Part shown: positions 1 to 57,532 of the stretch, one piece after another
How positions within the stretch are numbered: the stretch's first letter is position 1
How the letters are laid out: the number at the start of each line of letters is the position of its first letter
IMG/VR virus record: IMGVR_UViG_3300017744_000007
Location: 1-57,532 of that record
Direction: 5' to 3' (one strand)
Source: a virus
Length of the DNA: 57,532 nucleotides
Position numbers and translations under genes: made by a program
The notes under the pieces: model-generated
Database searches by the model: none
The model's input: only the letters and a program-made list of their open reading frames with translations
Told to the model about the DNA's origin: nothing

Positions 1-2823
1 AACTCATTATTGTCTGTTATGCCTAAGTCTATAGTTAATAAAATTAACGAAAGCTTAACTGCTGAAAAAATAAATAAAGGGCTTGCTCTTAGTAGGGCAG
101 ACGTTCTTAGTGCAGCTAGAAGCAATGTTTATTCCGTTCCCAATGTATACTTTGGAAATGATGTTTTGTCGCCTGAAATAAAAGAAGCCATACAAAGCAA
201 TCAAGACTTTTTAAAATTTATTGAATCTAACGGAGTTTTTAAACTTGCAAACATACCGTATCAAAAATTAACATCAAGCAATAAGAATATTGTTGATATG
301 TTATTTACAAGAGAAGGAGACAATTTAGTTTTTGACATAGAAAAAGTTAAGTCTATTATAGAAGGAGGTATTGATATTGCTCCAATAATGTTTAACAAAG
401 AATTGCATTATATTGATTTAAAATCTATTGTTGATAATAACAATCCTTCTCAGTGGATTAAAAAAGCAGACACAGTAGAAACTACACCAACACCTCCTCC
501 TGGTAAAGACTCTGCAATAGTTTTAGCAGAAACATTAAAAAAAAAGGGCGATAGGATTATGAGAAGAAAGGTCATTAATGATTCTGCTTTAAGAAGCTTT
601 AATCAAGACATGACTTTAGAAGAATACTTTGAAGCTAGAGGTTTGAAAAAGTCTTTAATGAAAAACGACACTATCTCTCAGGAAGTAGAAAAAGAATTTA
701 GAAAACTTAAAAACTCTAAAAAGTTTATAGACTCTTTGCTTGACAACAAAAATGAATTTTCTCTTTCTAATATGTCTAAGTTTACTAAAGAAGAACTTAT
801 GGGTACTGCTGTAGCTATTTCTACAGACGACTCTTTAGAGAAAGTAGGAAAGAACGCTATAACAAAAGAAATATCTATTCTTATTGCACAAAAAGCAAGA
901 GACGAACAGATGGCTTTAAATCCTGAAGGATATGCTGGAGCTAACGAAGGCGATGTATCTTTCTTTAAAAAGTGGCTAATGTCTAATGACGTAGACACAA
1001 ACAACCCAGACGTGCAAGCTATGACTAGAACTGTTGAAGAGCAGTACTTTAAGTTTACGCAAGAATACTCTAAGCAGGCTAGACCAATTAAGGTAATTGC
1101 TAAAAGCTTAAAAGCAGACTTTTATAAAAAAGTAGGAGCTGTAGAGTATGTAAAACTTTGGTTTAAGGGAGACCTGAATAAAGAGATTTACAAAAACGTT
1201 TACGAAATGAGAACTGATAAAGATGGTTCTGAATACATAGTTTTGAAAAAAGACACGACTACTCTTAGTAAAAATGAAAAAGCTTTTCACACAGAGTTTA
1301 GTAGAGTAATGCAAACAGTTAGTGGTAATGAACAATACACTGGTTCTATACCTTATCACACAATTAACTCTAACGAAGCTTTTATGAGACAAGGACTTTA
1401 TGGTATGTATTTAACTAGCGAAGGCATGGAGAACCACTTAAATAGTGTTCCTGTGTACTCTACCGACCCTATTTCTGGACAGCAGGTGAAAAGAACATTT
1501 TTAGAGTGGAAAGAGTTATATGCAAATAAAAACGTGTCTAAGTCTAAGTTCAAAAACCTAAAAGACTTTTCTGAAATAAAGAAAAGAGCAGAAGAGCTTT
1601 TAAAGTCTGGAGTAGATGAAGATGGTACTGCTATTGAGTACGACAGAGTAGCAATTAATTTACTGTTAGAAACAAACGAAACAAGCGGTTACATAGCTCA
1701 AGAGTCTGTAAACATGAAAGAGTTTGCGTCTTATGACTTAGAGTCTATTGCATTAAAGACATTAAGAACACAGATGTTTAATTATGGTTCTAATGACTTT
1801 ATAGGATTTAAGAACTTAGGATTTATGATTGATGGTGTTTTAGAATACAACGAAGACAATCCAAATCTTAAAGAGTGGGTTCAGACTATATACAAAGAGT
1901 ATTTAGCTAAACAAGGCCCTAAAAAGAAAACGTCTAAATTAGGTAAAGCTGCCGATGCTTTTGTATTGTTTACTACACTTAAAGTCTTAGGCCCTTGGAA
2001 CATAGGAATACCTTTAGGAAACATAGCTATTGGCAAGTATCAAGCTATGAGAGCTTCTGGTATGAAGCAGTTTATAAAAGGTGAATCAAGATTTTTAAAT
2101 CCTAAAAACTTTAAAAAGAATGCAGCCCTTATAAGAAACTATGTATCGTTTGATATGTCTATGTATGAAAACTTTTATTCAATGCAGGAAAAGACTCCAT
2201 TTGACCAAATAGCAGACTTGATAATGTTGCCGATGGAGCAGTCTGAAAAATATATACAAGGAGCTACTTTTTTAAGCTTTTTAACTGATGAAGAATACAA
2301 TAACATTAATGTAGATGAAAACGGATTAATTGTTAATAGTCCAATATCTGAAGAAAGGGTTATTGATATAATGGAAAAAGTTAAAAAAGAACAAGGTAAA
2401 GGATACAACACCACAAACCAAAGACTTACTGGTATGCACGCAACAAGCAGACTTTTATTTCAATTTAAAAAATATTTACCTACTTTAGTTGCAGAAAGAT
2501 TTGGTAAAGAAAGAGTTAATAGACTTGGACAATACCAAATAGGTTCTGTAAGAGCTGTTAAAAATGTAGTCACTGATTACATGACGGGTAAGATAACCTA
2601 TGAAGAACTAAAGAATCAGCCTAAGCACGTTAGAGAAGGTGTAAGAAAGTTTAGAAACGGAGTCTTTTTAAGTCTTGCTATTGCGTTAATGGCTGGATGG
2701 GACGAAGAAGATGACTGGAAAGACAAACTAAGTAGAGACACGCAGCTTCTATATGATACTGATAAATATAAATATAGATTAGCTCCTTCTGCATATTGGA
2801 ATATTAAATCTATGGTAGACTAA
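1..2823 (+). CDS. Giant internal virion protein, C-terminal part (5' partial)
   Basis: The frame is open from base 1, so the start lies outside the window and about 940 residues are visible. The protein is mostly helical and charged. Its last 300 residues are more hydrophobic, with segments such as VLGPWNIGIPLGNIAIG and FRNGVFLSLAIALMAG, as in C-termini of very large ejected phage proteins. The last + strand gene of the window (51540 onward) runs off the other end. Its final residues (SAQKSLV) and the first ones here (NSLLSVMPKS) read like one continuous chain, so the two are probably one protein of about 2,940 residues. Joining the window ends directly puts the frames one base out, so at least one base is missing or there is unseen sequence. 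An in-frame TTG at 10 is probably not a real start. The role, delivery with the DNA, is inferred from size and context. Confidence 0.75.
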   Translation, partial: NSLLSVMPKSIVNKINESLTAEKINKGLALSRADVLSAARSNVYSVPNVYFGNDVLSPEIKEAIQSNQDFLKFIESNGVFKLANIPYQKLTSSNKNIVDMLFTREGDNLVFDIEKVKSIIEGGIDIAPIMFNKELHYIDLKSIVDNNNPSQWIKKADTVETTPTPPPGKDSAIVLAETLKKKGDRIMRRKVINDSALRSFNQDMTLEEYFEARGLKKSLMKNDTISQEVEKEFRKLKNSKKFIDSLLDNKNEFSLSNMSKFTKEELMGTAVAISTDDSLEKVGKNAITKEISILIAQKARDEQMALNPEGYAGANEGDVSFFKKWLMSNDVDTNNPDVQAMTRTVEEQYFKFTQEYSKQARPIKVIAKSLKADFYKKVGAVEYVKLWFKGDLNKEIYKNVYEMRTDKDGSEYIVLKKDTTTLSKNEKAFHTEFSRVMQTVSGNEQYTGSIPYHTINSNEAFMRQGLYGMYLTSEGMENHLNSVPVYSTDPISGQQVKRTFLEWKELYANKNVSKSKFKNLKDFSEIKKRAEELLKSGVDEDGTAIEYDRVAINLLLETNETSGYIAQESVNMKEFASYDLESIALKTLRTQMFNYGSNDFIGFKNLGFMIDGVLEYNEDNPNLKEWVQTIYKEYLAKQGPKKKTSKLGKAADAFVLFTTLKVLGPWNIGIPLGNIAIGKYQAMRASGMKQFIKGESRFLNPKNFKKNAALIRNYVSFDMSMYENFYSMQEKTPFDQIADLIMLPMEQSEKYIQGATFLSFLTDEEYNNINVDENGLIVNSPISEERVIDIMEKVKKEQGKGYNTTNQRLTGMHATSRLLFQFKKYLPTLVAERFGKERVNRLGQYQIGSVRAVKNVVTDYMTGKITYEELKNQPKHVREGVRKFRNGVFLSLAIALMAGWDEEDDWKDKLSRDTQLLYDTDKYKYRLAPSAYWNIKSMVD

Positions 2824-2847
2824 TTTTATTAAATTTACAAAAAAAAC

Positions 2848-3123
2848 ATGGCTAATATTAATGACCACCATAATCAATCATTCGCTAGGCAAGGCACAAA
2901 ATTTTTGTCTGGTTCTCAACTAAATGGCGTTGCTAAAGGAACTTACGTTGCTGTACAATTTATTACTGACTGCACTCCAGGTTATTTAACCACTCATTTT
3001 GAGCCAGGAGTAGAATATGGAACTATTAAATATCTTGCTGGAACAATAATATATATTGACGTAGCTTCTATTAGATTAAATTCTGGCGAAATAGCAATAT
3101 TATACGAAAGAGTGCCATGTTAG
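2848..3123 (+). CDS. Small structural protein, hypothetical
   Basis: This 91-residue protein has no family I recognise. It begins MANINDHHNQSFARQGTKF and continues as alternating hydrophobic/polar strands, so it is probably all beta. It sits between the giant virion protein and a lectin-like fibre protein, and its last codons overlap the next start by 7 nt, which points to translational coupling and a role in the tail/adsorption apparatus. The leader TTAAATTTAC resembles, but does not match, the TAnnTTTG promoter element. Confidence 0.7.
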   Translation: MANINDHHNQSFARQGTKFLSGSQLNGVAKGTYVAVQFITDCTPGYLTTHFEPGVEYGTIKYLAGTIIYIDVASIRLNSGEIAILYERVPC

Positions 3124-3830
3124 GATTAGGACTTAGTTTAGCAAAGCCATATAAAGTATCTAAACCCGCATTTAACGTATTAGATATAGATTCTTTGGTT
3201 ATATATAATGAGTATCAGACTTGGACTTACAGCTCTGGAAGCACAGTAAATGCTTGGCCTAATCATTCAAGCTTATCAAGTAATTATAATTTGTCACAAT
3301 CAAACAAAAGTTTTTTTCCAGTAGAAGAAAATGGAAAACTTAACTTTAACAATCAATCTATTAATGGACAGCTAAATTACGCTACACAAATAGATGTAAC
3401 TAACTTTACTTTAATTATGTCTTTAGACTTAAACAAACAAGTTAATTTAGCAAACGAAGCTATTATTGGTAGAGGTTTAAACGATTTATTAAAACTTTAC
3501 AGAGGAGGTGCTGCTAAAAGAATAGGATTTAAACTAGAAGGAACTAATTATGATGAAAACAATCTTGATGTAGACTTTCCTGTAGGAGAGTTTATTTTGA
3601 CGGCTACTAGAAGTTTAAGCGGAGTAGTTGTTTTTTACTTTAACAATGTTGAGGTTGGAGGATTTAATACAAACCCAAACGAAGACTTTAGAATAACTCA
3701 AATAGGTTCTGGACAATTACACTCTTCTGTCAAGTACGATGGATACATTAATGAAGTCTATGTGTTTGAAAAAGTTTTAAGTGACGAAGAGAGAAACAAT
3801 GTTATTAACTTTGCTTTAAATAAATTATAA
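3117..3830 (+). CDS. Concanavalin-like (LamG-type) tail/receptor-binding protein
   Basis: This 237-residue protein has the layout of a laminin-G/concanavalin-like jelly-roll domain. An N-terminal strand region with WPNHSS precedes successive beta strands (TLIMSLDL, RIGFKLEG, FILTATRS, VVVFYFNN). It closes with the familiar end of such domains, YDGYINEVYVFEKVLSDEER followed by a short helix. LamG-like domains bind carbohydrate and are common in phage fibres and in Bacteroidota surface proteins. The gene overlaps its upstream neighbour by 7 nt and is followed at once by two fibre genes, so recognition of host glycans is the likely job. The exact ligand cannot be read from the sequence. Confidence 0.72.
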   Translation: MLGLGLSLAKPYKVSKPAFNVLDIDSLVIYNEYQTWTYSSGSTVNAWPNHSSLSSNYNLSQSNKSFFPVEENGKLNFNNQSINGQLNYATQIDVTNFTLIMSLDLNKQVNLANEAIIGRGLNDLLKLYRGGAAKRIGFKLEGTNYDENNLDVDFPVGEFILTATRSLSGVVVFYFNNVEVGGFNTNPNEDFRITQIGSGQLHSSVKYDGYINEVYVFEKVLSDEERNNVINFALNKL

Positions 3831-3831
3831 A

Positions 3832-5061
3832 ATGAAGTGGATAGGACAACATATATGGGATTTTATATCTAGGTTTCGTAACGATGTATACTTTGAAAAC
3901 CTACAAGGTAGCTCAGAAACTACTGCACTTGTTATTGACTCTGACGGCAAGGTAACAACGAACAGTTTGACTGGAGGTAGTGGAGACTCTGAAGCTAGTA
4001 AAGTGAGACTTCCAGTTAGATTTAAAGAAGCTGTTGTTAAAGGTGACCCAGTATACATATCAGGATACAACAGTGGTCAAGACAGAGCAGAGGTACAAAA
4101 AGCTGATTCTGATGATGCTAATAAAATGCCATCATTTGGTTTGGCAGATGCTGACTATTCTTTAAATGATAATGGTTATGTAGTATCTATAGGTAACTTA
4201 GCTGATGTTGATACTAGCTCATACTCTGTAGGAGACACTCTTTACGTAGCTTCTGGTGGCGGATTAACAAGCACAAAGCCTGCAACTGAATTAAACTTAA
4301 TACAGAATGTTGGTGTAGTTACAAGGTCTCAACAAAACAGTGGTATGATTGAGGTAGTTGCTACAGGTCGTAGCAATGATGTTCCTAACTTAGATGAAAA
4401 TGCTATATTTCTTGGGGACTCTAACGATAAATCTGTTCAGACTGACGCACCTATGATTGGACTTGTAACTGCTGCTGATTCTGCTGCCGCAAGAACTGTA
4501 TTAAATGTAGACGTGTCTGGTACTGACAACTCAACAAATGTAACGTTGACTGGTACGCCTGATTATATTACAATATCAGGACAGGAGATAACCAGAAATC
4601 AAATAGACTTAACAGCAGACGTTACGGGGGTTTTGCCATCTAATCAGGTTAAGCAAATAAGCATGAGTAATCATCACTTTTTTATGAACAGTGCAAGCAC
4701 TACAGCTGACTTCTTTTTTCCATATAATAACTTAAACGAAGCTAGCAGCACAAGCCAATACTACACAAGAACAATAGCTCCTTATGCTGGGAAGATTGTA
4801 AAAGTAATCATAAGACCTAGTGCAGCTATTGGAACAGCCTGCAAACTACAGTTCCATAAAATAACAGACACAACATTAAACTTTGGAACAGCATCAGAAG
4901 AAGTTACCAATGTAAATTTAAACACGGCAGAGACATCAGTGTCTACAGCATTTAGCTCTGCAACATTTGCAGCAGGAGATGTAGTAAATGTTTCTTTAAT
5001 TAAATCAGCATCAGGAACAGCTAACGTCCAAGCAGTTATCGTTTGGGAATACACAATATAA
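3832..5061 (+). CDS. Tail fibre protein with conserved virion-anchor N-terminus
   Basis: The N-terminus MKWIGQHIWDFISRFRNDV is a recurrent short anchor module of marine phage fibre proteins. It is followed by Gly/Ser/Thr-rich beta repeats and a stretch (about residues 60-170) resembling capsid-decoration or fibre-shaft domains. Residues about 280-409 form a compact beta-sandwich-like C-terminus (NHHFFMN, ADFFFPYNNL, APYAGKIVKVIIRP) that is clearly similar to the end of the next gene, so the two are paralogous tips. The start is 1 nt after the upstream stop. Anchor, shaft and receptor-binding tip are inferred from this arrangement. Confidence 0.72.
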   Translation: MKWIGQHIWDFISRFRNDVYFENLQGSSETTALVIDSDGKVTTNSLTGGSGDSEASKVRLPVRFKEAVVKGDPVYISGYNSGQDRAEVQKADSDDANKMPSFGLADADYSLNDNGYVVSIGNLADVDTSSYSVGDTLYVASGGGLTSTKPATELNLIQNVGVVTRSQQNSGMIEVVATGRSNDVPNLDENAIFLGDSNDKSVQTDAPMIGLVTAADSAAARTVLNVDVSGTDNSTNVTLTGTPDYITISGQEITRNQIDLTADVTGVLPSNQVKQISMSNHHFFMNSASTTADFFFPYNNLNEASSTSQYYTRTIAPYAGKIVKVIIRPSAAIGTACKLQFHKITDTTLNFGTASEEVTNVNLNTAETSVSTAFSSATFAAGDVVNVSLIKSASGTANVQAVIVWEYTI

Positions 5062-5062
5062 T

Positions 5063-5836
5063 ATGGCACTAGCAGACAGAAAATCACAAGATATATTTAA
5101 TAAAAGAACTGGAAGCGATAGAGACGCTAAAAGTATAGACACGTCTAAAGAAACTGAAATAAAAAGTAAGTTTGATAATGGCGAACATATATTAGACCAG
5201 GGTATGTTTGAAAACTTAGCACCAGCCTTATACGCGGTACAACAAGTTGCAGACGACATAGAGGAATTAAGAAGATTTGTTTCTTCTGAAATAACAAGCA
5301 TAACCACTAGTCAAGCTTCAGCTATAACAGCTAATACAGCTAAGACTTCAATAACGACAAGCCAGTCTAACGCTATAACAGCAAACACAAATAAAAGAGA
5401 TGCTAGATATATATTTATACCTGTTATCTGTAACTTTTATGGAGAGATAACCACAGAGTCTTACGTTCCTTTTTCTGATGGAGAAACAGAAAGCACAGCA
5501 AACTCAAACAGAAGAAATCAATTTATAGCCCCATTTGATGGTCAGTTTCACAAAGCTATATTTAGAAGCAATCAAAGCTTACTTGAAAGAGGCAAGGGGG
5601 TTACTCTTACTGTAAAATCTAAAAGAGCTAGAAACAACAGCTCAACTGTTGATGATTTAGAAACAGAGACAGTAACAACTACAGCGGCAGAAAACTTTAT
5701 GGAAGTAACATTTTCTTCTACATCTTCATTTAACAAGGGAGACAGGCTTTTAATGTCTATGAGCCTGCCTAGTGTTCCAAGAGGAAACAAAAACTGGTTT
5801 GTCACTGTTATATTTAAAATAGACCAAACTACGTAA
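5063..5836 (+). CDS. Fibre/tail protein with paralogous C-terminal tip
   Basis: This is a 257-residue protein. Its first 75 residues are charged and helical, then come two near-identical repeats (TSQASAITANTAKTS and TSQSNAITANTNKRD), consistent with a short trimeric coiled coil. The C-terminal 130 residues (FIPVICNFYG, YVPFSDG, IAPFDGQFHKAIFRS) align by eye with the tip of the upstream fibre gene. It starts 1 nt after that gene ends. It is probably a second fibre component or an alternative tip on the same attachment site. The receptor is unknown. Confidence 0.7.
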   Translation: MALADRKSQDIFNKRTGSDRDAKSIDTSKETEIKSKFDNGEHILDQGMFENLAPALYAVQQVADDIEELRRFVSSEITSITTSQASAITANTAKTSITTSQSNAITANTNKRDARYIFIPVICNFYGEITTESYVPFSDGETESTANSNRRNQFIAPFDGQFHKAIFRSNQSLLERGKGVTLTVKSKRARNNSSTVDDLETETVTTTAAENFMEVTFSSTSSFNKGDRLLMSMSLPSVPRGNKNWFVTVIFKIDQTT

Positions 5837-5845
5837 GAACTTTAT

Positions 5846-5853
5846 TATCTTTG
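5846..5853 (+). promoter_or_regulatory. Promoter -7 element TATCTTTG
   Basis: This matches the Bacteroidota housekeeping consensus TAnnTTTG. The ATG of the following gene comes after only CAAT, so transcription would start at or next to the start codon (leaderless mRNA). I see no clear -33 TTTG. Confidence 0.6.
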
Positions 5854-5857
5854 CAAT

Positions 5858-6127
5858 ATGTATAAGACATACGTTATAAAAAACCTTCAAACTACCGACA
5901 CCACTTTAAGAGACGGCGAAGAATTGTTTTCTGTTTATGTATCAAACACGTCTACAGATGACCAAACGTTTAATTTAAAGATAGATGAAGTTTATGTTTA
6001 CGAAGGAGTCGTTATACCCCCTAGCGTAACTTTAGTTTTAGACAACCCAATTATTTTTGACACAAGTAGGATTACGGTTTCAGCAGGCGTAGCAGATAAA
6101 CTTGACATAACATACACCGTGAAATAA
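5858..6127 (+). CDS. Small beta-rich structural protein
   Basis: An 89-residue protein of predicted beta strands (TYVIKNLQTTD, ELFSVYVSNTS, FNLKIDEVYVYEG, SVTLVLDNPIIFD, ITVSAGVADKLDITYTVK). The pattern resembles the two small proteins at 11915-12681 and fits a decoration or fibre-associated subunit. It has its own TAnnTTTG element 4 nt before the ATG. Its stop overlaps the ATG of the next gene (TAATG), so it heads the envelope cassette transcript. Function is unknown. Confidence 0.7.
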   Translation: MYKTYVIKNLQTTDTTLRDGEELFSVYVSNTSTDDQTFNLKIDEVYVYEGVVIPPSVTLVLDNPIIFDTSRITVSAGVADKLDITYTVK

Positions 6128-7164
6128 TGAAATTGAGAATTTTTATATTTTTATTTTTAGCGTTTTTTGCAAATACAGCAGACGCACAACTTAAAAAACC
6201 TTTTAAATTTTCTACTTTTTATATAGCGGCTAACGGTGGAACTTCTTTAGCTAACGAAAACATCTACTCGGTAAACAATAGCTTTCTTTCTACAGACACA
6301 ATAATAACACCTTTTGATTACTCTTTAACTATGGGTATTCGCAAGATAAAAAGGTTTGGCTATGAAGATGTTAGCAAGTTTAAAGATGGTACTGAATCTG
6401 CATACGGAGACGCTACTACTATTGGCTTATCTCCTTTTGAATATTTGTTTGAAGTGGACTACAGAAGACAAGAAGGAAATAAATATTTAGACCAACATCA
6501 TTTTCTTAGATACGTAAAGCCTTTATGGATGACTAAAGTATCATACATTAAAGAGGGTTTTGCAGACATTGAATATTACGAAGCTACACAAAGATTTAGA
6601 ATTAATGGCAAAAAGAAGCTATCATTTAATATAGGTGGAGTTCAAAGACTTGCAGAACCTTATGGATACAACCCGTTAGAAGAATGGCTAATAGCTTCGG
6701 GACAGCTACACTATACTTGTTTAGCGATTGAAGAAGGTTACAGCGTAGATGTATACGAATCTGAATATAGAGACCCAAACGGTAATTTAGTAGCGGAGAA
6801 CGCAACTATATGGAATCAAGTAGTTATACCTGAAGTACTAAATGACTACGTAGAAAAGAAAAAGAATGAGTTAGATAATCAATGGCAATACTCTTTGGTG
6901 GTAGGATTTGATTTTTATCATTACAAAAAGAATTTCTGGTTACACTCTTGGGGTAACTTAATGCCTTATCACTATGATGGTGGAGGTGAATACTCATATC
7001 ATAACTTTAACGATGGAGAACAATGGTATGACTACTCAGGAGGATTAATTTTTGGATACAACTTAAACAGAAACGTTGGTTGTTTTATAGAGGGTAAATA
7101 CAATAAGTATTGGAACAGAGAATGGTACGACTTTAAATTTGGTATAAACTATAGAATATTTTAA
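6127..7164 (+). CDS. Secreted outer-membrane-barrel-like protein
   Basis: This 345-residue protein has a clear Sec signal peptide (MKLRIFIFLFLAFFANTADA, cleavage after ADA). The mature part is rich in aromatic residues and alternating strands. The end (SGGLIFGYNLN, VGCFIEGKYNKYW, WYDFKFGINYRIF) consists of amphipathic strands finishing in Phe, the typical C-terminal residue of outer-membrane beta-barrels. The gene is overlapped by its upstream neighbour (TAATG) and followed 2 nt later by a membrane-protein gene. An outer-membrane or periplasmic location in the infected cell is well supported. Masking of the phage receptor or help in lysis is only inference. Confidence 0.72.
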   Translation: MKLRIFIFLFLAFFANTADAQLKKPFKFSTFYIAANGGTSLANENIYSVNNSFLSTDTIITPFDYSLTMGIRKIKRFGYEDVSKFKDGTESAYGDATTIGLSPFEYLFEVDYRRQEGNKYLDQHHFLRYVKPLWMTKVSYIKEGFADIEYYEATQRFRINGKKKLSFNIGGVQRLAEPYGYNPLEEWLIASGQLHYTCLAIEEGYSVDVYESEYRDPNGNLVAENATIWNQVVIPEVLNDYVEKKKNELDNQWQYSLVVGFDFYHYKKNFWLHSWGNLMPYHYDGGGEYSYHNFNDGEQWYDYSGGLIFGYNLNRNVGCFIEGKYNKYWNREWYDFKFGINYRIF

Positions 7165-7165
7165 A

Positions 7166-7447
7166 ATGGCAAAAGAACTTAACGAAGAAACAGGGTTCAA
7201 CGTAAGCATAAAGACTTTATTGGGAATAGGTTTTGCAATGGCAACTCTTATTGGAATGTGGTTTACACTACAGGCAGACATAGCTGAAGCTAAACAGCTA
7301 CCAGCTCCTACACCAGCAGAAATTACTCGCATGGAATTTGATATGAAAGACCAGCTTGTGCGTCAAACAATTATGACTACGCAAGAAGACGTTAAAGAGC
7401 TTAAAGAGGCTATACAGAGAATAGAGGATAAACTAGACGGAAGATAA
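7166..7447 (+). CDS. Single-TM membrane protein with coiled-coil tail
   Basis: This 93-residue protein has a short polar N-terminus (MAKELNEETGFNVSIKTLL), one transmembrane segment (about residues 19-37, LLGIGFAMATLIGMWFTL) and a charged, helical C-terminal domain with heptads ending in KELKEAIQRIEDKLDG. This layout is common for accessory lysis proteins or holin-like proteins in phages of aquatic bacteria. It is coupled to its neighbours by stop/start overlap. A bona fide 3-TM holin is encoded separately at 10568, so this could be a pinholin, an antiholin or an unrelated envelope factor. Confidence 0.65.
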   Translation: MAKELNEETGFNVSIKTLLGIGFAMATLIGMWFTLQADIAEAKQLPAPTPAEITRMEFDMKDQLVRQTIMTTQEDVKELKEAIQRIEDKLDGR

Positions 7448-7797
7448 TGTTTAAGGCTCAAAGAAATATTTTTACTATATACTTGTTAGTTTTATTACTA
7501 TTACTGAGCTGTAATAAGGCTTTTTCTCAAATAGAAATAATACATTTTAATGCTGGTTTCAACTCAGCAAATAATGTTGCTTGGTTTGAAAAGTTAAGAG
7601 AGTGTGACAAACAAAGTCTTTTAATAGAAGAAGACAATAATCAAGTAGAATATCAAATAGCTGTTGTTCCTACAATAGTAGTGTTTGATGACGGTGAAGA
7701 GGTAAAAAGATTTCAAGCAGACATAAGTTTTAAAATGGTTGCTACAAGAAAAGAAATACAAGAATACATTGACGAATTAATAATAAGCAAATTCTAA
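7447..7797 (+). CDS. Thioredoxin-fold lipoprotein lacking CxxC
   Basis: A 116-residue protein with an N-terminal signal ending in the lipobox-like LLLSC (Cys at about residue 22); cleavage after AFS by signal peptidase I is the alternative. The mature part keeps a thioredoxin core: strand EIIHFNAGF, helix NNVAWFEKLREC, and the cis-proline segment YQIAVVPTIVVFDDGEEVKRF. The usual CxxC active site is absent: the loop reads FNAGFNSANN. It therefore cannot be a normal disulfide oxidoreductase and may act as a chaperone or binding protein in the periplasm. It lies directly before the Cys-rich T9SS cargo gene with an ATG/TAA overlap, so a role with that protein is an attractive inference. Confidence 0.72.
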   Translation: MFKAQRNIFTIYLLVLLLLLSCNKAFSQIEIIHFNAGFNSANNVAWFEKLRECDKQSLLIEEDNNQVEYQIAVVPTIVVFDDGEEVKRFQADISFKMVATRKEIQEYIDELIISKF

Positions 7798-9779
7798 TGA
7801 ACAGGTTTACTAAATTTTTATACGCATTTATTATGGTTGTAGTGTTTACACTATCAACTGCTTTTGCTCAATGTCCTAATGGAACATACTTAAACATTGT
7901 AATAAATCCAGACCAATACCCACAAGAAACATCTTGGGTTATTGTTAATGTTTACGGAGACACTATAGTTACAGGAGGGCCTTATACTAATATAATAGAT
8001 TATTCACCACAAATTACACAACTGTGTGTGCCTAACGGTGACTATTACTTTAACATATACGACACTTATGGCGATGGAATGCAAGGAAGTCTATGGGGTG
8101 GTCAAGATGGCTCATACTACCTAATAAGATGTAATGATACTATAGTTGAAATGGATTCAGCTAATTTTGGTACGTACACATATCACGGTTTTACAGTAGA
8201 AGACTGCGCACCTCCGCCTCCTGTATACGGTTGCATGGATAACGACTTTGTAGAGTTTTTACCAATAGCAACAGTTGATACAGGAATGTGTTACACTCCA
8301 AAGTTATACGGATGTACAGATGAAGAAGCATTTAATTATGACAGTATAGCTAATACAAATATACTAACAGATAGCTGCACACACACCTTAGAGTTGACAG
8401 ACTTAGCTGGTAACGGCTGGGCTGGAGCATATCTACAAGTATTTCAAGGTAACAACTTTTTAGGTATATTTACTTTAGAAGATGGTTTTGATACTACGTT
8501 TACTTTTGACCTTAGTATATCAGAGCCTGTGGAGATAAAATTTAATACTACTCAACAATCTCAGTTTACATCGGTACAATGCGGTTATAGTTTATATTCA
8601 GAGGAACATTTAACAATAAGCGAACCAGGAGGCTTTGCTAATCCTTTAATTCCTTTTGCTACAAACTTAGGTATGCCGTATTGCGGCAATAGTTGTATAG
8701 AAAAAATATTTGGTTGTATTGATGATACAGCTTTAAATTATGATGATGGTGCTAACACGGATGATGAAAGTTGTTATTACATTGAAGGATGTACTAATCC
8801 ATTGTATTTAGAATATAACGAAGACGCTGACTTTGATGACGAAAGTTGTTTAACTCCAATAGTTTTAGGATGTATGGACGAGTACGCATTAAACTACAAT
8901 CCTGAAGCAAACGTAGAAATAGAAGGTTATTGCATTGAAATTGTAGAAGGTTGTATGAATGAATTAGCATTTAACTACAACCCTAACGCTAACGTGCCTG
9001 ATACTTGTATAGCGGTAATAGAAGGTTGTATGATTGTTGAAGCTTTAAATTACGATTCTTTAGCCAACACTGACGATGGTAGCTGTACGCTCCCAGTTTT
9101 AGGATGCACTAATTCTGAATCATTTAATTATAATCCACTAGCAAATGTTGACGACAATTCTTGTATAGATGTTGTTTATGGATGCACAGATAATACAATG
9201 TTTAATTATAACTCAGAAGCAAATATAGATAATGGTAATTGCATACCTTTTTATTATGGATGTACAGACAGTACAGCAATTAATTATGACGATAACGCAA
9301 ACTCTGACAATGGGTCTTGTATTTATCCTTTGTATGGGTGCATTAATCCGTCTGCTATTAATTATAATCCACAAGCTAACATGGCAGACAGTAGTTGCTA
9401 TTACTCTGCTGGGTGTTATTCTGGTGATATATACTATGTGCCTAATGAATGTTTTAGCTGGGTTATCGAAGTAGACCCATATTGCTGCAATACAAACTGG
9501 GACGATGGTTGTGATGGACTTTACGAATATTGCGTAGATGGATGGACTGGGCCTGTGGGGGTTGAGACTTATAACAGACTTGGAATAAATCCCTATCCAA
9601 ATCCAACTAAAAATACTGTTAATTTTAATAACTTTGTAGATGTTGATGTTTACGATGCAAAAGGAATTTTAGTAAACAGACATAAAAAGATTAATGCTTT
9701 AGACTTGCCAAAAGGTATGTATCATTTAATAATAAAGTTTAATGAATTAATTTTCAACAAAACAATAGTTAAATTATAA
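7797..9779 (+). CDS. Type IX secretion cargo protein with Cys-rich repeats
   Basis: This 660-residue protein has a Sec signal peptide ending TAFA|Q. Two copies of a GDG-containing beta domain follow (DTYGDGMQG near residue 90; DLAGNGWAG near 205). Then come about 11 repeats of 22-26 residues of the form GC(T/M)xxxAxNYxxxANxxDxSC, a Cys/Asp-rich module known from Flavobacteriia surface proteins. A Cys-rich block (DPYCCNTNWDDGC) precedes a canonical type-A T9SS C-terminal sorting domain: YPNPTKNTVNF, VDVYDAKGILV, LDLPKGMYHLII and the basic end NKTIVKL. Known biology: the domain directs export by the PorU/V machinery to the surface or medium. A phage gene carrying it implies that the phage uses the host T9SS to display or release this product. 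It may be of host origin. Its function (adhesion, receptor masking, exclusion) is unknown. Confidence 0.9.
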   Translation: MNRFTKFLYAFIMVVVFTLSTAFAQCPNGTYLNIVINPDQYPQETSWVIVNVYGDTIVTGGPYTNIIDYSPQITQLCVPNGDYYFNIYDTYGDGMQGSLWGGQDGSYYLIRCNDTIVEMDSANFGTYTYHGFTVEDCAPPPPVYGCMDNDFVEFLPIATVDTGMCYTPKLYGCTDEEAFNYDSIANTNILTDSCTHTLELTDLAGNGWAGAYLQVFQGNNFLGIFTLEDGFDTTFTFDLSISEPVEIKFNTTQQSQFTSVQCGYSLYSEEHLTISEPGGFANPLIPFATNLGMPYCGNSCIEKIFGCIDDTALNYDDGANTDDESCYYIEGCTNPLYLEYNEDADFDDESCLTPIVLGCMDEYALNYNPEANVEIEGYCIEIVEGCMNELAFNYNPNANVPDTCIAVIEGCMIVEALNYDSLANTDDGSCTLPVLGCTNSESFNYNPLANVDDNSCIDVVYGCTDNTMFNYNSEANIDNGNCIPFYYGCTDSTAINYDDNANSDNGSCIYPLYGCINPSAINYNPQANMADSSCYYSAGCYSGDIYYVPNECFSWVIEVDPYCCNTNWDDGCDGLYEYCVDGWTGPVGVETYNRLGINPYPNPTKNTVNFNNFVDVDVYDAKGILVNRHKKINALDLPKGMYHLIIKFNELIFNKTIVKL

Positions 9780-10084
9780 TGGCTGAAAAAAGAAAAAAGT
9801 CTAAAACAATTAGAAAAACCACAAAAGGCAAGGGAGCTAATTATAGGTCTACTAAGTCTGGAGCTGGTATGACTCGTAAAGGAGTTAAGGCATATAGAAA
9901 AGCAAACCCTGGTAGTAAATTAAAGACTGCCGTAACGGGAAAGGTTAAAGCTGGGAGTAAGGCTGCTAAAAGAAGAAAGTCTTATTGCGCTAGAAGTTTA
10001 GGTCAACTAAAAAAGAGTAGTGCTAAAACTAGGAATAATCCTAACTCAAGAATTAGAGCCGCTCGTAGGCGATGGAAATGTTAA
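9779..10084 (+). CDS. Small basic protein (DUF6321-like)
   Basis: A 101-residue, Lys/Arg-rich protein. The core (GAGMTRKGVKAYRKANPGSK, LKTAVTGKVKAGSKAAKRRK, SYCARSLGQ) matches what I recall as DUF6321, a small family seen in many aquatic phages and nucleocytoplasmic viruses. The net charge is strongly positive, so it probably binds DNA or RNA. The ATG overlaps the stop of the T9SS cargo gene (TAATG). It is the first of a row of basic mini-proteins. Function is not established. Confidence 0.75.
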   Translation: MAEKRKKSKTIRKTTKGKGANYRSTKSGAGMTRKGVKAYRKANPGSKLKTAVTGKVKAGSKAAKRRKSYCARSLGQLKKSSAKTRNNPNSRIRAARRRWKC

Positions 10085-10090
10085 TTATTA

Positions 10091-10213
10091 ATGAAAAAAT
10101 GTAAATGTATGTACGGAAGTAAAAGTTACAGTAAAAGTAAAATGAAGGCTACAACTCCTAAAAAGAAAAAAGCTACAACTAAAAAAAAGAAAGTTGTTAA
10201 AAAGAAAAAGTAA
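10091..10213 (+). CDS. Lysine-rich mini-protein (40 aa)
   Basis: A 40-residue protein, MKKCKCMYGSKSYSKSKM followed by two runs rich in Lys and TT, ending VVKKKK. It starts 6 nt after the upstream stop, on the same strand. Its PKKKKATTKKKKVV pattern is echoed in the mini-gene at 10456, so the two look like paralogues. Nucleic-acid binding is likely from charge alone. Confidence 0.55.
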   Translation: MKKCKCMYGSKSYSKSKMKATTPKKKKATTKKKKVVKKKK

Positions 10214-10238
10214 ATATTATTACGACTATACTAGAAAT

Positions 10239-10445
10239 ATGAGTAACGACAAACAATACAGCAACTGTAATTGCACTAGAAACTTGGTTGCCTGTACTTG
10301 CATTATGTCTGAAGCTATCCGAAAAGAATTGGAGAAAAAAGAAGAAGAAGCTTTTTTTAATGCCTGGACAGAAAGTTTAGAAAAAATGGAACAGCCTAAG
10401 GCTTGTAATATAGATAATCCTGACTGCGAAAACTGCGGTAGTTAA
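10239..10445 (+). CDS. Small Cys-rich protein, hypothetical
   Basis: A 68-residue protein starting MSNDKQYSNCNC. Six of its seven cysteines sit in CxC (CNC, CTC) or CxxC (CENC) pairs near the two ends, flanking an acidic helical middle (AIRKELEKKEEEAFFNAW); the seventh stands alone in the C-terminal part. This is compatible with binding of a metal ion. The ATG at 10239 is preferred over an upstream TTG because the latter would overlap the previous gene. It lies between two Lys-rich mini-genes. Confidence 0.6.
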   Translation: MSNDKQYSNCNCTRNLVACTCIMSEAIRKELEKKEEEAFFNAWTESLEKMEQPKACNIDNPDCENCGS

Positions 10446-10455
10446 ATAAATAAAT

Positions 10456-10566
10456 ATGAATCCTACAAACAACAATTCTTTATACAAGAACAGTTTAAAG
10501 AAAAAGAAAAAAACAACTGCTCCAAAGAAAAAAAAGAAGGTAGTTAGAAAGAAAAAAAAGTGTTAA
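10456..10566 (+). CDS. Lysine-rich mini-protein (36 aa)
   Basis: A 36-residue protein: an Asn-rich start (MNPTNNNSLYKNS) and then almost pure Lys tracts with KTTAPKKKKKVV, ending in Cys. It is similar in composition and motif to the gene at 10091. The holin start follows 1 nt after its stop. Charge suggests DNA or RNA binding. Confidence 0.5.
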   Translation: MNPTNNNSLYKNSLKKKKKTTAPKKKKKVVRKKKKC

Positions 10567-10567
10567 T

Positions 10568-10978
10568 ATGCTAAATAATATATTAGGAGGGATACTTGGT
10601 AAAGTAGTAGACAACGCTGAGGGTATTCTTGATAAAGTAATTACTACTGACAAAGAAAGAGAAGAGGCTAAACTACAGTTACGCAAAGTCTTGTTAGACG
10701 CAGAGAAAGAAGCTTTTAATAAAGAAGTGGAAGACAGGAAGGACGCAAGAGACTTGTATAAAGACGATGCTATAATTCAAAAGATACTTGCTACTTTATT
10801 TACAGTAGCTTATTTTGGTATTAGCTTTGTTATGTTTCAACACTTTGTTAATGGAGTTATTGACTTAGGAGAGTTTGAGATTAGTTTTATATCTACTATA
10901 TTTGGAGCTATGTCTGCAAAAGTTAATACTATTATAGACTTTTTCTTTGGAGGAAGCTCTAGTAAAGAAAAAAAATAA
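10568..10978 (+). CDS. Holin, GTA/3-TM type
   Basis: This 136-residue protein fits the 3TM holin family (PF11351 type). It has an N-terminal amphipathic, Gly-containing segment (MLNNILGGILGKVVDNAEG), a long charged helix (TDKEREEAKLQLRKVLLDAEK), two hydrophobic helices (about 71-90 and 97-120) and a short polar tail (GGSSSKEKK). Such holins permeabilise the inner membrane to release the endolysin. The endolysin-like gene is 435 nt downstream on the same transcript. Its start follows the preceding mini-gene by 1 nt. Confidence 0.82.
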   Translation: MLNNILGGILGKVVDNAEGILDKVITTDKEREEAKLQLRKVLLDAEKEAFNKEVEDRKDARDLYKDDAIIQKILATLFTVAYFGISFVMFQHFVNGVIDLGEFEISFISTIFGAMSAKVNTIIDFFFGGSSSKEKK

Positions 10979-10979
10979 T

Positions 10980-11171
10980 ATGCCAGCTAAAAAGAAATCT
11001 ACAGTAAACGCAAGCGGAAACTACACAAAGCCTACAATGCGTAAAAGACTTTTTAATTCTATAAAAGCAGGAAGCAAAGGAGGTAAGCCTGGACAGTGGT
11101 CTGCACGTAAAGCTCAGATGCTTGCTAAAAAATACAAAGCTGCTGGAGGTGGATATAAAAGCAAAAAGTAA
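10980..11171 (+). CDS. Small basic protein with GKPGQWSARKAQ motif
   Basis: A 63-residue basic protein starting MPAKKKSTVNASGN, with conserved core GSKGGKPGQWSARKAQMLAK and end AAGGGYKSKK. I recognise the core as a recurrent module of small proteins in phages and large DNA viruses but cannot name a function. The start chosen (ATG at 10980) follows the holin stop by 1 nt; a longer upstream start would sit inside the holin gene. It is coupled to the next basic gene by TAATG. Confidence 0.72.
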   Translation: MPAKKKSTVNASGNYTKPTMRKRLFNSIKAGSKGGKPGQWSARKAQMLAKKYKAAGGGYKSKK

Positions 11172-11413
11172 TGGCATTAACTAAAAGACAGAAAAGTTTA
11201 AAAAAGTGGACTAAACAAAAGTGGAGGACTGCTTCTGGAAAAAAGTCTAGTAAAACTGGAGAAGTCTATGCTCCCGCAAAAACTATTGCTAAATTAAAAA
11301 GCACTGAAAAAGGTAGAAAAAAACTAGCAGCAGCTAATGCTAAAAAAAGAAAAGCAACCAAGAAAGGTAAGCAGCACGCTAAACACGGATTACATAAAGG
11401 AAAAAAAAGATAA
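11171..11413 (+). CDS. Small basic protein, DUF5872-like
   Basis: An 80-residue protein, about 40% Lys/Arg. Motifs LKKWTKQKWRTASGKKSS, GEVYAPAKTIAKL and AAANAKKRKATKKGKQHAKH match the pattern I recall for DUF5872, a small family of phages and giant viruses with no known function. It overlaps both neighbours by stop/start fusion (TAATG). Binding to nucleic acid is inferred from composition. Confidence 0.72.
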   Translation: MALTKRQKSLKKWTKQKWRTASGKKSSKTGEVYAPAKTIAKLKSTEKGRKKLAAANAKKRKATKKGKQHAKHGLHKGKKR

Positions 11414-11889
11414 TGAATTTACAAGTATTAAGATTTAGTAGTGGAGAAGACTCAACCTCTGGATTATTGTTTGAAACAAACTTAGACATGAAGTCTTTTT
11501 TATGTTACACGCTAGAAGACGAAGCTAGAGATGTAAAGATAAAGGGTGAAACAAGAGTTCCTGCTGGCACGTATAAAATAAAATTAAGAACCGAAGGAGG
11601 ATTTCATGGAAGATACACTAAAAAATATTCTGGTATGCACGTTGGTATGTTGCATATCGTTGACGTTCCTGGTTTTGAGTATATTCTTATACACACTGGA
11701 AACACTGATGAACATACTGCTGGCTGTCTTATCGTTGGTGATAGTCAAGAAAACAATAACATTCTTAAAGATGGTTTTATTGGAAAAAGTGTTAATGCCT
11801 ATAAAAGAATCTATCCAAAAATAGCAAACGCTATTAAGTCTGGAGAAGAAGTTACTATAACTTATATAGATTACGACATAAAACTTTAA
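11413..11889 (+). CDS. Putative endolysin, DUF5675 family
   Basis: This 158-residue protein belongs, by motif, to the DUF5675 family found in lysis cassettes of Bacteroidota and other phages. The key residues are IHTGN (His about 94) followed by EHTAGCLIVG (His 101, Cys 105), which resembles the H...S/T-x-GC active site of L,D-transpeptidase-like folds. The N-terminal half forms strands (LQVLRFSSG, CYTLEDE, VPAGTYKIKL). Its position just after the holin on the same transcript supports a cell-wall-cleaving role. Catalytic activity of this family is inferred rather than well documented. Confidence 0.75.
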   Translation: MNLQVLRFSSGEDSTSGLLFETNLDMKSFLCYTLEDEARDVKIKGETRVPAGTYKIKLRTEGGFHGRYTKKYSGMHVGMLHIVDVPGFEYILIHTGNTDEHTAGCLIVGDSQENNNILKDGFIGKSVNAYKRIYPKIANAIKSGEEVTITYIDYDIKL

Positions 11890-11901
11890 GTATTAATTTA
11901 A

Positions 11902-11909
11902 TATATTTG
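11902..11909 (+). promoter_or_regulatory. Promoter -7 element TATATTTG
   Basis: A TAnnTTTG match 5 nt (CATAT) before the ATG at 11915. The nearly identical string TTTGCATATATG recurs at 30573-30584. A leaderless transcript is expected. Confidence 0.6.
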
Positions 11910-11914
11910 CATAT

Positions 11915-12298
11915 ATGGCTAAATCTATAACTCTTAACTCAACAACATCATTTAAGGCAACCGATAGCGGATTGTCTAAAATACTTTTTGATTTTCAAAA
12001 GAACTTTACAAGCACTATTACTAGCGAGTCTGTACAATATGGTGAAGTAACTATTCCTACAGTATCACTTATTACTTTAAATTTAGCATCTCCAGGAGCA
12101 GGCGTTTTTCTTTATGTAGAAAACATTGAAGATGAAAATGATTCGCAAGTACAAGTTCATTATGGCTCTGTAACTTTTGCTACATTAGAACAAGGGGAGT
12201 TTCTTTTTGTTAAATTAAGAACTACAGATGACATTAAGTTAAGACTTAACACTGACTTAGGACAGGCTACTTGTAAATATTTTTTAATAGAATTTTAA
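11915..12298 (+). CDS. Beta-rich structural protein, paralogue A
   Basis: This 127-residue protein is built of regular beta strands (KSITLNSTTSFKATDS, TVSLITLNLASPG, VFLYVENIEDE, FLFVKLRTTDD, CKYFLIEF). It shares its layout with the next gene: an N-terminal MxKxxxL start, a central DxxxVQVHYG/TTGVAKAKL stretch, then LEQGEFLFVKL/LAYGEWLFLPI and a final strand ending in an acidic/aromatic residue. So the two are diverged duplicates. It has its own promoter element. It is probably a decoration or fibre-associated subunit. Confidence 0.7.
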   Translation: MAKSITLNSTTSFKATDSGLSKILFDFQKNFTSTITSESVQYGEVTIPTVSLITLNLASPGAGVFLYVENIEDENDSQVQVHYGSVTFATLEQGEFLFVKLRTTDDIKLRLNTDLGQATCKYFLIEF

Positions 12299-12300
12299 TC

Positions 12301-12681
12301 ATGCCAAAAACTTATAATTTAAAAGCAGACGCAGATATTACTTTAACAGACAGTGCAAGCAACACGCTAAACACTTTTTCTGTTACAGAAACATTTTCAG
12401 CTATTAGCTCAGATACAGTTGTTACTGGTACAATTTCTATAGCTAGAGACGTTACAGAGCAGATTAACATCACCACGATAGGAACTAGAGCTTTAATTCT
12501 TTTAAAAAACGACAACACTACTGGAGTTGCAAAAGCTAAACTTTTAAATAACACAACCGAGGTAGCAGAACTAGCTTATGGCGAATGGTTGTTTTTGCCT
12601 ATAGACGCTGCTGGAACAAACATAAACGTTAGTGCAGAAGGAGGTGCAGTAGAAATTACATACGTTATAGTTGAACAATAA
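12301..12681 (+). CDS. Beta-rich structural protein, paralogue B
   Basis: A 126-residue protein and tandem paralogue of the preceding gene (see LAYGEWLFLPIDA against LEQGEFLFVKLRT, and the shared end EITYVIVEQ/CKYFLIEF). It has Thr/Asn-rich strands such as MPKTYNLKADADITLTDS. It starts 2 nt after paralogue A. The likely role is virion surface decoration; nothing enzymatic is visible. Confidence 0.7.
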   Translation: MPKTYNLKADADITLTDSASNTLNTFSVTETFSAISSDTVVTGTISIARDVTEQINITTIGTRALILLKNDNTTGVAKAKLLNNTTEVAELAYGEWLFLPIDAAGTNINVSAEGGAVEITYVIVEQ

Positions 12682-12928
12682 AATTCCCATCTGGCTAAGT
12701 GACTGGACTTTCAAAGATTCTAAAGGTTATATTATAACTGTAAGAGATGTTTTTGTTAAAGGAGAGCCTGACACTCAGTTTATTAACAATCCTATGTTAG
12801 TAAAAAAAGCATTAAAGAAGTTTGGTAAAGTAAAAAAATCGCAAACTTACAAACCAATTAATGTCGTTTTAAAGTCTCAACACGGCTATGGGCCAAGATA
12901 TGAAGACGAAAAACTTTTTATTAAATGA
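12671..12928 (+). CDS. Hypothetical protein, TTG start
   Basis: An 85-residue protein (IPIWLSDWTFKDSKGYIITV..., ending GPRYEDEKLFIK) of unknown function. The reading has no ATG near its beginning; the best start is TTG at 12671, overlapping the upstream gene by 11 nt. Its end overlaps the metallophosphatase start by 4 nt (ATGA), so it is probably translated with that gene. The basic C-terminal half (KKALKKFGKVKKSQTYK) suggests nucleic-acid contact. Confidence 0.6.
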   Translation: MNNKIPIWLSDWTFKDSKGYIITVRDVFVKGEPDTQFINNPMLVKKALKKFGKVKKSQTYKPINVVLKSQHGYGPRYEDEKLFIK

Positions 12929-14214
12929 AGAAAAAAAAACATACTGAAGACATAAGAAAATATCTCTTATCTAATCCAGAACTATTAAACGCTAAGTACT
13001 CACAAACAGCAAAGCTATTTGAAACTAATTACGAAGTAGTAAGAGGTATAGCTAGAAGACTTAGAGAAGAAATAAATCCACCAAACTCTAAAGAAACTAC
13101 TTCTTTTGAAGAAAATAAACAAGGAGCTATAGTTACTTGTGAGGATAGCAAACGAGTTAAGTCTTTAGACGACCTTTTAAAAGCTTGTAATGTAGACTTA
13201 GATGTCTGGGAGGTAGATAAGTACGATATAGGTACTTATGAGGTTACAGGCTTTGATAAAGCTAAAAGACCTATAACAGTACCAATGTTTAGGACGAAAG
13301 CTTGGTTAAAGAAAATAAACCCACTACAAAATATAAAAAAAATAAGAGAGGAGCTAATAGAAGATTTAACTCCTCTTTTTTATTCTAAGCCTAAATGGGT
13401 AATTAGACCACATAGCTATAAAGAAGACGACCCGCATCTTTTAGAAATCAATGCTTTTGACTTACACTTAGGTAAGATTGGAATAAAAGGTGACGAGTAC
13501 AGCCTTGAAATAGCTAGAGAAAGAATGATTAACGCATTAACACACTTAGTAAAAAGAGCAAGTGGTTATTGTGTAGACGAAATTCTTTTTGTTGTCGGTA
13601 ATGACTTTTTAAACTCAGATGGGGACTTTCCGTTAGCAGCAACTACAAAAGGAACGCCACAATCTAATACAGACACAGGAATGCAAATGTATAGAGCTGG
13701 ACGTAAACTAATTGTAGAGTGCGTTGAAATGCTTGTTGAGTATGCTGATGTTCATATTGTTATTATTCCAGGTAATCACGACAGAGAGTCTATGATGCAC
13801 ATAGGAGACGCTTTAGAGATGTTTTATGAAAACAACGAAAATGTCTCTGTAGACAATAGCGACAGCATGATGAAGGCGCACAAGTACGGAAGATGTCTTA
13901 TTGTTAATGACCACGGTGATGGTGCAAAACTTATAAACTTACCAGGCATAGTGTCTCAAAGATATAGAGATGTATGGAGTGAGGTAAAGTATGTGGAGGT
14001 TCATAGAGGACATCTACACACTAATAAGTCTTATAAGATGCAGGCCGTTGAAGAACTTAACGGACTTACAGTAAGAAATCTATCATCAATGTCTGCTACT
14101 GACGAATGGCATGATATGAAGGGTTATGTTGGAAACATAAAGAAAGCTTCCGCTTTTATTTGGAGCAAGTACAATGGAGTACAAGCCAAGCTAAACTACA
14201 ATGTTGAGGTTTAG
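12925..14214 (+). CDS. Calcineurin-like metallophosphoesterase with N-terminal HTH
   Basis: This 429-residue protein has a complete metallophosphoesterase signature: DLHLG (Asp 179, His 181), GNDFLNSDG (225-233), GNHDRE (283-288), His 330 in NDHGD and GHLH (362-365). The two-metal site is therefore intact. Residues 1-50 look like a helix-turn-helix (LNAKYSQTAKLFETNYEVVRGIARRLREE), suggesting DNA targeting. Related phage proteins resemble SbcD/Mre11-type nucleases, so DNA processing is the favoured role; a protein or nucleotide phosphatase is the alternative. It is the last + strand gene before the convergent - strand block and overlaps phoH tail-to-tail by 4 nt. Confidence 0.82.
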   Translation: MKKKKHTEDIRKYLLSNPELLNAKYSQTAKLFETNYEVVRGIARRLREEINPPNSKETTSFEENKQGAIVTCEDSKRVKSLDDLLKACNVDLDVWEVDKYDIGTYEVTGFDKAKRPITVPMFRTKAWLKKINPLQNIKKIREELIEDLTPLFYSKPKWVIRPHSYKEDDPHLLEINAFDLHLGKIGIKGDEYSLEIARERMINALTHLVKRASGYCVDEILFVVGNDFLNSDGDFPLAATTKGTPQSNTDTGMQMYRAGRKLIVECVEMLVEYADVHIVIIPGNHDRESMMHIGDALEMFYENNENVSVDNSDSMMKAHKYGRCLIVNDHGDGAKLINLPGIVSQRYRDVWSEVKYVEVHRGHLHTNKSYKMQAVEELNGLTVRNLSSMSATDEWHDMKGYVGNIKKASAFIWSKYNGVQAKLNYNVEV

Positions 14215-14870
14215 TTTTTAGACAACAACTCTAAAACTTCTGTTAAAGATTCGTGTCTGTGGTTGTCTTCAAGCAAAATTCTATATACATATTTAGAGGA
14301 AGTTATTTTTGAAACCTCATGTATTGCAGAATAATTCCTGTCTTTTAAATCTATTTGTTGTTTGTCGCCGCAAAAAATCATCATAGAATTTTTCCCAAGT
14401 CTACTTAATGCCATTTGAAACTGCGACCTTGTAAGATTTTGAAACTCATCTACAATTACAACAGCATTGTCAAAAGTTCTACCTCTGAAGTGAGCTAAAC
14501 TTACTAGCTCTATTTCTTCATCGTTAGTCATTTTATCAAGCTTATCTGGCTTGTTATAAACCTTACGCATATTAGACATGATAGGTACTAACCAAGGTTC
14601 CATCTTTTCTTTTTCAGAGCCTGGTAAGAATCCATTATCTTCAGTAGAGACGGTAGGACGAGTTATAATTATTTTATTATACTTTCTTTTAAAGAACATA
14701 TCAAGAGCAGTCTGTACAGCTAACAAAGTTTTACCTGAGCCAGCTTTACCAATGACAAAACTAAATGGGTGTTTTAAAATTTCAGACTTAGCAATTTTTT
14801 GCTCGTCAGACAGTGTGATGGCAAACCTTATAGCTCCCTTTGGAGAAGGCTTACCTTTATTTTCTTTCAT
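14211..14870 (-). CDS. phoH: PhoH-like P-loop ATPase
   Basis: The 219-residue protein (ATG at 14870) carries the PhoH fold: N-terminal LSDEQKIAKSEIL, Walker A GKAGSGKT (41-48), RPTVSTED and a PGS motif near residue 84, Walker B VVIVDEFQN (137-145), sensor-like FCGDKQQID (167-175). phoH genes are widespread in marine phages, and the family is now linked to RNA helicase/ribonuclease functions. Upstream in-frame TTG is possible, but ATG is preferred. It is the last gene of the leftward block; its start overlaps the small gene 14857-14976 by 14 nt. Confidence 0.9.
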   Translation of the reverse strand: MKENKGKPSPKGAIRFAITLSDEQKIAKSEILKHPFSFVIGKAGSGKTLLAVQTALDMFFKRKYNKIIITRPTVSTEDNGFLPGSEKEKMEPWLVPIMSNMRKVYNKPDKLDKMTNDEEIELVSLAHFRGRTFDNAVVIVDEFQNLTRSQFQMALSRLGKNSMMIFCGDKQQIDLKDRNYSAIHEVSKITSSKYVYRILLEDNHRHESLTEVLELLSKN

Positions 14871-14976
14871 ATTTATATGGAGGTTTATTATATTCTGCAA
14901 TTAATAAAGAGTCAATCTTTTTTATCATCGCAACGTAATACCTTCTTAGTTTCTGTAACTTGTCTTTTCTTGTCAT
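14857..14976 (-). CDS. Small basic protein (39 aa)
   Basis: A 39-residue protein beginning MTRKDKLQKLRRYY and ending NKPPYKYERK, helical and basic in its first half. Its stop lies inside the beginning of phoH (14-nt overlap), the same tight spacing as other genes of this leftward block, which supports a real gene. No family recognised. Confidence 0.5.
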   Translation of the reverse strand: MTRKDKLQKLRRYYVAMIKKIDSLLIAEYNKPPYKYERK

Positions 14977-15005
14977 TGTTTTGTTTCTTTAAAAAATTAT
15001 AATAC

Positions 15006-15218
15006 CTAGCTGCCGCTTTTAAAATAATCGTCTTGGAATTTTCCATGAAAAGGTTTTGATTTTACTCCAGTGTTTTCATTATACGAAGTTGTGGGATATT
15101 TAAAACCAAACATCATTTGAAATCCGTAGTCTTCCGTAATAACCTTTGGTAGGTCTACATATCTACTTTTAGGGTCTTTAGGGTCTTTATACTTAATTAT
15201 ATTTTTTATTTTACTCAT
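15006..15218 (-). CDS. Hypothetical protein
   Basis: A 70-residue basic protein (MSKIKNIIKYKDPKDPKSRY..., ending FQDDYFKSGS). ATG at 15218 overlaps the upstream stop as ATGA, favouring this start over one 9 nt earlier. No family recognised. It is part of a row of small early genes. Confidence 0.6.
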   Translation of the reverse strand: MSKIKNIIKYKDPKDPKSRYVDLPKVITEDYGFQMMFGFKYPTTSYNENTGVKSKPFHGKFQDDYFKSGS

Positions 15219-15427
15219 GCGTGCCATTCTCCATCAAAATACATACCCATTACGTCAACATCTTCTTCTATATCAAAATTGAGTACTGGTGGTTTATCTT
15301 CTTTTATCCAATCATAGCAAATGTTATACATTTCTGAAACACCATAATGCAAAGTTTCATCATCTTCAAGAGTGACTTCACTACTAACATAGTATTCAAA
15401 TTCTAGTTTAACTTTTACTATTGGCAT
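15215..15427 (-). CDS. Hypothetical protein, acidic
   Basis: A 70-residue acidic protein (MPIVKVKLEFEYYVSSEVTL, then DIEEDVDVMGMYFDGEWHA). A beta hairpin followed by a helix is likely. It is coupled to the next gene by ATGA. ATG at 15427 was chosen over an upstream TTG. No function assigned; small acidic early proteins often inhibit host factors, but nothing specific shows that here. Confidence 0.6.
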   Translation of the reverse strand: MPIVKVKLEFEYYVSSEVTLEDDETLHYGVSEMYNICYDWIKEDKPPVLNFDIEEDVDVMGMYFDGEWHA

Positions 15428-15438
15428 ATTATTAATTA

Positions 15439-15645
15439 TTATTCCCAAGGTCTAGGTTTTCTCATAACAGAGCCGTCTGGCCCTTTTCTAATAGAGCCAA
15501 ATCCTGCTCCCTTTTCTCTTTTTTGTGTCATATAACTATCACAACAAACAGCCTCTGGAACAACAACCTTATCGTCTATAACCTTAACAGTGTAATTAGA
15601 TACAGACTTAGATTTGTTACACTTTTTACAAATGAACTTACCCAT
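15439..15645 (-). CDS. Small zinc-ribbon-like protein
   Basis: A 68-residue protein with FICKKC near the N-terminus and AVCCDSYM about 25 residues later, which would supply four cysteines for a zinc ribbon. The basic tail (KREKGAGFGSIRKGPDGS, then RKPRPWE) is suited to nucleic-acid contact. The start overlaps the upstream gene by 8 nt. Function unknown. Confidence 0.65.
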   Translation of the reverse strand: MGKFICKKCNKSKSVSNYTVKVIDDKVVVPEAVCCDSYMTQKREKGAGFGSIRKGPDGSVMRKPRPWE

Positions 15646-15829
15646 TTAAATCTTCTTTTAATATATTATAAATTGCTAAGTCGTGTTCTTTAATTAACTT
15701 ATAAATCTTTTTTGCTTCACGTTTAGCTTCATCTAATTTACCTTTAGGAACGTCAATTCCAGTTGCGTTGTTAATTAAAATGTGTGCCTTTTTTAAAAGG
15801 TCACTAGTTTTACTGTTCATTTTTTTCAT
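15638..15829 (-). CDS. Hypothetical helical protein
   Basis: A 63-residue protein, mainly helical and charged (LLKKAHILINNATGIDVPKG, KREAKKIYKLIKEHDLAIYN). Starts at 15829 or 15820 are both possible. It overlaps both neighbours slightly. No family recognised. Confidence 0.6.
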   Translation of the reverse strand: MKKMNSKTSDLLKKAHILINNATGIDVPKGKLDEAKREAKKIYKLIKEHDLAIYNILKEDLNG

Positions 15830-16100
15830 CTTGTATTGCTATTTTTAAAAGTACTAAATATCCTATTAAATCATCTATAGTATCTAAAGTATTTTCGTTA
15901 ATTCCTTTGTTTTTAATTCTCATCATCTTATCATCTATTCGACAACAGATAGATTCTACAGCTCCCAATTTACTAAAAATTTTAGCTGGATTTGTAGCTG
16001 AGTCCCCATATTGTTTATTTTTCTTTAACAATAAAGTCATAACATCTACCATTGTTTTTTTAATTTTATACCTTGTATCTCCTGTGTGCTTATTTTGCAT
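15810..16100 (-). CDS. DUF1599-like all-alpha NTP-associated protein
   Basis: A 96-residue protein with the pattern of the DUF1599 / nucleotide-modification-associated domain 1 family: LLKKNKQYGDSATNPAKIFS, then RIDDKMMRIKNKG and DTIDDLIGYLVLLKIA. The conserved acidic residues (Asp in RIDDK, Asp-Asp in IDDLIGY) resemble those of MazG-like NTP pyrophosphohydrolases. A role in the nucleotide pool is inferred. It overlaps neighbours by 11-20 nt within the early block. Confidence 0.72.
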   Translation of the reverse strand: MQNKHTGDTRYKIKKTMVDVMTLLLKKNKQYGDSATNPAKIFSKLGAVESICCRIDDKMMRIKNKGINENTLDTIDDLIGYLVLLKIAIQDEKNEQ

Positions 16101-16380
16101 TGTCTTCTTCTTTTATGTTTTTTTGTAGTTCTAATTTAACATCATTAATAATATCCATCATTACGTCTAACACGCTGTCTAAGTCTTCAGTAGAATCACC
16201 CATGTTTTTCATCATTTCATCTTCATACTGTCTAGCAAGCTTTATAAGTCTATTAAACTTTAGCTTTACTACTTTTGAATGACTACCTTTAAGTAGGTAT
16301 AATTGTTCATTAAAACACCTAAAAGTAGCAAATGCAAGTGTTAAGTCTATTTGATGCTCTTTTGTCATTTTATCTTCCAT
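16090..16380 (-). CDS. Hypothetical helical protein
   Basis: A 96-residue helical protein (MTKEHQIDLTLAFATFRCFN, KLKFNRLIKLARQYEDEMMK, DVMMDIINDVKLELQKNIKE). The last third is acidic. It overlaps the downstream gene by 11 nt. No family recognised. Confidence 0.6.
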   Translation of the reverse strand: MEDKMTKEHQIDLTLAFATFRCFNEQLYLLKGSHSKVVKLKFNRLIKLARQYEDEMMKNMGDSTEDLDSVLDVMMDIINDVKLELQKNIKEEDNAK

Positions 16381-16382
16381 AG

Positions 16383-16604
16383 TTATAAAAGTTTAAATAA
16401 TTTATTAATGTTTTTATCTATACTATCTATTGTATTAGAATAAACGACAATACTTTCACCAATAGTTTGTGTACCAATTTGGTGCAATTTTTCTTTAACA
16501 GCTAAATCTCTTACCTCCTTTTTTTTCTTCCAGTTTGGTGATTTTTTCTGATAGTAACCAGGGTACTTTGCTCTTATCCTGTCTAAACTTCCTTTTTTCT
16601 GCAT
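16383..16604 (-). CDS. Hypothetical basic protein
   Basis: A 73-residue protein with an Arg/Lys-rich first half (SLDRIRAKYPGYYQKKSPNW) and a helical second half. The start shares its last base with the upstream stop (TAATG), so it is co-translated with the next gene up. The YPGYY motif with following lysines suggests DNA contact, but this is weak. Confidence 0.6.
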   Translation of the reverse strand: MQKKGSLDRIRAKYPGYYQKKSPNWKKKKEVRDLAVKEKLHQIGTQTIGESIVVYSNTIDSIDKNINKLFKLL

Positions 16605-16993
16605 TAATCTAATTTTGTTTTTAAATGTTCTATAATGTTACTCATCTTACGTCTGTAGTATAAATCAAACTCTAAGTACTGAGTGCTGCCGTCAGGGCCT
16701 ACTTCAGTTGGTTGTTCTTTTTCCCAAAGTCTATATATTACATTTCGCATTCTTTGACTTGGAGTCTTAGTTTCAAACTCAGCTTCTTGACCTGCTGTCT
16801 CTACTAAGTCTACCATTTCTTTCTGAACAGGTGAAGTAGAGATTACCACGTATCCTGGTTTTTTCAAAAGAGAAAAAAGTCTAGTCATTGTTTCTGCTGA
16901 CAACTCTGGAGTTCCAAGCACTACTTTTAACGAGGAGTCTGCCATAGTTCTTATACCATCTACACCTCCTTCAAATACAACTGTATTTTTCAT
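16604..16993 (-). CDS. Hypothetical conserved-looking protein
   Basis: A 129-residue alpha/beta protein: strands NTVVFEGGVDGIRTM, LKVVLGTPEL and YVVISTSPV separated by helices, then a basic helical end (SQRMRNVIYRLWEK, YYRRKMSNIIEHLK). The regular beta-alpha spacing suggests a compact domain, but I cannot assign a family. It lies between the HTH gene 16996 and small basic genes. Confidence 0.65.
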   Translation of the reverse strand: MKNTVVFEGGVDGIRTMADSSLKVVLGTPELSAETMTRLFSLLKKPGYVVISTSPVQKEMVDLVETAGQEAEFETKTPSQRMRNVIYRLWEKEQPTEVGPDGSTQYLEFDLYYRRKMSNIIEHLKTKLD

Positions 16994-16995
16994 AA

Positions 16996-17214
16996 TTATT
17001 TAGTTTTTAATGTTAAGTAAATTAAGTCTTCAAACTGAAGTCCAGCTTCTATAAACTTAGAATTTTTAGATAAAAGCTCTATATGTTTAACTCTTAATTC
17101 TTTTGGATTATCTATGTATTTAGTTATTGTTGTACCAGCAACATCAATAATTTTTCCAAATTCTTTTTGTGTTATTCCTAATGCTTTAATGGTCATTTTA
17201 AAATTTAATTTCAT
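16996..17214 (-). CDS. Small HTH (Cro/XRE-type) protein
   Basis: A 72-residue protein whose first 50 residues look like an XRE/Cro helix-turn-helix: FKMTIKALGITQKEFGKIIDVAGTTITKYI, with TQKEFGKI as helix 2 and AGTTITKY as recognition helix. Alone in size it would be a Cro-like regulator. The best operator candidates in the window are the inverted repeats at 30172-30247; linking the two is inference. Confidence 0.7.
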   Translation of the reverse strand: MKLNFKMTIKALGITQKEFGKIIDVAGTTITKYIDNPKELRVKHIELLSKNSKFIEAGLQFEDLIYLTLKTK

Positions 17215-17231
17215 TTTTCTTATTTAATATA

Positions 17232-18053
17232 TTAATATAAATCTTCAGCGGTTAATGTTACTAAGTTTAATTTACCATCAAACCTTTCGTAACGTTTTGG
17301 GTAGTAATCTTCAGACAAGCACTTTTGATATATTCCAAGTAAATGGTCTATTTTTTCGTTAGCAACCTCCATAACAGAAGCGTCTAGCTCAAACATAGCT
17401 ATCTCAAAAGGAGATTGTTTTTCTACAACAGCAAACACAAACCTTGCATTCGGGCTTACAAGTTTATTAGCTATAAGTCCTCTTAGGTAATATGCAGCCT
17501 GCCTATCGTATCCAAACTTTTTAATACTAGACGTAAAGGCTTTAACTGAAGTAGTAGTTTTTAGGTCTACCACTAAATCATCAGTGTCTCTTCTTAAGTC
17601 TATTAAACTCTTACATTTAATTATATGAGTTTCATCATTGTCGTCCCTAATACTTTCTGTCCACACGTTTACAGACTCGGTAACAGCTTTATTACAAGAA
17701 AATAACTCTTTCATTGTTTCGTTGTTATTGACAGCCTCTTCCATCCCTAGAATTTTAGAGTATTGTTCTGTTGTAAGTATTATTTTATTTCCAGCATTGA
17801 GCAAATGTACAGCAAAAGCCTCTTTACCAGCTTTAGTCCTTTTGTCAATTTTTGGAATAATATAATATAAGTCATCAAACTTTTCTGGTTCTAAGACTTT
17901 ACAGTGAAAAGCAGAGCCAAACACCATTGCTTCTGTAGAAGTGGATTGTGATTCTATTTGAGACTTAAAGTAAGCAGGACTTTCATTTAACCATCCCAAC
18001 ATTGAGTTTGTGATATGTTCTTTATCTTCGTAATAATTATCTTGATTTATCAT
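17232..18053 (-). CDS. PD-(D/E)XK exonuclease, RecE/ExoVIII-like
   Basis: This 273-residue protein fits the PDDEXK-like exodeoxyribonuclease VIII family. Motifs: ITNSMLGWLNESPAYFK at the N-terminus, GSAFHC (His 50), the acidic CKSLIDLR, then VVDLKTT (Asp 163, Lys 165) and the helix YDRQAAYYLRG with Gln 185. All catalytic residues appear present. RecE-like nucleases resect 5' strands to give 3' single strands for annealing. The Rad52-type and SSB-like proteins 1.3-2.5 kb upstream on the same strand make a complete recombination set. Confidence 0.85.
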   Translation of the reverse strand: MINQDNYYEDKEHITNSMLGWLNESPAYFKSQIESQSTSTEAMVFGSAFHCKVLEPEKFDDLYYIIPKIDKRTKAGKEAFAVHLLNAGNKIILTTEQYSKILGMEEAVNNNETMKELFSCNKAVTESVNVWTESIRDDNDETHIIKCKSLIDLRRDTDDLVVDLKTTTSVKAFTSSIKKFGYDRQAAYYLRGLIANKLVSPNARFVFAVVEKQSPFEIAMFELDASVMEVANEKIDHLLGIYQKCLSEDYYPKRYERFDGKLNLVTLTAEDLY

Positions 18054-18056
18054 AGT

Positions 18057-18257
18057 TTAAAATATATTATCTTCTTTTGTTTCTTGATTTTGTTTGAAGT
18101 ACTCTCTTATTCTACTTTCAGAAAGATTAAATCTATCAGCTATTTCTTTTACACTGTAACCTTCTTTAAAGTGTAAAATAGAGGCTAATTCAGCTTTTTT
18201 TCTTATATCTAAATCCTGAATAGGAGTCCATTCGTTTTTATAACTATTTCTGTTCAT
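18057..18257 (-). CDS. Small HTH protein
   Basis: A 66-residue protein with a sigma-4/homeodomain-like helix-turn-helix: ELASILHFKEGYSVKEIADRF followed by the recognition helix LSESRIREYFKQ. It overlaps the upstream gene by 14 nt. A DNA-binding role is likely; the target is unknown. Confidence 0.65.
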   Translation of the reverse strand: MNRNSYKNEWTPIQDLDIRKKAELASILHFKEGYSVKEIADRFNLSESRIREYFKQNQETKEDNIF

Positions 18258-18501
18258 CTTCTTCTGGCTTTAAGTCTTGTTTTCTAAACTCTTTTTTATA
18301 CAATTCATAGTTAGGTAAATACTTTGCAGTTTCATGTATGTCATTATACAACTTAGTTACATTTCCAATAAGGTCATCGTAATGCTCAGGAGTAACACAA
18401 ACATCTTTCATTTGCTCTAAGACGTGTTCTACAACCATTATAGTGTATTCTTGATTTGCTAAAGCATCTAAAAAAGCTTTTTCTTTTTTCTTATTAAACA
18501 T
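18244..18501 (-). CDS. Hypothetical helical protein
   Basis: An 85-residue helical protein (EKAFLDALANQEYTIMVVEH, VTPEHYDDLIGNVTKLYNDI) with a polar, acidic tail ending EDEQK. It overlaps both neighbours, including the DnaA-like gene by 8 nt. No family recognised. Confidence 0.6.
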   Translation of the reverse strand: MFNKKKEKAFLDALANQEYTIMVVEHVLEQMKDVCVTPEHYDDLIGNVTKLYNDIHETAKYLPNYELYKKEFRKQDLKPEEDEQK

Positions 18502-18955
18502 AATCTAATTCTTTTTTTAATTGTTTTACTTGTAGTTTAAGGCCTACGTTTTCCGCCTGTAAGTTTTCTATAATTCTACCCTTGTTTAAAATCTTTTCTC
18601 TAAGCTTACTATTACTCGTAAGGATAGATGAAACAAAATCATTTGTAACTTCGTCTTGTATATATATATTAGCAAGACCTACGGCTTGAGTGTATGAGCT
18701 ATCATACTCTTTATATATGTCACGCAAATCATCAAACTTTTTACAATGATGTATTATTGAAGAGTGGTCACGATTTATAAGTTTACCACAATCAACGAGT
18801 CCTAAGTCAAACATTTTAACTAAAACTACGCTAACTATTGTTCTATGATAGACTAACTGTCTTTCTCTACATTTACCCATAAAATCATCATAATTAACGT
18901 GATTGTAATTTAGGTAGTGTTTTATAAATTCTTTTGCATTATCTAATTCTTTCAT
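18494..18955 (-). CDS. DnaA domain IV-like DNA-binding protein
   Basis: This 153-residue protein carries the DNA-binding domain IV of the initiator DnaA without its ATPase. The part CRERQLVYHRTIVSVVLVKM, then DCGKLINRDHSSIIHHCKKF (residues 29-74), has the DnaA-box-reading signature R-D-H-S-S-I-I-H. The C-terminal 50 residues form a coiled coil (SKLREKILNKGRIIENLQ, LQVKQLKKELDYV). It may bind the phage origin or host DnaA boxes to recruit or block initiation. Its ATG overlaps the RusA stop (ATGA). Confidence 0.82.
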   Translation of the reverse strand: MKELDNAKEFIKHYLNYNHVNYDDFMGKCRERQLVYHRTIVSVVLVKMFDLGLVDCGKLINRDHSSIIHHCKKFDDLRDIYKEYDSSYTQAVGLANIYIQDEVTNDFVSSILTSNSKLREKILNKGRIIENLQAENVGLKLQVKQLKKELDYV

Positions 18956-19317
18956 AATACTCTGATTATCACACCTGCTTTTTCTTTATCATAAGTATAC
19001 GGTTCAAAGGAAGGTATCATAAACTCACAGTTATCATCCTCTATCCAGCCATACTTAACCATTAAGTCTTGTACAGTCTGACAAGGATTTATGTAATCAA
19101 ACCTATGTCTTGAACCCCTTATAAATTCAAAAGATATTTTATAGGGAGCTTCCTTACCTACAAGCATAGCTTTAAACTTCTCCTTGTTCGACAAGTAGTC
19201 AGCTTTTGTAGCGCTTATATAAGTCATTACAGTTTTAGAGTGGATTAACATTTTGCCAGTCCATCTCTTTCCGTTTTTACTTGAAGGTACGTTACCCCCT
19301 ATAAATATCTCGTTCAT
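18952..19317 (-). CDS. rusA: RusA-type Holliday junction resolvase
   Basis: This 121-residue protein matches RusA in length and motifs: GGNVPSSKNGKRW at the N-terminus, central RGSRHRFDYINPCQTVQDLM (Asp 74, Asn 77, Asp 84) and WIEDDNCEF (Asp 94, Asp 95). The acidic residues that bind metal are all present. RusA resolves branched DNA before packaging. It sits between an SSB-like protein and the DnaA-like protein. Confidence 0.85.
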   Translation of the reverse strand: MNEIFIGGNVPSSKNGKRWTGKMLIHSKTVMTYISATKADYLSNKEKFKAMLVGKEAPYKISFEFIRGSRHRFDYINPCQTVQDLMVKYGWIEDDNCEFMIPSFEPYTYDKEKAGVIIRVL

Positions 19318-19336
19318 AACAGATGTTATTGGTTAA

Positions 19337-19939
19337 TTAAAATGGTAAGTCTGTATCTTCTGTTGAAGAAGTTGCGATAGGCTCAGTATCAAACTTACTT
19401 TTTAGTGCGTCCATTCCGTCTAATAATTGCTGGTCATCAGCAGACAGAACTTTGTTGTACTTGGAATCATAAGTAAGCTTTTTACCTACCTTAGAAGACC
19501 ATAGGTATTTTACAGCGGTTCTTTTAACCAAAGTTCCAGTTTCTTTATCTTTACCTACGTATTCTTCAGAAACAAGAGCAACCTGTACACGTCTGTTTAG
19601 AGCAGACTTACAAGCCTCTGCGTCTGAATTAAATTCAGTAACACCACAGTTCATTAAGAAATCTTTTAGTTGTTTCTTTTTCCATTCTTTAGTGCTGTCT
19701 TTGTCGGTTTGTTTTACAACCCAAAATCTTGCACTTGCTTGTTTACCATCTTCTGTTAAAAGATAGAACTCAATAAAAGGTGAACTTGTGTAACCTTCTA
19801 TATCAGAAGAGTTTTTAAGTCCTGTTACGGTACATAAGTATCCTCCTGGAGTAGCTCTTTCTGGGTATTTACCATCAGAACCTTTAGGGTTAGTTTGTCC
19901 TCCTTTGAAATTTGCTAAGTTGAATGCTTCCATTGTCAT
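19337..19939 (-). CDS. Single-stranded DNA-binding-like protein
   Basis: This 200-residue protein ends in EDTDLPF, the acidic, Phe-terminated tip by which SSB proteins bind partners. The body is beta-rich and OB-like (ATPGGYLCTVTGLKN, PFIEFYLLTEDGKQASARFW, NRRVQVALVSEEYVG) followed by a flexible Ser/Thr tail. The Rad52-type recombinase gene lies just upstream on the same transcript, which fits an SSB partner. Sequence similarity to canonical SSB is weak, so a phage-specific SSB is the likely label. Confidence 0.75.
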   Translation of the reverse strand: MTMEAFNLANFKGGQTNPKGSDGKYPERATPGGYLCTVTGLKNSSDIEGYTSSPFIEFYLLTEDGKQASARFWVVKQTDKDSTKEWKKKQLKDFLMNCGVTEFNSDAEACKSALNRRVQVALVSEEYVGKDKETGTLVKRTAVKYLWSSKVGKKLTYDSKYNKVLSADDQQLLDGMDALKSKFDTEPIATSSTEDTDLPF

Positions 19940-19966
19940 AATTTTAATGTTTTAATAATTTATTAA

Positions 19967-20500
19967 TTAGTTTTTTTTCCAGTTAAATCTCACTTTACCA
20001 TTTTGGTCTTTGGCAGCCAACTGAATAAGCTGTCCGTTTTCATCTCTTTTGTCTCCCCAAGTCCACTCTTTGAGTTTTAATCCCCAAGTAGCCTTAGGTC
20101 TACCGCCTACTTCTTGAAACTCACTTGAGTCAAGTTTAGCTTGTATTAACGGAAAGTCGTATAACTCACGACCTATTCCCCAATTAAAGCAAGCACGTTT
20201 AAATGCGTCTGAAGCTTGACCTTTTTCTGCTTCTGTGTTAGACTCAGTACCTACGTCTTGTTTCCAAACCCATTCTTTTGTTTCTGAGTTGTAAATACCA
20301 ACAGAACAATAAAGTCTGCCTTCTATTACTTCGTAGCGCTTAGACCAATTCTCAGGGCCTACTACCTTGTCTAGGACATTCATATCGTACCTTGCGTCTT
20401 TATACGCTAAGATGGTCGCATAACCTCCTTTATTAATTGATTGTACTCTAAAGTCTATTTGACTTAACTCTACTGGTTGATTTAGTTTTTTAAAATCCAT
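19967..20500 (-). CDS. Rad52/Rad22-type single-strand annealing protein
   Basis: This 177-residue protein shows the Rad52 family signature: AYKDARYDMNVLDKVVGPENW near the N-terminus, then EAEKGQASDAFKRACFNWGI and GRELYDFP (about 90-117). Strands SKRYEVIEGRLYCSVGI lie between. Such Sak-like proteins anneal complementary strands in phage recombination. The C-terminus is basic. It is neighboured by SSB-like, RusA and RecE-like genes, forming a recombination cassette. Confidence 0.88.
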   Translation of the reverse strand: MDFKKLNQPVELSQIDFRVQSINKGGYATILAYKDARYDMNVLDKVVGPENWSKRYEVIEGRLYCSVGIYNSETKEWVWKQDVGTESNTEAEKGQASDAFKRACFNWGIGRELYDFPLIQAKLDSSEFQEVGGRPKATWGLKLKEWTWGDKRDENGQLIQLAAKDQNGKVRFNWKKN

Positions 20501-20515
20501 AATTTTAATTTAGTT

Positions 20516-20740
20516 TTATTTGTTTCTTGTTTCATAACTTTTAATATCTCTGTCTAACTTTTTTAGAACAACAGCAGCCATAACTATTTTAATAAATCTT
20601 CTTATTAAGATTGGTGATTTACTTGTAATAAGTATAAATCCTATTTCCTTAAAGATTCTGTGTAAAATAGAACGGACAGTTGATTTACTAAAGCCAGTTC
20701 GTTGAGATACTTTAGCTATTATTTTTTCATAATTTGACAT
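20516..20740 (-). CDS. HU/IHF-like DNA-binding protein (short)
   Basis: This 74-residue protein resembles the helical dimerisation half of HU/IHF: YEKIIAKVSQRTGFSKSTVR followed by SILHRIFKEIGFILITSKSP and IRRFIKIV. The DNA-binding arm is missing, replaced by a short basic end. It may bend DNA or act as a regulator. The assignment rests on pattern only. Confidence 0.55.
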   Translation of the reverse strand: MSNYEKIIAKVSQRTGFSKSTVRSILHRIFKEIGFILITSKSPILIRRFIKIVMAAVVLKKLDRDIKSYETRNK

Positions 20741-20780
20741 AAATTATTTTTAAATACTTTGCTAAAATAATAAATAAGTT

Positions 20781-20930
20781 TTATTTATTAAAGAATTTTT
20801 TTAATTTAATTACAGAAAAACCTATAATAAATAATGCTATAAATGGTAGTAAGTTTACTGCCAAAATAGCGGTAACAGCCAGGGCTAATACACCCAAGAC
20901 TGCTCCTCCGATAATGTTAATTTCGTTCAT
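20781..20930 (-). CDS. Small membrane protein (49 aa)
   Basis: A 49-residue protein, MNEINIIGGAVLGVLALAV..., with two hydrophobic segments (about 6-24 and 26-41) and a Lys-rich end (KLKKFFNK). It lies in the gap between the helicase gene and the HU-like gene, 4 nt after the helicase stop and with the usual AAAATTATG leader. Positive-inside topology is plausible. Function unknown. Confidence 0.6.
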   Translation of the reverse strand: MNEINIIGGAVLGVLALAVTAILAVNLLPFIALFIIGFSVIKLKKFFNK

Positions 20931-20934
20931 AATT

Positions 20935-22221
20935 TTAAATTAATGATGTAAATTTAGTTCTACTTGAGTCAAAACTCATGTTAATTTCTCCAACACCTAT
21001 GTTACGACCTTTTGCAAATATAATTTGCGCAAGTCCAGCAGCGTCAGTTCCGTCTTCAAGTGATGGGATGTTGTAGTATTCTGGTCTAAATAGTAGACAA
21101 ACTATATCCGCTGCTTGTTCGATTTCGCCTGATTCTCTCAAGTCTGACATTGTAGGTTTTGGATTGCCTCTAAACGAGACACCTCTGTTTAATTGCGATA
21201 AAGCTATAACAGAGATATTAAGTTCTTTTGCAAGGTTTTTGAGCGTTCTCGCAACCATTGAAACTTCTTGTTCTCTTGTTCCGTTCTTTTTTCCTTGGAC
21301 GGAGACGAGTTGGAGGTAGTCGATAAATACCACCTGCACATTGTCATTAATAGCATATTTTCTAATTTTTGCGGTTAAATAACTTAATGATGTTCTTTTA
21401 CAGTCATCAATCTTTAATGGTAATTCTTCAATAACGCCTATTGCTTTGTTGATTAATTGCAACTGCTCTTTATCTATTGCGCCTTGATTTAATTCTCTTA
21501 AAGATACTCCTGACTCTATACTTATAATTCTTTGTAATAGTTGTGGAGCAGACATTTCATAACTAAATACTGCGACTGGGTGTTTAGCACGTACAGCGTT
21601 ATACGCTACGTTAAGAGCAAAGCTCGTCTTACCCATAGATGATGCAGCACCTATTATTGTTAAGTCTGTCGGTTGAAAACCATTAGTGAAATTGTCAAGA
21701 CAGGAATAGCCAGTTGTTACACCAGTTATCCCGTCTGTAGACATACGTGTTGTTAAGGTCGTGTAGTAATCTTTTAATTGACCTCCGATGTTTTCGTCAT
21801 TAGCTGACTCATCAGTTTGTATAATTTCTATGCCTTTCTTTAACTCATCAGAAATTGTATCTAACGGTTCGTTTTTTTGCATTAAATTATTTATGTTCAA
21901 CAAAAGATTACCCATAGTTTGATATTTACTTCTATATGATAGGTCTTCTATCAAAGAATTAAAATCAAAATTTGTATAACCATAAGATTCACAGTCAAAC
22001 AAAACACTAAGAGAGTTTTTGTCCATGCCTATTTCTTTACCTATAGTAACCATGTCTATCTTAGTTCCAGACTTGTGAACTTTCTTTATAGCCTCCCAAA
22101 GAAAACTATAATTAGGTTCGTTCAACTTAATTTTCATAAGTCTGTCTTCGTCTTTGATAAAAAGTTCAGGATTTACTAAAACTTTGCCTATTAAAAACTT
22201 TTCTCTTTCTGTATTTGTCAT
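20935..22221 (-). CDS. dnaB: Replicative DNA helicase, DnaB type
   Basis: This 428-residue protein is a full-length DnaB-type helicase. N-terminal domain about 1-100, linker, then the RecA-like core from about 160: TGYSCLDNFTNGF, Walker A GAASSMGKTS (191-200), FSYEMS (219-224), Walker B VVFIDYLQL (about 298-306), SQLNRG, and SDLRESGEIEQAAD with the arginine finger region. It unwinds DNA at the fork. No primase or DNA polymerase is recognisable in the window, so it would work with host enzymes. Confidence 0.93.
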   Translation of the reverse strand: MTNTEREKFLIGKVLVNPELFIKDEDRLMKIKLNEPNYSFLWEAIKKVHKSGTKIDMVTIGKEIGMDKNSLSVLFDCESYGYTNFDFNSLIEDLSYRSKYQTMGNLLLNINNLMQKNEPLDTISDELKKGIEIIQTDESANDENIGGQLKDYYTTLTTRMSTDGITGVTTGYSCLDNFTNGFQPTDLTIIGAASSMGKTSFALNVAYNAVRAKHPVAVFSYEMSAPQLLQRIISIESGVSLRELNQGAIDKEQLQLINKAIGVIEELPLKIDDCKRTSLSYLTAKIRKYAINDNVQVVFIDYLQLVSVQGKKNGTREQEVSMVARTLKNLAKELNISVIALSQLNRGVSFRGNPKPTMSDLRESGEIEQAADIVCLLFRPEYYNIPSLEDGTDAAGLAQIIFAKGRNIGVGEINMSFDSSRTKFTSLI

Positions 22222-22235
22222 AATGTTTTATTTAT

Positions 22236-22751
22236 TTAATGATATGAATGTTTGCCTTGTGATTCACATTCCTGTCCGCATTCACTGCAAGACGATTCGT
22301 AATTATCGTCCCAATCAACTTCTTTCTCACAGCAATCAGAAATTTGTATAATTTCTCCTCCCTTATGGTCAATGTCTCCATCTGAATAATGAATAATACC
22401 ACAGAAAGCCATTCCTGGTTCTTCGTATTCCATAAATATTGTTAAATTTGGAAACATCTCAGTAAGACGTTCAAAGAATTTTATAGGTGGAGACCAAGCG
22501 GTGTCAAAAGTAACACTAAATATTGGAATTTCAATATCCAACTCAGGCTCATATACGTCCCACTTAGTACCCCAGTTTTCACAGTTCCAATTATACCAAT
22601 TTTCTTCTTCATGTTCTGGTCTAGGTACAAACCAATCCATTTTAAAGTCATCACAAGACTTGTAATCGTTTACTTTAAATTTAGAATAAAATTCAGTCAT
22701 GTCTTGTTTAGTTCCTTGAACTTCAAGACGATTCCAGCACCAATTTGGCAT
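22236..22751 (-). CDS. DUF1281 / Api92-like ferredoxin-fold protein
   Basis: This 171-residue protein fits the YubB/DUF1281 family of plasmid and phage proteins: MPNWCWNRLEVQGTKQD at the start, WYNWNCENWGTKWDV, FDTAWSPPIKFFERLTEMFP and EEPGMAFCGIIHYSDG. The final 30 residues add CC...CxxC (CCEKEVDWDD, SCSECGQEC), a possible zinc site. The molecular role of the family is not known. It is part of the early block. Confidence 0.8.
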   Translation of the reverse strand: MPNWCWNRLEVQGTKQDMTEFYSKFKVNDYKSCDDFKMDWFVPRPEHEEENWYNWNCENWGTKWDVYEPELDIEIPIFSVTFDTAWSPPIKFFERLTEMFPNLTIFMEYEEPGMAFCGIIHYSDGDIDHKGGEIIQISDCCEKEVDWDDNYESSCSECGQECESQGKHSYH

Positions 22752-22753
22752 AG

Positions 22754-23014
22754 TTAATCTAATAAAATCATATAGGCTTCTGGATTGGCGTGCCTAAACC
22801 ATTGCAGTCCTTCTGCGTGTTCATTGAGTACTTTTTTATCATCTAAGAACATTCCTTGTTCAAATAAAATAGTAGCTCCCATAATAAAATCATACATGGA
22901 AAGTTCCACGGCGGTAAGCTGCGTCTCTTCTCCAGTAAATCTGTTTGATACAACGTCTCCCTCTTTGTAGAGTTCACCGTCAAACCATTTTGGCAATTCT
23001 TGTTTCTTTTTCAT
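22754..23014 (-). CDS. Hypothetical protein
   Basis: An 86-residue acidic protein (ELPKWFDGELYKEGDVVSNR, ELSMYDFIMGATILFE, GLQWFRHANPEAYMILLD). The GDVV-N-FTGEE start resembles phage proteins of unknown function that follow DnaB genes. It starts 1 nt from its upstream neighbour's stop. No function assigned. Confidence 0.65.
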   Translation of the reverse strand: MKKKQELPKWFDGELYKEGDVVSNRFTGEETQLTAVELSMYDFIMGATILFEQGMFLDDKKVLNEHAEGLQWFRHANPEAYMILLD

Positions 23015-23015
23015 A

Positions 23016-23276
23016 TTATCCTATTAATTTTTCGTGTGCTTCATTTTCTATGTCTTCTATAAAACTACCTTCTATAAAGTCCCAAAACAAATCTGTTATT
23101 TCTGTAACAACCCACTGCCCATCTTCATTTCTTGATTGCAAGTGTACTTCTGTAACTTCTACTTCTCTATGTTCAGGAAGCTCGTGTGTTGCTGACTCAT
23201 AACGATAAGTATATGATATAGTCATTTCGTAATTTTCTGCTGCGACTAAAAAGTCTGCTGATATTTCTCTATTCAT
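23016..23276 (-). CDS. Hypothetical acidic protein
   Basis: An 86-residue protein with strands (NYEMTISYTYRYES, EVEVTEVHLQSRNED) and an acidic helical end (GSFIEDIENEAHEKLIG). It is tightly packed with its neighbours (8-nt overlap upstream). No family recognised. Confidence 0.62.
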   Translation of the reverse strand: MNREISADFLVAAENYEMTISYTYRYESATHELPEHREVEVTEVHLQSRNEDGQWVVTEITDLFWDFIEGSFIEDIENEAHEKLIG

Positions 23277-23535
23277 CGTCTTCTTGATTTAATGTTTCTT
23301 TTAATTTAGTGAAAGCTGAGTCAACCATTTTGTGTGCAATGTCTACAGCTGCTAATGTTTTATCCTTTAGATTTCTTTTAGGCTTTATTTTATCACCTAT
23401 TTGTGGATAAGTTTTAAGCACAGACAGCACAATATGTGTTGCTTTGTTTTCACTTTCTTCGTCTTTAAAAACGTTGTTTGCTTCTAAGTTGTCAAGAATT
23501 TCTAATGCAATGCTGACGTTTGTGATTTTTTTCAT
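23269..23535 (-). CDS. Hypothetical helical protein
   Basis: An 88-residue helical protein (VSIALEILDNLEANNVFKDE, AVDIAHKMVDSAFTKLKETL) ending in EDDE. The ATG follows the common leader AAAATTATG. The 82-nt stretch upstream contains a G5/C5 hairpin (23591-23619). No family recognised. Confidence 0.62.
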   Translation of the reverse strand: MKKITNVSIALEILDNLEANNVFKDEESENKATHIVLSVLKTYPQIGDKIKPKRNLKDKTLAAVDIAHKMVDSAFTKLKETLNQEDDE

Positions 23536-23590
23536 AATTTTGTATTGATTTTGTTTTAATCTATTTTGATGATTGATTTGATTAGTTTTA

Positions 23591-23619
23591 TAGGGGGTGT
23601 TTAGCCCCCTATTTTTTTT
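23591..23619 (+). terminator. Rho-independent-type hairpin, + strand orientation
   Basis: The stem TAGGGGG/CCCCCTA (23591-23597 and 23605-23611) with a 7-nt loop is followed on the + strand by T7-8. Read on the - strand, the direction of the surrounding genes, the U-tract is missing. It would therefore end antisense + strand transcription, or act as an mRNA processing/stability hairpin between two early genes. Confidence 0.6.
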
Positions 23620-23935
23620 AATAACCTGGTTTTAGATGTGCAGTTCTTTGCTCTCTTTCTAAGTCTTCCAACTCCAACTCATTAAATGGTGTTCTAACTT
23701 TTGGTTTTTTAACCTTTTCAAACACCACCTCTTTAATCTTGTTAGAATTTCTGACATGATTAGCCATTGTGTTAACCACCTTAAATACGTGATTACACAA
23801 TTCTTTTTGTTTGTCATCCAGACTGTCGCCAGGTTCTATTTCCCAGACTTCTCCGTAATTAATCTTTTGATTCTCAAAGTTTCCAGTGTTAATGGTAACT
23901 GATTGGTTACTGATTATTTCTTTTACTCTTGACAT
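23618..23935 (-). CDS. Hypothetical protein
   Basis: A 105-residue protein (MSRVKEIISNQSVTINTGNF, INYGEVWEIEPGDSLDDKQK, VVFEKVKKPKVRTPFNELEL, REQRTAHLKPGY). A short beta N-terminus with a charged helical C-terminus is likely. It overlaps the next upstream gene by 13 nt and is followed by the hairpin at 23591. No family recognised. Confidence 0.62.
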   Translation of the reverse strand: MSRVKEIISNQSVTINTGNFENQKINYGEVWEIEPGDSLDDKQKELCNHVFKVVNTMANHVRNSNKIKEVVFEKVKKPKVRTPFNELELEDLEREQRTAHLKPGY

Positions 23936-24345
23936 AATTCTTTAGTTTTAGTTAAAAATTCTTTTGCAGTTCCCAGAAAAACAACTTCATTGTCCCAATA
24001 GGTAACTTTTACTTTTATGTCTGAACCCTCTACATATATATAATATATATATTCTTCTCCGCAATCATGTGCATCTGGATGATATAGATATATACCTCCA
24101 GCTCCATCTTTAAAGTGGGCAAACATTTGTGCTGCTAAACAATCTGCTCCATTTGCAACCTTGTGAGTTTCGCCCATGGAAATTCCGTTTACAACAGCGA
24201 AAGGCTCAAGCCACTCTGCCAAGTCTTTTCCGTGTCCTGACATATACCCGTCATATTGACGATACATAGTTGTTAATGCTTTTTTTGATATATAGTTTTC
24301 GTCTCGATGAACTTCTATAATTTTTGTTAAACTTCTAGTACCCAT
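23923..24345 (-). CDS. Conserved MGTRSLT family protein
   Basis: This 140-residue protein belongs to a widespread but unnamed phage/bacterial family recognisable by MGTRSLTKIIE, MYRQYDGYMSGHGKDLAEWL, NGADCLAAQMFAHFKDG and GGIYLYHP. The Tyr/Gly-rich centre and strong conservation suggest a ligand-binding fold, but no reaction is known. The ATG follows AAAAATTATG-type leader sequence. It lies among other early proteins. Confidence 0.78.
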   Translation of the reverse strand: MGTRSLTKIIEVHRDENYISKKALTTMYRQYDGYMSGHGKDLAEWLEPFAVVNGISMGETHKVANGADCLAAQMFAHFKDGAGGIYLYHPDAHDCGEEYIYYIYVEGSDIKVKVTYWDNEVVFLGTAKEFLTKTKELCQE

Positions 24346-24363
24346 AATTTTTAGTTTTATATA

Positions 24364-24792
24364 TTAAAATGTTTGTTCTATTATTTCGTGAAACTCTTTT
24401 ACTGCTTTAACAGCCTCCTCCCAGTCATTATTTTTCTGACAAGCCCTAACCATTTGCAACATTGTGTATGAGCTTAGCTTAACTAATGTTGTTTCTGATT
24501 CGTCATTCTTATTAAGTTGACTATACTCAAAAGCTCCAACCATATTTCCTATAGTCATAACCTCTAGTAAATTTTGTGGGTCTAAGTGATACAAAGCACC
24601 AACCCAAATGTCTGAGCGTTTCGTTGCTTTTTTACCTTCTAAAGAATTTAAAACATAATTTTTAAAGTTATCCGCAAGTTCAGATAGCCTTCTGTCATCA
24701 ATGCCTATAGCTTCTGATAGGCTATCGGCTTCAGAGCTTGGTTTAAATTCAGATAATGTTTCTTGATAAAATTTCTTAAATTGATTTTCCAT
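24364..24792 (-). CDS. Hypothetical protein upstream of MoxR partner block
   Basis: A 142-residue helical protein (FKKFYQETLSEFKPSSEADS, LADNFKNYVLNSLEG, MTIGNMVGAFEYSQLNKN, YTMLQMVRACQKNNDWEEAV). It comes directly after the MoxR/partner pair and may work with them. No family recognised. Confidence 0.62.
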   Translation of the reverse strand: MENQFKKFYQETLSEFKPSSEADSLSEAIGIDDRRLSELADNFKNYVLNSLEGKKATKRSDIWVGALYHLDPQNLLEVMTIGNMVGAFEYSQLNKNDESETTLVKLSSYTMLQMVRACQKNNDWEEAVKAVKEFHEIIEQTF

Positions 24793-24806
24793 AATAATTT
24801 AATTTT

Positions 24807-25757
24807 TTAATTAGTTTCTAATAATTGACCTTCTGTAACAGACTTTAATAAGTTAGATAGAAAAGCTTTTTCTTTTCCATTTTTAACCCACTTAACTTCT
24901 ATTAAGTTTTTGATTTTTAATAAGTCTTTAACATTTTTAGTTGTCTCCATGCCTCGACCTAAGCCGCTTGACGGAACTCCGTCTAAAAAGTTAATCCAGT
25001 TTGTAAAGCCATAAGACCTGTAGAGTCCAGGGATACCAATACAGGCAACCCTAGACACATCAAGTTTTTCACTAGCAGACTTTAACTTAAAAGTAAAGCC
25101 CTGTTCATAGTGTATAGCTTTACGTGGCTTATCTTTATGTTCAAATGTTCTTGTAACATTATGAGCAACACAAAGAGCTAAGACCTCTACAGACAAACCA
25201 CAACGTTGAAGCATATCTACTGCAACAGTAGTTAATGCACCCAACTGATTAAGTTGTTTTTCTGTATGTCCAGAGGTAACAGAAAAGTTGACAGCAAGTC
25301 TGACTACATTTTCTTTCTTACCTTTAGTCATAGACTGCCAGTGTTCTGGGTCTCCTGAAAGAACTCTATCTATATCAAGCTCTGAGCCTGAGTCTGAGAA
25401 CTTTCTTCTACGTTTAAAGGATACAGCTTTACGCATTGATTCTTCTATTCCATCCATGTTTAACAATATATCTCTGTATTTAGAAATTTGTTTAAGGGTT
25501 TTGTTGGAACATTCGCCATTACGTAAAGCCTTTGTTGTAGACTCTAGGCGTGGAAACTCTGTACCAAAAGTCCATTCGTCATCACCCATGTCTAAATATT
25601 TCTTAGACTTACCAGTAATAGAGTGATTAATCATTTCATCTGCATTATCATAATGTATGATTTCTGCACCATTACCATTTTCAAATACAACCTTGTCGTA
25701 TTCGTATGGCACATTCTTTTCTTTATCTAATCTTTGCTTTATCATATTATATTGCAT
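24807..25757 (-). CDS. VWA-like partner of AAA+ ATPase (DUF7192-like)
   Basis: A 316-residue protein. Residues about 145-200 have the layout of a von Willebrand A domain: strand VVRLAVNFSVTSGHTE, long helix QLNQLGALTTVAVDMLQRCG and strand LSVEVLALC. The metal site DxSxS is degenerate (NFSVTS), so metal binding may be lost. I recall phage proteins of this type as DUF7192, usually next to a MoxR-like ATPase, as here (11-nt overlap). MoxR/VWA pairs act as chaperones that insert metals or remodel complexes. The role in the phage is unknown. Confidence 0.6.
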   Translation of the reverse strand: MQYNMIKQRLDKEKNVPYEYDKVVFENGNGAEIIHYDNADEMINHSITGKSKKYLDMGDDEWTFGTEFPRLESTTKALRNGECSNKTLKQISKYRDILLNMDGIEESMRKAVSFKRRRKFSDSGSELDIDRVLSGDPEHWQSMTKGKKENVVRLAVNFSVTSGHTEKQLNQLGALTTVAVDMLQRCGLSVEVLALCVAHNVTRTFEHKDKPRKAIHYEQGFTFKLKSASEKLDVSRVACIGIPGLYRSYGFTNWINFLDGVPSSGLGRGMETTKNVKDLLKIKNLIEVKWVKNGKEKAFLSNLLKSVTEGQLLETN

Positions 25758-26943
25758 TAATTATTTCATTCATTTTTATTTTAGACTTTTCTTCAGAAGA
25801 CCAGTCTATCATTAAATTGTTTATAAAATCTTTAATAGACTTTCCAGAAGACACTTGTCTTTGACCAGATATAAATACACGAGTACTTATTACTCTGCGT
25901 ATTTTCTTGTCCAACACAGCTTTTCTTAAATTTGTAAGAGCAGTGTATAGAAAATCGTCAGTACATATTTTCTTCTCTAGTTTAGAGTCATAGTCAACTA
26001 CAACCTTAGATGCTGAAAACCTATCCATAAAGGCTGCGTCCATGTAGTTTCTACCTGCGTATTCTATAGAGCCAGAACCCCAGGTGTTACCTGCACATAT
26101 ACACATAAAGTCTTTATGTCTTTTTGCTGATGGATTATCTTTTCTGTTAGGTACAGACATAGAGCCATTTGCTAATGCAGAGTTAACGACTAACAAAGTG
26201 TTAGCGTCTGCTGCATCTATTTCGTCAAACAAGAATATACCACCATTCTCGTAGCAGTCTACAAAGTCTGACTTGACATACGTGCCGTCAAACAGCATAC
26301 GTCCCAGCAGGTGAGCTTCTGAAAGTCCAGCAGAACATGAGATATGTTTGAACTGAACTCCTAATGCTTTAGCTACTTGAGATGCCATGTGTGTCTTACC
26401 TGAACCTGAAGGGCCAGCGACAAATACTTGTCTTTCCATTTCACAGAAATACAGCACGTCTTTAAAAGCTTTGTGCAAGCTTTCTTCTAATACAACTTCT
26501 TTTCTGTTAGGGATGCGTACTAGAGTAGGCTTTAATTTAGCCACTTCTTTCTCAACCTTAACATTAATTTGTTTATTGATGAGTTCTTCACGTTGTCCTT
26601 CTAGTAAGTTTTGGACAGCGCTACTTATTACAGCTCCCAAGTCAAGACCTAAGTCGATTTTCATTTGATTTCCTTCCATTGATGATTTTTGTTTAGGTGT
26701 TGTTAATTGTTTAGTTTCTGTAGGAGGGTTTGTTCTTTCAAACAAATCTTCTACAGGCTCAGTATCTTTAATATATTTATGTATAGATTCTTCTGAACAA
26801 TAAGTTTTTATTGCAAATATTAAAGCTTCTTTATTAGCCCTATTAACTGATTCATAAATGTCAACTAAATAGTCTATTGCGTGAGATTCTTTTCTTGCAA
26901 TTTTTCTAAGTCTGTCTACTGATAATTCTTTTAATTGTTTCAT
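25747..26943 (-). CDS. MoxR/CbbQ-like AAA+ ATPase
   Basis: A 398-residue AAA+ protein. The first 90 residues are a helical, SAP-like N-terminus, then a linker, and the core from about 145. Motifs: Walker A GPSGSGKTH (177-185), ISCSAGLSEAHLLGR (pore/insert region), Walker B GIFLFDEIDAAD (235-246), sensor 1 CICAGNTWG, the RNYMDAAFMDRFS arginine-finger segment and a C-terminal helical lid. All key residues are intact. It overlaps the VWA-like partner gene by 11 nt. Likely a chaperone or remodelling ATPase. Confidence 0.85.
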   Translation of the reverse strand: MKQLKELSVDRLRKIARKESHAIDYLVDIYESVNRANKEALIFAIKTYCSEESIHKYIKDTEPVEDLFERTNPPTETKQLTTPKQKSSMEGNQMKIDLGLDLGAVISSAVQNLLEGQREELINKQINVKVEKEVAKLKPTLVRIPNRKEVVLEESLHKAFKDVLYFCEMERQVFVAGPSGSGKTHMASQVAKALGVQFKHISCSAGLSEAHLLGRMLFDGTYVKSDFVDCYENGGIFLFDEIDAADANTLLVVNSALANGSMSVPNRKDNPSAKRHKDFMCICAGNTWGSGSIEYAGRNYMDAAFMDRFSASKVVVDYDSKLEKKICTDDFLYTALTNLRKAVLDKKIRRVISTRVFISGQRQVSSGKSIKDFINNLMIDWSSEEKSKIKMNEIINAI

Positions 26944-26948
26944 AGTTT

Positions 26949-27239
26949 TTATTTATATATTTTAGTGAATGATTCGAATAAGTCTCCTAACAAAGATTGT
27001 TCTTCTTTAGGTTCTTGTTTTATAGCCAGCGTATATTTAGCGTATGATACTGGTTCGTTAAACTTATTTTTAGACGTAATTGTTTCTGACTTTATATTGT
27101 GTCCTTCTTCTTTTAGATTGAAGATGACAGCAGCAAGTCTCATAATACTGTAGTCAAAGTAAGCTTGACGCGGGTCAATGCTTCCATAAGTTTCTAGGTG
27201 TCTTAACACTCTATCTTTTTGATTTAATTTCTTAGCCAT
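26949..27239 (-). CDS. Winged-helix HTH protein (HTH_39-like)
   Basis: A 96-residue protein fitting the phage HTH_39 pattern: KDRVLRHLETYGSIDPRQAY, then FDYSIMRLAAVIFNLKEEGH and NIKSETI, followed by a wing and an acidic tail (EPKEEQSLLGDLFES). DNA-binding proteins of this kind commonly accompany phage replication genes. It lies 5 nt upstream of the AAA+ gene. Confidence 0.72.
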   Translation of the reverse strand: MAKKLNQKDRVLRHLETYGSIDPRQAYFDYSIMRLAAVIFNLKEEGHNIKSETITSKNKFNEPVSYAKYTLAIKQEPKEEQSLLGDLFESFTKIYK

Positions 27240-27243
27240 AATA

Positions 27244-27507
27244 TTATTTTTTAAGTTGTGATTCTAAGTTTCTAGTTTCTTCTATAAATGTTGTAATATT
27301 TTCAAACAGTTCTTCTTCTGTCTCGCCATACTCTTTGTATATTTCTATATACTTGAGTGTTTGAGCAAGTAGTATATTAGCACTGTCTGTGATATTACCT
27401 ATTGCATTAATGTATGATTGTTGCATCTCTTCGATTTCAACGAGTTGTTCTTTCTGAGCTGCCTCAATTTCTTTGAGGATTTTCTCAAGCTTGATAATTG
27501 CTTCCAT
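27244..27507 (-). CDS. Coiled-coil protein, hypothetical
   Basis: An 87-residue coiled-coil protein (MEAIIKLEKILKEIEAAQKE, VEIEEMQQSY, ENITTFIEETRNLESQLKK). ATG at 27507 gives a 1-nt gap from the upstream stop and is preferred over a start 54 nt earlier. No family recognised. Confidence 0.6.
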   Translation of the reverse strand: MEAIIKLEKILKEIEAAQKEQLVEIEEMQQSYINAIGNITDSANILLAQTLKYIEIYKEYGETEEELFENITTFIEETRNLESQLKK

Positions 27508-27508
27508 A

Positions 27509-27751
27509 TTATTTAGTTGTTTTTTTGCCGTAGGCATATTTATTAATTGTTGTGAATACAAATCCTGATATTAATCCGACAAACAAAGCACCTTGTGTGC
27601 CAGTTGTTGATGTCAAAGCTATAATACCGATTGTATATAGTATATCTACGAGTAGTCTCATAGTTGGATTACGTAAAGCCCATTCTGCTTTAGTATCCTT
27701 AAGCATCCAGTATGCACCGAATGCCGTTCCGATAGCTGATAGTAGTATCAT
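27509..27751 (-). CDS. Small membrane protein (2-3 TM)
   Basis: An 80-residue protein (MILLSAIGTAFGAYWMLKD, MRLLVDILYTIGIIALTSTT, GALFVGLISGFVFTTINKYA) with two to three hydrophobic helices and a Lys-rich end. ATG at 27751 follows the stop of the upstream 58-residue gene by 1 nt, which decides the start. It is an early membrane protein of unknown role; holin-like architecture is possible but the expression class argues against lysis. Confidence 0.65.
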   Translation of the reverse strand: MILLSAIGTAFGAYWMLKDTKAEWALRNPTMRLLVDILYTIGIIALTSTTGTQGALFVGLISGFVFTTINKYAYGKKTTK

Positions 27752-27752
27752 A

Positions 27753-27929
27753 TTAGTTAATTTTTTTATTGGTTGAACGTTTCTTTTTTTGAGCGGCATC
27801 GAATTGTTTGAGTTTATTTCTTTGTCTCTTCCATATTTTTTCTTTCTGTACTTCTGACAGAATGATGATTAGAAACCATATCGCACCGATAAGCACGAAG
27901 GTTGCAATAATTGATTGTAATTGTGACAT
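27753..27929 (-). CDS. Small membrane protein (58 aa)
   Basis: A 58-residue protein (MSQLQSIIATFVLIGAIWFL then IIILSEVQKEKIWKRQRNKL) with one N-terminal transmembrane helix (about 7-24) and a highly basic C-terminal half ending in KKKRSTNKKIN. It is coupled with the membrane protein downstream (1-nt gap). Another frame over the same bases at 27814-28005 looks like noise. Function unknown; the basic tail could sit on the cytoplasmic face and touch nucleic acid. Confidence 0.65.
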   Translation of the reverse strand: MSQLQSIIATFVLIGAIWFLIIILSEVQKEKIWKRQRNKLKQFDAAQKKKRSTNKKIN

Positions 27930-27955
27930 AATGATATTCCCTGTTCTTAGTTATT

Positions 27956-28030
27956 GTATACTCAAGGGTGATGTATTTAGGTATACTATTAGTTTGTTCC
28001 CACACTCAATATTCTCTACGTGAATGTGGG
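27956..28030. promoter_or_regulatory. Intergenic region with direct and inverted repeats
   Basis: The 117-nt gap 27930-28046 holds two copies of GTATACT (27956-27962, 27981-27987) and the inverted repeat CCCACA/TGTGGG (27999-28004, 28025-28030). These are candidate operator sites or an mRNA hairpin upstream of the small membrane-protein genes. No U-tract follows on the - strand. Confidence 0.4.
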
Positions 28031-28046
28031 TTAGTGTGACAGTAGG

Positions 28047-28283
28047 TTATGCAAAGTAATTGTTAACCTGTATGTCTAAGACTTGATTGACGTGTTCGTC
28101 AAACTTGTTATCGTCTATTGACAATAGTGTTGAGGCTGGTGTCATTCTCGTTGAGAGGTCTTTGACGTTAGCCTTGACGTAGTTAAAGTTGTTAAACTTT
28201 GGCTCAAAGTCTGATGCCTTGAGAATCTTGTATGTCCACGTACCTGGTACGTTAATGACATGGTATCCGAAGATTGTTTTCAT
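28047..28283 (-). CDS. Hypothetical protein
   Basis: A 78-residue protein (MKTIFGYHVINVPGTWTYKI, FNYVKANVKDLSTRMTPAST, DEHVNQVLDIQVNNYFA). Mixed alpha/beta. It is preceded by a typical AATAATTATG leader. Isolated from its neighbours by gaps of 117 and 279 nt, so it may be a separate early transcript. No family recognised. Confidence 0.6.
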   Translation of the reverse strand: MKTIFGYHVINVPGTWTYKILKASDFEPKFNNFNYVKANVKDLSTRMTPASTLLSIDDNKFDEHVNQVLDIQVNNYFA

Positions 28284-28562
28284 AATTATTTAATTGATTG
28301 ATTTAGTTACTATTTATTTAGATGATTGATAATTTATTTGTTATTAAGTTTATTAACATAGACTTGTTTTTGTCATAAAAAACCCCGAACTTTGGTGGGT
28401 AAGAGGTCTAGTATTACTTATTATGTAGTGAACTTCTAAATAACATAACGACAGTTATATTCTTGTTATTACACTACATTTATATTATAAGTCTCTGATA
28501 ATTAGACAGTTATATGTTATTTATCACATAAAACATATTATATTATATGATTATATAGGGTA
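28284..28562. other. AT-rich non-coding region with nested inverted repeats
   Basis: This is the longest gap in the window (279 nt). It contains a three-tier inverted repeat: TGTAGTG (28424-28430)/CACTACA (28472-28478), AATAAC (28439-28444)/GTTATT (28465-28470) and ATAAC/GTTAT around GACA (28445-28458). It also holds an 11-bp direct repeat GACAGTTATAT at 28450 and 28505. At 28377-28400 a short GC stem with a T6 tract on the - strand could end the transcript of the genes to the right. An origin of replication or a control region are the main alternatives. No coding capacity was seen. Confidence 0.5.
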
Positions 28563-28811
28563 TTATAGAGTATCACTAACTGTCTTAAACAGATTAAATT
28601 CTATATTATAGTAGTTATCTACTAGTTTATTTGGGATAAATCTGTCTATTAATGAGATGTTATTAGAGTTATTAGGTAGAATAGTATAGCCGACAGACTC
28701 AAGTTGTCGTCTTCTATAGTTAAATACACGTCTCATTCTCATTCTTTGTTCGTTAATAGCTTGTACCTCGTACGTAGTATTAACTTTCTTGTAGTTGATT
28801 CTTGTTCTCAT
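28563..28811 (-). CDS. Hypothetical Arg-rich protein
   Basis: An 82-residue protein whose first half is rich in Arg (MRTRINYKKVNTTYEV, NEQRMRMRRVFNYRRRQLES) and whose second half is more hydrophobic. It is a possible nucleic-acid binder. It starts 2 nt after the upstream stop. No family recognised. Confidence 0.58.
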   Translation of the reverse strand: MRTRINYKKVNTTYEVQAINEQRMRMRRVFNYRRRQLESVGYTILPNNSNNISLIDRFIPNKLVDNYYNIEFNLFKTVSDTL

Positions 28812-28813
28812 AG

Positions 28814-29233
28814 TTATATAGTCTCAATAGAGTATTGTGAGTAAGTACTTCTATAGTTATTGTACTTAGCTCTGGTTGTTATTGTGAAGTATCTGTTGCC
28901 TTGGGCTGACAGCTTCGTGAGTATTAGTATTGGATTGTCTGGTGTTCCCATTGACTTGATATAATCTATCATTGTATTAAGATTACGTTTCTGCATGGAG
29001 TTCCAGATGTCTTCCATTCTCCTTGGTAGGTGAGAGTAGAAGTGTACTGGTAGTTCTTCCCAGTCTCCTTTGACGTTGAACTTGTGGTTTACGTCTAGGT
29101 TTGCTTGGATGTACCTTTCTCCTTGGTTGTCATAGGCCACCTTAGTGGTTGATTGACTAAAGCTTTCGCTGTAGTTGTTTAGTACTTGGCTTCTTACGAT
29201 AGCCTTTACTGGTTGATACTTTTTAGTATACAT
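28814..29233 (-). CDS. Hypothetical protein
   Basis: A 139-residue protein (MYTKKYQPVKAIVRSQVLNN, GERYIQANLDVNHKFNVKGD, LPVHFYSHLPRRMEDIWNSM, NPILILTKLSAQGNRYFTIT, ending YSIETI). Alternating strands in the second half suggest a beta domain; the RR and KK clusters suggest nucleic-acid contact. The leader (29234-29273) contains CCTG...CAGG, a possible small operator. Function unknown. Confidence 0.6.
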   Translation of the reverse strand: MYTKKYQPVKAIVRSQVLNNYSESFSQSTTKVAYDNQGERYIQANLDVNHKFNVKGDWEELPVHFYSHLPRRMEDIWNSMQKRNLNTMIDYIKSMGTPDNPILILTKLSAQGNRYFTITTRAKYNNYRSTYSQYSIETI

Positions 29234-29273
29234 AATGTTTGTTGCCTGTTACCAGGACTTTGTTGGTTAATAA

Positions 29274-29441
29274 TTAAGAATTTATGTATTTGATTTGTTC
29301 AAATACTTTTAACATTTCTTTTTGTAGTTCTTCTGACAATATAATTGTGCCGTCTTCCTTTTTATATTTTGTATCTAAAACAACTGATACATAGTCTATC
29401 AGACTATTTGTTTCCTGTTTTATTACTTCTAACTCTTTCAT
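29274..29441 (-). CDS. Small protein (55 aa)
   Basis: A 55-residue helical, charged protein: MKELEVIKQETNSLIDYVSV then TIILSEELQKEMLKVFEQIK. It is preceded by a 132-nt leader with a nested hairpin (29488-29524). The clean Met start with a TATTATG leader and complete fit in the gap support it. No family recognised. Confidence 0.58.
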   Translation of the reverse strand: MKELEVIKQETNSLIDYVSVVLDTKYKKEDGTIILSEELQKEMLKVFEQIKYINS

Positions 29442-29487
29442 AATACTTTATACATTTAGTTATTAAGTTACTGTTTCGTTTTTTTAA

Positions 29488-29524
29488 ACTCATCAGATAA
29501 GATACTCATCTTATTACAGTGAGT
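29488..29524. promoter_or_regulatory. Nested hairpin in the leader of a small early gene
   Basis: ACTCA (29488-29492) pairs with TGAGT (29520-29524). Inside, ATAAGA (29497-29502) pairs with TCTTAT (29509-29514), with loop TACTCA. No T-run follows on the - strand, so it is a candidate mRNA structure or DNA operator rather than a terminator. Confidence 0.4.
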
Positions 29525-29573
29525 AGTTTTGAATCTTACTCAGGATTATTGATTTACTTTTAGTATTATCAAT

Positions 29574-29783
29574 TTACTTTTTGATTTTACTTATAGTATG
29601 TCTAGTTAGTATTTCTACGTTTGCTAATAGGTTTCCTATGGTGTAACCTGCTTGTCTTCTACCTGATTTATGTTTTAGGTAGTAAGCTCCTGCGTGGGTC
29701 ATACCTTCTATGAATCCTTTAGTTTTGTTGCCTTCTTCTTGATACATTTGTTGTAAGAGGATAGCTTTTTCTTCGTTTGACAT
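29574..29783 (-). CDS. Hypothetical protein
   Basis: A 69-residue protein (MSNEEKAILLQQMYQEEGNK, KHKSGRRQAGYTIGNLLANV, ending ISKIKK). Mostly helical, basic in the second half. It lies near the beginning of the early block. No family recognised. Confidence 0.6.
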   Translation of the reverse strand: MSNEEKAILLQQMYQEEGNKTKGFIEGMTHAGAYYLKHKSGRRQAGYTIGNLLANVEILTRHTISKIKK

Positions 29784-29794
29784 AATAGTTTTAG

Positions 29795-29971
29795 TTATTT
29801 AGTTTTGTTTAATACTTCGTTAATAATTGGTTTTAGTTCTTTGATTAGGTTTATTATTAGTACTCCATTTTGTTTTAGATATTCTGGAGTTACTTCTACG
29901 TTTACCTTGATGTTTTCTACTTTAGTATCTTCTGAGATTTGTAGGTTTGTTAATTCGAATGATGTTTTCAT
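29795..29971 (-). CDS. Small protein (58 aa)
   Basis: A 58-residue protein (MKTSFELTNLQISEDTKVEN, YLKQNGVLIINLIKELKPII). The beginning is beta-like, the end helical. It fills the space between 29783 and the small membrane-protein gene with the usual TATTATG leader. No family recognised. Confidence 0.58.
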   Translation of the reverse strand: MKTSFELTNLQISEDTKVENIKVNVEVTPEYLKQNGVLIINLIKELKPIINEVLNKTK

Positions 29972-29994
29972 AATAGTTTAATTTAGTTTTAGTT

Positions 29995-30156
29995 TTAGTT
30001 TTTACTTCTTTTATACATAGCGAATATGAATAGGTGGAATATGAATGTCATTAGGACAAGGCATTCCTCTATAGGCATAGCGAAGTAGATTGTTGTTAGT
30101 ACTAGTGTTAGTTGATAGATGTTGAATAAGATGATGATTGACATATACTTTTTCAT
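29995..30156 (-). CDS. Small membrane protein, first gene of leftward block
   Basis: A 53-residue protein (ATG at 30156) with two hydrophobic helices (MSIIILFNIYQLTLVLTTIY and CLVLMTFIFHLFIFA) and a basic end (KRSKN). It is the gene nearest the divergent control region, so it is probably among the first expressed. Topology suggests a hairpin in the inner membrane. Early membrane proteins can alter the host envelope or exclude other phages, but nothing specific shows this. Confidence 0.58.
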   Translation of the reverse strand: MKKYMSIIILFNIYQLTLVLTTIYFAMPIEECLVLMTFIFHLFIFAMYKRSKN

Positions 30157-30171
30157 AATAATTAGTTTTGT

Positions 30172-30295
30172 GAGCATTATGCTCTGGTTAAGTTATTTGT
30201 TACCCCCCGTTCGGGTTAAGTGTATGTGTAGGGGGTGTTGACACATATAGCATCCCTCAACCTCAAATCAAAAAAATTTTTTTTAACTTTGGCAA
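30172..30295. promoter_or_regulatory. Divergent control region
   Basis: This region separates the leftward early genes from the rightward late genes. It contains a 13-bp inverted repeat GAGCAT-T-ATGCTC (30172-30184) 16 nt before the first leftward ATG. C- and G-tracts ACCCCCC (30202-30208) and GGGGGT (30231-30236) can pair. A further repeat TATGTGT/ACACATA (30223-30229, 30241-30247) surrounds GTGTTGACAC. An A7T8 tract (30270-30284) precedes the TAACTTTG element. No - strand TAnnTTTG was found. The repeats are good operator candidates for the small HTH proteins. Confidence 0.6.
30284..30291 (+). promoter_or_regulatory. Promoter -7 element TAACTTTG of the late block
   Basis: A TAnnTTTG match directly after the A7T8 tract and 4 nt (GCAA) before the ATG at 30296. 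It would drive the packaging genes as a leaderless transcript. Confidence 0.65.
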
Positions 30296-30571
30296 ATGAT
30301 GGAAATGGAAAATGGAAAGATAAACTGCGTTGATGACGTTTGCGTGGTAGACAAATATTACCGTGAGTATGCAGAACTTATGGCTGACGCTAATAAAGTA
30401 AGAGAAAGATTTAAAGAAAAGGACTTTAAGCTAATAGAGAAAAAAGAATACATAATGAATGACTTATTGTTGGAAGATGAGTTTAGAAAAAAGTATGTAG
30501 ACGTACCACAAATATCTTGTATCCCTGGTTATAGATTTATGACTAGACTTATATTAAGACAAATAAGTTAA
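30296..30571 (+). CDS. Hypothetical protein, first late gene
   Basis: A 91-residue protein (MMEMENGKINCVDDVCVVDK, YYREYAELMADANKVRERFK, DVPQISCIPGYRFMTRLILR). Helical and charged with three cysteines. It has the TAACTTTG promoter 4 nt before the ATG. It precedes the candidate small terminase and may be part of packaging, but no family is recognised. Confidence 0.65.
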   Translation: MMEMENGKINCVDDVCVVDKYYREYAELMADANKVRERFKEKDFKLIEKKEYIMNDLLLEDEFRKKYVDVPQISCIPGYRFMTRLILRQIS

Positions 30572-30576
30572 ATTTG
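30569..30576 (+). promoter_or_regulatory. Promoter -7 element TAAATTTG
   Basis: A TAnnTTTG match spanning the stop of the upstream gene, 5 nt (CATAT) before the ATG at 30582. The string TTTGCATATATG is identical to that before the gene at 11915. Confidence 0.62.
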
Positions 30577-30581
30577 CATAT

Positions 30582-31115
30582 ATGTATTTATTAAAGGTGA
30601 GCAAAAAGGGTAGCATCCACAAGGACGCTGACTCGGTTATGATAATTCCAGAGTTCGTAAATCTTATGAAAGCCGAAGGTATGGGGGAGACTGCAATGAA
30701 ATGGGTTGCACTTGTACATGACTACGAAAGTCCATACAGGTATTTAAGTATAGACGAAAGAGTGAAAGCGGTGAGTAAAGATTTATTTGACACATACGAC
30801 TGGAAATGCAAAAAAAAATCCGTGCTGCAAGCAGCAGTGGATAAATATAAGAAACTACAATTCGACCCTCTTGACGAACAGCTTATAGCATTTAATGCTA
30901 AGATAGACCAGTTTACTAAGTATATGAATAGCATGATTATTAATGATGATAACGCTGAAAGCTTACAGAAGTTAATGATTGGTATAGAAAAAATACTGAA
31001 GACAAGACAGACTTTAGTAGACGTTATTGAAAGGAGGGGTGAGCGTCAAAAGATTGTTGGAGATAAACAACTTAGCTTTTTAGAAAGCAAGTTAAATAGA
31101 GATAATGATAAATAA
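30582..31115 (+). CDS. Candidate terminase small subunit
   Basis: A 177-residue, helical protein immediately upstream of TerL, overlapping it by 11 nt. The first part (IIPEFVNLMKAEGMGETAMK) could be a HTH, followed by a long helical region (LDEQLIAFNAKIDQFTKYMN, LQKLMIGIEKILKTRQTLVD, then VIERRGERQKIVG). Small terminases recognise the packaging site and are helical oligomers encoded just before TerL. The assignment is from position and composition. It has its own promoter element. Confidence 0.6.
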   Translation: MYLLKVSKKGSIHKDADSVMIIPEFVNLMKAEGMGETAMKWVALVHDYESPYRYLSIDERVKAVSKDLFDTYDWKCKKKSVLQAAVDKYKKLQFDPLDEQLIAFNAKIDQFTKYMNSMIINDDNAESLQKLMIGIEKILKTRQTLVDVIERRGERQKIVGDKQLSFLESKLNRDNDK

Positions 31116-32919
31116 AGACGTACAAAGATACAGACCTGTAGTTAATAATGGACATCCTGATTTAAGTCCAGACTCTATTTCTTATCAAGAATATTGGGAA
31201 CAAGAAAGAGACAGGTGTATTAATGGATACAAACCAAGAGGAATGGATAAAATTTCTGGTAAGTATTACTTCTATTTAAATTACTTTAAAATATTAGGTA
31301 ACTCTGGCGATGCTGGAAACAGAAAGACTCTTATTAGCCCTTGGTACAGAGAAATGGATAAGGAATACTTTGAGACTTTCGAGACTTGCAAAGACGAAGG
31401 AAAAGGTATGATTGTTATTAAAGCTAGGGATAAAGGGTTTAGTTATATGAACTCAGGACTTCTCGGACACGAATTTACATTCTTTCCTTTTAATGACGTA
31501 GGAGTAGCGGCAGGACTTCAGTCTTCAGCAACATCATTCTTTAACAAAGTTAAAAATGGACTTAATAATATACATCCTAACTTTAGGCACTCAGCACTTA
31601 AAGATACTGACGAGATTTATAAAGCAGGATACAAACTTAAAAATAAAGACGGCAAGTGGGAAACTGGAGGATACCAGTCTCAGATTATCTGTAGGACAAT
31701 GGATAACCCAGAGGTATTCAAAGGTGAGCGACTCGGTGTCATGGTTTTTGAAGAAGCAGGGGAATTTAAAAGATTAAAGAACGCATATATGTCTTCTAAA
31801 GCCTGTTTTATGGATGGGGACATTCAATACGGTGTTCCTGTTATTGGTGGAACAGGTGGTGACATTACTAAGTCTTCTAAAGATTTTATGGAGATGTATT
31901 ATAATGCAGACGCATTTAACCTTATTCCTTCCTTTATACCTGCAAGTAGAGCCTACTATGGGTTTTACAACATTGAGTCGGGAGTAGAAGATGAGGTAGG
32001 AGCTAGAAAAAAGCTGGAGTCAGACAGAAAAAAAGTCGAGGCCGACCAAAAAGCGTACAACCTCCACTTACAAAACTACCCTATGACTGTGGAAGAAGCC
32101 TTCCTAAACACAAAGTCTAGTAGATTTAATATCTCACTTATTAACCAGCAACGTGGTAAAATAATGACTGATACTAAATTAAAAGGTCAAATACAAAAAG
32201 GAGACTTGCACTGGGTATCTGACGACAACGGAACACTTTCCGTGGAGTTTGAACCTCATCAACACGGGAAATTCAAGATTCTCCACCACCCGCGAACCAA
32301 CTTCGTTGGTTTAGACATTGGAGGTGTGGATAGCTATGACCAAGATAAAGCAGGCGCTAGTACGTCTGAGGGGTGCGCGATGATTTATAGAAGATTTTAT
32401 AATGTAGATGAGCCAGGCGATATGCTTGTAGCTGAGTATACAGACAGGCCAGAAAGAAAGGAAGACTTCTATGATGGCGTTTTAAAGTTAGCAGTATATT
32501 ATAATGCAAAAATGTTAATAGAATATACAAAAATTGCTATTATAGACTACTTTAAGAAAGAAGGTATGCAGAATCTATTAAAAGAAAAGCCTGCATCAGC
32601 ACATAATATTAGAACGCTAACACGAAATACCTACGGTGTTCACATGAATAAACAAGTTAAATCTTATATGGAGGATTTAATGGACGATTATATTAAGTCA
32701 TCCATAAACGACATTTGGTTCTACGACTTATTGGAAGAATTATCATTTTATGGACAAAAAAATACTGACCGAGCAATAGCGTTTGGGCTGTGTCTTTTAC
32801 ATAACAATGACAATTATAGAAGGAAAGTTTTGGATACTGAGGAAAAAATTAGTAAAGAATCGCTAGGATTTCGTAAATTTGCAATGAATAGCCAAGGTAT
32901 ACCAAAAAAAATACGATAG
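31105..32919 (+). CDS. terL: Terminase large subunit
   Basis: A 604-residue terminase. The ATPase half has the atypical Walker A KARDKGFSYM (about 106-115) after GMIVI, an adenine-binding KYYFYLNYFKI upstream, and Walker B LGVMVFEEAGE (210-220). The nuclease half begins at NFVGLDIGGVDSYD (the RNase H-like first Asp) and includes DMLVAEYTDRP and the later YDLLEELSF region. Length and order are normal for TerL. It cuts and translocates DNA into the prohead through the portal encoded directly after it (no gap). Confidence 0.92.
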   Translation: MINKDVQRYRPVVNNGHPDLSPDSISYQEYWEQERDRCINGYKPRGMDKISGKYYFYLNYFKILGNSGDAGNRKTLISPWYREMDKEYFETFETCKDEGKGMIVIKARDKGFSYMNSGLLGHEFTFFPFNDVGVAAGLQSSATSFFNKVKNGLNNIHPNFRHSALKDTDEIYKAGYKLKNKDGKWETGGYQSQIICRTMDNPEVFKGERLGVMVFEEAGEFKRLKNAYMSSKACFMDGDIQYGVPVIGGTGGDITKSSKDFMEMYYNADAFNLIPSFIPASRAYYGFYNIESGVEDEVGARKKLESDRKKVEADQKAYNLHLQNYPMTVEEAFLNTKSSRFNISLINQQRGKIMTDTKLKGQIQKGDLHWVSDDNGTLSVEFEPHQHGKFKILHHPRTNFVGLDIGGVDSYDQDKAGASTSEGCAMIYRRFYNVDEPGDMLVAEYTDRPERKEDFYDGVLKLAVYYNAKMLIEYTKIAIIDYFKKEGMQNLLKEKPASAHNIRTLTRNTYGVHMNKQVKSYMEDLMDDYIKSSINDIWFYDLLEELSFYGQKNTDRAIAFGLCLLHNNDNYRRKVLDTEEKISKESLGFRKFAMNSQGIPKKIR

Positions 32920-35184
32920 ATGTACAACACAATTACGTTTCCTAAACAACTACTTAAAGATAGCGAGAAAGACGACCAGTGGTGCGATGCTATGATTGAT
33001 GCAATCATTAGCACTATGAACACTGACGACTCGCCATTGATTCACTCAAGACTTGATGATATAAGAAATTATAACATTTATAACGGACACGTAGACGTAG
33101 ATGAGTACAGATATGTTACAGAACAATATGGCGCTGCTTACCCAGCAAAGCTAGTAAACTATCCTATTATAAGTCCTAAGATAGACCTGTTGATGGGTGA
33201 AGATATATCAAGGCCTTTACAAAAAAGAGTTACCACTATAAACAAGTCTGCTACTGTTAGAAAGATTGACCATAAGATTGCTATTGAACTTAAAAAGTAT
33301 ATCAACGAGCAGTTGGAAGAAATGAAAGAAAAAGCTCCAACAGACATAGACTTAAAGATTGACCAAATACCAATGCCAGATGATGTAGAAAGATACATGA
33401 TGTATACCTACAAAGAAGCTGTTGAAGAAGTTGTAGAAGATGGACTAGAGTATGTTGTTAATAAGTATAACATGAAAGACGTATTTAAGTCTGGATTTAG
33501 AGATATGCTTGTTACGTCTAAGCAATTTTATAAGGTATATATTAAAAACGGAGACCCATTCCTTAGAAGAGTAGACCCAAGAAATGTTATATATGACACA
33601 AACTCTGAGTCAGACTTTTTAGATGACGCTCAATGGATTGGTGAAGAAAGATGGCTTTCGGTAAACGAAATACTAGATGAATATGCTGAGGTTTTAAAGA
33701 GAGATGATATTGCTCTTATAGAAGATATGAGTAGAGTAAATTCATTAAACGCAGCTAATGTATACAATCAAGACTTTGAATGGCTAGACTGGAACGAAAC
33801 TACAGGAAGTAGAGTTAGAGTTGTTTCTTGTGAATGGAAATCTATTAAGCCTATAAAATACAAAGTATCAGAAAACAAATATAATCCAGAAAAACCTTTT
33901 AAAAAGATTGTACCAGATGGATACAAAAGAAGAAAGGGAGACCAAATAGAAACTAGATATATAGATGATATATGGGAGGGAACTAAAATTGGTGGTGTTG
34001 TTTTAGTTAATTGCAGAAGAAGACCTAACCAAGTTCGTTCAGTTGATGACTATGGTTCTACGCCATTATCTTATGTAGGTGTGATTAGAAATAATAGCAC
34101 GGGTAGACCTCAGTCTCTTGTAGACTTGCTACACAATATACAGATGTTATATAACATTACTATGTACAATATAGAACTAGCTATGGCTCGTTCAGGTGGT
34201 AAAGCTGTAGTATATGATGTAGCTCAACTACCTACTAATATAGGTATGGACATACAGGACGTAATGTATCATCTTAAAAATGATGGTATTATTCCTATCA
34301 ACTCCAAAGATGAAGGTAATCAAATGGCTACATTCAATCAATTCCAACAAATAGACTTTACTATTTCTCAGTCTATATCTCAGTTGTTTAATCTAAAATT
34401 AATGTTAGAAGAGACGGCAGGACAGATTTCTGGTATTAGTAGACAAAGAGCTGGAGCTATTAACACAAGTGAGTATGTAGGTAACGTGCAAAGGTCTGTT
34501 CAGCAGTCTGCACTAACTACAGAAACTTGGTTCTTTATGCACAATGAAACTAAAAAAAGATGTTTTGAAAGACTTGCTAACTTGATGAAGCTTGCTTGGA
34601 AAGATGGACACAAGGCTGCTACAATACTAGGTGATGGCGCTCATAAAATTTTAAGTGTAATGCCAGGTGAAATTAATCTTAATGACTACGGAGTATTTGT
34701 AGGAGACACTGGTAAAGAACAATCTGATAAGCAAATAATAAATCAAGTTGCTCAAGCAGCTATGCAGTCTGGTAAAGCTGGTTTATTAGACATTCTTAAA
34801 GTTTTAAAAGCTGACACGGCTACTGAGGCAGAACATACCTTAGAAAGAGCTATGAAGGTTATGGCGGAACAGCAGCAACAACAAATGGCTATGCAACAGC
34901 AACAAGCTGAAATGCAAGAGCAAGCAAGAAACGCTGAACACGCTAGAAACTTAGAGTTAGAACAAGTTAGGGTTGGGGGTAAGGTTAAGGTTGCTGAACT
35001 TGAAACTGAAGCTAAAAAGAAAATAGCAGACATAAGAGATGACGGAAATAGAGATATTTCTGACATGAAAGAAAGAACAAAGATGGCTGGTATGCAAGAT
35101 AACGGAAAATATCAGCTAGGTACGCAAGTCCCAAACTCCAAACTTCCTAGTGAAAACAAAGGTTTAGACGAGTTATTAGGATAA
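32920..35184 (+). CDS. Portal protein
   Basis: A 754-residue protein whose size and text resemble portals of crAss-like and related Bacteroidota podoviruses: DVFKSGFRDMLVTSKQFYKV, DPFLRRVDPRNVIYDTN, DDAQWIGEERWLSVNEILDE, and the stem/crown region YNITMYNIELAMARSGGK. The last 100 residues are Gln-rich and coiled-coil (MAEQQQQQMAMQQQQ), the barrel/crown end. It forms the 12-fold ring at the packaging vertex. It directly follows TerL. Confidence 0.9.
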   Translation: MYNTITFPKQLLKDSEKDDQWCDAMIDAIISTMNTDDSPLIHSRLDDIRNYNIYNGHVDVDEYRYVTEQYGAAYPAKLVNYPIISPKIDLLMGEDISRPLQKRVTTINKSATVRKIDHKIAIELKKYINEQLEEMKEKAPTDIDLKIDQIPMPDDVERYMMYTYKEAVEEVVEDGLEYVVNKYNMKDVFKSGFRDMLVTSKQFYKVYIKNGDPFLRRVDPRNVIYDTNSESDFLDDAQWIGEERWLSVNEILDEYAEVLKRDDIALIEDMSRVNSLNAANVYNQDFEWLDWNETTGSRVRVVSCEWKSIKPIKYKVSENKYNPEKPFKKIVPDGYKRRKGDQIETRYIDDIWEGTKIGGVVLVNCRRRPNQVRSVDDYGSTPLSYVGVIRNNSTGRPQSLVDLLHNIQMLYNITMYNIELAMARSGGKAVVYDVAQLPTNIGMDIQDVMYHLKNDGIIPINSKDEGNQMATFNQFQQIDFTISQSISQLFNLKLMLEETAGQISGISRQRAGAINTSEYVGNVQRSVQQSALTTETWFFMHNETKKRCFERLANLMKLAWKDGHKAATILGDGAHKILSVMPGEINLNDYGVFVGDTGKEQSDKQIINQVAQAAMQSGKAGLLDILKVLKADTATEAEHTLERAMKVMAEQQQQQMAMQQQQAEMQEQARNAEHARNLELEQVRVGGKVKVAELETEAKKKIADIRDDGNRDISDMKERTKMAGMQDNGKYQLGTQVPNSKLPSENKGLDELLG

Positions 35185-35188
35185 ATTG

Positions 35189-35196
35189 TATATTTG
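35189..35196 (+). promoter_or_regulatory. Promoter -7 element TATATTTG before scaffold gene
   Basis: A TAnnTTTG match 27 nt before the ATG at 35224, leaving a short leader of about 20 nt (unlike the leaderless sites elsewhere). It would add transcription of the scaffold and capsid genes. Confidence 0.6.
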
Positions 35197-35223
35197 CAAC
35201 GGAGTAACAAAAATAATTATATT

Positions 35224-36162
35224 ATGAGCGAAGAAAATAAAAGTGCAATAGTAGATAATTCTGAGACAAGTGAAAAGTCTTTTAACCCTATTGCTTTTGG
35301 AGACGATTTTGTTTCTGAAGAGGTTACAGCTACTGAAGCTGTTGATAGTAAAAACACTGAAGAAGCGAAAGCTACGGAAGAAGGTGCAGACGACTGGTCT
35401 TTTGAAGAAAAAGAAGTTGTTGAAGAATCAAAACCTGGAGATGATGTTGCAAGAGACGATGTTAATTGGGGAGCGATTGCAGCACAACTTGGACTTGATG
35501 GAAAAAGCACTAAAGAAGAAATACAAGCAGCCTTAAAAAATGTTGAAGACGCTAAAGAGGAAGAAAAGGCTGTTGCTCCCGAAAAAGAATTTGAGGAGTT
35601 TGAGTCTTTGCTAAAGTTAGATGACAGAGGTATAATGGTTGAAGAATTAAAAGCTAGAGGCTTTGGTGAAGGAGAAATAGAAGACTATATAGATAGACTT
35701 GATGACTCTGGAACACTAAAGTATGAAGCTTTAAAAATTCGTAATGACGTTAGAAAGCATATTGTAGAGAAAGAATCTCAAGCAAAAGCTCAAGCTAAGT
35801 TAGAAAAACAACAACAAGCTGAAAAGGTTGAAGAAAATAAAATTCAGCTACAAAAAACTATTAAGGAACGTGAGGACTTTTATGGTTATAATTTAGGAAA
35901 GGAACAAAAGAAAGAAGTATATAAATACATCACTAGTGGTGATTTTTATAAAGATTTGAGTTCTTCGCATGAAGAAGTATTTGAACAAGCGATGTTTAAA
36001 CTGTTCAAAGAACGCGTTATGTCGCTACAGTCTAAAAAAGGATATGAAGATGGTAAGTCTCAAATCCTAGACAACATTACTTCTCCAGACTTAGGGAGGA
36101 CTTCAAAACCGAGACCTGTGTCGTCAAAGGCATTTGACCCATCGCAGTTCTCAAGAAAATAG
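35224..36162 (+). CDS. Scaffolding protein (probable)
   Basis: A 312-residue, very acidic protein (ATG 35224). The N-terminal 110 residues are Glu/Asp-rich and disordered; then come helices FESLLKLDDRGIMVEELKAR and EDYIDRLDDSGTLKYEAL, a coiled coil (KESQAKAQAKLEKQQQAEKV), and a C-terminus with a basic/Pro-rich end (GRTSKPRPVSSK...FSRK). Acidic helical proteins with a basic tail located between portal and capsid genes are typical scaffolds. A serine protease domain is not visible. Confidence 0.8.
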   Translation: MSEENKSAIVDNSETSEKSFNPIAFGDDFVSEEVTATEAVDSKNTEEAKATEEGADDWSFEEKEVVEESKPGDDVARDDVNWGAIAAQLGLDGKSTKEEIQAALKNVEDAKEEEKAVAPEKEFEEFESLLKLDDRGIMVEELKARGFGEGEIEDYIDRLDDSGTLKYEALKIRNDVRKHIVEKESQAKAQAKLEKQQQAEKVEENKIQLQKTIKEREDFYGYNLGKEQKKEVYKYITSGDFYKDLSSSHEEVFEQAMFKLFKERVMSLQSKKGYEDGKSQILDNITSPDLGRTSKPRPVSSKAFDPSQFSRK

Positions 36163-36288
36163 TCGGGTATGTATGAAGCCCGAATGAGATGATGCTTAGT
36201 CCGAAACAAAGTTTCACTAACAAGTAAAGTCAAGAGTAATTCATGCAAGAGATTTTTAATAATAATAATAATATTTAATTCATTTACT
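36163..36288 (+). promoter_or_regulatory. Structured leader between scaffold and capsid genes
   Basis: This 126-nt gap can form two hairpins: TCGGG (36163-36167)/CCCGA (36179-36183), and the longer TTAGT-CC-GAAAC-AAA-GTTTC-ACTAA (36196-36220, 10 bp with a CC bulge). Neither is followed by a T-run, so they are not terminators. The last 50 nt before the ATG are AT-only repeats (AATAATAATAATA). It may protect or tune the capsid mRNA. Confidence 0.55.
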
Positions 36289-37788
36289 ATGAAAACATTT
36301 AATGGTACTTATGGGGTAAATACTGAAAAAAGCAACTCTCTTGTAGATAATCTTTTGAAGTACCCAGAAATTTCAAAAACATTGGTTCGTCAGCACCAAC
36401 GTTATTCTTTAACTTATTTATTAGAGCGTGCTGGCCGTTTCTCTAACGCAAAAGTATTGGCTGACAACTCTTACGAGTGGAAAGTATTAGGTAGAACTAA
36501 CAAACCTCTAGTAGGTCACGGTTTCTTTGACTTAAACGATACGGGTGCTTATACAGCAACTACTGACAACACACAAGATGTTGCAGATACTGCTAACGAA
36601 GTTTTTTACGCTACGTTTAAAGACAACTCTACAAATGGTCACTATGTTCTTTGTAACAGAAATGATGTTGTAAGATTTAAAGGTGGAGCAACTGCTTTGG
36701 TTTTAGCTGTTATTGCATCAGGTGATGAAACTGGAACAGGTATTACTGCTGGTGGCGGTTACAAAGTAGTTAAGTTTAGACTTATCTCTGGTGACGTTAA
36801 CGGTTCTGACCTTCATGGTGATGTTGTTGCTGGTACTATCGCTTCTGCTTACGGTGAAGCTTCTTTAGGTTCTACTGTAGGTCAAAACCAAGTTTACCCA
36901 GATACATACAAAAACTGGTTAACTATTTCTCGTAAGAAGAAAAAAGTTACTGGTGGACAACTATCTGACGTTACTTGGATTGAAAACAATGGACAGGCTT
37001 TATGGTACTTTACTGCTGAAGAATTAATGATTCAAGAGTTTATGTATCAATTAGAGCTTCAAAGATGGTACGGTGTACGTTCTGCTGGTTTAGGTGGTTC
37101 TGTGGGCGCTCCTGGTGAGAACACTGCTTCTACACTTACTGACGCTGACTCTTCTGTTGTACAGACTGGAGACGGTATCTTGGCTCAAATCACTGGTTCT
37201 AACGATGGTTCTTATAGCGGTTCTTTAACTGAAGAAAATTTAGTAGACTATATGGCTACTCTTTCTAAAAATGCTACTACTGCTGAAGGTATGGAGTACG
37301 TTGTAATGACAGGTACTGAAGGACGTAAGCAATTCCACAGAGCTATGAAAGATTTATTGGTAGGGCCTGGAACTTCGTCTAACGGAGCAGGTGGTGCTAT
37401 GATTTTTGATGCTCAAGCTGGACAAGATGTTGAATTAGGTGTAAACTTTACATCTTACAACGCTTTAGGTAATAAAATTACTATGGCTTACTGCCCAGCA
37501 TTTGATGACCCAAATCTACACGCTGACGCAAACGAAGGCGGAAAAATGGCTTTCTTAGACTTTTCTTCACAAGGTGATGGTTCAAACATTGAACTAGTTG
37601 CTAAAGGTGCTGAAGGGTACAACAGAAACTACATCCGTAAGTATGTACCAGGTATGGTTAATCCTTATGACTTTAAAGGTATGATGGCTGCTAATGGCGA
37701 TGATGCTTTTGAATGTCACGTAATGTCTGAATCAGGAATTATTGTAAGAAACCCACTTTCTTGTGGAATCTTTACAAAAACTTCGTAA
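36289..37788 (+). CDS. Major capsid protein
   Basis: A 499-residue protein in the size range of crAss-like major capsid proteins, located after the scaffold and ended by a strong terminator. The text MKTFNGTYGVNTEKSNSLVD, TLVRQHQRYSLTYLLERAGR, and VLADNSYEWKVLGRTNKPLV matches the N-arm/E-loop region of HK97-fold capsids from Bacteroidota phages; the middle (YVVMTGTEGRKQFHRAMKDL) and end (YNRNYIRKYVPGMVNP) are characteristic too. Codon use is more C/T-ending and regular than in neighbours, as for a highly expressed gene. Confidence 0.9.
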   Translation: MKTFNGTYGVNTEKSNSLVDNLLKYPEISKTLVRQHQRYSLTYLLERAGRFSNAKVLADNSYEWKVLGRTNKPLVGHGFFDLNDTGAYTATTDNTQDVADTANEVFYATFKDNSTNGHYVLCNRNDVVRFKGGATALVLAVIASGDETGTGITAGGGYKVVKFRLISGDVNGSDLHGDVVAGTIASAYGEASLGSTVGQNQVYPDTYKNWLTISRKKKKVTGGQLSDVTWIENNGQALWYFTAEELMIQEFMYQLELQRWYGVRSAGLGGSVGAPGENTASTLTDADSSVVQTGDGILAQITGSNDGSYSGSLTEENLVDYMATLSKNATTAEGMEYVVMTGTEGRKQFHRAMKDLLVGPGTSSNGAGGAMIFDAQAGQDVELGVNFTSYNALGNKITMAYCPAFDDPNLHADANEGGKMAFLDFSSQGDGSNIELVAKGAEGYNRNYIRKYVPGMVNPYDFKGMMAANGDDAFECHVMSESGIIVRNPLSCGIFTKTS

Positions 37789-37806
37789 TTCATATTACAC
37801 ACTAAT

Positions 37807-37836
37807 TTGGGGGAGGTTAATTCCTCCCTCAATTTT
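37807..37836 (+). terminator. Rho-independent terminator after capsid gene
   Basis: The stem TTGGGGGAGG (37807-37816)/CCTCCCTCAA (37823-37832), 10 bp with one G-U, has loop TTAATT and is followed by TTTT. It lies 19 nt after the capsid stop and would limit read-through into the connector genes. Confidence 0.8.
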
Positions 37837-37867
37837 AGAACAGGTATTAACAAATTTTTAAATAATT

Positions 37868-38539
37868 ATGAAACATAGAGTACAATTATTAGTAGCACAC
37901 CCAAAAAGATTTTCTTCTTTAACGTTGTCTGACTACAAAGACGAAAAAGGTAGATACGTTAAATACGAAGACATTAATGGAGAAGCTCCAGGAACGTATA
38001 CAATTACAAAAACAAGCTTAGAGTTTGATTATGCAGATGAGCATGATAAAAAGTTAGTTGATTTTTTAAGAAATCATCCATTAAAAAGCTCTTATCATTT
38101 ACACGATTTAAAAGTAAACGAAGAAAAAGAAGTGGAAGCTTTATTATCTTCAGCTGACGCTATATTAGTTGCTTCTAAAATGGGAATGGTTGAGTCAAAC
38201 GATTTTGCTAGACTTTGCGGTATTCCTTTAGACGCAGACACAGACATTATTAAAGCTAGACTTATTAAAATGGCTAGCATAAGTTCAGACAAATTTATGG
38301 AGCTTTACACGCATCCAGAAAAAGAAGACATTGTTTTTATACGTAAGGCTATAGACAAAGGTATTATATCTAAAGATAGAGGCTCTTATAAGCATAACAG
38401 AGTAGTTATGGGCTTAACAGAAGAAGCTACTATTGTGTGGTTGAAGGAAAATGCCGATATTTACGCTTTAATGAAACAAGAGCTTAGAGGTAACGTAAGT
38501 GTTGAAATAAAACCAACTAAAAAAAGTAAAGTTAAATAA
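37868..38539 (+). CDS. Capsid-adjacent structural protein, hypothetical
   Basis: A 223-residue protein: beta N-terminus (KHRVQLLVAHPKRFSSLTLS, APGTYTITKTSLEFDYADE), then helical regions (VEALLSSADAILVASKMGMV, DADTDIIKARLIKMASISSD) and a basic end (KPTKKSKVK). It is placed between capsid and connector genes. The TAATG overlap with the next gene suggests coupled production. A head-completion or minor capsid role is inferred. Confidence 0.65.
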   Translation: MKHRVQLLVAHPKRFSSLTLSDYKDEKGRYVKYEDINGEAPGTYTITKTSLEFDYADEHDKKLVDFLRNHPLKSSYHLHDLKVNEEKEVEALLSSADAILVASKMGMVESNDFARLCGIPLDADTDIIKARLIKMASISSDKFMELYTHPEKEDIVFIRKAIDKGIISKDRGSYKHNRVVMGLTEEATIVWLKENADIYALMKQELRGNVSVEIKPTKKSKVK

Positions 38540-39567
38540 TGACGTTTTTAGAAGCTCACAACTTAATGGACTTACTGCTTGATAAAGCAGACCAAGCATA
38601 TTTCACGACAGCCGAGAAAGATAAATTTCTTTCTATGGCTATTATGGAATGGTTTGAAGGATTAACTTCAGACTATTTGGAAAATGCAGGACAAGAAAGT
38701 CATGAGGGCGGTAAATTTGTTCAAAGCACAGAAAGAACTTTTAAAGAAGATGGTGTAATAAATCTTGCTAATTCGACAAAAGAAATTACGCCACATCCAC
38801 TTATTTGGGCAACAGGAGTTGTTTATCCTTTTTACAAATTAATTAATCTTAGAGTTAAAACTGTTAATGGTAACTGGGAGAAAGTAAATCCTATGAATCC
38901 TGGAACTTTAGCTCTTGAAGATATTAAAGACCCTTTTAACACTCCCGCTGTTGGAGATAGGGTTTATAATTATCATGAAAACAAACTTAAAATATTTCCA
39001 AGCACAGATTTAGTTGCCAATGATGCTTTAGTTAGTTTTACCATAGGTAGTGGTGGTGCTGCTGGAACAGTTGCATCAGTATCAATAATTGATGGAGGGG
39101 CTGGATACGCTTCAGCACCAGCAGTAACATCTAGGGATAATAGTTCTTCTACAGGAGCAGTTTTTACGGCAACTATAAATGGTAGCGGAACTGTTACAGG
39201 TGTTGCTATTGACAATGCTGGAGCTGGTTCTGATATGTCTAGCGGTAGGTTGAAAATTGATGAAAGTCCTACTTCTGCTAAATTTCAAATGAATTACTTT
39301 ACATACCCATTGCTGTCTAATGTAGCTGGAGGAAATAATGGCGGAACATCTGCTGAAACTATAGCAACCTCTAACGCTCAGTTAGGAGCAACAACAATGG
39401 CTTATGCTCCATACGAGTGGTCTGATGGAGGAAGTGCTATAAAAAACCTAGGAGCTTCACCAAGAGAAGCAGACAATATTATAAGAATAGCTGTAAGAAT
39501 GATGACTGCAAACATAGAAAGCCCTCTTTACCAAACTAATTCAATCGAAGGGAAACGAAGTGAATAA
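38539..39567 (+). CDS. Head-tail connector-like protein with inserted beta domain
   Basis: A 342-residue protein. The ends (FLEAHNLMDLLLDKADQAYF, KFLSMAIMEWFEGLTSDYLE; C-terminal READNIIRIAVRMMTANIE) are helical as in gp6-like connector subunits. In the middle (about 170-260) sits a Gly/Ser-rich repeat domain (IIDGGAGYASAPAVTS, INGSGTVTGVAIDNAGAG), a beta module known from phage adhesins. The split of a helical core by a beta insertion is unusual. Its 3' end is followed by hairpins and a new promoter. Confidence 0.7.
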   Translation: MTFLEAHNLMDLLLDKADQAYFTTAEKDKFLSMAIMEWFEGLTSDYLENAGQESHEGGKFVQSTERTFKEDGVINLANSTKEITPHPLIWATGVVYPFYKLINLRVKTVNGNWEKVNPMNPGTLALEDIKDPFNTPAVGDRVYNYHENKLKIFPSTDLVANDALVSFTIGSGGAAGTVASVSIIDGGAGYASAPAVTSRDNSSSTGAVFTATINGSGTVTGVAIDNAGAGSDMSSGRLKIDESPTSAKFQMNYFTYPLLSNVAGGNNGGTSAETIATSNAQLGATTMAYAPYEWSDGGSAIKNLGASPREADNIIRIAVRMMTANIESPLYQTNSIEGKRSE

Positions 39568-39574
39568 AAATATT

Positions 39575-39644
39575 AAAGAGGCTCTTTTTGTTTCTCCTTG
39601 TTCGAAAGTAGGTGGATTCACTATCAGTGATGAAGCCTATTTTC
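39575..39644 (+). terminator. Hairpins upstream of the ring-protein promoter
   Basis: AAAGAG-G-CTCTTT plus T-tract (39575-39589), then GAAAGTAGG (39604-39612)/CCTATTTTC (39636-39644), 9 bp with one G-T, enclosing TCACT-ATC-AGTGA (39618-39630). T-rich sequence follows. It is a possible terminator or attenuator; weaker than that after the capsid gene. Confidence 0.5.
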
Positions 39645-39656
39645 ATTTAATTTAAT

Positions 39657-39664
39657 TAACTTTG
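39657..39664 (+). promoter_or_regulatory. Promoter -7 element TAACTTTG
   Basis: A TAnnTTTG match 4 nt (CAAT) before the ATG at 39669. TTTGCAATATG is identical to the 5850-5860 site. It restarts transcription after the hairpins for the ring and tail genes. Confidence 0.65.
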
Positions 39665-39668
39665 CAAT

Positions 39669-40328
39669 ATGGCAACTTTACGTGAAATAGTATACAATAT
39701 AAAAAACATAGCTGAAGGAGGCGCTTCTCTTACAGAAGACTCTAAAATTTCTGACTCTCAAGTAGAATTTTTAGTTCACGCATATAGAGCTGAAGCTCTT
39801 ATTCAATACACTAATTCTGGTAGAAGCGTACACCCTCAGACTTTACAGAATTTTAAACATACATCAACAACAGACAACAATTCATTTGTAGACTTTCCTT
39901 CTGTAATTAACTTTAATGAAAATAGAGCTGTTAAGAGTATAGTTTTTTATGATTCTAGTGCTGGTACATCAGAATATGTAGAAGTTGGAACAAAAGGTGC
40001 TGCGGCTTATTTAAGCGGTAATAGATTTACTTCTGGAAAAAAATCTGCAAGAATACAAGATGGTAGACTTTATTTTTCAAATTTTCGTTTGGATACTGGA
40101 GATTACATACAAATAGCTGCTATATATTTTAATCCAACAGAAATTACTACAAACGAAGGGTTGTTTGATAAAGACACAAGCATATATCCTTTGCCTCCTG
40201 AATTAATTACAACTTTAACTCAGGAAATATTAGCTAAAGAATATCGTGTAATAATGGCAACACCAAGAGATAAAGAAATAGATGGAGAAGCACCAACGGA
40301 AGTACAAAGACAAATACGTCAGCGTTAA
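39669..40328 (+). CDS. Ring/connector structural protein
   Basis: A 219-residue protein. The helical start (MATLREIVYNIKNIAEGGAS, SQVEFLVHAYRAEALIQYTN) and beta core (AVKSIVFYDSSAGTSEYVEV, ARIQDGRLYFSNF) followed by a Pro-rich linker (SIYPLPPELITTLTQEILAK) resemble the ring proteins of crAss-type tails. It overlaps the next gene by 47 nt. The role in the head-tail junction is inferred from position and pattern. Confidence 0.68.
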   Translation: MATLREIVYNIKNIAEGGASLTEDSKISDSQVEFLVHAYRAEALIQYTNSGRSVHPQTLQNFKHTSTTDNNSFVDFPSVINFNENRAVKSIVFYDSSAGTSEYVEVGTKGAAAYLSGNRFTSGKKSARIQDGRLYFSNFRLDTGDYIQIAAIYFNPTEITTNEGLFDKDTSIYPLPPELITTLTQEILAKEYRVIMATPRDKEIDGEAPTEVQRQIRQR

Positions 40329-40701
40329 GGATATTTATAACTCTATAAAAGGAGATATAGAAAAAATAAGTTATAGTGGTTTTTACAGTATAATAAAAAC
40401 GTTTTTTGAAGAGTTAATACACGAATTGGTTGTTGAAAAAGCAACAGTTACATTGCCAGCAAGATTTGGTAAGGTATATATAAAGAAAATGCTACAAAAA
40501 AGAGCTTTTCATTATAGGTGTAATATTAACGAAGTTGATGAGCAAGGAAACAAAGTAACATATAAAGTGCCAATACTAAACGACTACTATTATAAGTTGG
40601 TTTGGTTAAGGCCTAAAAAATATAAAATGGCAAAAATTAATCCAATGGGATTTTTTAAAAAAGCCATTAATAATGAATTAAACAAAGGTAACGACTTTTA
40701 A
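40282..40701 (+). CDS. IHF/HU-like structural-module protein
   Basis: A 139-residue basic protein. The HU-like pattern: KDIYNSIKGDIEKISYSGFY, SIIKTFFEELIHELVVEKAT, VTLPARFGKVYIKKM, then a beta arm and the end IDPMGFFKK-like (KINPMGFFKKAINNE). In crAss-like phages an IHF-like gene sits between ring-protein genes, exactly as here. It may organise DNA near the portal or bind the packaged genome. It starts inside the previous gene (47-nt overlap). Confidence 0.6.
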   Translation: MEKHQRKYKDKYVSVKDIYNSIKGDIEKISYSGFYSIIKTFFEELIHELVVEKATVTLPARFGKVYIKKMLQKRAFHYRCNINEVDEQGNKVTYKVPILNDYYYKLVWLRPKKYKMAKINPMGFFKKAINNELNKGNDF

Positions 40702-40703
40702 AT

Positions 40704-41360
40704 ATGAATTTTGTATCTATCAAACGAGTATTAGCTTCAGTAACTAGAAACTTAGGTATTGATGTTTTAGACAAAGAACAGAGTATAATAGAATGGGCTT
40801 TTGAAGCAGAAAAGTTTATTGGAGGCTTAAAGTCTTTTATACAAACAGAAGAAAATGTAACTATAGCTTCTAATAGAGCTGCATTGCCCTCTAACATAGT
40901 TAAGGTTCTTTCTGTATCTAATAGCAGTTCTATAATGAAACCAACTCATGCTCACTTTAGAGGAAATCCTGTAGGGGTAGATGCAGACACCGACAACATG
41001 GTGACTGGAGACAGGTATTATATACAAGATGGATATATAAACGCAAAGCTTGATGACGGGGTAGTTCTTACCTTATCTGTGCTTACAATACCTTTAGACG
41101 ATAATGGATACCCTAAAATTAATGACGCTCACATTGAGGCGGTTGTAGCTTATTGTATGTGGATGATTAAAAATATAGATTACTATAATGGTAAAGTTCC
41201 TCGATACGTTGTAGACGATTTACAAAAAAGATGGTTCTTTCTATGTGGACAAGCGAGAGGTATTGATGGAATGCCAAGCTCTCAGGAGCTTTCTGAGATA
41301 GGTAAGTATTGGAACACTTTAATTCCAATAAAGTCTTCTAACGGTCTTAAAAATCACTAA
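40704..41360 (+). CDS. Ring/connector structural protein
   Basis: A 218-residue protein with helical start (NFVSIKRVLASVTRNLGIDV, SIIEWAFEAEKFIGGLKSF), beta strands (NVTIASNRAALPSNIVKVLS, RYYIQDGYINAKLDDGVVLT) and a helix with the conserved-looking DDNGYPKINDAHIEAVVAYC. This is the layout of crAss-type ring proteins at the head-tail joint. It starts 2 nt after the IHF-like gene and precedes the large tail protein by 2 nt. Confidence 0.7.
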   Translation: MNFVSIKRVLASVTRNLGIDVLDKEQSIIEWAFEAEKFIGGLKSFIQTEENVTIASNRAALPSNIVKVLSVSNSSSIMKPTHAHFRGNPVGVDADTDNMVTGDRYYIQDGYINAKLDDGVVLTLSVLTIPLDDNGYPKINDAHIEAVVAYCMWMIKNIDYYNGKVPRYVVDDLQKRWFFLCGQARGIDGMPSSQELSEIGKYWNTLIPIKSSNGLKNH

Positions 41361-41362
41361 TA

Positions 41363-44300
41363 ATGCCAAAAGCAAAACCAAATACATTTCAGGCTGGACT
41401 TAACATGGATGTTGACCCAAGAATGCAGCCTCCAGGCACATACAGGGACGCAAATAACATTAAAATAGTTGGACTTGAAGGAAATACATTTTCTGTAGAA
41501 AACTTTAAAGGTCAAACAGAAAGAATTGATACTGGACTTACAGATGGTAATATTGTAGGTTATTATTCTTTTGCAGATAAAATTGTTTTAATTCACGTAG
41601 ACGGAATTACAGCATCAACTTCTACTACAAAGATTTTTATGTTTACTAAAAATGATGACGATTCTTTTACTAGTGAAACAAATTCTGTTGGTGCTGCAAC
41701 CCACTTGTATTCTGCTGCTTTGAATATGACAGAAACACAGCCAGTAAAAATTGTAGGTTCTTATGAAAATAAATCAACAAGAAGAATTTACTGGACTGAC
41801 AATATAAACCCAGTAAGGTCTATGAACTTAGAGCTTAAAGTCTATGAATTAGAATACTATCCAATAACAATTACTCAGTTACCTATAAATAATTTAGAAC
41901 TGTTGCCTTCTGTAAAACCACAAAGCCCATATTTAGCAGGCGTTGTAGGAGGCTCTTTAAAAGTTGGTGCTTATCAGTATTGCGTAAAGTATATTACTCA
42001 GGATGGTGCAGAAACAGCAGCTTTACCTTTGTCTGGACTTTATCATACTACGGCTAATACAGGAGCTTATAAAAACTTTATGGGTTCTCCTCAAGGAATA
42101 GACTCTACAATGGGTTTAACCTTAAGGCTTGACAATGTAGATTCAACTTTTGAAAGAGCAAAACTTTTTGCTATTTTTTACGAACAACTTAATGGCACAC
42201 AAAAAGTGTATCTTGTTTCTGACAGACTTGTAGACGGCTCAAACTCTATAACCTTTACTCATAGTAGAATTGAAAGTGATAGCGAAGTCTCTATTAACGA
42301 AATACTTGAGCCTAAAAATACTTTTGATGTAGCAAAAGATTTAGCAATCAAAGACAATATTTTATTTGCTGTAAACACAAGAAAAAGAGACGCTTTTGTA
42401 AGTTCTGATGAGTTTAATCCTACCCTAGAAAGGTGGAACAGTACTACAGGGAATAAAAAAGCTACAAGGTATTTGTTAAACGGAGAGTATGTAAGGGCTA
42501 ATCAAGATGTAAATAATTATAGATTTTTGCCTCAAACTTATCATGTTAAATATTCTAAAAATTTAAGCTCATCTACTCCTACAACTCAATCAGTTTTGTA
42601 TCAACCAAAAAACGATGGCTTTACACTAGGTACGCCTGTTGAAGAAACTTTTAGTTCTGGCGTAGACTTTGAAAATTTAACTATATTTTCTTCTGCAAAG
42701 TATATTAATGCAGGAGGTAATGACAGCGTAAAAAATTATGAAGCTACAGATAAGTTTAAATATCACTGGAGAATAAAAGTAGATACAACAGGAGATGGAA
42801 CTTATAATAAGTTTTATAATAGTGCTGGAAACTGGCAAGACACATCAACTACACACGTTGTAAACGGAGGAGAAGTAGGTGAAGGTAATTTTGGTAATGG
42901 TCAAGGAGCTACTGGATATATGACTTCCTGGGATAATATTGGACTCACAATTACAAATGTTCCTACTGGAGTTAGAAAATTATTTATAGAGCTAGACGAG
43001 GTTGATATTATAACAAGCGACAACATCAATCTTAATCTTGTTACATCTCACACTTACACTTACTTTCTTCAATCTATTACAATTACCGCTGATGAATTAA
43101 GTTCTACAGGAGGCTACAGTTATAGCTTAAATGAAACTGTAGACGCTAGTGAAGTAAATCAAGTAAGTGGTAAGTCAAGAGTTTTAGGCGCAATGTCTCC
43201 TGGTTACAACTCTGGAGCTGGAGTAAGACTTTCATTTAAAACAATTCCAAAAGTTTCAGATGAAGTAAAAGGTCAAGCTTCAGAACCACCCTACATACAA
43301 ACTAATGATAGTATAACATCTGTTGATATATGCAACGTTGACGCAAAAGTTTTTTCTAGCACCACATCTTCTGGCAATAAAGACCCTCAAATGCTTACTT
43401 TAAAAGGCTACAAAAGAGGAGAAATATATAGATTGGGTGTGTTGTTTTTTGATAAAAAAGGAAACCCAATAAACACCTTGTGGATGGGAGATGTCCAAAT
43501 GCCTGAGCATGGAGATAGAAATTTACAATTAGAATTAGGAGTTGTACAACAATCAAAAAATGATGAAAATCCAGTAAGTATAACTACAACTGTTGCTTCT
43601 CCACCAAAAATAAATGGTAATGTTTGCGCAGAAGACTATAGGCTTGATGTGGTAGACGGCATAGCTGTCCCTGGACACGTTAAATTACCTAATTTTGCTC
43701 ATAACGGGGTTTCTAATTTTAACGCAACTCATAATAGCGCAAGAAATTTTTTATATCCAATTACAGACACGGACTCAGCTTCACAGCGTACTTTTAAACA
43801 CTACACTATGGACTTAGCTATAGTGTGCGAGTTTAAGTTTCCCCAGTCTGTTTTAGATAAAATATCAGGATTTCAAGTAGTAAGAGCCGAAAGAAGTATG
43901 CAAGACGCATCTGTAATGCAGTCTGGACTTTTTAGAGAGGCAGCCAACTTTATATTTAATGATGAAGGAACTTCTGACGCTCTTAAAAATGAAGCAGAAG
44001 GAAACATAGGTGGTACTAATGAGGCTAATAGAATTTTAGTTAATGAAAAGCTAGAAGACTTTAGAGCAAAGTATGGAGTAGCAGAACACATTTTTTACGA
44101 TGAGCATGATGAAACTAACGATAGCGAGCCTACGTCTTTTGTTTTTGGTTCTTCATACACACAAAACTATTCAGACACAAGTGCTGTAAGAAATAGATTT
44201 TGGGGTGTTCCAAACATAGGTGTAGTTTATAGCCCAGATAGTCTTTTTGGTGTTTATCCATACAAACACTCATCAACCGACAGAATAAAAACCGTATCTA

Positions 44301-46519
44301 CATTAAGTCTTAAAGACAACATTCAGTTTCAATCAACACAAGCTTATACGTTTGGAAATACAACTGCTGGAAATAGATTTTATGGAGAAAAAGTTGTTAA
44401 TCCAACAGATGGTCAGATTAAATATTTTGGAAAAACATATACTGTAGATGCACAGTTTTCAATTTTAGCAGAACAAACATTTAGCAATGGAGACTCTGCA
44501 ATTAAAGCTTATAACAATAACGGCAATTTTGGTAGTTACTTTTTTGACATAAGCGCTAGTAATCCTACTGGTAGTAATGATGCAAAACTTCTATACGCTA
44601 GAAGTATTCTTTTAGACCAGGCAGAGGAAATTTTAGAAGGAGACACTACTAGAGTTAATAAATACAATAAGAATTTTATTAACATGACTTATGGTAACGT
44701 AAGGGCAGCAGGACTAACTCCAGAAGGAGCTACTGATGATGATGATACTACATATACAAGTTATTTTGAATCTTATTTAGTTGACTCGGCATCAACTTCT
44801 TATCTAAAGGTAAAAAGTGTACAAAAAGGTAATAAAGGAATATTTGTTTCTCCTTCTGGTATGCCAAGAATACCTAACCTTAATAGACTTATTTTAGGTG
44901 ATGGTAATTTGCTATGGCCTAACTCTTATAGACACAAAAAGAATCCTTATATGTTACTTGTAGACATAGTTAAAAGTAGCTCTGAAAGAGAGTCTATGTA
45001 TGGTGGAGTAACAAATGACTCTTTGTTTAACACAAGATACATTAAAGCTGGAGAATTTACTAAGGTAGTTGTTCCTGGACATACTATAAACACAAATTTT
45101 AAAATGACTGTTCATGGTGGAGATGTATTTACATCTATTTTTTCTCATCAATTAACAATGTCTCATTATCATCCAGACGGTTCTGCCGCTAAGTTTATAA
45201 CGTTTCCTGTAGAGTCAAGAGTTAATCCAGACATGAGAAGTGGATTTCATTTACAAGCAGGTAAAGCTGAAGCTGGATTTTTTCCTGATGTAATACCAAA
45301 TAAAAACGACTTATTATACAATTCTGTTTACAGTCAAGAGCCAAGCTTTAAAGGCTATATATCTGTAGACGAATCAAAAAAAGCTATAGACTTAGACCAA
45401 CCTGTTCAAGTTGCATACAGCAAAAGCAAAGTTTCTGGAGAATTAGAAGATTCTTATAGACAATTTCCTGTTGTGCAGTTTCACGATTTAGATAATGATG
45501 CTGGTGAAATAAACTCTATAGTTAATTTTAGAGACAATTTATATTGTTTACAAGACTCAGGATTTGCAAAATTATTTATTAATAGTAGAGCTTTAATTGG
45601 AGGAGCAGAAGGAATTTTAATTGGCTCTGCTAATACTATTGAAAATCACTCTTATATATCAAAACAATACGGAAGCATACATAGAGAAGGGGTTTTATCT
45701 ACAGATAATGCTTTGTATTTTATAGATGCAAAAAACTCGAAGATACATAGGTTTACTGATAGGCTTGAAAGCATTTCTGATAAAGGAGTGATGAAGTTTA
45801 TGAATGACACAATTTCTTCCACGTCTACTTTTAAGTCTAAAAAGCCTAATACTACATACCCAAGAATACAAGACTCGCAACAACATTTTGCTAGTGATGC
45901 TAAAGGTGTAAGTATAGGTTATGACCAAAAAGAAAAAAGAGTAATATTTACTTTTTCTGATAAAACTGGAAGCACTGTTAATAAAATATCTATTGCTTAC
46001 AACGAGTATATCAATGCTTTTGAAAGTAAATCAAACGCAACTCCACCTTTGTGGATTATGCACCAAGGTAATTTGTATTCTCATGGTAGAATAAATGAAA
46101 ATATAGGTAATGGTAATGCTGCTTGCAGTAAGGTTTACGAATTTGACAAAGACGCTTCTAACTATGGTAAAATATTTACAAGTACTTATGAGCAAGACAT
46201 AGAAATTATAGTAAATGATGGAGCTGTAAATAGTAAAAAGTTTGATGCTGTTGAGGTTATAGGTGATACTGATAATAGCGGAACTGTAAGTTTAACTGGA
46301 GCAGCTTTTAGTACAGACAAAACAGCAGAACAAACCACTACATTTGCTAGTGATTTAATACACACACTTAGAGAAGGTATACTTAACTTTCCACTAAGAG
46401 GTAAGACGGCAGCAAAAAGGCTTGTTGGTACTTACGCTAAAATAAAACTTAAAAATAACAATAACACTAAATTTAGTATCTTTGCGATAGTAGCTAAAAT
46501 TAGACAATCTTTTAAATAA
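41363..46519 (+). CDS. Tail stabilisation/nozzle protein (crAss-type)
   Basis: A 1718-residue protein. The beginning NTFQAGLNMDVDPRMQPPGT, YRDANNIKIVGLEGNTFSVE is the hallmark of the 'stabilization protein' of crAss-like and other Bacteroidota podoviruses. Repeating beta-propeller-like strands (IVGYYSFADKIVLIHVDG, RIYWTDNINPVRSMNLE) follow, with a long beta-rich middle and a C-terminus (FPLRGKTAAKRLVGTYAKIK...FSIFAIVAKI) also typical. It probably builds the tail tube/muzzle. A promoter-like TATCTTTG lies in its last 45 nt. Confidence 0.82.
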   Translation: MPKAKPNTFQAGLNMDVDPRMQPPGTYRDANNIKIVGLEGNTFSVENFKGQTERIDTGLTDGNIVGYYSFADKIVLIHVDGITASTSTTKIFMFTKNDDDSFTSETNSVGAATHLYSAALNMTETQPVKIVGSYENKSTRRIYWTDNINPVRSMNLELKVYELEYYPITITQLPINNLELLPSVKPQSPYLAGVVGGSLKVGAYQYCVKYITQDGAETAALPLSGLYHTTANTGAYKNFMGSPQGIDSTMGLTLRLDNVDSTFERAKLFAIFYEQLNGTQKVYLVSDRLVDGSNSITFTHSRIESDSEVSINEILEPKNTFDVAKDLAIKDNILFAVNTRKRDAFVSSDEFNPTLERWNSTTGNKKATRYLLNGEYVRANQDVNNYRFLPQTYHVKYSKNLSSSTPTTQSVLYQPKNDGFTLGTPVEETFSSGVDFENLTIFSSAKYINAGGNDSVKNYEATDKFKYHWRIKVDTTGDGTYNKFYNSAGNWQDTSTTHVVNGGEVGEGNFGNGQGATGYMTSWDNIGLTITNVPTGVRKLFIELDEVDIITSDNINLNLVTSHTYTYFLQSITITADELSSTGGYSYSLNETVDASEVNQVSGKSRVLGAMSPGYNSGAGVRLSFKTIPKVSDEVKGQASEPPYIQTNDSITSVDICNVDAKVFSSTTSSGNKDPQMLTLKGYKRGEIYRLGVLFFDKKGNPINTLWMGDVQMPEHGDRNLQLELGVVQQSKNDENPVSITTTVASPPKINGNVCAEDYRLDVVDGIAVPGHVKLPNFAHNGVSNFNATHNSARNFLYPITDTDSASQRTFKHYTMDLAIVCEFKFPQSVLDKISGFQVVRAERSMQDASVMQSGLFREAANFIFNDEGTSDALKNEAEGNIGGTNEANRILVNEKLEDFRAKYGVAEHIFYDEHDETNDSEPTSFVFGSSYTQNYSDTSAVRNRFWGVPNIGVVYSPDSLFGVYPYKHSSTDRIKTVSTLSLKDNIQFQSTQAYTFGNTTAGNRFYGEKVVNPTDGQIKYFGKTYTVDAQFSILAEQTFSNGDSAIKAYNNNGNFGSYFFDISASNPTGSNDAKLLYARSILLDQAEEILEGDTTRVNKYNKNFINMTYGNVRAAGLTPEGATDDDDTTYTSYFESYLVDSASTSYLKVKSVQKGNKGIFVSPSGMPRIPNLNRLILGDGNLLWPNSYRHKKNPYMLLVDIVKSSSERESMYGGVTNDSLFNTRYIKAGEFTKVVVPGHTINTNFKMTVHGGDVFTSIFSHQLTMSHYHPDGSAAKFITFPVESRVNPDMRSGFHLQAGKAEAGFFPDVIPNKNDLLYNSVYSQEPSFKGYISVDESKKAIDLDQPVQVAYSKSKVSGELEDSYRQFPVVQFHDLDNDAGEINSIVNFRDNLYCLQDSGFAKLFINSRALIGGAEGILIGSANTIENHSYISKQYGSIHREGVLSTDNALYFIDAKNSKIHRFTDRLESISDKGVMKFMNDTISSTSTFKSKKPNTTYPRIQDSQQHFASDAKGVSIGYDQKEKRVIFTFSDKTGSTVNKISIAYNEYINAFESKSNATPPLWIMHQGNLYSHGRINENIGNGNAACSKVYEFDKDASNYGKIFTSTYEQDIEIIVNDGAVNSKKFDAVEVIGDTDNSGTVSLTGAAFSTDKTAEQTTTFASDLIHTLREGILNFPLRGKTAAKRLVGTYAKIKLKNNNNTKFSIFAIVAKIRQSFK
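46477..46484 (+). promoter_or_regulatory. Possible internal promoter TATCTTTG
   Basis: A TAnnTTTG match in the end of the large tail gene, 34 nt before the ATG at 46519. It is identical to the 5846 element including the following GC. It lies in coding sequence, so it may be chance. Confidence 0.4.
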
Positions 46520-47193
46520 TGGTAGACGATTCCGAATTTACAACTTTCAGAAATGACCCAGCTTTTGCAGGTATGACTGACGAGCAAATAAGACAATTAA
46601 TAAGCTCACCAGGAGCTGTTGTTAATGAAAATGCAAATTTAGACTTTGGAATGCAGGGTGGTCAAGGAATGAATTTAAGTGGTTCTCCATCAATGTCTGC
46701 GATTAATTATGGTAATTCCTTACAAGACCCATACGCATATAGCTCAATGGGTCTAGCTCCTGGTTCTAACTTAGGAGAAAGCACTGACCCTAATCAATCG
46801 CTATATAAAATGTCTCAACAAAACCAAAGTCCTGCTGATGAAAGTTTTAGAAATACTGGCCCTGGTAGCTTAATAAACACAGTTACTCAAGGAGTGAATT
46901 TAGTAAGTAAAGTAAAGCCATTGTTAGGTACGGGTGGACTAAAAGGAATTTTAGGAAAAATTGGAGGTGGCGCAGGATTGCCTGCACTAGCTCCTTTAGC
47001 TCCTTTAGCTTTAGGTGCTGGTTTGCTTATGTACCGTAAGCATAAAAAGAAAAAGAGAAAAGAAGCAAGAGAAGCAAAAGAAGAAGCTCAATACAAAAGC
47101 AGAAAGTTAGAGCAAAAACAAGATTTAATTGATGCTAATACAGACTACATGGAAATGGCTTCTAAATATAACAATACTTACGACATATCATAA
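46519..47193 (+). CDS. Internal virion protein with hydrophobic segment
   Basis: A 224-residue protein: a flexible Gly/Ser/Asn/Gln-rich first half (GMQGGQGMNLSGSPSMSAIN), a hydrophobic Gly/Pro/Leu-rich segment (GAGLPALAPLAPLALGAGLL), and a strongly basic helix (MYRKHKKKKRKEAREAKEEA). This resembles small ejection proteins that insert into the membrane at infection. It is coupled to both neighbours by TAATG. Function is inferred from context. Confidence 0.65.
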   Translation: MVDDSEFTTFRNDPAFAGMTDEQIRQLISSPGAVVNENANLDFGMQGGQGMNLSGSPSMSAINYGNSLQDPYAYSSMGLAPGSNLGESTDPNQSLYKMSQQNQSPADESFRNTGPGSLINTVTQGVNLVSKVKPLLGTGGLKGILGKIGGGAGLPALAPLAPLALGAGLLMYRKHKKKKRKEAREAKEEAQYKSRKLEQKQDLIDANTDYMEMASKYNNTYDIS

Positions 47194-49742
47194 TGGCAAC
47201 AGAACAAGAAATATATAATTACCTAAGAAATAAGCCAGGCGTTACGCACGAACACGCTATGGGCATGATAGCTAACATTAAAGCTGAAAGCGCATTTGAC
47301 TCTGGCGTAAGAGGAGACTTTATGATAGCTGACCCAACGGGTAAATTAAAAAATAAAGAAAAGCTAGTTAACAAAAAAGGAGGTAGTTATGTTTATAGCG
47401 AAAATCATCCTACAAAAGCTGGTCAAAAAGTAGAAGAAAATTTAATAGCAGACATTAGTCCATCAGCAGGAGGTTTATTTCAACATCAAGGAAGTAGATT
47501 TAAAAATATGGTTGATGCAGTTGGTGAAGATTGGAAAACTAACTGGAAAGGACAAATAGACTTTGCGCTACAAGAGACAGACGGAAAAAATTATTTAAAA
47601 CAAGATTTTACTTCTGTTGCAGACTCTACAAAATCATTTATGATAAATTTTGAAAGGCCTGCTAACCAGTCTCAAGAAAAAATACAATCAAGAATAAATG
47701 GAGTTGCTGATTTAGACTTAGAATCAAACTATACTACGGCTAAAGAGGTTACTGTAGACGACATAGAAGCTAAGTACGGGCCAAGCGCTAGATTTACTGA
47801 AATAAATGGACAACAAAAAATAACATATACAGATAAAGATGGTGTTTTTCAACAAATAGATAGAAATACATTTTTTACAAACGACACAGAACTTACTGTT
47901 GATGAAAAAATACAACAAAACAACAACGAAGAAGAAGAAGTAGAGTTAAATAATGAAGAAGAAGTAAGTGAAGATAATGAATCTAATACAATTCAAACTA
48001 AACTAGAAAGGTCTTACAGAGTTTATGACAATAAGACTAAAGAGTATATTAGCATTAATTCTAACTATAATACAGAAACTAAATCTTGGGAACATACTAC
48101 TAGTAGCGAAACAAGTTTAACCGAAGAAGAAATAAATCAAATTGGAGGAATGTATACAGACCCACTTGGAAAAACACCAGGAGGAGCAAGCTCTAATTTT
48201 AAAGAAGAAAAACTTGAAGATGGCACTACTTATTATAGGCCGTATTTTGGAGATGGTAATGAACAAGTTTCTTTTCAAAAAAGATTCTCGTTTTTTGATT
48301 CTGCTCCTATACAAAAAGAAACTGACGTAAAAATATTAAAACAACTTTCTGATGCAGAAAGCGAAAAAAATATTAATAATGCAGATGTAATTTTAGAAAA
48401 CGAAAACAAAAAACAAAAAAAAGAAGACGCTAAAAAAATTAATGCAGCTAATATTAATATTGCTAAGTTAAAATTAAGATACGAAAAGACTAAAAGCCCT
48501 AAAGATAAGGTTGCTTACGAAAAAGCTAAACAAGAATTAAATAATATAAATAATAGCATAAAACAAAGAGATGCAAGTAAAAACTTAAGCAAACTAGTAC
48601 AGCAAGAAAAGGATTTAAGAAAACAACTTGCTGAAATGCAAAAAAATCCAGACAACTTTTCTTTAGAAGATATTAATTCTATTAAAGCAAAAATAGACAA
48701 AGTTGCTATTGATTTATCTACTAACACTGGTAATGTTATAACAGAAGGCCCGTTTGGAAACACTATTGAAGACGTACAGAATGTAGTTATTGAAGATAAA
48801 GATTTAATTTTAAACTACAATAGCAAAGAAATAGCTAATGAAGGTAAGCCTGCAATTATACCTCCTAAAGTAGAATATACTGATGATGGAGAAGAAAAAA
48901 TAGTTAATGAGTCAGACGAAGATGTAGTAGATGGAACAGACGACCCAGTCGTTGGAAACATAGATGGTGATGGAGACGACTTAGCTAATGACGATTTAGC
49001 TAATGACGATTTAGCTAATACAGGGGGTCTTCCTGAAATGACTGTACAAAAAGGATTGCTAGACAGCATAGGAGGTTTTAGCACTGTTGCTTCTGCATTG
49101 ATAGGAGCTAAAGCATTAAAGGCTGCTAACGAGCCGCAAGCTGAAATAGATATGCCTGAGCTTTCTGATGCTTTTAATGCAGAGCTATATCAGCAAGAGC
49201 AGTTATCAAAAAGAGGCTTTAGTCCTGACCAAGAAGCTGCGGCTAGAAAACAGATTAGCGACTCTTATGCTTTAGGTATAGAAAACGCTGTTAGAGGAAC
49301 TGCTGGAGACAGAGCTAAGTTGTTAGCTATGAGCGGTGTGTTAGACTCGCAAAGACAAGCTGCATTATTAGACTTTGCCGCGAAAGACGATGCTGCAATG
49401 CAAGCTAATAAAGAGCAGTTTAATAGAACATTAATGTTTAAAGAAAAGTTTGACATTAATAACGCTCAACAAATGAGGAATGAAAAAATGCAAGAAATTA
49501 ACAATAGATATAGCACAAATCAACAATTAGCTGCATCGGCTTTTAAGTATGCTATGGATAATGTTAATAATGCAAAAGCAGACGCAATGCAAAATCAACT
49601 TACACAAGTTATGATAAATGACGCTAGCGCAGGTTATGATGTAAAAGAAAAATATTCTTCTGGACTTTTAGGTAAATTTGCTTCTAGGGTTTTGCCTGGA
49701 CTATTTGGAAATAATGAAAACAATACAGAAACAGAACAATAA
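47193..49742 (+). CDS. Virion lysozyme with long coiled-coil/internal protein tail
   Basis: An 849-residue protein. Residues 1-160 fit the phage tail lysozyme family: IYNYLRNKPGVTHEHAMGMI, ANIKAESAFDSG (candidate catalytic Glu 32), SAGGLFQHQGSRFKNM (about 91-106), QIDFALQE and FMINFERPA. It cuts peptidoglycan during entry. The middle is acidic and low complexity, with coiled coil (QEKDLRKQLAEMQKNP) and three DDLAN-type repeats near residue 600. The last 200 residues (GFSTVASALIGAKALKAANE; MRNEKMQEINNRYSTNQQLA) are helical and probably virion-attached. Confidence 0.82.
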   Translation: MATEQEIYNYLRNKPGVTHEHAMGMIANIKAESAFDSGVRGDFMIADPTGKLKNKEKLVNKKGGSYVYSENHPTKAGQKVEENLIADISPSAGGLFQHQGSRFKNMVDAVGEDWKTNWKGQIDFALQETDGKNYLKQDFTSVADSTKSFMINFERPANQSQEKIQSRINGVADLDLESNYTTAKEVTVDDIEAKYGPSARFTEINGQQKITYTDKDGVFQQIDRNTFFTNDTELTVDEKIQQNNNEEEEVELNNEEEVSEDNESNTIQTKLERSYRVYDNKTKEYISINSNYNTETKSWEHTTSSETSLTEEEINQIGGMYTDPLGKTPGGASSNFKEEKLEDGTTYYRPYFGDGNEQVSFQKRFSFFDSAPIQKETDVKILKQLSDAESEKNINNADVILENENKKQKKEDAKKINAANINIAKLKLRYEKTKSPKDKVAYEKAKQELNNINNSIKQRDASKNLSKLVQQEKDLRKQLAEMQKNPDNFSLEDINSIKAKIDKVAIDLSTNTGNVITEGPFGNTIEDVQNVVIEDKDLILNYNSKEIANEGKPAIIPPKVEYTDDGEEKIVNESDEDVVDGTDDPVVGNIDGDGDDLANDDLANDDLANTGGLPEMTVQKGLLDSIGGFSTVASALIGAKALKAANEPQAEIDMPELSDAFNAELYQQEQLSKRGFSPDQEAAARKQISDSYALGIENAVRGTAGDRAKLLAMSGVLDSQRQAALLDFAAKDDAAMQANKEQFNRTLMFKEKFDINNAQQMRNEKMQEINNRYSTNQQLAASAFKYAMDNVNNAKADAMQNQLTQVMINDASAGYDVKEKYSSGLLGKFASRVLPGLFGNNENNTETEQ

Positions 49743-51538
49743 TGGAAATAAATAAAGGTACGTCAGCAGCTCTATTAGGGATTTTTTCTTCAGACAGAAA
49801 GGCTGCAAAAGCAAGAGAGTTAAATATTGCACAAACGCAATATCAAATATCTCAACAAAAACAACAACAGCAGTATCAGCTGTCTCAGACTTTAGCTCAA
49901 AACAGACAAGTAGCAAACAAGACAGCCGCTGGAATAACTACTAGAAAAGCTGATGCACAACAATTAGTTACTAACCTCGACAATGTTATTGATGACATGA
50001 AGCTTGGCGTAGCTAAGTATGGAGGTAATGTAATGAAGTACATGATTGCTGAAGGTACTGACAAGTGGGCTACAGCCATTGGAGACTATGAAACAAAGAT
50101 TGGTGAAATAAAAACTAACGAAGCAGAAGTTGCTAAGTACATAGAATTAACTAATAGTGATAAAGCTCACTTAGCTATGGATAGAGATGGGCAACTTTTA
50201 AAAGACTATATAGATGGCAAAACTAATACCTTTAGATTTTCTGGGCAAATACAAGAGATAGGAAACTATCAAAGCGCAGTTAGTTCAGGTAGAGAGGTTT
50301 TACCTTCTGATGTATTAGCAGGAAACGAAGGAAAAAATCAGCAAATAATTATTTCTAATTACATGAGAGAATATGGAATAACAGACCGTTCTCAAGTAAC
50401 TCAAGCTAACCTAGATAATTACATTACTCAAAAATACCTAAATAATCAGCCAGGGATGATGGGTACTAAAGAAGATGATAGAACTGTAGGAGGAGAACTG
50501 CTTAATTCAGCTCAAACCTTACAAGAAATAAATCTTAATGACACTAATCCGTTTTCAGCAAATGCTTCAGAAAATATATTTTCAGTTGTTGAAAGTGAAC
50601 TTGGTAGACATGGTTACACTAAAAAAGCAAAGCCTGAAACTAAAAGGGGCGTAAATGTAGTTGGTAGTGGAAGAGTTTATGAAAACTATGAAGATAAAAT
50701 TACTAAAAGTGTATTTGGTTCAGACAATAAAATGTTAAAGAATGTAGAAGCTGTGGGATTATTTAAACAATCTGATGGTTCTCAAATAGAAGAAACTCAA
50801 TGGTACGGAGAGACTTTAGGCGGAGAAAGTGAAACTTATGATTTAGAGGTAACAGGTTATCATTATGCTTACAAGTATATAATAGACGGCAAAGAACAAC
50901 TAGCTGTTATGACAGATGACCCTGCAAAAAATGAAGAACTAAGACGAAATTACGAAGCTAGCGGAGCAAAGCCTTCTATGGTTATGGTTGCTCAGTTAAG
51001 AGAAGACGACCCTATTAGAGACGATTATTATTATAAAGAAATAAAAATGTCTGAAAGTTTAGCTTCTGAAATATCTAGTGAAGCTGATTTTAAAATTATT
51101 TCTAATGAAGCTAGTGATAGAAAAAATCAAAAAGCTCACAAAGACAATAAAAGAAAAAATAAACAGCAAAGCATTCTAAACATCTCTGCTAATCATTTTG
51201 ATGGTAATGATGTTTTTGTTGAACAAACTCAATCAGAAGCTGCCAATACGCTTTTACCTGTATTTAAAAGACATGGTGTTTCAAACTCTATGTTTACTCC
51301 ATTACTTTCTAGTTTAATGGCTCAGTCGTCTAGTATGTCTGATTTGTTTAGTAGAATAGACTTAATAGACGAAGCGCTATCAGATAAGAGTAGTAAGGTA
51401 GGTCAAGCTTTATTAACAAACAATATATCAGAGTTTAATGGTTTTGTAAAAAATAGCTTAAATTCGCAACAAGAAATAAATGAGTTCCAACAGTTACAAA
51501 ACGACTGGAATCAACTAAACGCAAATTCACAATATTAA
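49742..51538 (+). CDS. Internal virion/ejection protein
   Basis: A 598-residue helical protein. Gln-rich start (YQISQQKQQQQYQLSQTLAQ) with coiled coil, then helical domains (VTNLDNVIDDMKLGVAKYGG, LTNSDKAHLAMDRDGQLL) and a beta part near the middle (TQWYGETLGGESETYDLEVT). The end returns to helices. It sits between the lysozyme and the giant protein; proteins here in related phages are ejected cargo. It has no recognisable enzyme motif. Confidence 0.68.
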   Translation: MEINKGTSAALLGIFSSDRKAAKARELNIAQTQYQISQQKQQQQYQLSQTLAQNRQVANKTAAGITTRKADAQQLVTNLDNVIDDMKLGVAKYGGNVMKYMIAEGTDKWATAIGDYETKIGEIKTNEAEVAKYIELTNSDKAHLAMDRDGQLLKDYIDGKTNTFRFSGQIQEIGNYQSAVSSGREVLPSDVLAGNEGKNQQIIISNYMREYGITDRSQVTQANLDNYITQKYLNNQPGMMGTKEDDRTVGGELLNSAQTLQEINLNDTNPFSANASENIFSVVESELGRHGYTKKAKPETKRGVNVVGSGRVYENYEDKITKSVFGSDNKMLKNVEAVGLFKQSDGSQIEETQWYGETLGGESETYDLEVTGYHYAYKYIIDGKEQLAVMTDDPAKNEELRRNYEASGAKPSMVMVAQLREDDPIRDDYYYKEIKMSESLASEISSEADFKIISNEASDRKNQKAHKDNKRKNKQQSILNISANHFDGNDVFVEQTQSEAANTLLPVFKRHGVSNSMFTPLLSSLMAQSSSMSDLFSRIDLIDEALSDKSSKVGQALLTNNISEFNGFVKNSLNSQQEINEFQQLQNDWNQLNANSQY

Positions 51539-51539
51539 G

Positions 51540-54500
51540 ATGGGAAAATTTTCTGACGCTGGTAGTTTTTTTAATTCAAGAAATCAAAAACCACAAGCTC
51601 CGCAACAACCAGACTCACCTTCTGCTAACTTGCAGAATCAACTATTAAAAGAACAAGTTGATGCTACAACTAAAAAAAGAGAAGGAGGGTATGATGCTTT
51701 TCAACAACAAAAAGGAGGATTTACTATAGACCAACAAGGACAGCGTGTAGCAAACACCCAAGAAGATATTTTAATGAGTGGAGGCACAAAGCTTGGAAAA
51801 AGTTTAGTTGCTGGTACTGGTGACGTTATAGAGCAGGTTGTAGACTTAACTCAATTAGTTTATAACTTTGCAACACCTTTTGCCGCAGTAGAAAGGGCTG
51901 CTGGATTAGACTTTAGCAAAAACTTTTTTGACTGGGTTAAAGAAAATACATCTCAAGAATTACAAGACTATGCTGTAACATATCAAAAGCCAGGGTCACA
52001 AGACTTCAAGTGGTCAGACATGGCAACAGCAGACTTTTGGACTACAGACTTTGCAAGACAAGTCCCTAACTTATTATCAATGATAGCAGGGGGTGCAGGA
52101 CTAGTTAAAGGAGCAGGAACTCTTATGACTAAAATGGCAACTAAGTCTATTGCAAAAGGTGGAACAAGATTATCAAAAGCTGGAGCATTATCTTCTAAAG
52201 TTGTAGACCCAGCAGGTAGAACTATTGGACAGATAGGTGGTAAAGGTATTGGTAAATTATTTACAAGAACAAAAGGTTCTGTAGGACTAAGTACGAGAGG
52301 AAAGCTTGTAGCTGGTATTGGTGGCGGTGCAGGAATGAACTTAGTTGATGGTGGTATTGTTGCTGGTATGGCTTATGATAGAGCAATAGAGGAGTTTGGA
52401 AACGATGACGAGGGAAGAAGATTGGCTGGACAAATAGCTGCTGATATATTTATAGACAATACCAAGTGGATGGCAGTAGACGCTTTGTCCTGGGGATTTA
52501 CATTTGGAGGTGGTTCTAAGGTTATATTAGGTAAAGCAACGCAGAAATTAGGTCAAATAAAAAATGGATTTGGTAAAAGAGCTGCAAATATATTAGTTAA
52601 TGCTAGTGCTGGTTCTGCTGCTGGTGCTGCTATTGCTGGTGCTGCTACGTTAGGAGAAGAGGGTATGGGTGACGCTATTAAGACAGGAGCGTTAGCTGGA
52701 CTTAGTGGTGGACTTCTTAAAGGAACTAGAGGTGTAAAAGCTGCTGGTATGTTAGCTCCAGAAGGTATTGAAGAGATGTTTCAGGAAACTTATCAAGAGT
52801 GGATTGAAAAGAAAGCTTTTAACGAAGCTAGGGGTGAAGAAGAAAAAACACCTACCTACTGGGACTTTTATTCATCTGATGAAGCAAGAAAAACAAAAGC
52901 TATATCGCTTATATCTGGTATGGCTGGTTCTACCGTGGGTGGATACACAAATTTAATTAATGACGTAGCAGACAGGAGTTTTGAAAATGACAAAAAAATA
53001 GATGCTATAAGCTCTATAATGGATAGGGCCAACAATTCAGAAGATGATACTTATGAAAAAACATCTGCAATGTATGACATGGTTTCTCAGTCTGTAGCTG
53101 ACCAAAACGATGACAACTTATTAGCCTGGATAAATGGAGAAGCAAGTAAAGAAGGTGGTGCTGTTGATGCAAAACTACAAACTGAACTTGTTTCTTTTAT
53201 GGAGAAACAAAAAAAGACTTACGAAAAAATAGGTAGTGGTATTAAAAACATTAATGAAGGTGAAAAGTCAAGATTGTTTAGAATGCAAACTGGTATTGCT
53301 AAAAATGTTGCTGAATTTAAAGAACAGTCTGACATATACAACGAAGATAAAGCTGATTTAATTAATCAAATTAAAGAAATAGAAAATAGTAATTTATCTG
53401 ACACTGCAAAAAAACAAGCCATAAGTAATTTTAATGAACGTATAGCAGAGTTAGATGCAGACTTTAATGAATTAAAAAACAAAATTAACACTGCTAACAG
53501 CGAAATACAAGAAGAAATAAACACCTATACTACTAGTTTAATTACAAAATCTAAAGTAAGAAAAGCAGCAAGCGTAGAAGGTATTAAAGATGCCGTTAAA
53601 TCCGCTACAAGTCAAATAGGTAAGTTTGGTAAAGGAGTAAAAGAATTTTCACAAGGAGTTTTTGACGGTGTAAATAAAGCGAAAGCAGACTACACAAAAA
53701 GAAAGCAAGAGGAGCAAGCACAACAAGCTGAACAAGCGCCAGAAGGACAAGAGCCTACTTTAGGTGAGCAGGTTTTTGATATGCCTAAAGAAAATGTGTT
53801 CAACATAATGACTCAAAAATTTAGAGCGTTTTATAAGGGTAGTAAAGATATTGATACTGATATGTTCACAGACGAGCAGTTAGATAAATTAATTTCTGAA
53901 GCATTTACTGAAAACGGAGTAGACGGAACAACAAGTCAAGAAGAGTTTGCAGCTAAAATTGAAGCAATAGAAAAAACTCTTAACGAAAAGCACAAAACTT
54001 TTGTAGAAAATAAAGCTAAAGCTGCTGAAGATTCTGAGTCTACTAAAAAGTCTCCTTTTCAAAAAGCAAAAGAAAAGGGAGCAGAAGTTATTGGAAAAGT
54101 TGTAGATAATGTTAAAGAAGGAGTTGAATCTGTTAAAGAAGCCCTTACTAAAAAACAACCTAAATTTGAAAAACTTAGCGTTTTAGACCAGACAGACCCA
54201 AACAATATTATTGTTAGTAACGAAGAGGTTGTAGAGGAAATACAAAAAAGAAAAGGAGGCGATGTTTATACTCAAGAAGAGTTTGATATAGTAAAAAAAG
54301 AATTGAAGGAAAAAAAAGCTGAAGAAAACAAAAAGTCTGATACTCCTAAAGTTAAAGACGATGTTTCTTCTGATGTTATAGAAGATGTAGAGTTTGAAGA
54401 GGTTACAGAAAACTCTGAAAAAGATAATCCTTTAAAAGCTAAAATTAACGAAGAGTTTGATAAAGAAATTGCTGAAATTCAAGCTGAAATAGATAAAGAA

Positions 54501-57500
54501 ACTGATGAAGAAAGAATAAAAATACTTCAAAAAGCTTTGGCTGAAGTTAAAGAGTCTAAACTTAGAAAAGTACAAGGAGAGCCGTCAAAGCCTATAGGCA
54601 AAAAAGAGTCTGTAAGAAAGGCTAAAAAAGATGCTAAAAAAGCTAAAGACAAATACAAGTATAGCTGGTATAATCCTTTAGGAATATTAGAAAGAAGAAA
54701 TTTTAGAAAAGAAAGAACTAAAAAGGTAAAAGAAGCTATAGCTGAATTTGACGAAGCTAAAAAACAAAACTCACTACATTATGTTTACGCTTTAAAAGAC
54801 GCTAACTATCCTGGCACTGCTATTGTTACTTTAGCTGAAATGTCGCAAATGTTTGGTGAAGCAGGTACTTCTGCTGTAGTAAACGCAACTATATATGCCG
54901 CTAACGGACCAGACTTTGCTAACATAGTTAAACATGAGTTTGGACACGTTTTGTATCCTTTGTTTAAAGACACTCCTTTAATGCAAGACATTAAGAGACT
55001 TATTCTTGAAGATGGTAAAATAATTAAAAATATAACGCAGACTTATCCTGAGTTAATTTTATTTGACACAGAATTAGGCCCACAAACTATTGAAGAAATA
55101 ATAAGAAATCCTAACGTGCTTAAAAATATGTTAGACCACAATTCTACTATAGAAGGTGATATAAAAAGTATTGTAGAAAGTTTAAATACAGGTAGAATAT
55201 TTACTAATGAAATAAACTCTTTACTTAAAAAGATAGAGGGCATGGACTCTATATCTATTGCTAAACCAGAAAATCAAGAATTGCTTATAGAGGAAGCTTT
55301 TGCTCATTACCTAGAAAAAGATAGCATTACTCTTGCAGACATAATAGCTAAAGACGTTAAGACTGAGCAAAGACTTAAAAGAAAAGTTAATATTGTTGCA
55401 GAAAAAATTAAAGTTCCTTCTAAGACTACAGACGAACAAAAGTTTGAAATTATAAAAGCAATGGACTCTCCTGCTAATAGAGCAGACACGCTAGAAGAGG
55501 CTTTAGATATTATAAGAAGAAACGCTGACAGCAGAAGTAAAATACATAAGCCTAAAAGAAGTTCTAGGGTTATGAGAAAAAAACCAAACAAATCATTAAA
55601 TGATATAGCTCAAGCACATTATGAGAACTCAGAGCTTGTTAAAGCTATTCTTATAAACAATAGAGGAGCGTATGACTCTATGATTATGTCTTCTATAGAA
55701 GAGCTGTCTGGTAAAGAATTGTCACAAGAGCAAATAAAAGAGGTTTTACAAAAAGAAGCTCGTATATTTTTAAATGTTATTAATAAACAAGAGTCCGCTA
55801 CCTCTGGACTTATAAATAAAAACAAAAATTATCAATATGACGAAGCAAGTATAGACGACATATCTGGCTCAGTATTAAGTGAACTTATAGCAGAAGGTAC
55901 TTTAGGTAATAATGAAATTACACAAGCTTTAGAATTAGCTGGAATATTAGATAAAAATTCTGAAAGAATACCTTTCTTGTTTGAAGAAGAGTTAGATGAC
56001 TTTGTGATGACAAAAGACTCTAATGACAATGTCGCAATACAGAACGAAAGGTCTTCTACATCTAAATTTATAGACGCTTTTGTTCTTTACTTAAATAGCG
56101 AAAGAGGTAAATTTTTATTAGAAAGCGGAAAGCTAGAAGGAGAGTTAAATCTTTACAACGAAGGAGCTATTAGAAGGGCTATTAGAAAAGAGTTTAGACA
56201 GGCTTTAGTTCCTAAAGGAGAAAATGTGTTTATAGCAGACTTTATGGACTCTATAATTAATCCTAAAACGCCTCTATTAAAAGCATTTAAACAATTTACT
56301 TTAGAATTATATAAAGATAAATACGGAAGTGTTGCTGGCTCTAATCAATACTTAAACGCTATAGCAAGAGGAATACATCACGAACAGTCCTCTAATGTTG
56401 TTGAGTCAAGAGATATTTTATTTTACACAGAACAAGACTCTGATTACTTTATAGAACCCAGCATAGCTGAGTTTGAACAATTTGTAATTGAAGACCTTAT
56501 TACAGACAATGAAACAAATGTAAGCTTAGATAGACTTAACCTCTTAAAAGACTCTAAAAGAGTTAATATGCTTGAATTAATAGAGGCTATAGGTGATATT
56601 AAGTTTAAATCTAAATCTGTACAAGCATATTTAGACCAATTTGCAATACAAGAGTCTTTTACTTTTATGCACAAAGGTAAAACGCTTAAAGCTGTAGACG
56701 TAGTAAATGATATTATTAAGTCTAACGGTAAAATAGATTCTGAGTTACTAAAAAGCATAGCAACTGAAATAACAATGCTTTCAAGAGACCTTAATCAAAT
56801 TACAATGGTTGATATGGCTAGACTTGAAACTGGCACAAGTCTTCTAAACAAGACATCTTCGTTGTATGAAGGCTTTAGTTCTATGAAGCAATATCTTATA
56901 GACAAAACTAAGACTACAAACAAAACAATTAAAGAAGTTTCTGATAATTCTGTATTTGATTATTTAATAAACAAACTAGGAATAGACCCTAAAATTTCAG
57001 CTTCATCTGGAGTAAGAGTAACAGATATTGATGGAATGATAAAAGGTGATAGTTATGTAAACCTTTCTCCTGACGAAATATTAATGAGTGACATTTTAAG
57101 AATGCTTACTGTAGACGAAGACTCATATCAAATGCCTATAATGGTATTTAGTGAAAAGTCTAGGAGATACAATGTTACTGTTCCTAAGTATAAAGATTTA
57201 AGAACTGCTGGAGGAAGCTTAGAATCTGACTTTGTAGAATTTTTAGCTAAAGAAATAGAGGGTGCAAGATATTCTAAAGGAAATAAGGTTTCTAACCTAT
57301 TTAAGTCTAGCCCAGGCTCTACAGTGCTTGAGAGAATAGTAAACAAAGAAGAACTTAAAAAACAAGTTAAGTTTTTAGAAAATTATATTAAAGACAATCC
57401 TTACATAATTAGCAACTTAATTCAAAACGGAGTTATAAAGTCTACTGACGGTAAAGTTCCTGTAAAATTACTTGAAGATTTAGTTGTAGCTACAGCTCTT

Positions 57501-57532
57501 AACAAATACTCTGCTCAAAAATCTTTAGTAGC
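51540..57532 (+). CDS. Giant virion protein with HExxH metalloprotease, N-terminal part (3' partial)
   Basis: Open from ATG 51540 to the last base (1,997 codons plus 2 bases). The first 75 residues are Gln-rich. Residues about 80-460 are hydrophobic, Gly/Ala-rich and helical (LLSMIAGGAGLVKGAGTLM, INLVDGGIVAGMAYD-type stretches), suggesting membrane association. Coiled coils and an acidic low-complexity zone follow (about 480-1070). At 54933-54947 (about residue 1132) the motif KHEFGHVLYP gives HExxH; an EEAFAHYL segment about 120 residues later can supply the third zinc ligand. A zinc protease domain is therefore likely. The chain probably continues at base 1 of the window. Confidence 0.82.
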   Translation, partial: MGKFSDAGSFFNSRNQKPQAPQQPDSPSANLQNQLLKEQVDATTKKREGGYDAFQQQKGGFTIDQQGQRVANTQEDILMSGGTKLGKSLVAGTGDVIEQVVDLTQLVYNFATPFAAVERAAGLDFSKNFFDWVKENTSQELQDYAVTYQKPGSQDFKWSDMATADFWTTDFARQVPNLLSMIAGGAGLVKGAGTLMTKMATKSIAKGGTRLSKAGALSSKVVDPAGRTIGQIGGKGIGKLFTRTKGSVGLSTRGKLVAGIGGGAGMNLVDGGIVAGMAYDRAIEEFGNDDEGRRLAGQIAADIFIDNTKWMAVDALSWGFTFGGGSKVILGKATQKLGQIKNGFGKRAANILVNASAGSAAGAAIAGAATLGEEGMGDAIKTGALAGLSGGLLKGTRGVKAAGMLAPEGIEEMFQETYQEWIEKKAFNEARGEEEKTPTYWDFYSSDEARKTKAISLISGMAGSTVGGYTNLINDVADRSFENDKKIDAISSIMDRANNSEDDTYEKTSAMYDMVSQSVADQNDDNLLAWINGEASKEGGAVDAKLQTELVSFMEKQKKTYEKIGSGIKNINEGEKSRLFRMQTGIAKNVAEFKEQSDIYNEDKADLINQIKEIENSNLSDTAKKQAISNFNERIAELDADFNELKNKINTANSEIQEEINTYTTSLITKSKVRKAASVEGIKDAVKSATSQIGKFGKGVKEFSQGVFDGVNKAKADYTKRKQEEQAQQAEQAPEGQEPTLGEQVFDMPKENVFNIMTQKFRAFYKGSKDIDTDMFTDEQLDKLISEAFTENGVDGTTSQEEFAAKIEAIEKTLNEKHKTFVENKAKAAEDSESTKKSPFQKAKEKGAEVIGKVVDNVKEGVESVKEALTKKQPKFEKLSVLDQTDPNNIIVSNEEVVEEIQKRKGGDVYTQEEFDIVKKELKEKKAEENKKSDTPKVKDDVSSDVIEDVEFEEVTENSEKDNPLKAKINEEFDKEIAEIQAEIDKETDEERIKILQKALAEVKESKLRKVQGEPSKPIGKKESVRKAKKDAKKAKDKYKYSWYNPLGILERRNFRKERTKKVKEAIAEFDEAKKQNSLHYVYALKDANYPGTAIVTLAEMSQMFGEAGTSAVVNATIYAANGPDFANIVKHEFGHVLYPLFKDTPLMQDIKRLILEDGKIIKNITQTYPELILFDTELGPQTIEEIIRNPNVLKNMLDHNSTIEGDIKSIVESLNTGRIFTNEINSLLKKIEGMDSISIAKPENQELLIEEAFAHYLEKDSITLADIIAKDVKTEQRLKRKVNIVAEKIKVPSKTTDEQKFEIIKAMDSPANRADTLEEALDIIRRNADSRSKIHKPKRSSRVMRKKPNKSLNDIAQAHYENSELVKAILINNRGAYDSMIMSSIEELSGKELSQEQIKEVLQKEARIFLNVINKQESATSGLINKNKNYQYDEASIDDISGSVLSELIAEGTLGNNEITQALELAGILDKNSERIPFLFEEELDDFVMTKDSNDNVAIQNERSSTSKFIDAFVLYLNSERGKFLLESGKLEGELNLYNEGAIRRAIRKEFRQALVPKGENVFIADFMDSIINPKTPLLKAFKQFTLELYKDKYGSVAGSNQYLNAIARGIHHEQSSNVVESRDILFYTEQDSDYFIEPSIAEFEQFVIEDLITDNETNVSLDRLNLLKDSKRVNMLELIEAIGDIKFKSKSVQAYLDQFAIQESFTFMHKGKTLKAVDVVNDIIKSNGKIDSELLKSIATEITMLSRDLNQITMVDMARLETGTSLLNKTSSLYEGFSSMKQYLIDKTKTTNKTIKEVSDNSVFDYLINKLGIDPKISASSGVRVTDIDGMIKGDSYVNLSPDEILMSDILRMLTVDEDSYQMPIMVFSEKSRRYNVTVPKYKDLRTAGGSLESDFVEFLAKEIEGARYSKGNKVSNLFKSSPGSTVLERIVNKEELKKQVKFLENYIKDNPYIISNLIQNGVIKSTDGKVPVKLLEDLVVATALNKYSAQKSLV
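54933..54947 (+). other. HEFGH zinc-protease motif in giant gene
   Basis: The codons encode His-Glu-Phe-Gly-His, the HExxH zinc-binding and catalytic motif. It follows AANGPDFANIVK and precedes VLYPLF. The candidate third ligand is Glu in IEEAFAHYL at about 55290. Confidence 0.8.

Follow-up and report, generated by a model that had tools for sequence, protein, structure and literature searches.

Results

The locus and its phage genome

The window, by which we mean the whole stretch of 57,532 bases that was analysed, is an IMG/VR virus record (G000). An earlier sequence-only reading had placed it in a phage, and this setting is borne out by the record itself and by genes for a terminase, a portal and a major head protein; a DnaB-type helicase, exonucleases, an Erf-like annealing protein and a RusA-like resolvase are also encoded. 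The same reading called the phage lytic-looking, which stands uncontradicted: the 37 window proteins compared with PHROGs, a subset of the window's ORFs, include no integrase, and one window ATPase matches a transposition protein weakly (E 0.002). An ATPase encoded at 25747-26943 matches phrog_249 ('porphyrin biosynthesis', E 4e-52). A giant gene is apparently split across the record ends (window 51540-57532 and 1-2823), and the related contigs L264 and L266 carry a single ORF of about 3,800 aa that matches both end parts, so the window record may represent a circular genome that was cut, or a permuted one.

At the centre of this study is the gene for P0001, which the sequence-only reading had delimited exactly and in the right frame, and which lies in a run of genes on one strand (Table 1).

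Table 1. Features of the cassette region, numbered from the first base of the window
Feature	Position	Strand	Basis
345-aa outer-membrane beta-barrel, Sec-type leader, C-terminal Phe (cassette gene 1)	6127..7164	+	AlphaFold2, fold search
93-aa one-TM protein (TM), coiled-coil-like C-terminal segment (cassette gene 2)	7166..7447	+	Topology by eye; conserved
116-aa Sec-leader thioredoxin-fold protein (Trx) without CXXC (cassette gene 3)	7447..7797	+	Profile, alignment
T9SS cargo gene P0001	7797..9779	+	660 aa, ATG start; profile, record search, fold
P0001 Sec-type signal peptide (residues 1-24), Gln at +1	7797..7868	+	By eye; regex on homologue set
P0001 beta-domain 1 (residues 26-139)	7872..8213	+	Fold: marginal to Ca-dependent carbohydrate-binding module, 2xhh Z 6.6
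P0001 region with 11 Cys/Asp repeats, GC(T/M/I)..A.NY...AN...C	8229..9416	+	By eye
P0001 beta-domain 2 (about residues 190-300)	8364..8696	+	Fold: marginal to vCBM60, 2xfd Z 7.6
P0001 type-A T9SS C-terminal sorting domain (CTD; residues 595-660)	9579..9776	+	TIGR04183, PF18962, fold
DUF6321 basic protein, next in gene run	9779..10084	+	Neighbour in 18/73 barrel loci (from best 80 of 460)
Weak holin-like protein	10568..10978	+	phrog_3427 E 7e-4; GTA_holin_3TM E 0.03, under cut-off
DUF5675 protein, possibly peptidoglycan enzyme (weak Tlde1 match)	11413..11889	+	Near barrel in 32/73 loci (from best 80 of 460)

As the sequence-only reading had it, the N-terminus of P0001, judged by eye, is a plain Sec-type leader. 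It reads MNRFTKFLYAFIMVVVFTLSTAFA followed by Gln at +1, and by regex this Gln is kept among relatives. That reading's estimate of about 11 repeats agrees with the 11 GC(T/M/I) units counted by eye, to which a related GCYSG unit can be added; a stricter regex returns 8. Its two 'GDG domains' both model as beta-domains, the second of them sitting between repeats 2 and 3, but the motifs themselves read YGDG and AGNG. Searches of Pfam gave P0001 no enzyme or PA14 domain and no BACON hit at E up to 1, and its sequence had no match in the PDB.

The cargo gene overlaps each neighbour by one base (at 7797 and 9779), as do the genes meeting at 7447 (7166/7447) and at 6127 (5858/6127). Of the five junctions between 5858 and 9779, four thus have a one-base overlap, and at the remaining one the 6127 and 7166 genes stand one base apart; translation is therefore probably coupled. 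Since these genes also follow lectin-domain and fibre-like genes, they would probably be made together and late.

The C-terminal sorting domain

The sequence-only reading took the C-terminus of P0001 for a complete type-A sorting domain of the type IX secretion system (T9SS), and named the lack of any sorting-domain profile hit as refuting; profile comparison yields such a hit and upholds the reading. Residues 600-659 of 660 match TIGR04183 significantly, with 26.4 bits (E 5e-6) against the NCBI cut-off of 23 bits. PF18962 gave 26.8 bits (E 6e-6) and missed its gathering score of 27 by 0.2 bits, a near miss that we counted against the T9SS reading; the cut-off of TIGR04183, the other model of the same domain, was passed. 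When the window's own record was searched, the domain scored 32.1 bits (E 6e-9), above the cut-off. By eye, P0001 ends in FNKTIVKL, so that the conserved Lys in the last strand and the C-terminal motif described for type-A CTDs in the accessible text of PMC11285876 are present.

An AlphaFold2 model built from a 35-row alignment had a mean pLDDT of 73.8, with blocks of 69-85 across residues 601-660. The best solved match of model residues 595-660 was the CTD of FspA (8glj_D, Z 8.3, rmsd 1.9 over 66 residues), followed among T9SS proteins by NucA (8glk_D, Z 8.0), the RgpB CTD (Z 7.3), the mirolase CTD (Z 6.9) and PorU (Z 5.3). The two beta-domains match Ca-dependent carbohydrate-binding modules weakly (2xfd Z 7.6, 2xhh Z 6.6); by the structure-comparison tool's own note, a Z under 8 may reflect no more than a common arrangement. 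With the whole model as Foldseek query, unspecific rows stood on top and T9SS CTDs came at ranks 8, 23 and 45. The profile match, the top fold matches to CTDs of T9SS substrates and the sharing of the domain by relatives together make P0001 look like a real phage-encoded T9SS cargo, which the host T9SS would export. The description of T9SS as confined to Bacteroidota was slightly narrow, the range given in the accessible text of PMC7468147 being the wider Fibrobacteres-Chlorobi-Bacteroidetes superphylum.

Linkage of four genes across viral loci

With P0001 as query, 59 stretches yielded 57 loci. In two (L056, L057) the match consists of GC repeats within an unrelated protein of 3061 aa; the remaining 55 hold homologues, of which three are truncated at the C-terminus, and the loci are partly non-independent in that some contigs are near copies. 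The sequence-only reading had proposed a search of phage databases for homologues: in GenBank phages P0001 had partial matches only, covering 9-16% of the query in five records (four S-CAM3 and one marine virus). The barrel, TM and Trx had no match in 50,697 GenBank phage records.

That reading saw the cargo gene alone and missed that the three neighbouring envelope genes (6127-7797) travel with it. The neighbours of cargo homologues are often the same barrel, TM and Trx genes in changing order. To avoid circularity, linkage was re-tested with the barrel as sole query and without P0001. In IMG/VR, 460 of 465 matching stretches (not de-duplicated) encode the barrel; the best 80 of the 460 were analysed, and 73 of these differ in barrel sequence and form the non-redundant set, with flanks of 6 kb, some of them cut. 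Among these 73 loci from the best 80 of 460, TM is present in 63, Trx in 63, cargo in 62 (after a size, score and leader filter; the unfiltered cluster gives 63) and the CTD in 51, the next commonest neighbours being one cluster in 35 and DUF5675 in 32. Eleven of the 73 lack cargo: in ten the sequence breaks off on one side no more than 2.2 kb from the barrel, and the eleventh shows only a weak match. In the 80 loci as a whole (best 80 of 460), a CTD-bearing ORF occurs in 57 and a P0001-like ORF by BLAST in 71, a figure that takes in virion-type proteins with GC repeats. For the 23 of 80 without CTD, the cargo scores above 100 bits in 11 (nine truncated, two bearing the short tail described below), is weak in 2 and is missing in 10; as all ten of these loci end, on one side, at most 2.2 kb from the barrel, they neither support nor refute linkage.

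With Trx as query, 127 stretches yielded 61 loci, of which 59 have a P0001-like ORF and 47 the CTD. We also searched 30 whole viral records, 17 picked for bearing the cassette and 13 by portal alone. The CTD was found in 17 of the 30, once in each and never more than 3.2 kb from a barrel match, which in G222 is weak (E 2e-11); nine records had neither, and the four with a barrel but no CTD were one short-tail and three lipoprotein records. The 13 portal-picked records comprise four with both and nine with neither, several of the latter being fragments. One 29.8-kb contig (L059), whose portal is 100% identical to the window's, has no cassette; it shares its metagenome number with L009, which holds a 99% identical P0001, and its lack of a cassette is therefore probably only fragmentation.

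The cassette partners

The barrel model has 14 long strands (mean pLDDT 80.6; residues 78-101 under 50), and its nearest folds are EstA (Z 13.8), Tsx (13.6) and KdgM (13.4), with NanC also matched. A PDB search with the barrel profile gave no sequence relative. As to a possible PorV-like shuttle of the T9SS, with a FadL/PorV-type barrel, FadL chains appear among the Foldseek matches at TM-scores of about 0.3 or less, and PorV does not appear among the matches listed. The Trx profile finds thioredoxins (2vim, E 3.7e-9), and the N..N that replaces CXXC is invariant in a 31-row alignment.

Among 196 genomes of the order of a Flavobacteriales metagenome-assembled genome (MAG) co-binned with a barrel contig, the barrel occurs in one, on that MAG's own phage contig, whereas the N-terminal domain of P0001 (query residues 25-140) matches in 92. 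The barrel thus looks phage-specific and the cargo host-type.

Export labels of the cargo family

Where the C-terminus is intact (52 homologous loci), it is a type-A CTD of the YPNP/FPNP kind in 41 cases and another tail, about 45 aa long, in 11, a share that we counted against the T9SS reading. TIGR04183 is matched by 26 of 35 aligned family members including P0001 (best E 4e-14), and eight of the 35 bear the short tail. The motif of this C-terminal tail is VTDLLGRP.....NKLLLFIYDDGSV.KK.I; phage loci with it are L011, L012, L013, L017, L018, L022, L024, L045, L162 and L225, and host loci are L274-L293. In five phage proteins it matched nothing in Pfam or in NCBIfam (the latter to E 5), and a text search, which covers no figures, found no paper with its letters. 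Its derivation from a cut-down CTD received no support from hhalign (probability 2.4% local, 0.2% global).

The short tail was matched in 57 of 148 genomes of the order, with at least 48 copies in the richest, and TIGR04183 is present in 126 of the 148. In each of 20 host matches picked from among the stronger ones, one per genome, it sits at the stop (0-1 residues away), and by a crude rule 17 of these 20 proteins have a leader; L275 and L288, which start far inside their frames, are doubtful.

Six loci, of eight chosen, were compared with the window region by region; their NG86 dN/dS values are rough, several dS being saturated or undefined. In four of the six, no region is less conserved than the CTD. 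Its identity to the window is 45% in L002 against 76-93% for the folded core, 37% against 72-85% in L004, 38% against 66-83% in L007 and 33% against 58-70% in L014. In L005 both labels have diverged (signal peptide 31%, CTD 35%, core 74-95%), and L006 is the exception, with a CTD at 88% and a core at 73-89%. L005 apart, the leader is conserved like the core or nearly so. The CTDs of P. gingivalis and T. forsythia are reported to be incompatible (PMC11285876, accessible text), so that a label tracking the host would make sense.

A second clade of six contigs of 66-169 kb (L233, which equals L257, and L258-L262) carries a diverged cassette, located in L233 at 6216-9376, with barrel, Trx, a larger TM protein and a lipoprotein. 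The L233 barrel is 30% identical to the window's, and its TM protein matches the window's at E 4e-8, the other clade members being assigned by eye. Fourth place is taken by the lipoprotein, with a lipobox of the LLFT(I/F)SC type (cut by the contig end in L260), and the CTD is absent from the three second-clade records searched. The L233 lipoprotein and the L040 cargo have a 60-aa domain in common (53%, E 3e-15) as well as GC repeats; by regex, L258 and L259 have one such repeat each and L260-L262 none. In L262 the barrel is set apart from the rest of the cassette by three further genes. By eye, Q at +1 is missing from most leaders of this clade but present on the Trx leaders of L260 and L261, and the host of the clade may belong outside Bacteroidota. 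In the TM protein of the clade there is an additional N-terminal part, which we take to resemble MshEN and for which Pfam gave nothing significant.

Hosts, transfer and a sister phage

With a permissive regex and no shuffled control, Q at +1 was found in 122 of 126 barrel sequences, 101 of 111 Trx and 109 of 115 unique sequences of the cargo set, at least four of whose six misses are virion-type proteins. The Q-rule is a Bacteroidetes trait not common to the whole FCB group (PMC5837995, accessible text), and Q at +1 on all three leaders fits a Bacteroidota host. Barrel contigs are co-binned with Sphingobacteriales, Winogradskyella and Flavobacteriales MAGs that have 15, 39 and 42 CTD matches, the 42 including those of the phage contig itself. 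Six barrel contigs lie in genome bins, three of them in Nitrosopelagicus and Maricaulis bins, which makes binning a poor guide to host. The contigs concerned (L235 in the Nitrosopelagicus MAG, L238 and L239 in the Maricaulis MAG) are probably mis-binned; the former MAG has a single CTD match, on C64, a contig that is probably the phage's own, and the latter has none.

Across 16 loci and the window, barrel and TerL identities are correlated (Spearman 0.83). Only two of 136 pairs are strongly discordant, both involving the window: L134 and L144, with barrels at 71 and 69% and TerL at 27%. Transfer is thus indicated for these two and not for all loci; the others listed, with TerL at 23-30% alongside barrels at 55-58%, are compatible with descent without transfer. 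A sister phage, G203 (L074), shares the window's gene order, with TerL at 91% and portal at 82%, but its homologues of the 5858 and 11915 genes enclose 1.4 kb of small ORFs where the window has 5.8 kb. BLAST at E 1e-4 over the whole contig found no match to barrel, TM, Trx, cargo, DUF6321, holin-like protein or DUF5675. Since this phage lives without the cassette, the cassette is not essential.

Discussion

The domains, the linkage of the genes, their presence or absence between relatives and the change of export label are direct observations. On balance, and with modest confidence, we favour P0001 as the outermost member of a conserved four-gene cassette that builds a phage-specified structure of the envelope or surface; its export, complex, timing and purpose we infer. 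A recurring set of inner-membrane, periplasmic, outer-membrane and surface proteins that a sister phage can dispense with is most simply accounted for in this way. Sec would carry P0001 across the host inner membrane, and the host T9SS would then recognise its C-terminal domain and move it to the cell surface, placing one protein in each layer: TM in the inner membrane, Trx in the periplasm, the barrel in the outer membrane and the cargo outside. Such a structure could alter the outside contacts of the infected cell by shielding against further phages, by masking or by binding glycans or particles, and a surface change of this kind (exclusion, masking, glycan or particle binding), much as the sequence-only reading had suggested, is the role that fits best. 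Counted against this reading are the marginal carbohydrate-binding fold matches (Z 6.6-7.6), topologies assigned by eye or regex and the frequent closeness of lysis-type genes, which would fit another role.

That closeness makes a part in the lysis programme the main rival, with TM as an i-spanin-like part, the barrel as its outer-membrane partner and the cargo loosening the surface coat. DUF5675 and the holin-like gene lie closely downstream in the window, are absent along with the cassette in G203, and adjoin the barrel in part of the loci (32 and 19 of 73, from the best 80 of 460). Against this, DUF5675 was not seen near the barrel in the other 41 of these 73 loci (6-kb flanks, some cut; best 80 of 460), both assignments are weak, no o-spanin-like lipoprotein partner was noticed in the window cassette, where TM and coiled coil were read by eye, and a secreted repeat protein is not something that lysis obviously requires; we consider this account unlikely. 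The cargo could instead be a plain moron, an adhesin-type T9SS gene taken from a host and useful in binding nutrients or particles, whose neighbours are linked for unrelated reasons. The host-type N-terminal domain (92 of 196 genomes) and the enzymes among the Cryophage cargo (PMC7468147, accessible text) speak for it. Yet the barrel, found in one of 196 genomes and there on a phage contig, stays with the cargo despite changes in gene order and across records, and in another clade a lipoprotein fills the fourth place, so that a moron of this kind seems rather improbable to us.

Far less probable still is a place for P0001 in the virion or tail, with a C-terminus that only resembles a T9SS domain. 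The gene lies downstream of fibre-like genes, and GC repeats also occur in virion-like proteins, one of 3061 aa (L056/L057) and several of about 1,150-1,600 aa, but these large proteins are without leader (by eye) or CTD, while P0001 homologues keep a leader and a host-type C-terminal tail. Large proteins of this type, which carry GC(T/M)D Cys repeats without leader or CTD, are encoded at L056/L057:3926-13108, L099:1293-5660, L104:1094-5758 and L117:1055-5818.

Phage-encoded T9SS cargo is already published (PMC7468147 and PMC6949934, accessible text). The Cryophage genes likewise have type-A sorting domains, vary between variants and were proposed to hijack host secretion; they encode an endoglucanase, a GH39 protein and a PA14-domain protein, whereas P0001 has no such Pfam domain, and the accessible text of PMC7468147 does not mention a four-gene envelope cassette. 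The proteins of crAss-like BACON cluster 2, encoded near head genes (PMC6949934, accessible text), are phage-encoded T9SS-domain proteins too, and P0001 differs in having no Pfam BACON domain. Superinfection exclusion lipoproteins of the Ltp type are also phage-encoded and exposed on the host surface, and one cassette clade uses a lipoprotein, but they stem from temperate Streptococcus phages (PMC3952083, accessible text). With the type-A cargo of marine Flavobacteriales P0001 has its N-terminal domain and CTD in common; unlike that host cargo, it is phage-borne and tied to three further envelope genes. What is new here is the cassette of a barrel, a one-TM coiled-coil protein, a CXXC-less Trx and a surface cargo, for which we found no report in the open-licence literature (titles and abstract starts).

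More tentatively, and at somewhat less than even probability, the cassette could be a phage-specific trans-envelope apparatus common to uncultured marine phages, at least sometimes passed between unrelated phages, in which the machine is conserved, the surface subunit travels by any export route available in the host, and the export label (T9SS CTD, short tail or lipobox) is exchangeable. The accessible text of PMC7468147 and PMC6949934 treats phage T9SS cargo as a remark on annotation, and our analysis sets it within a well-delimited group of four genes that recurs from locus to locus. Whether and why phages load host secretion systems thereby becomes testable, with four genes, a natural sister without the cassette and natural changes of label. 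Work on the cassette also points to the short tail, unrecognised by Pfam and NCBIfam in the proteins tested, which on exported proteins of marine Flavobacteriales is possibly an unrecognised sorting tail.
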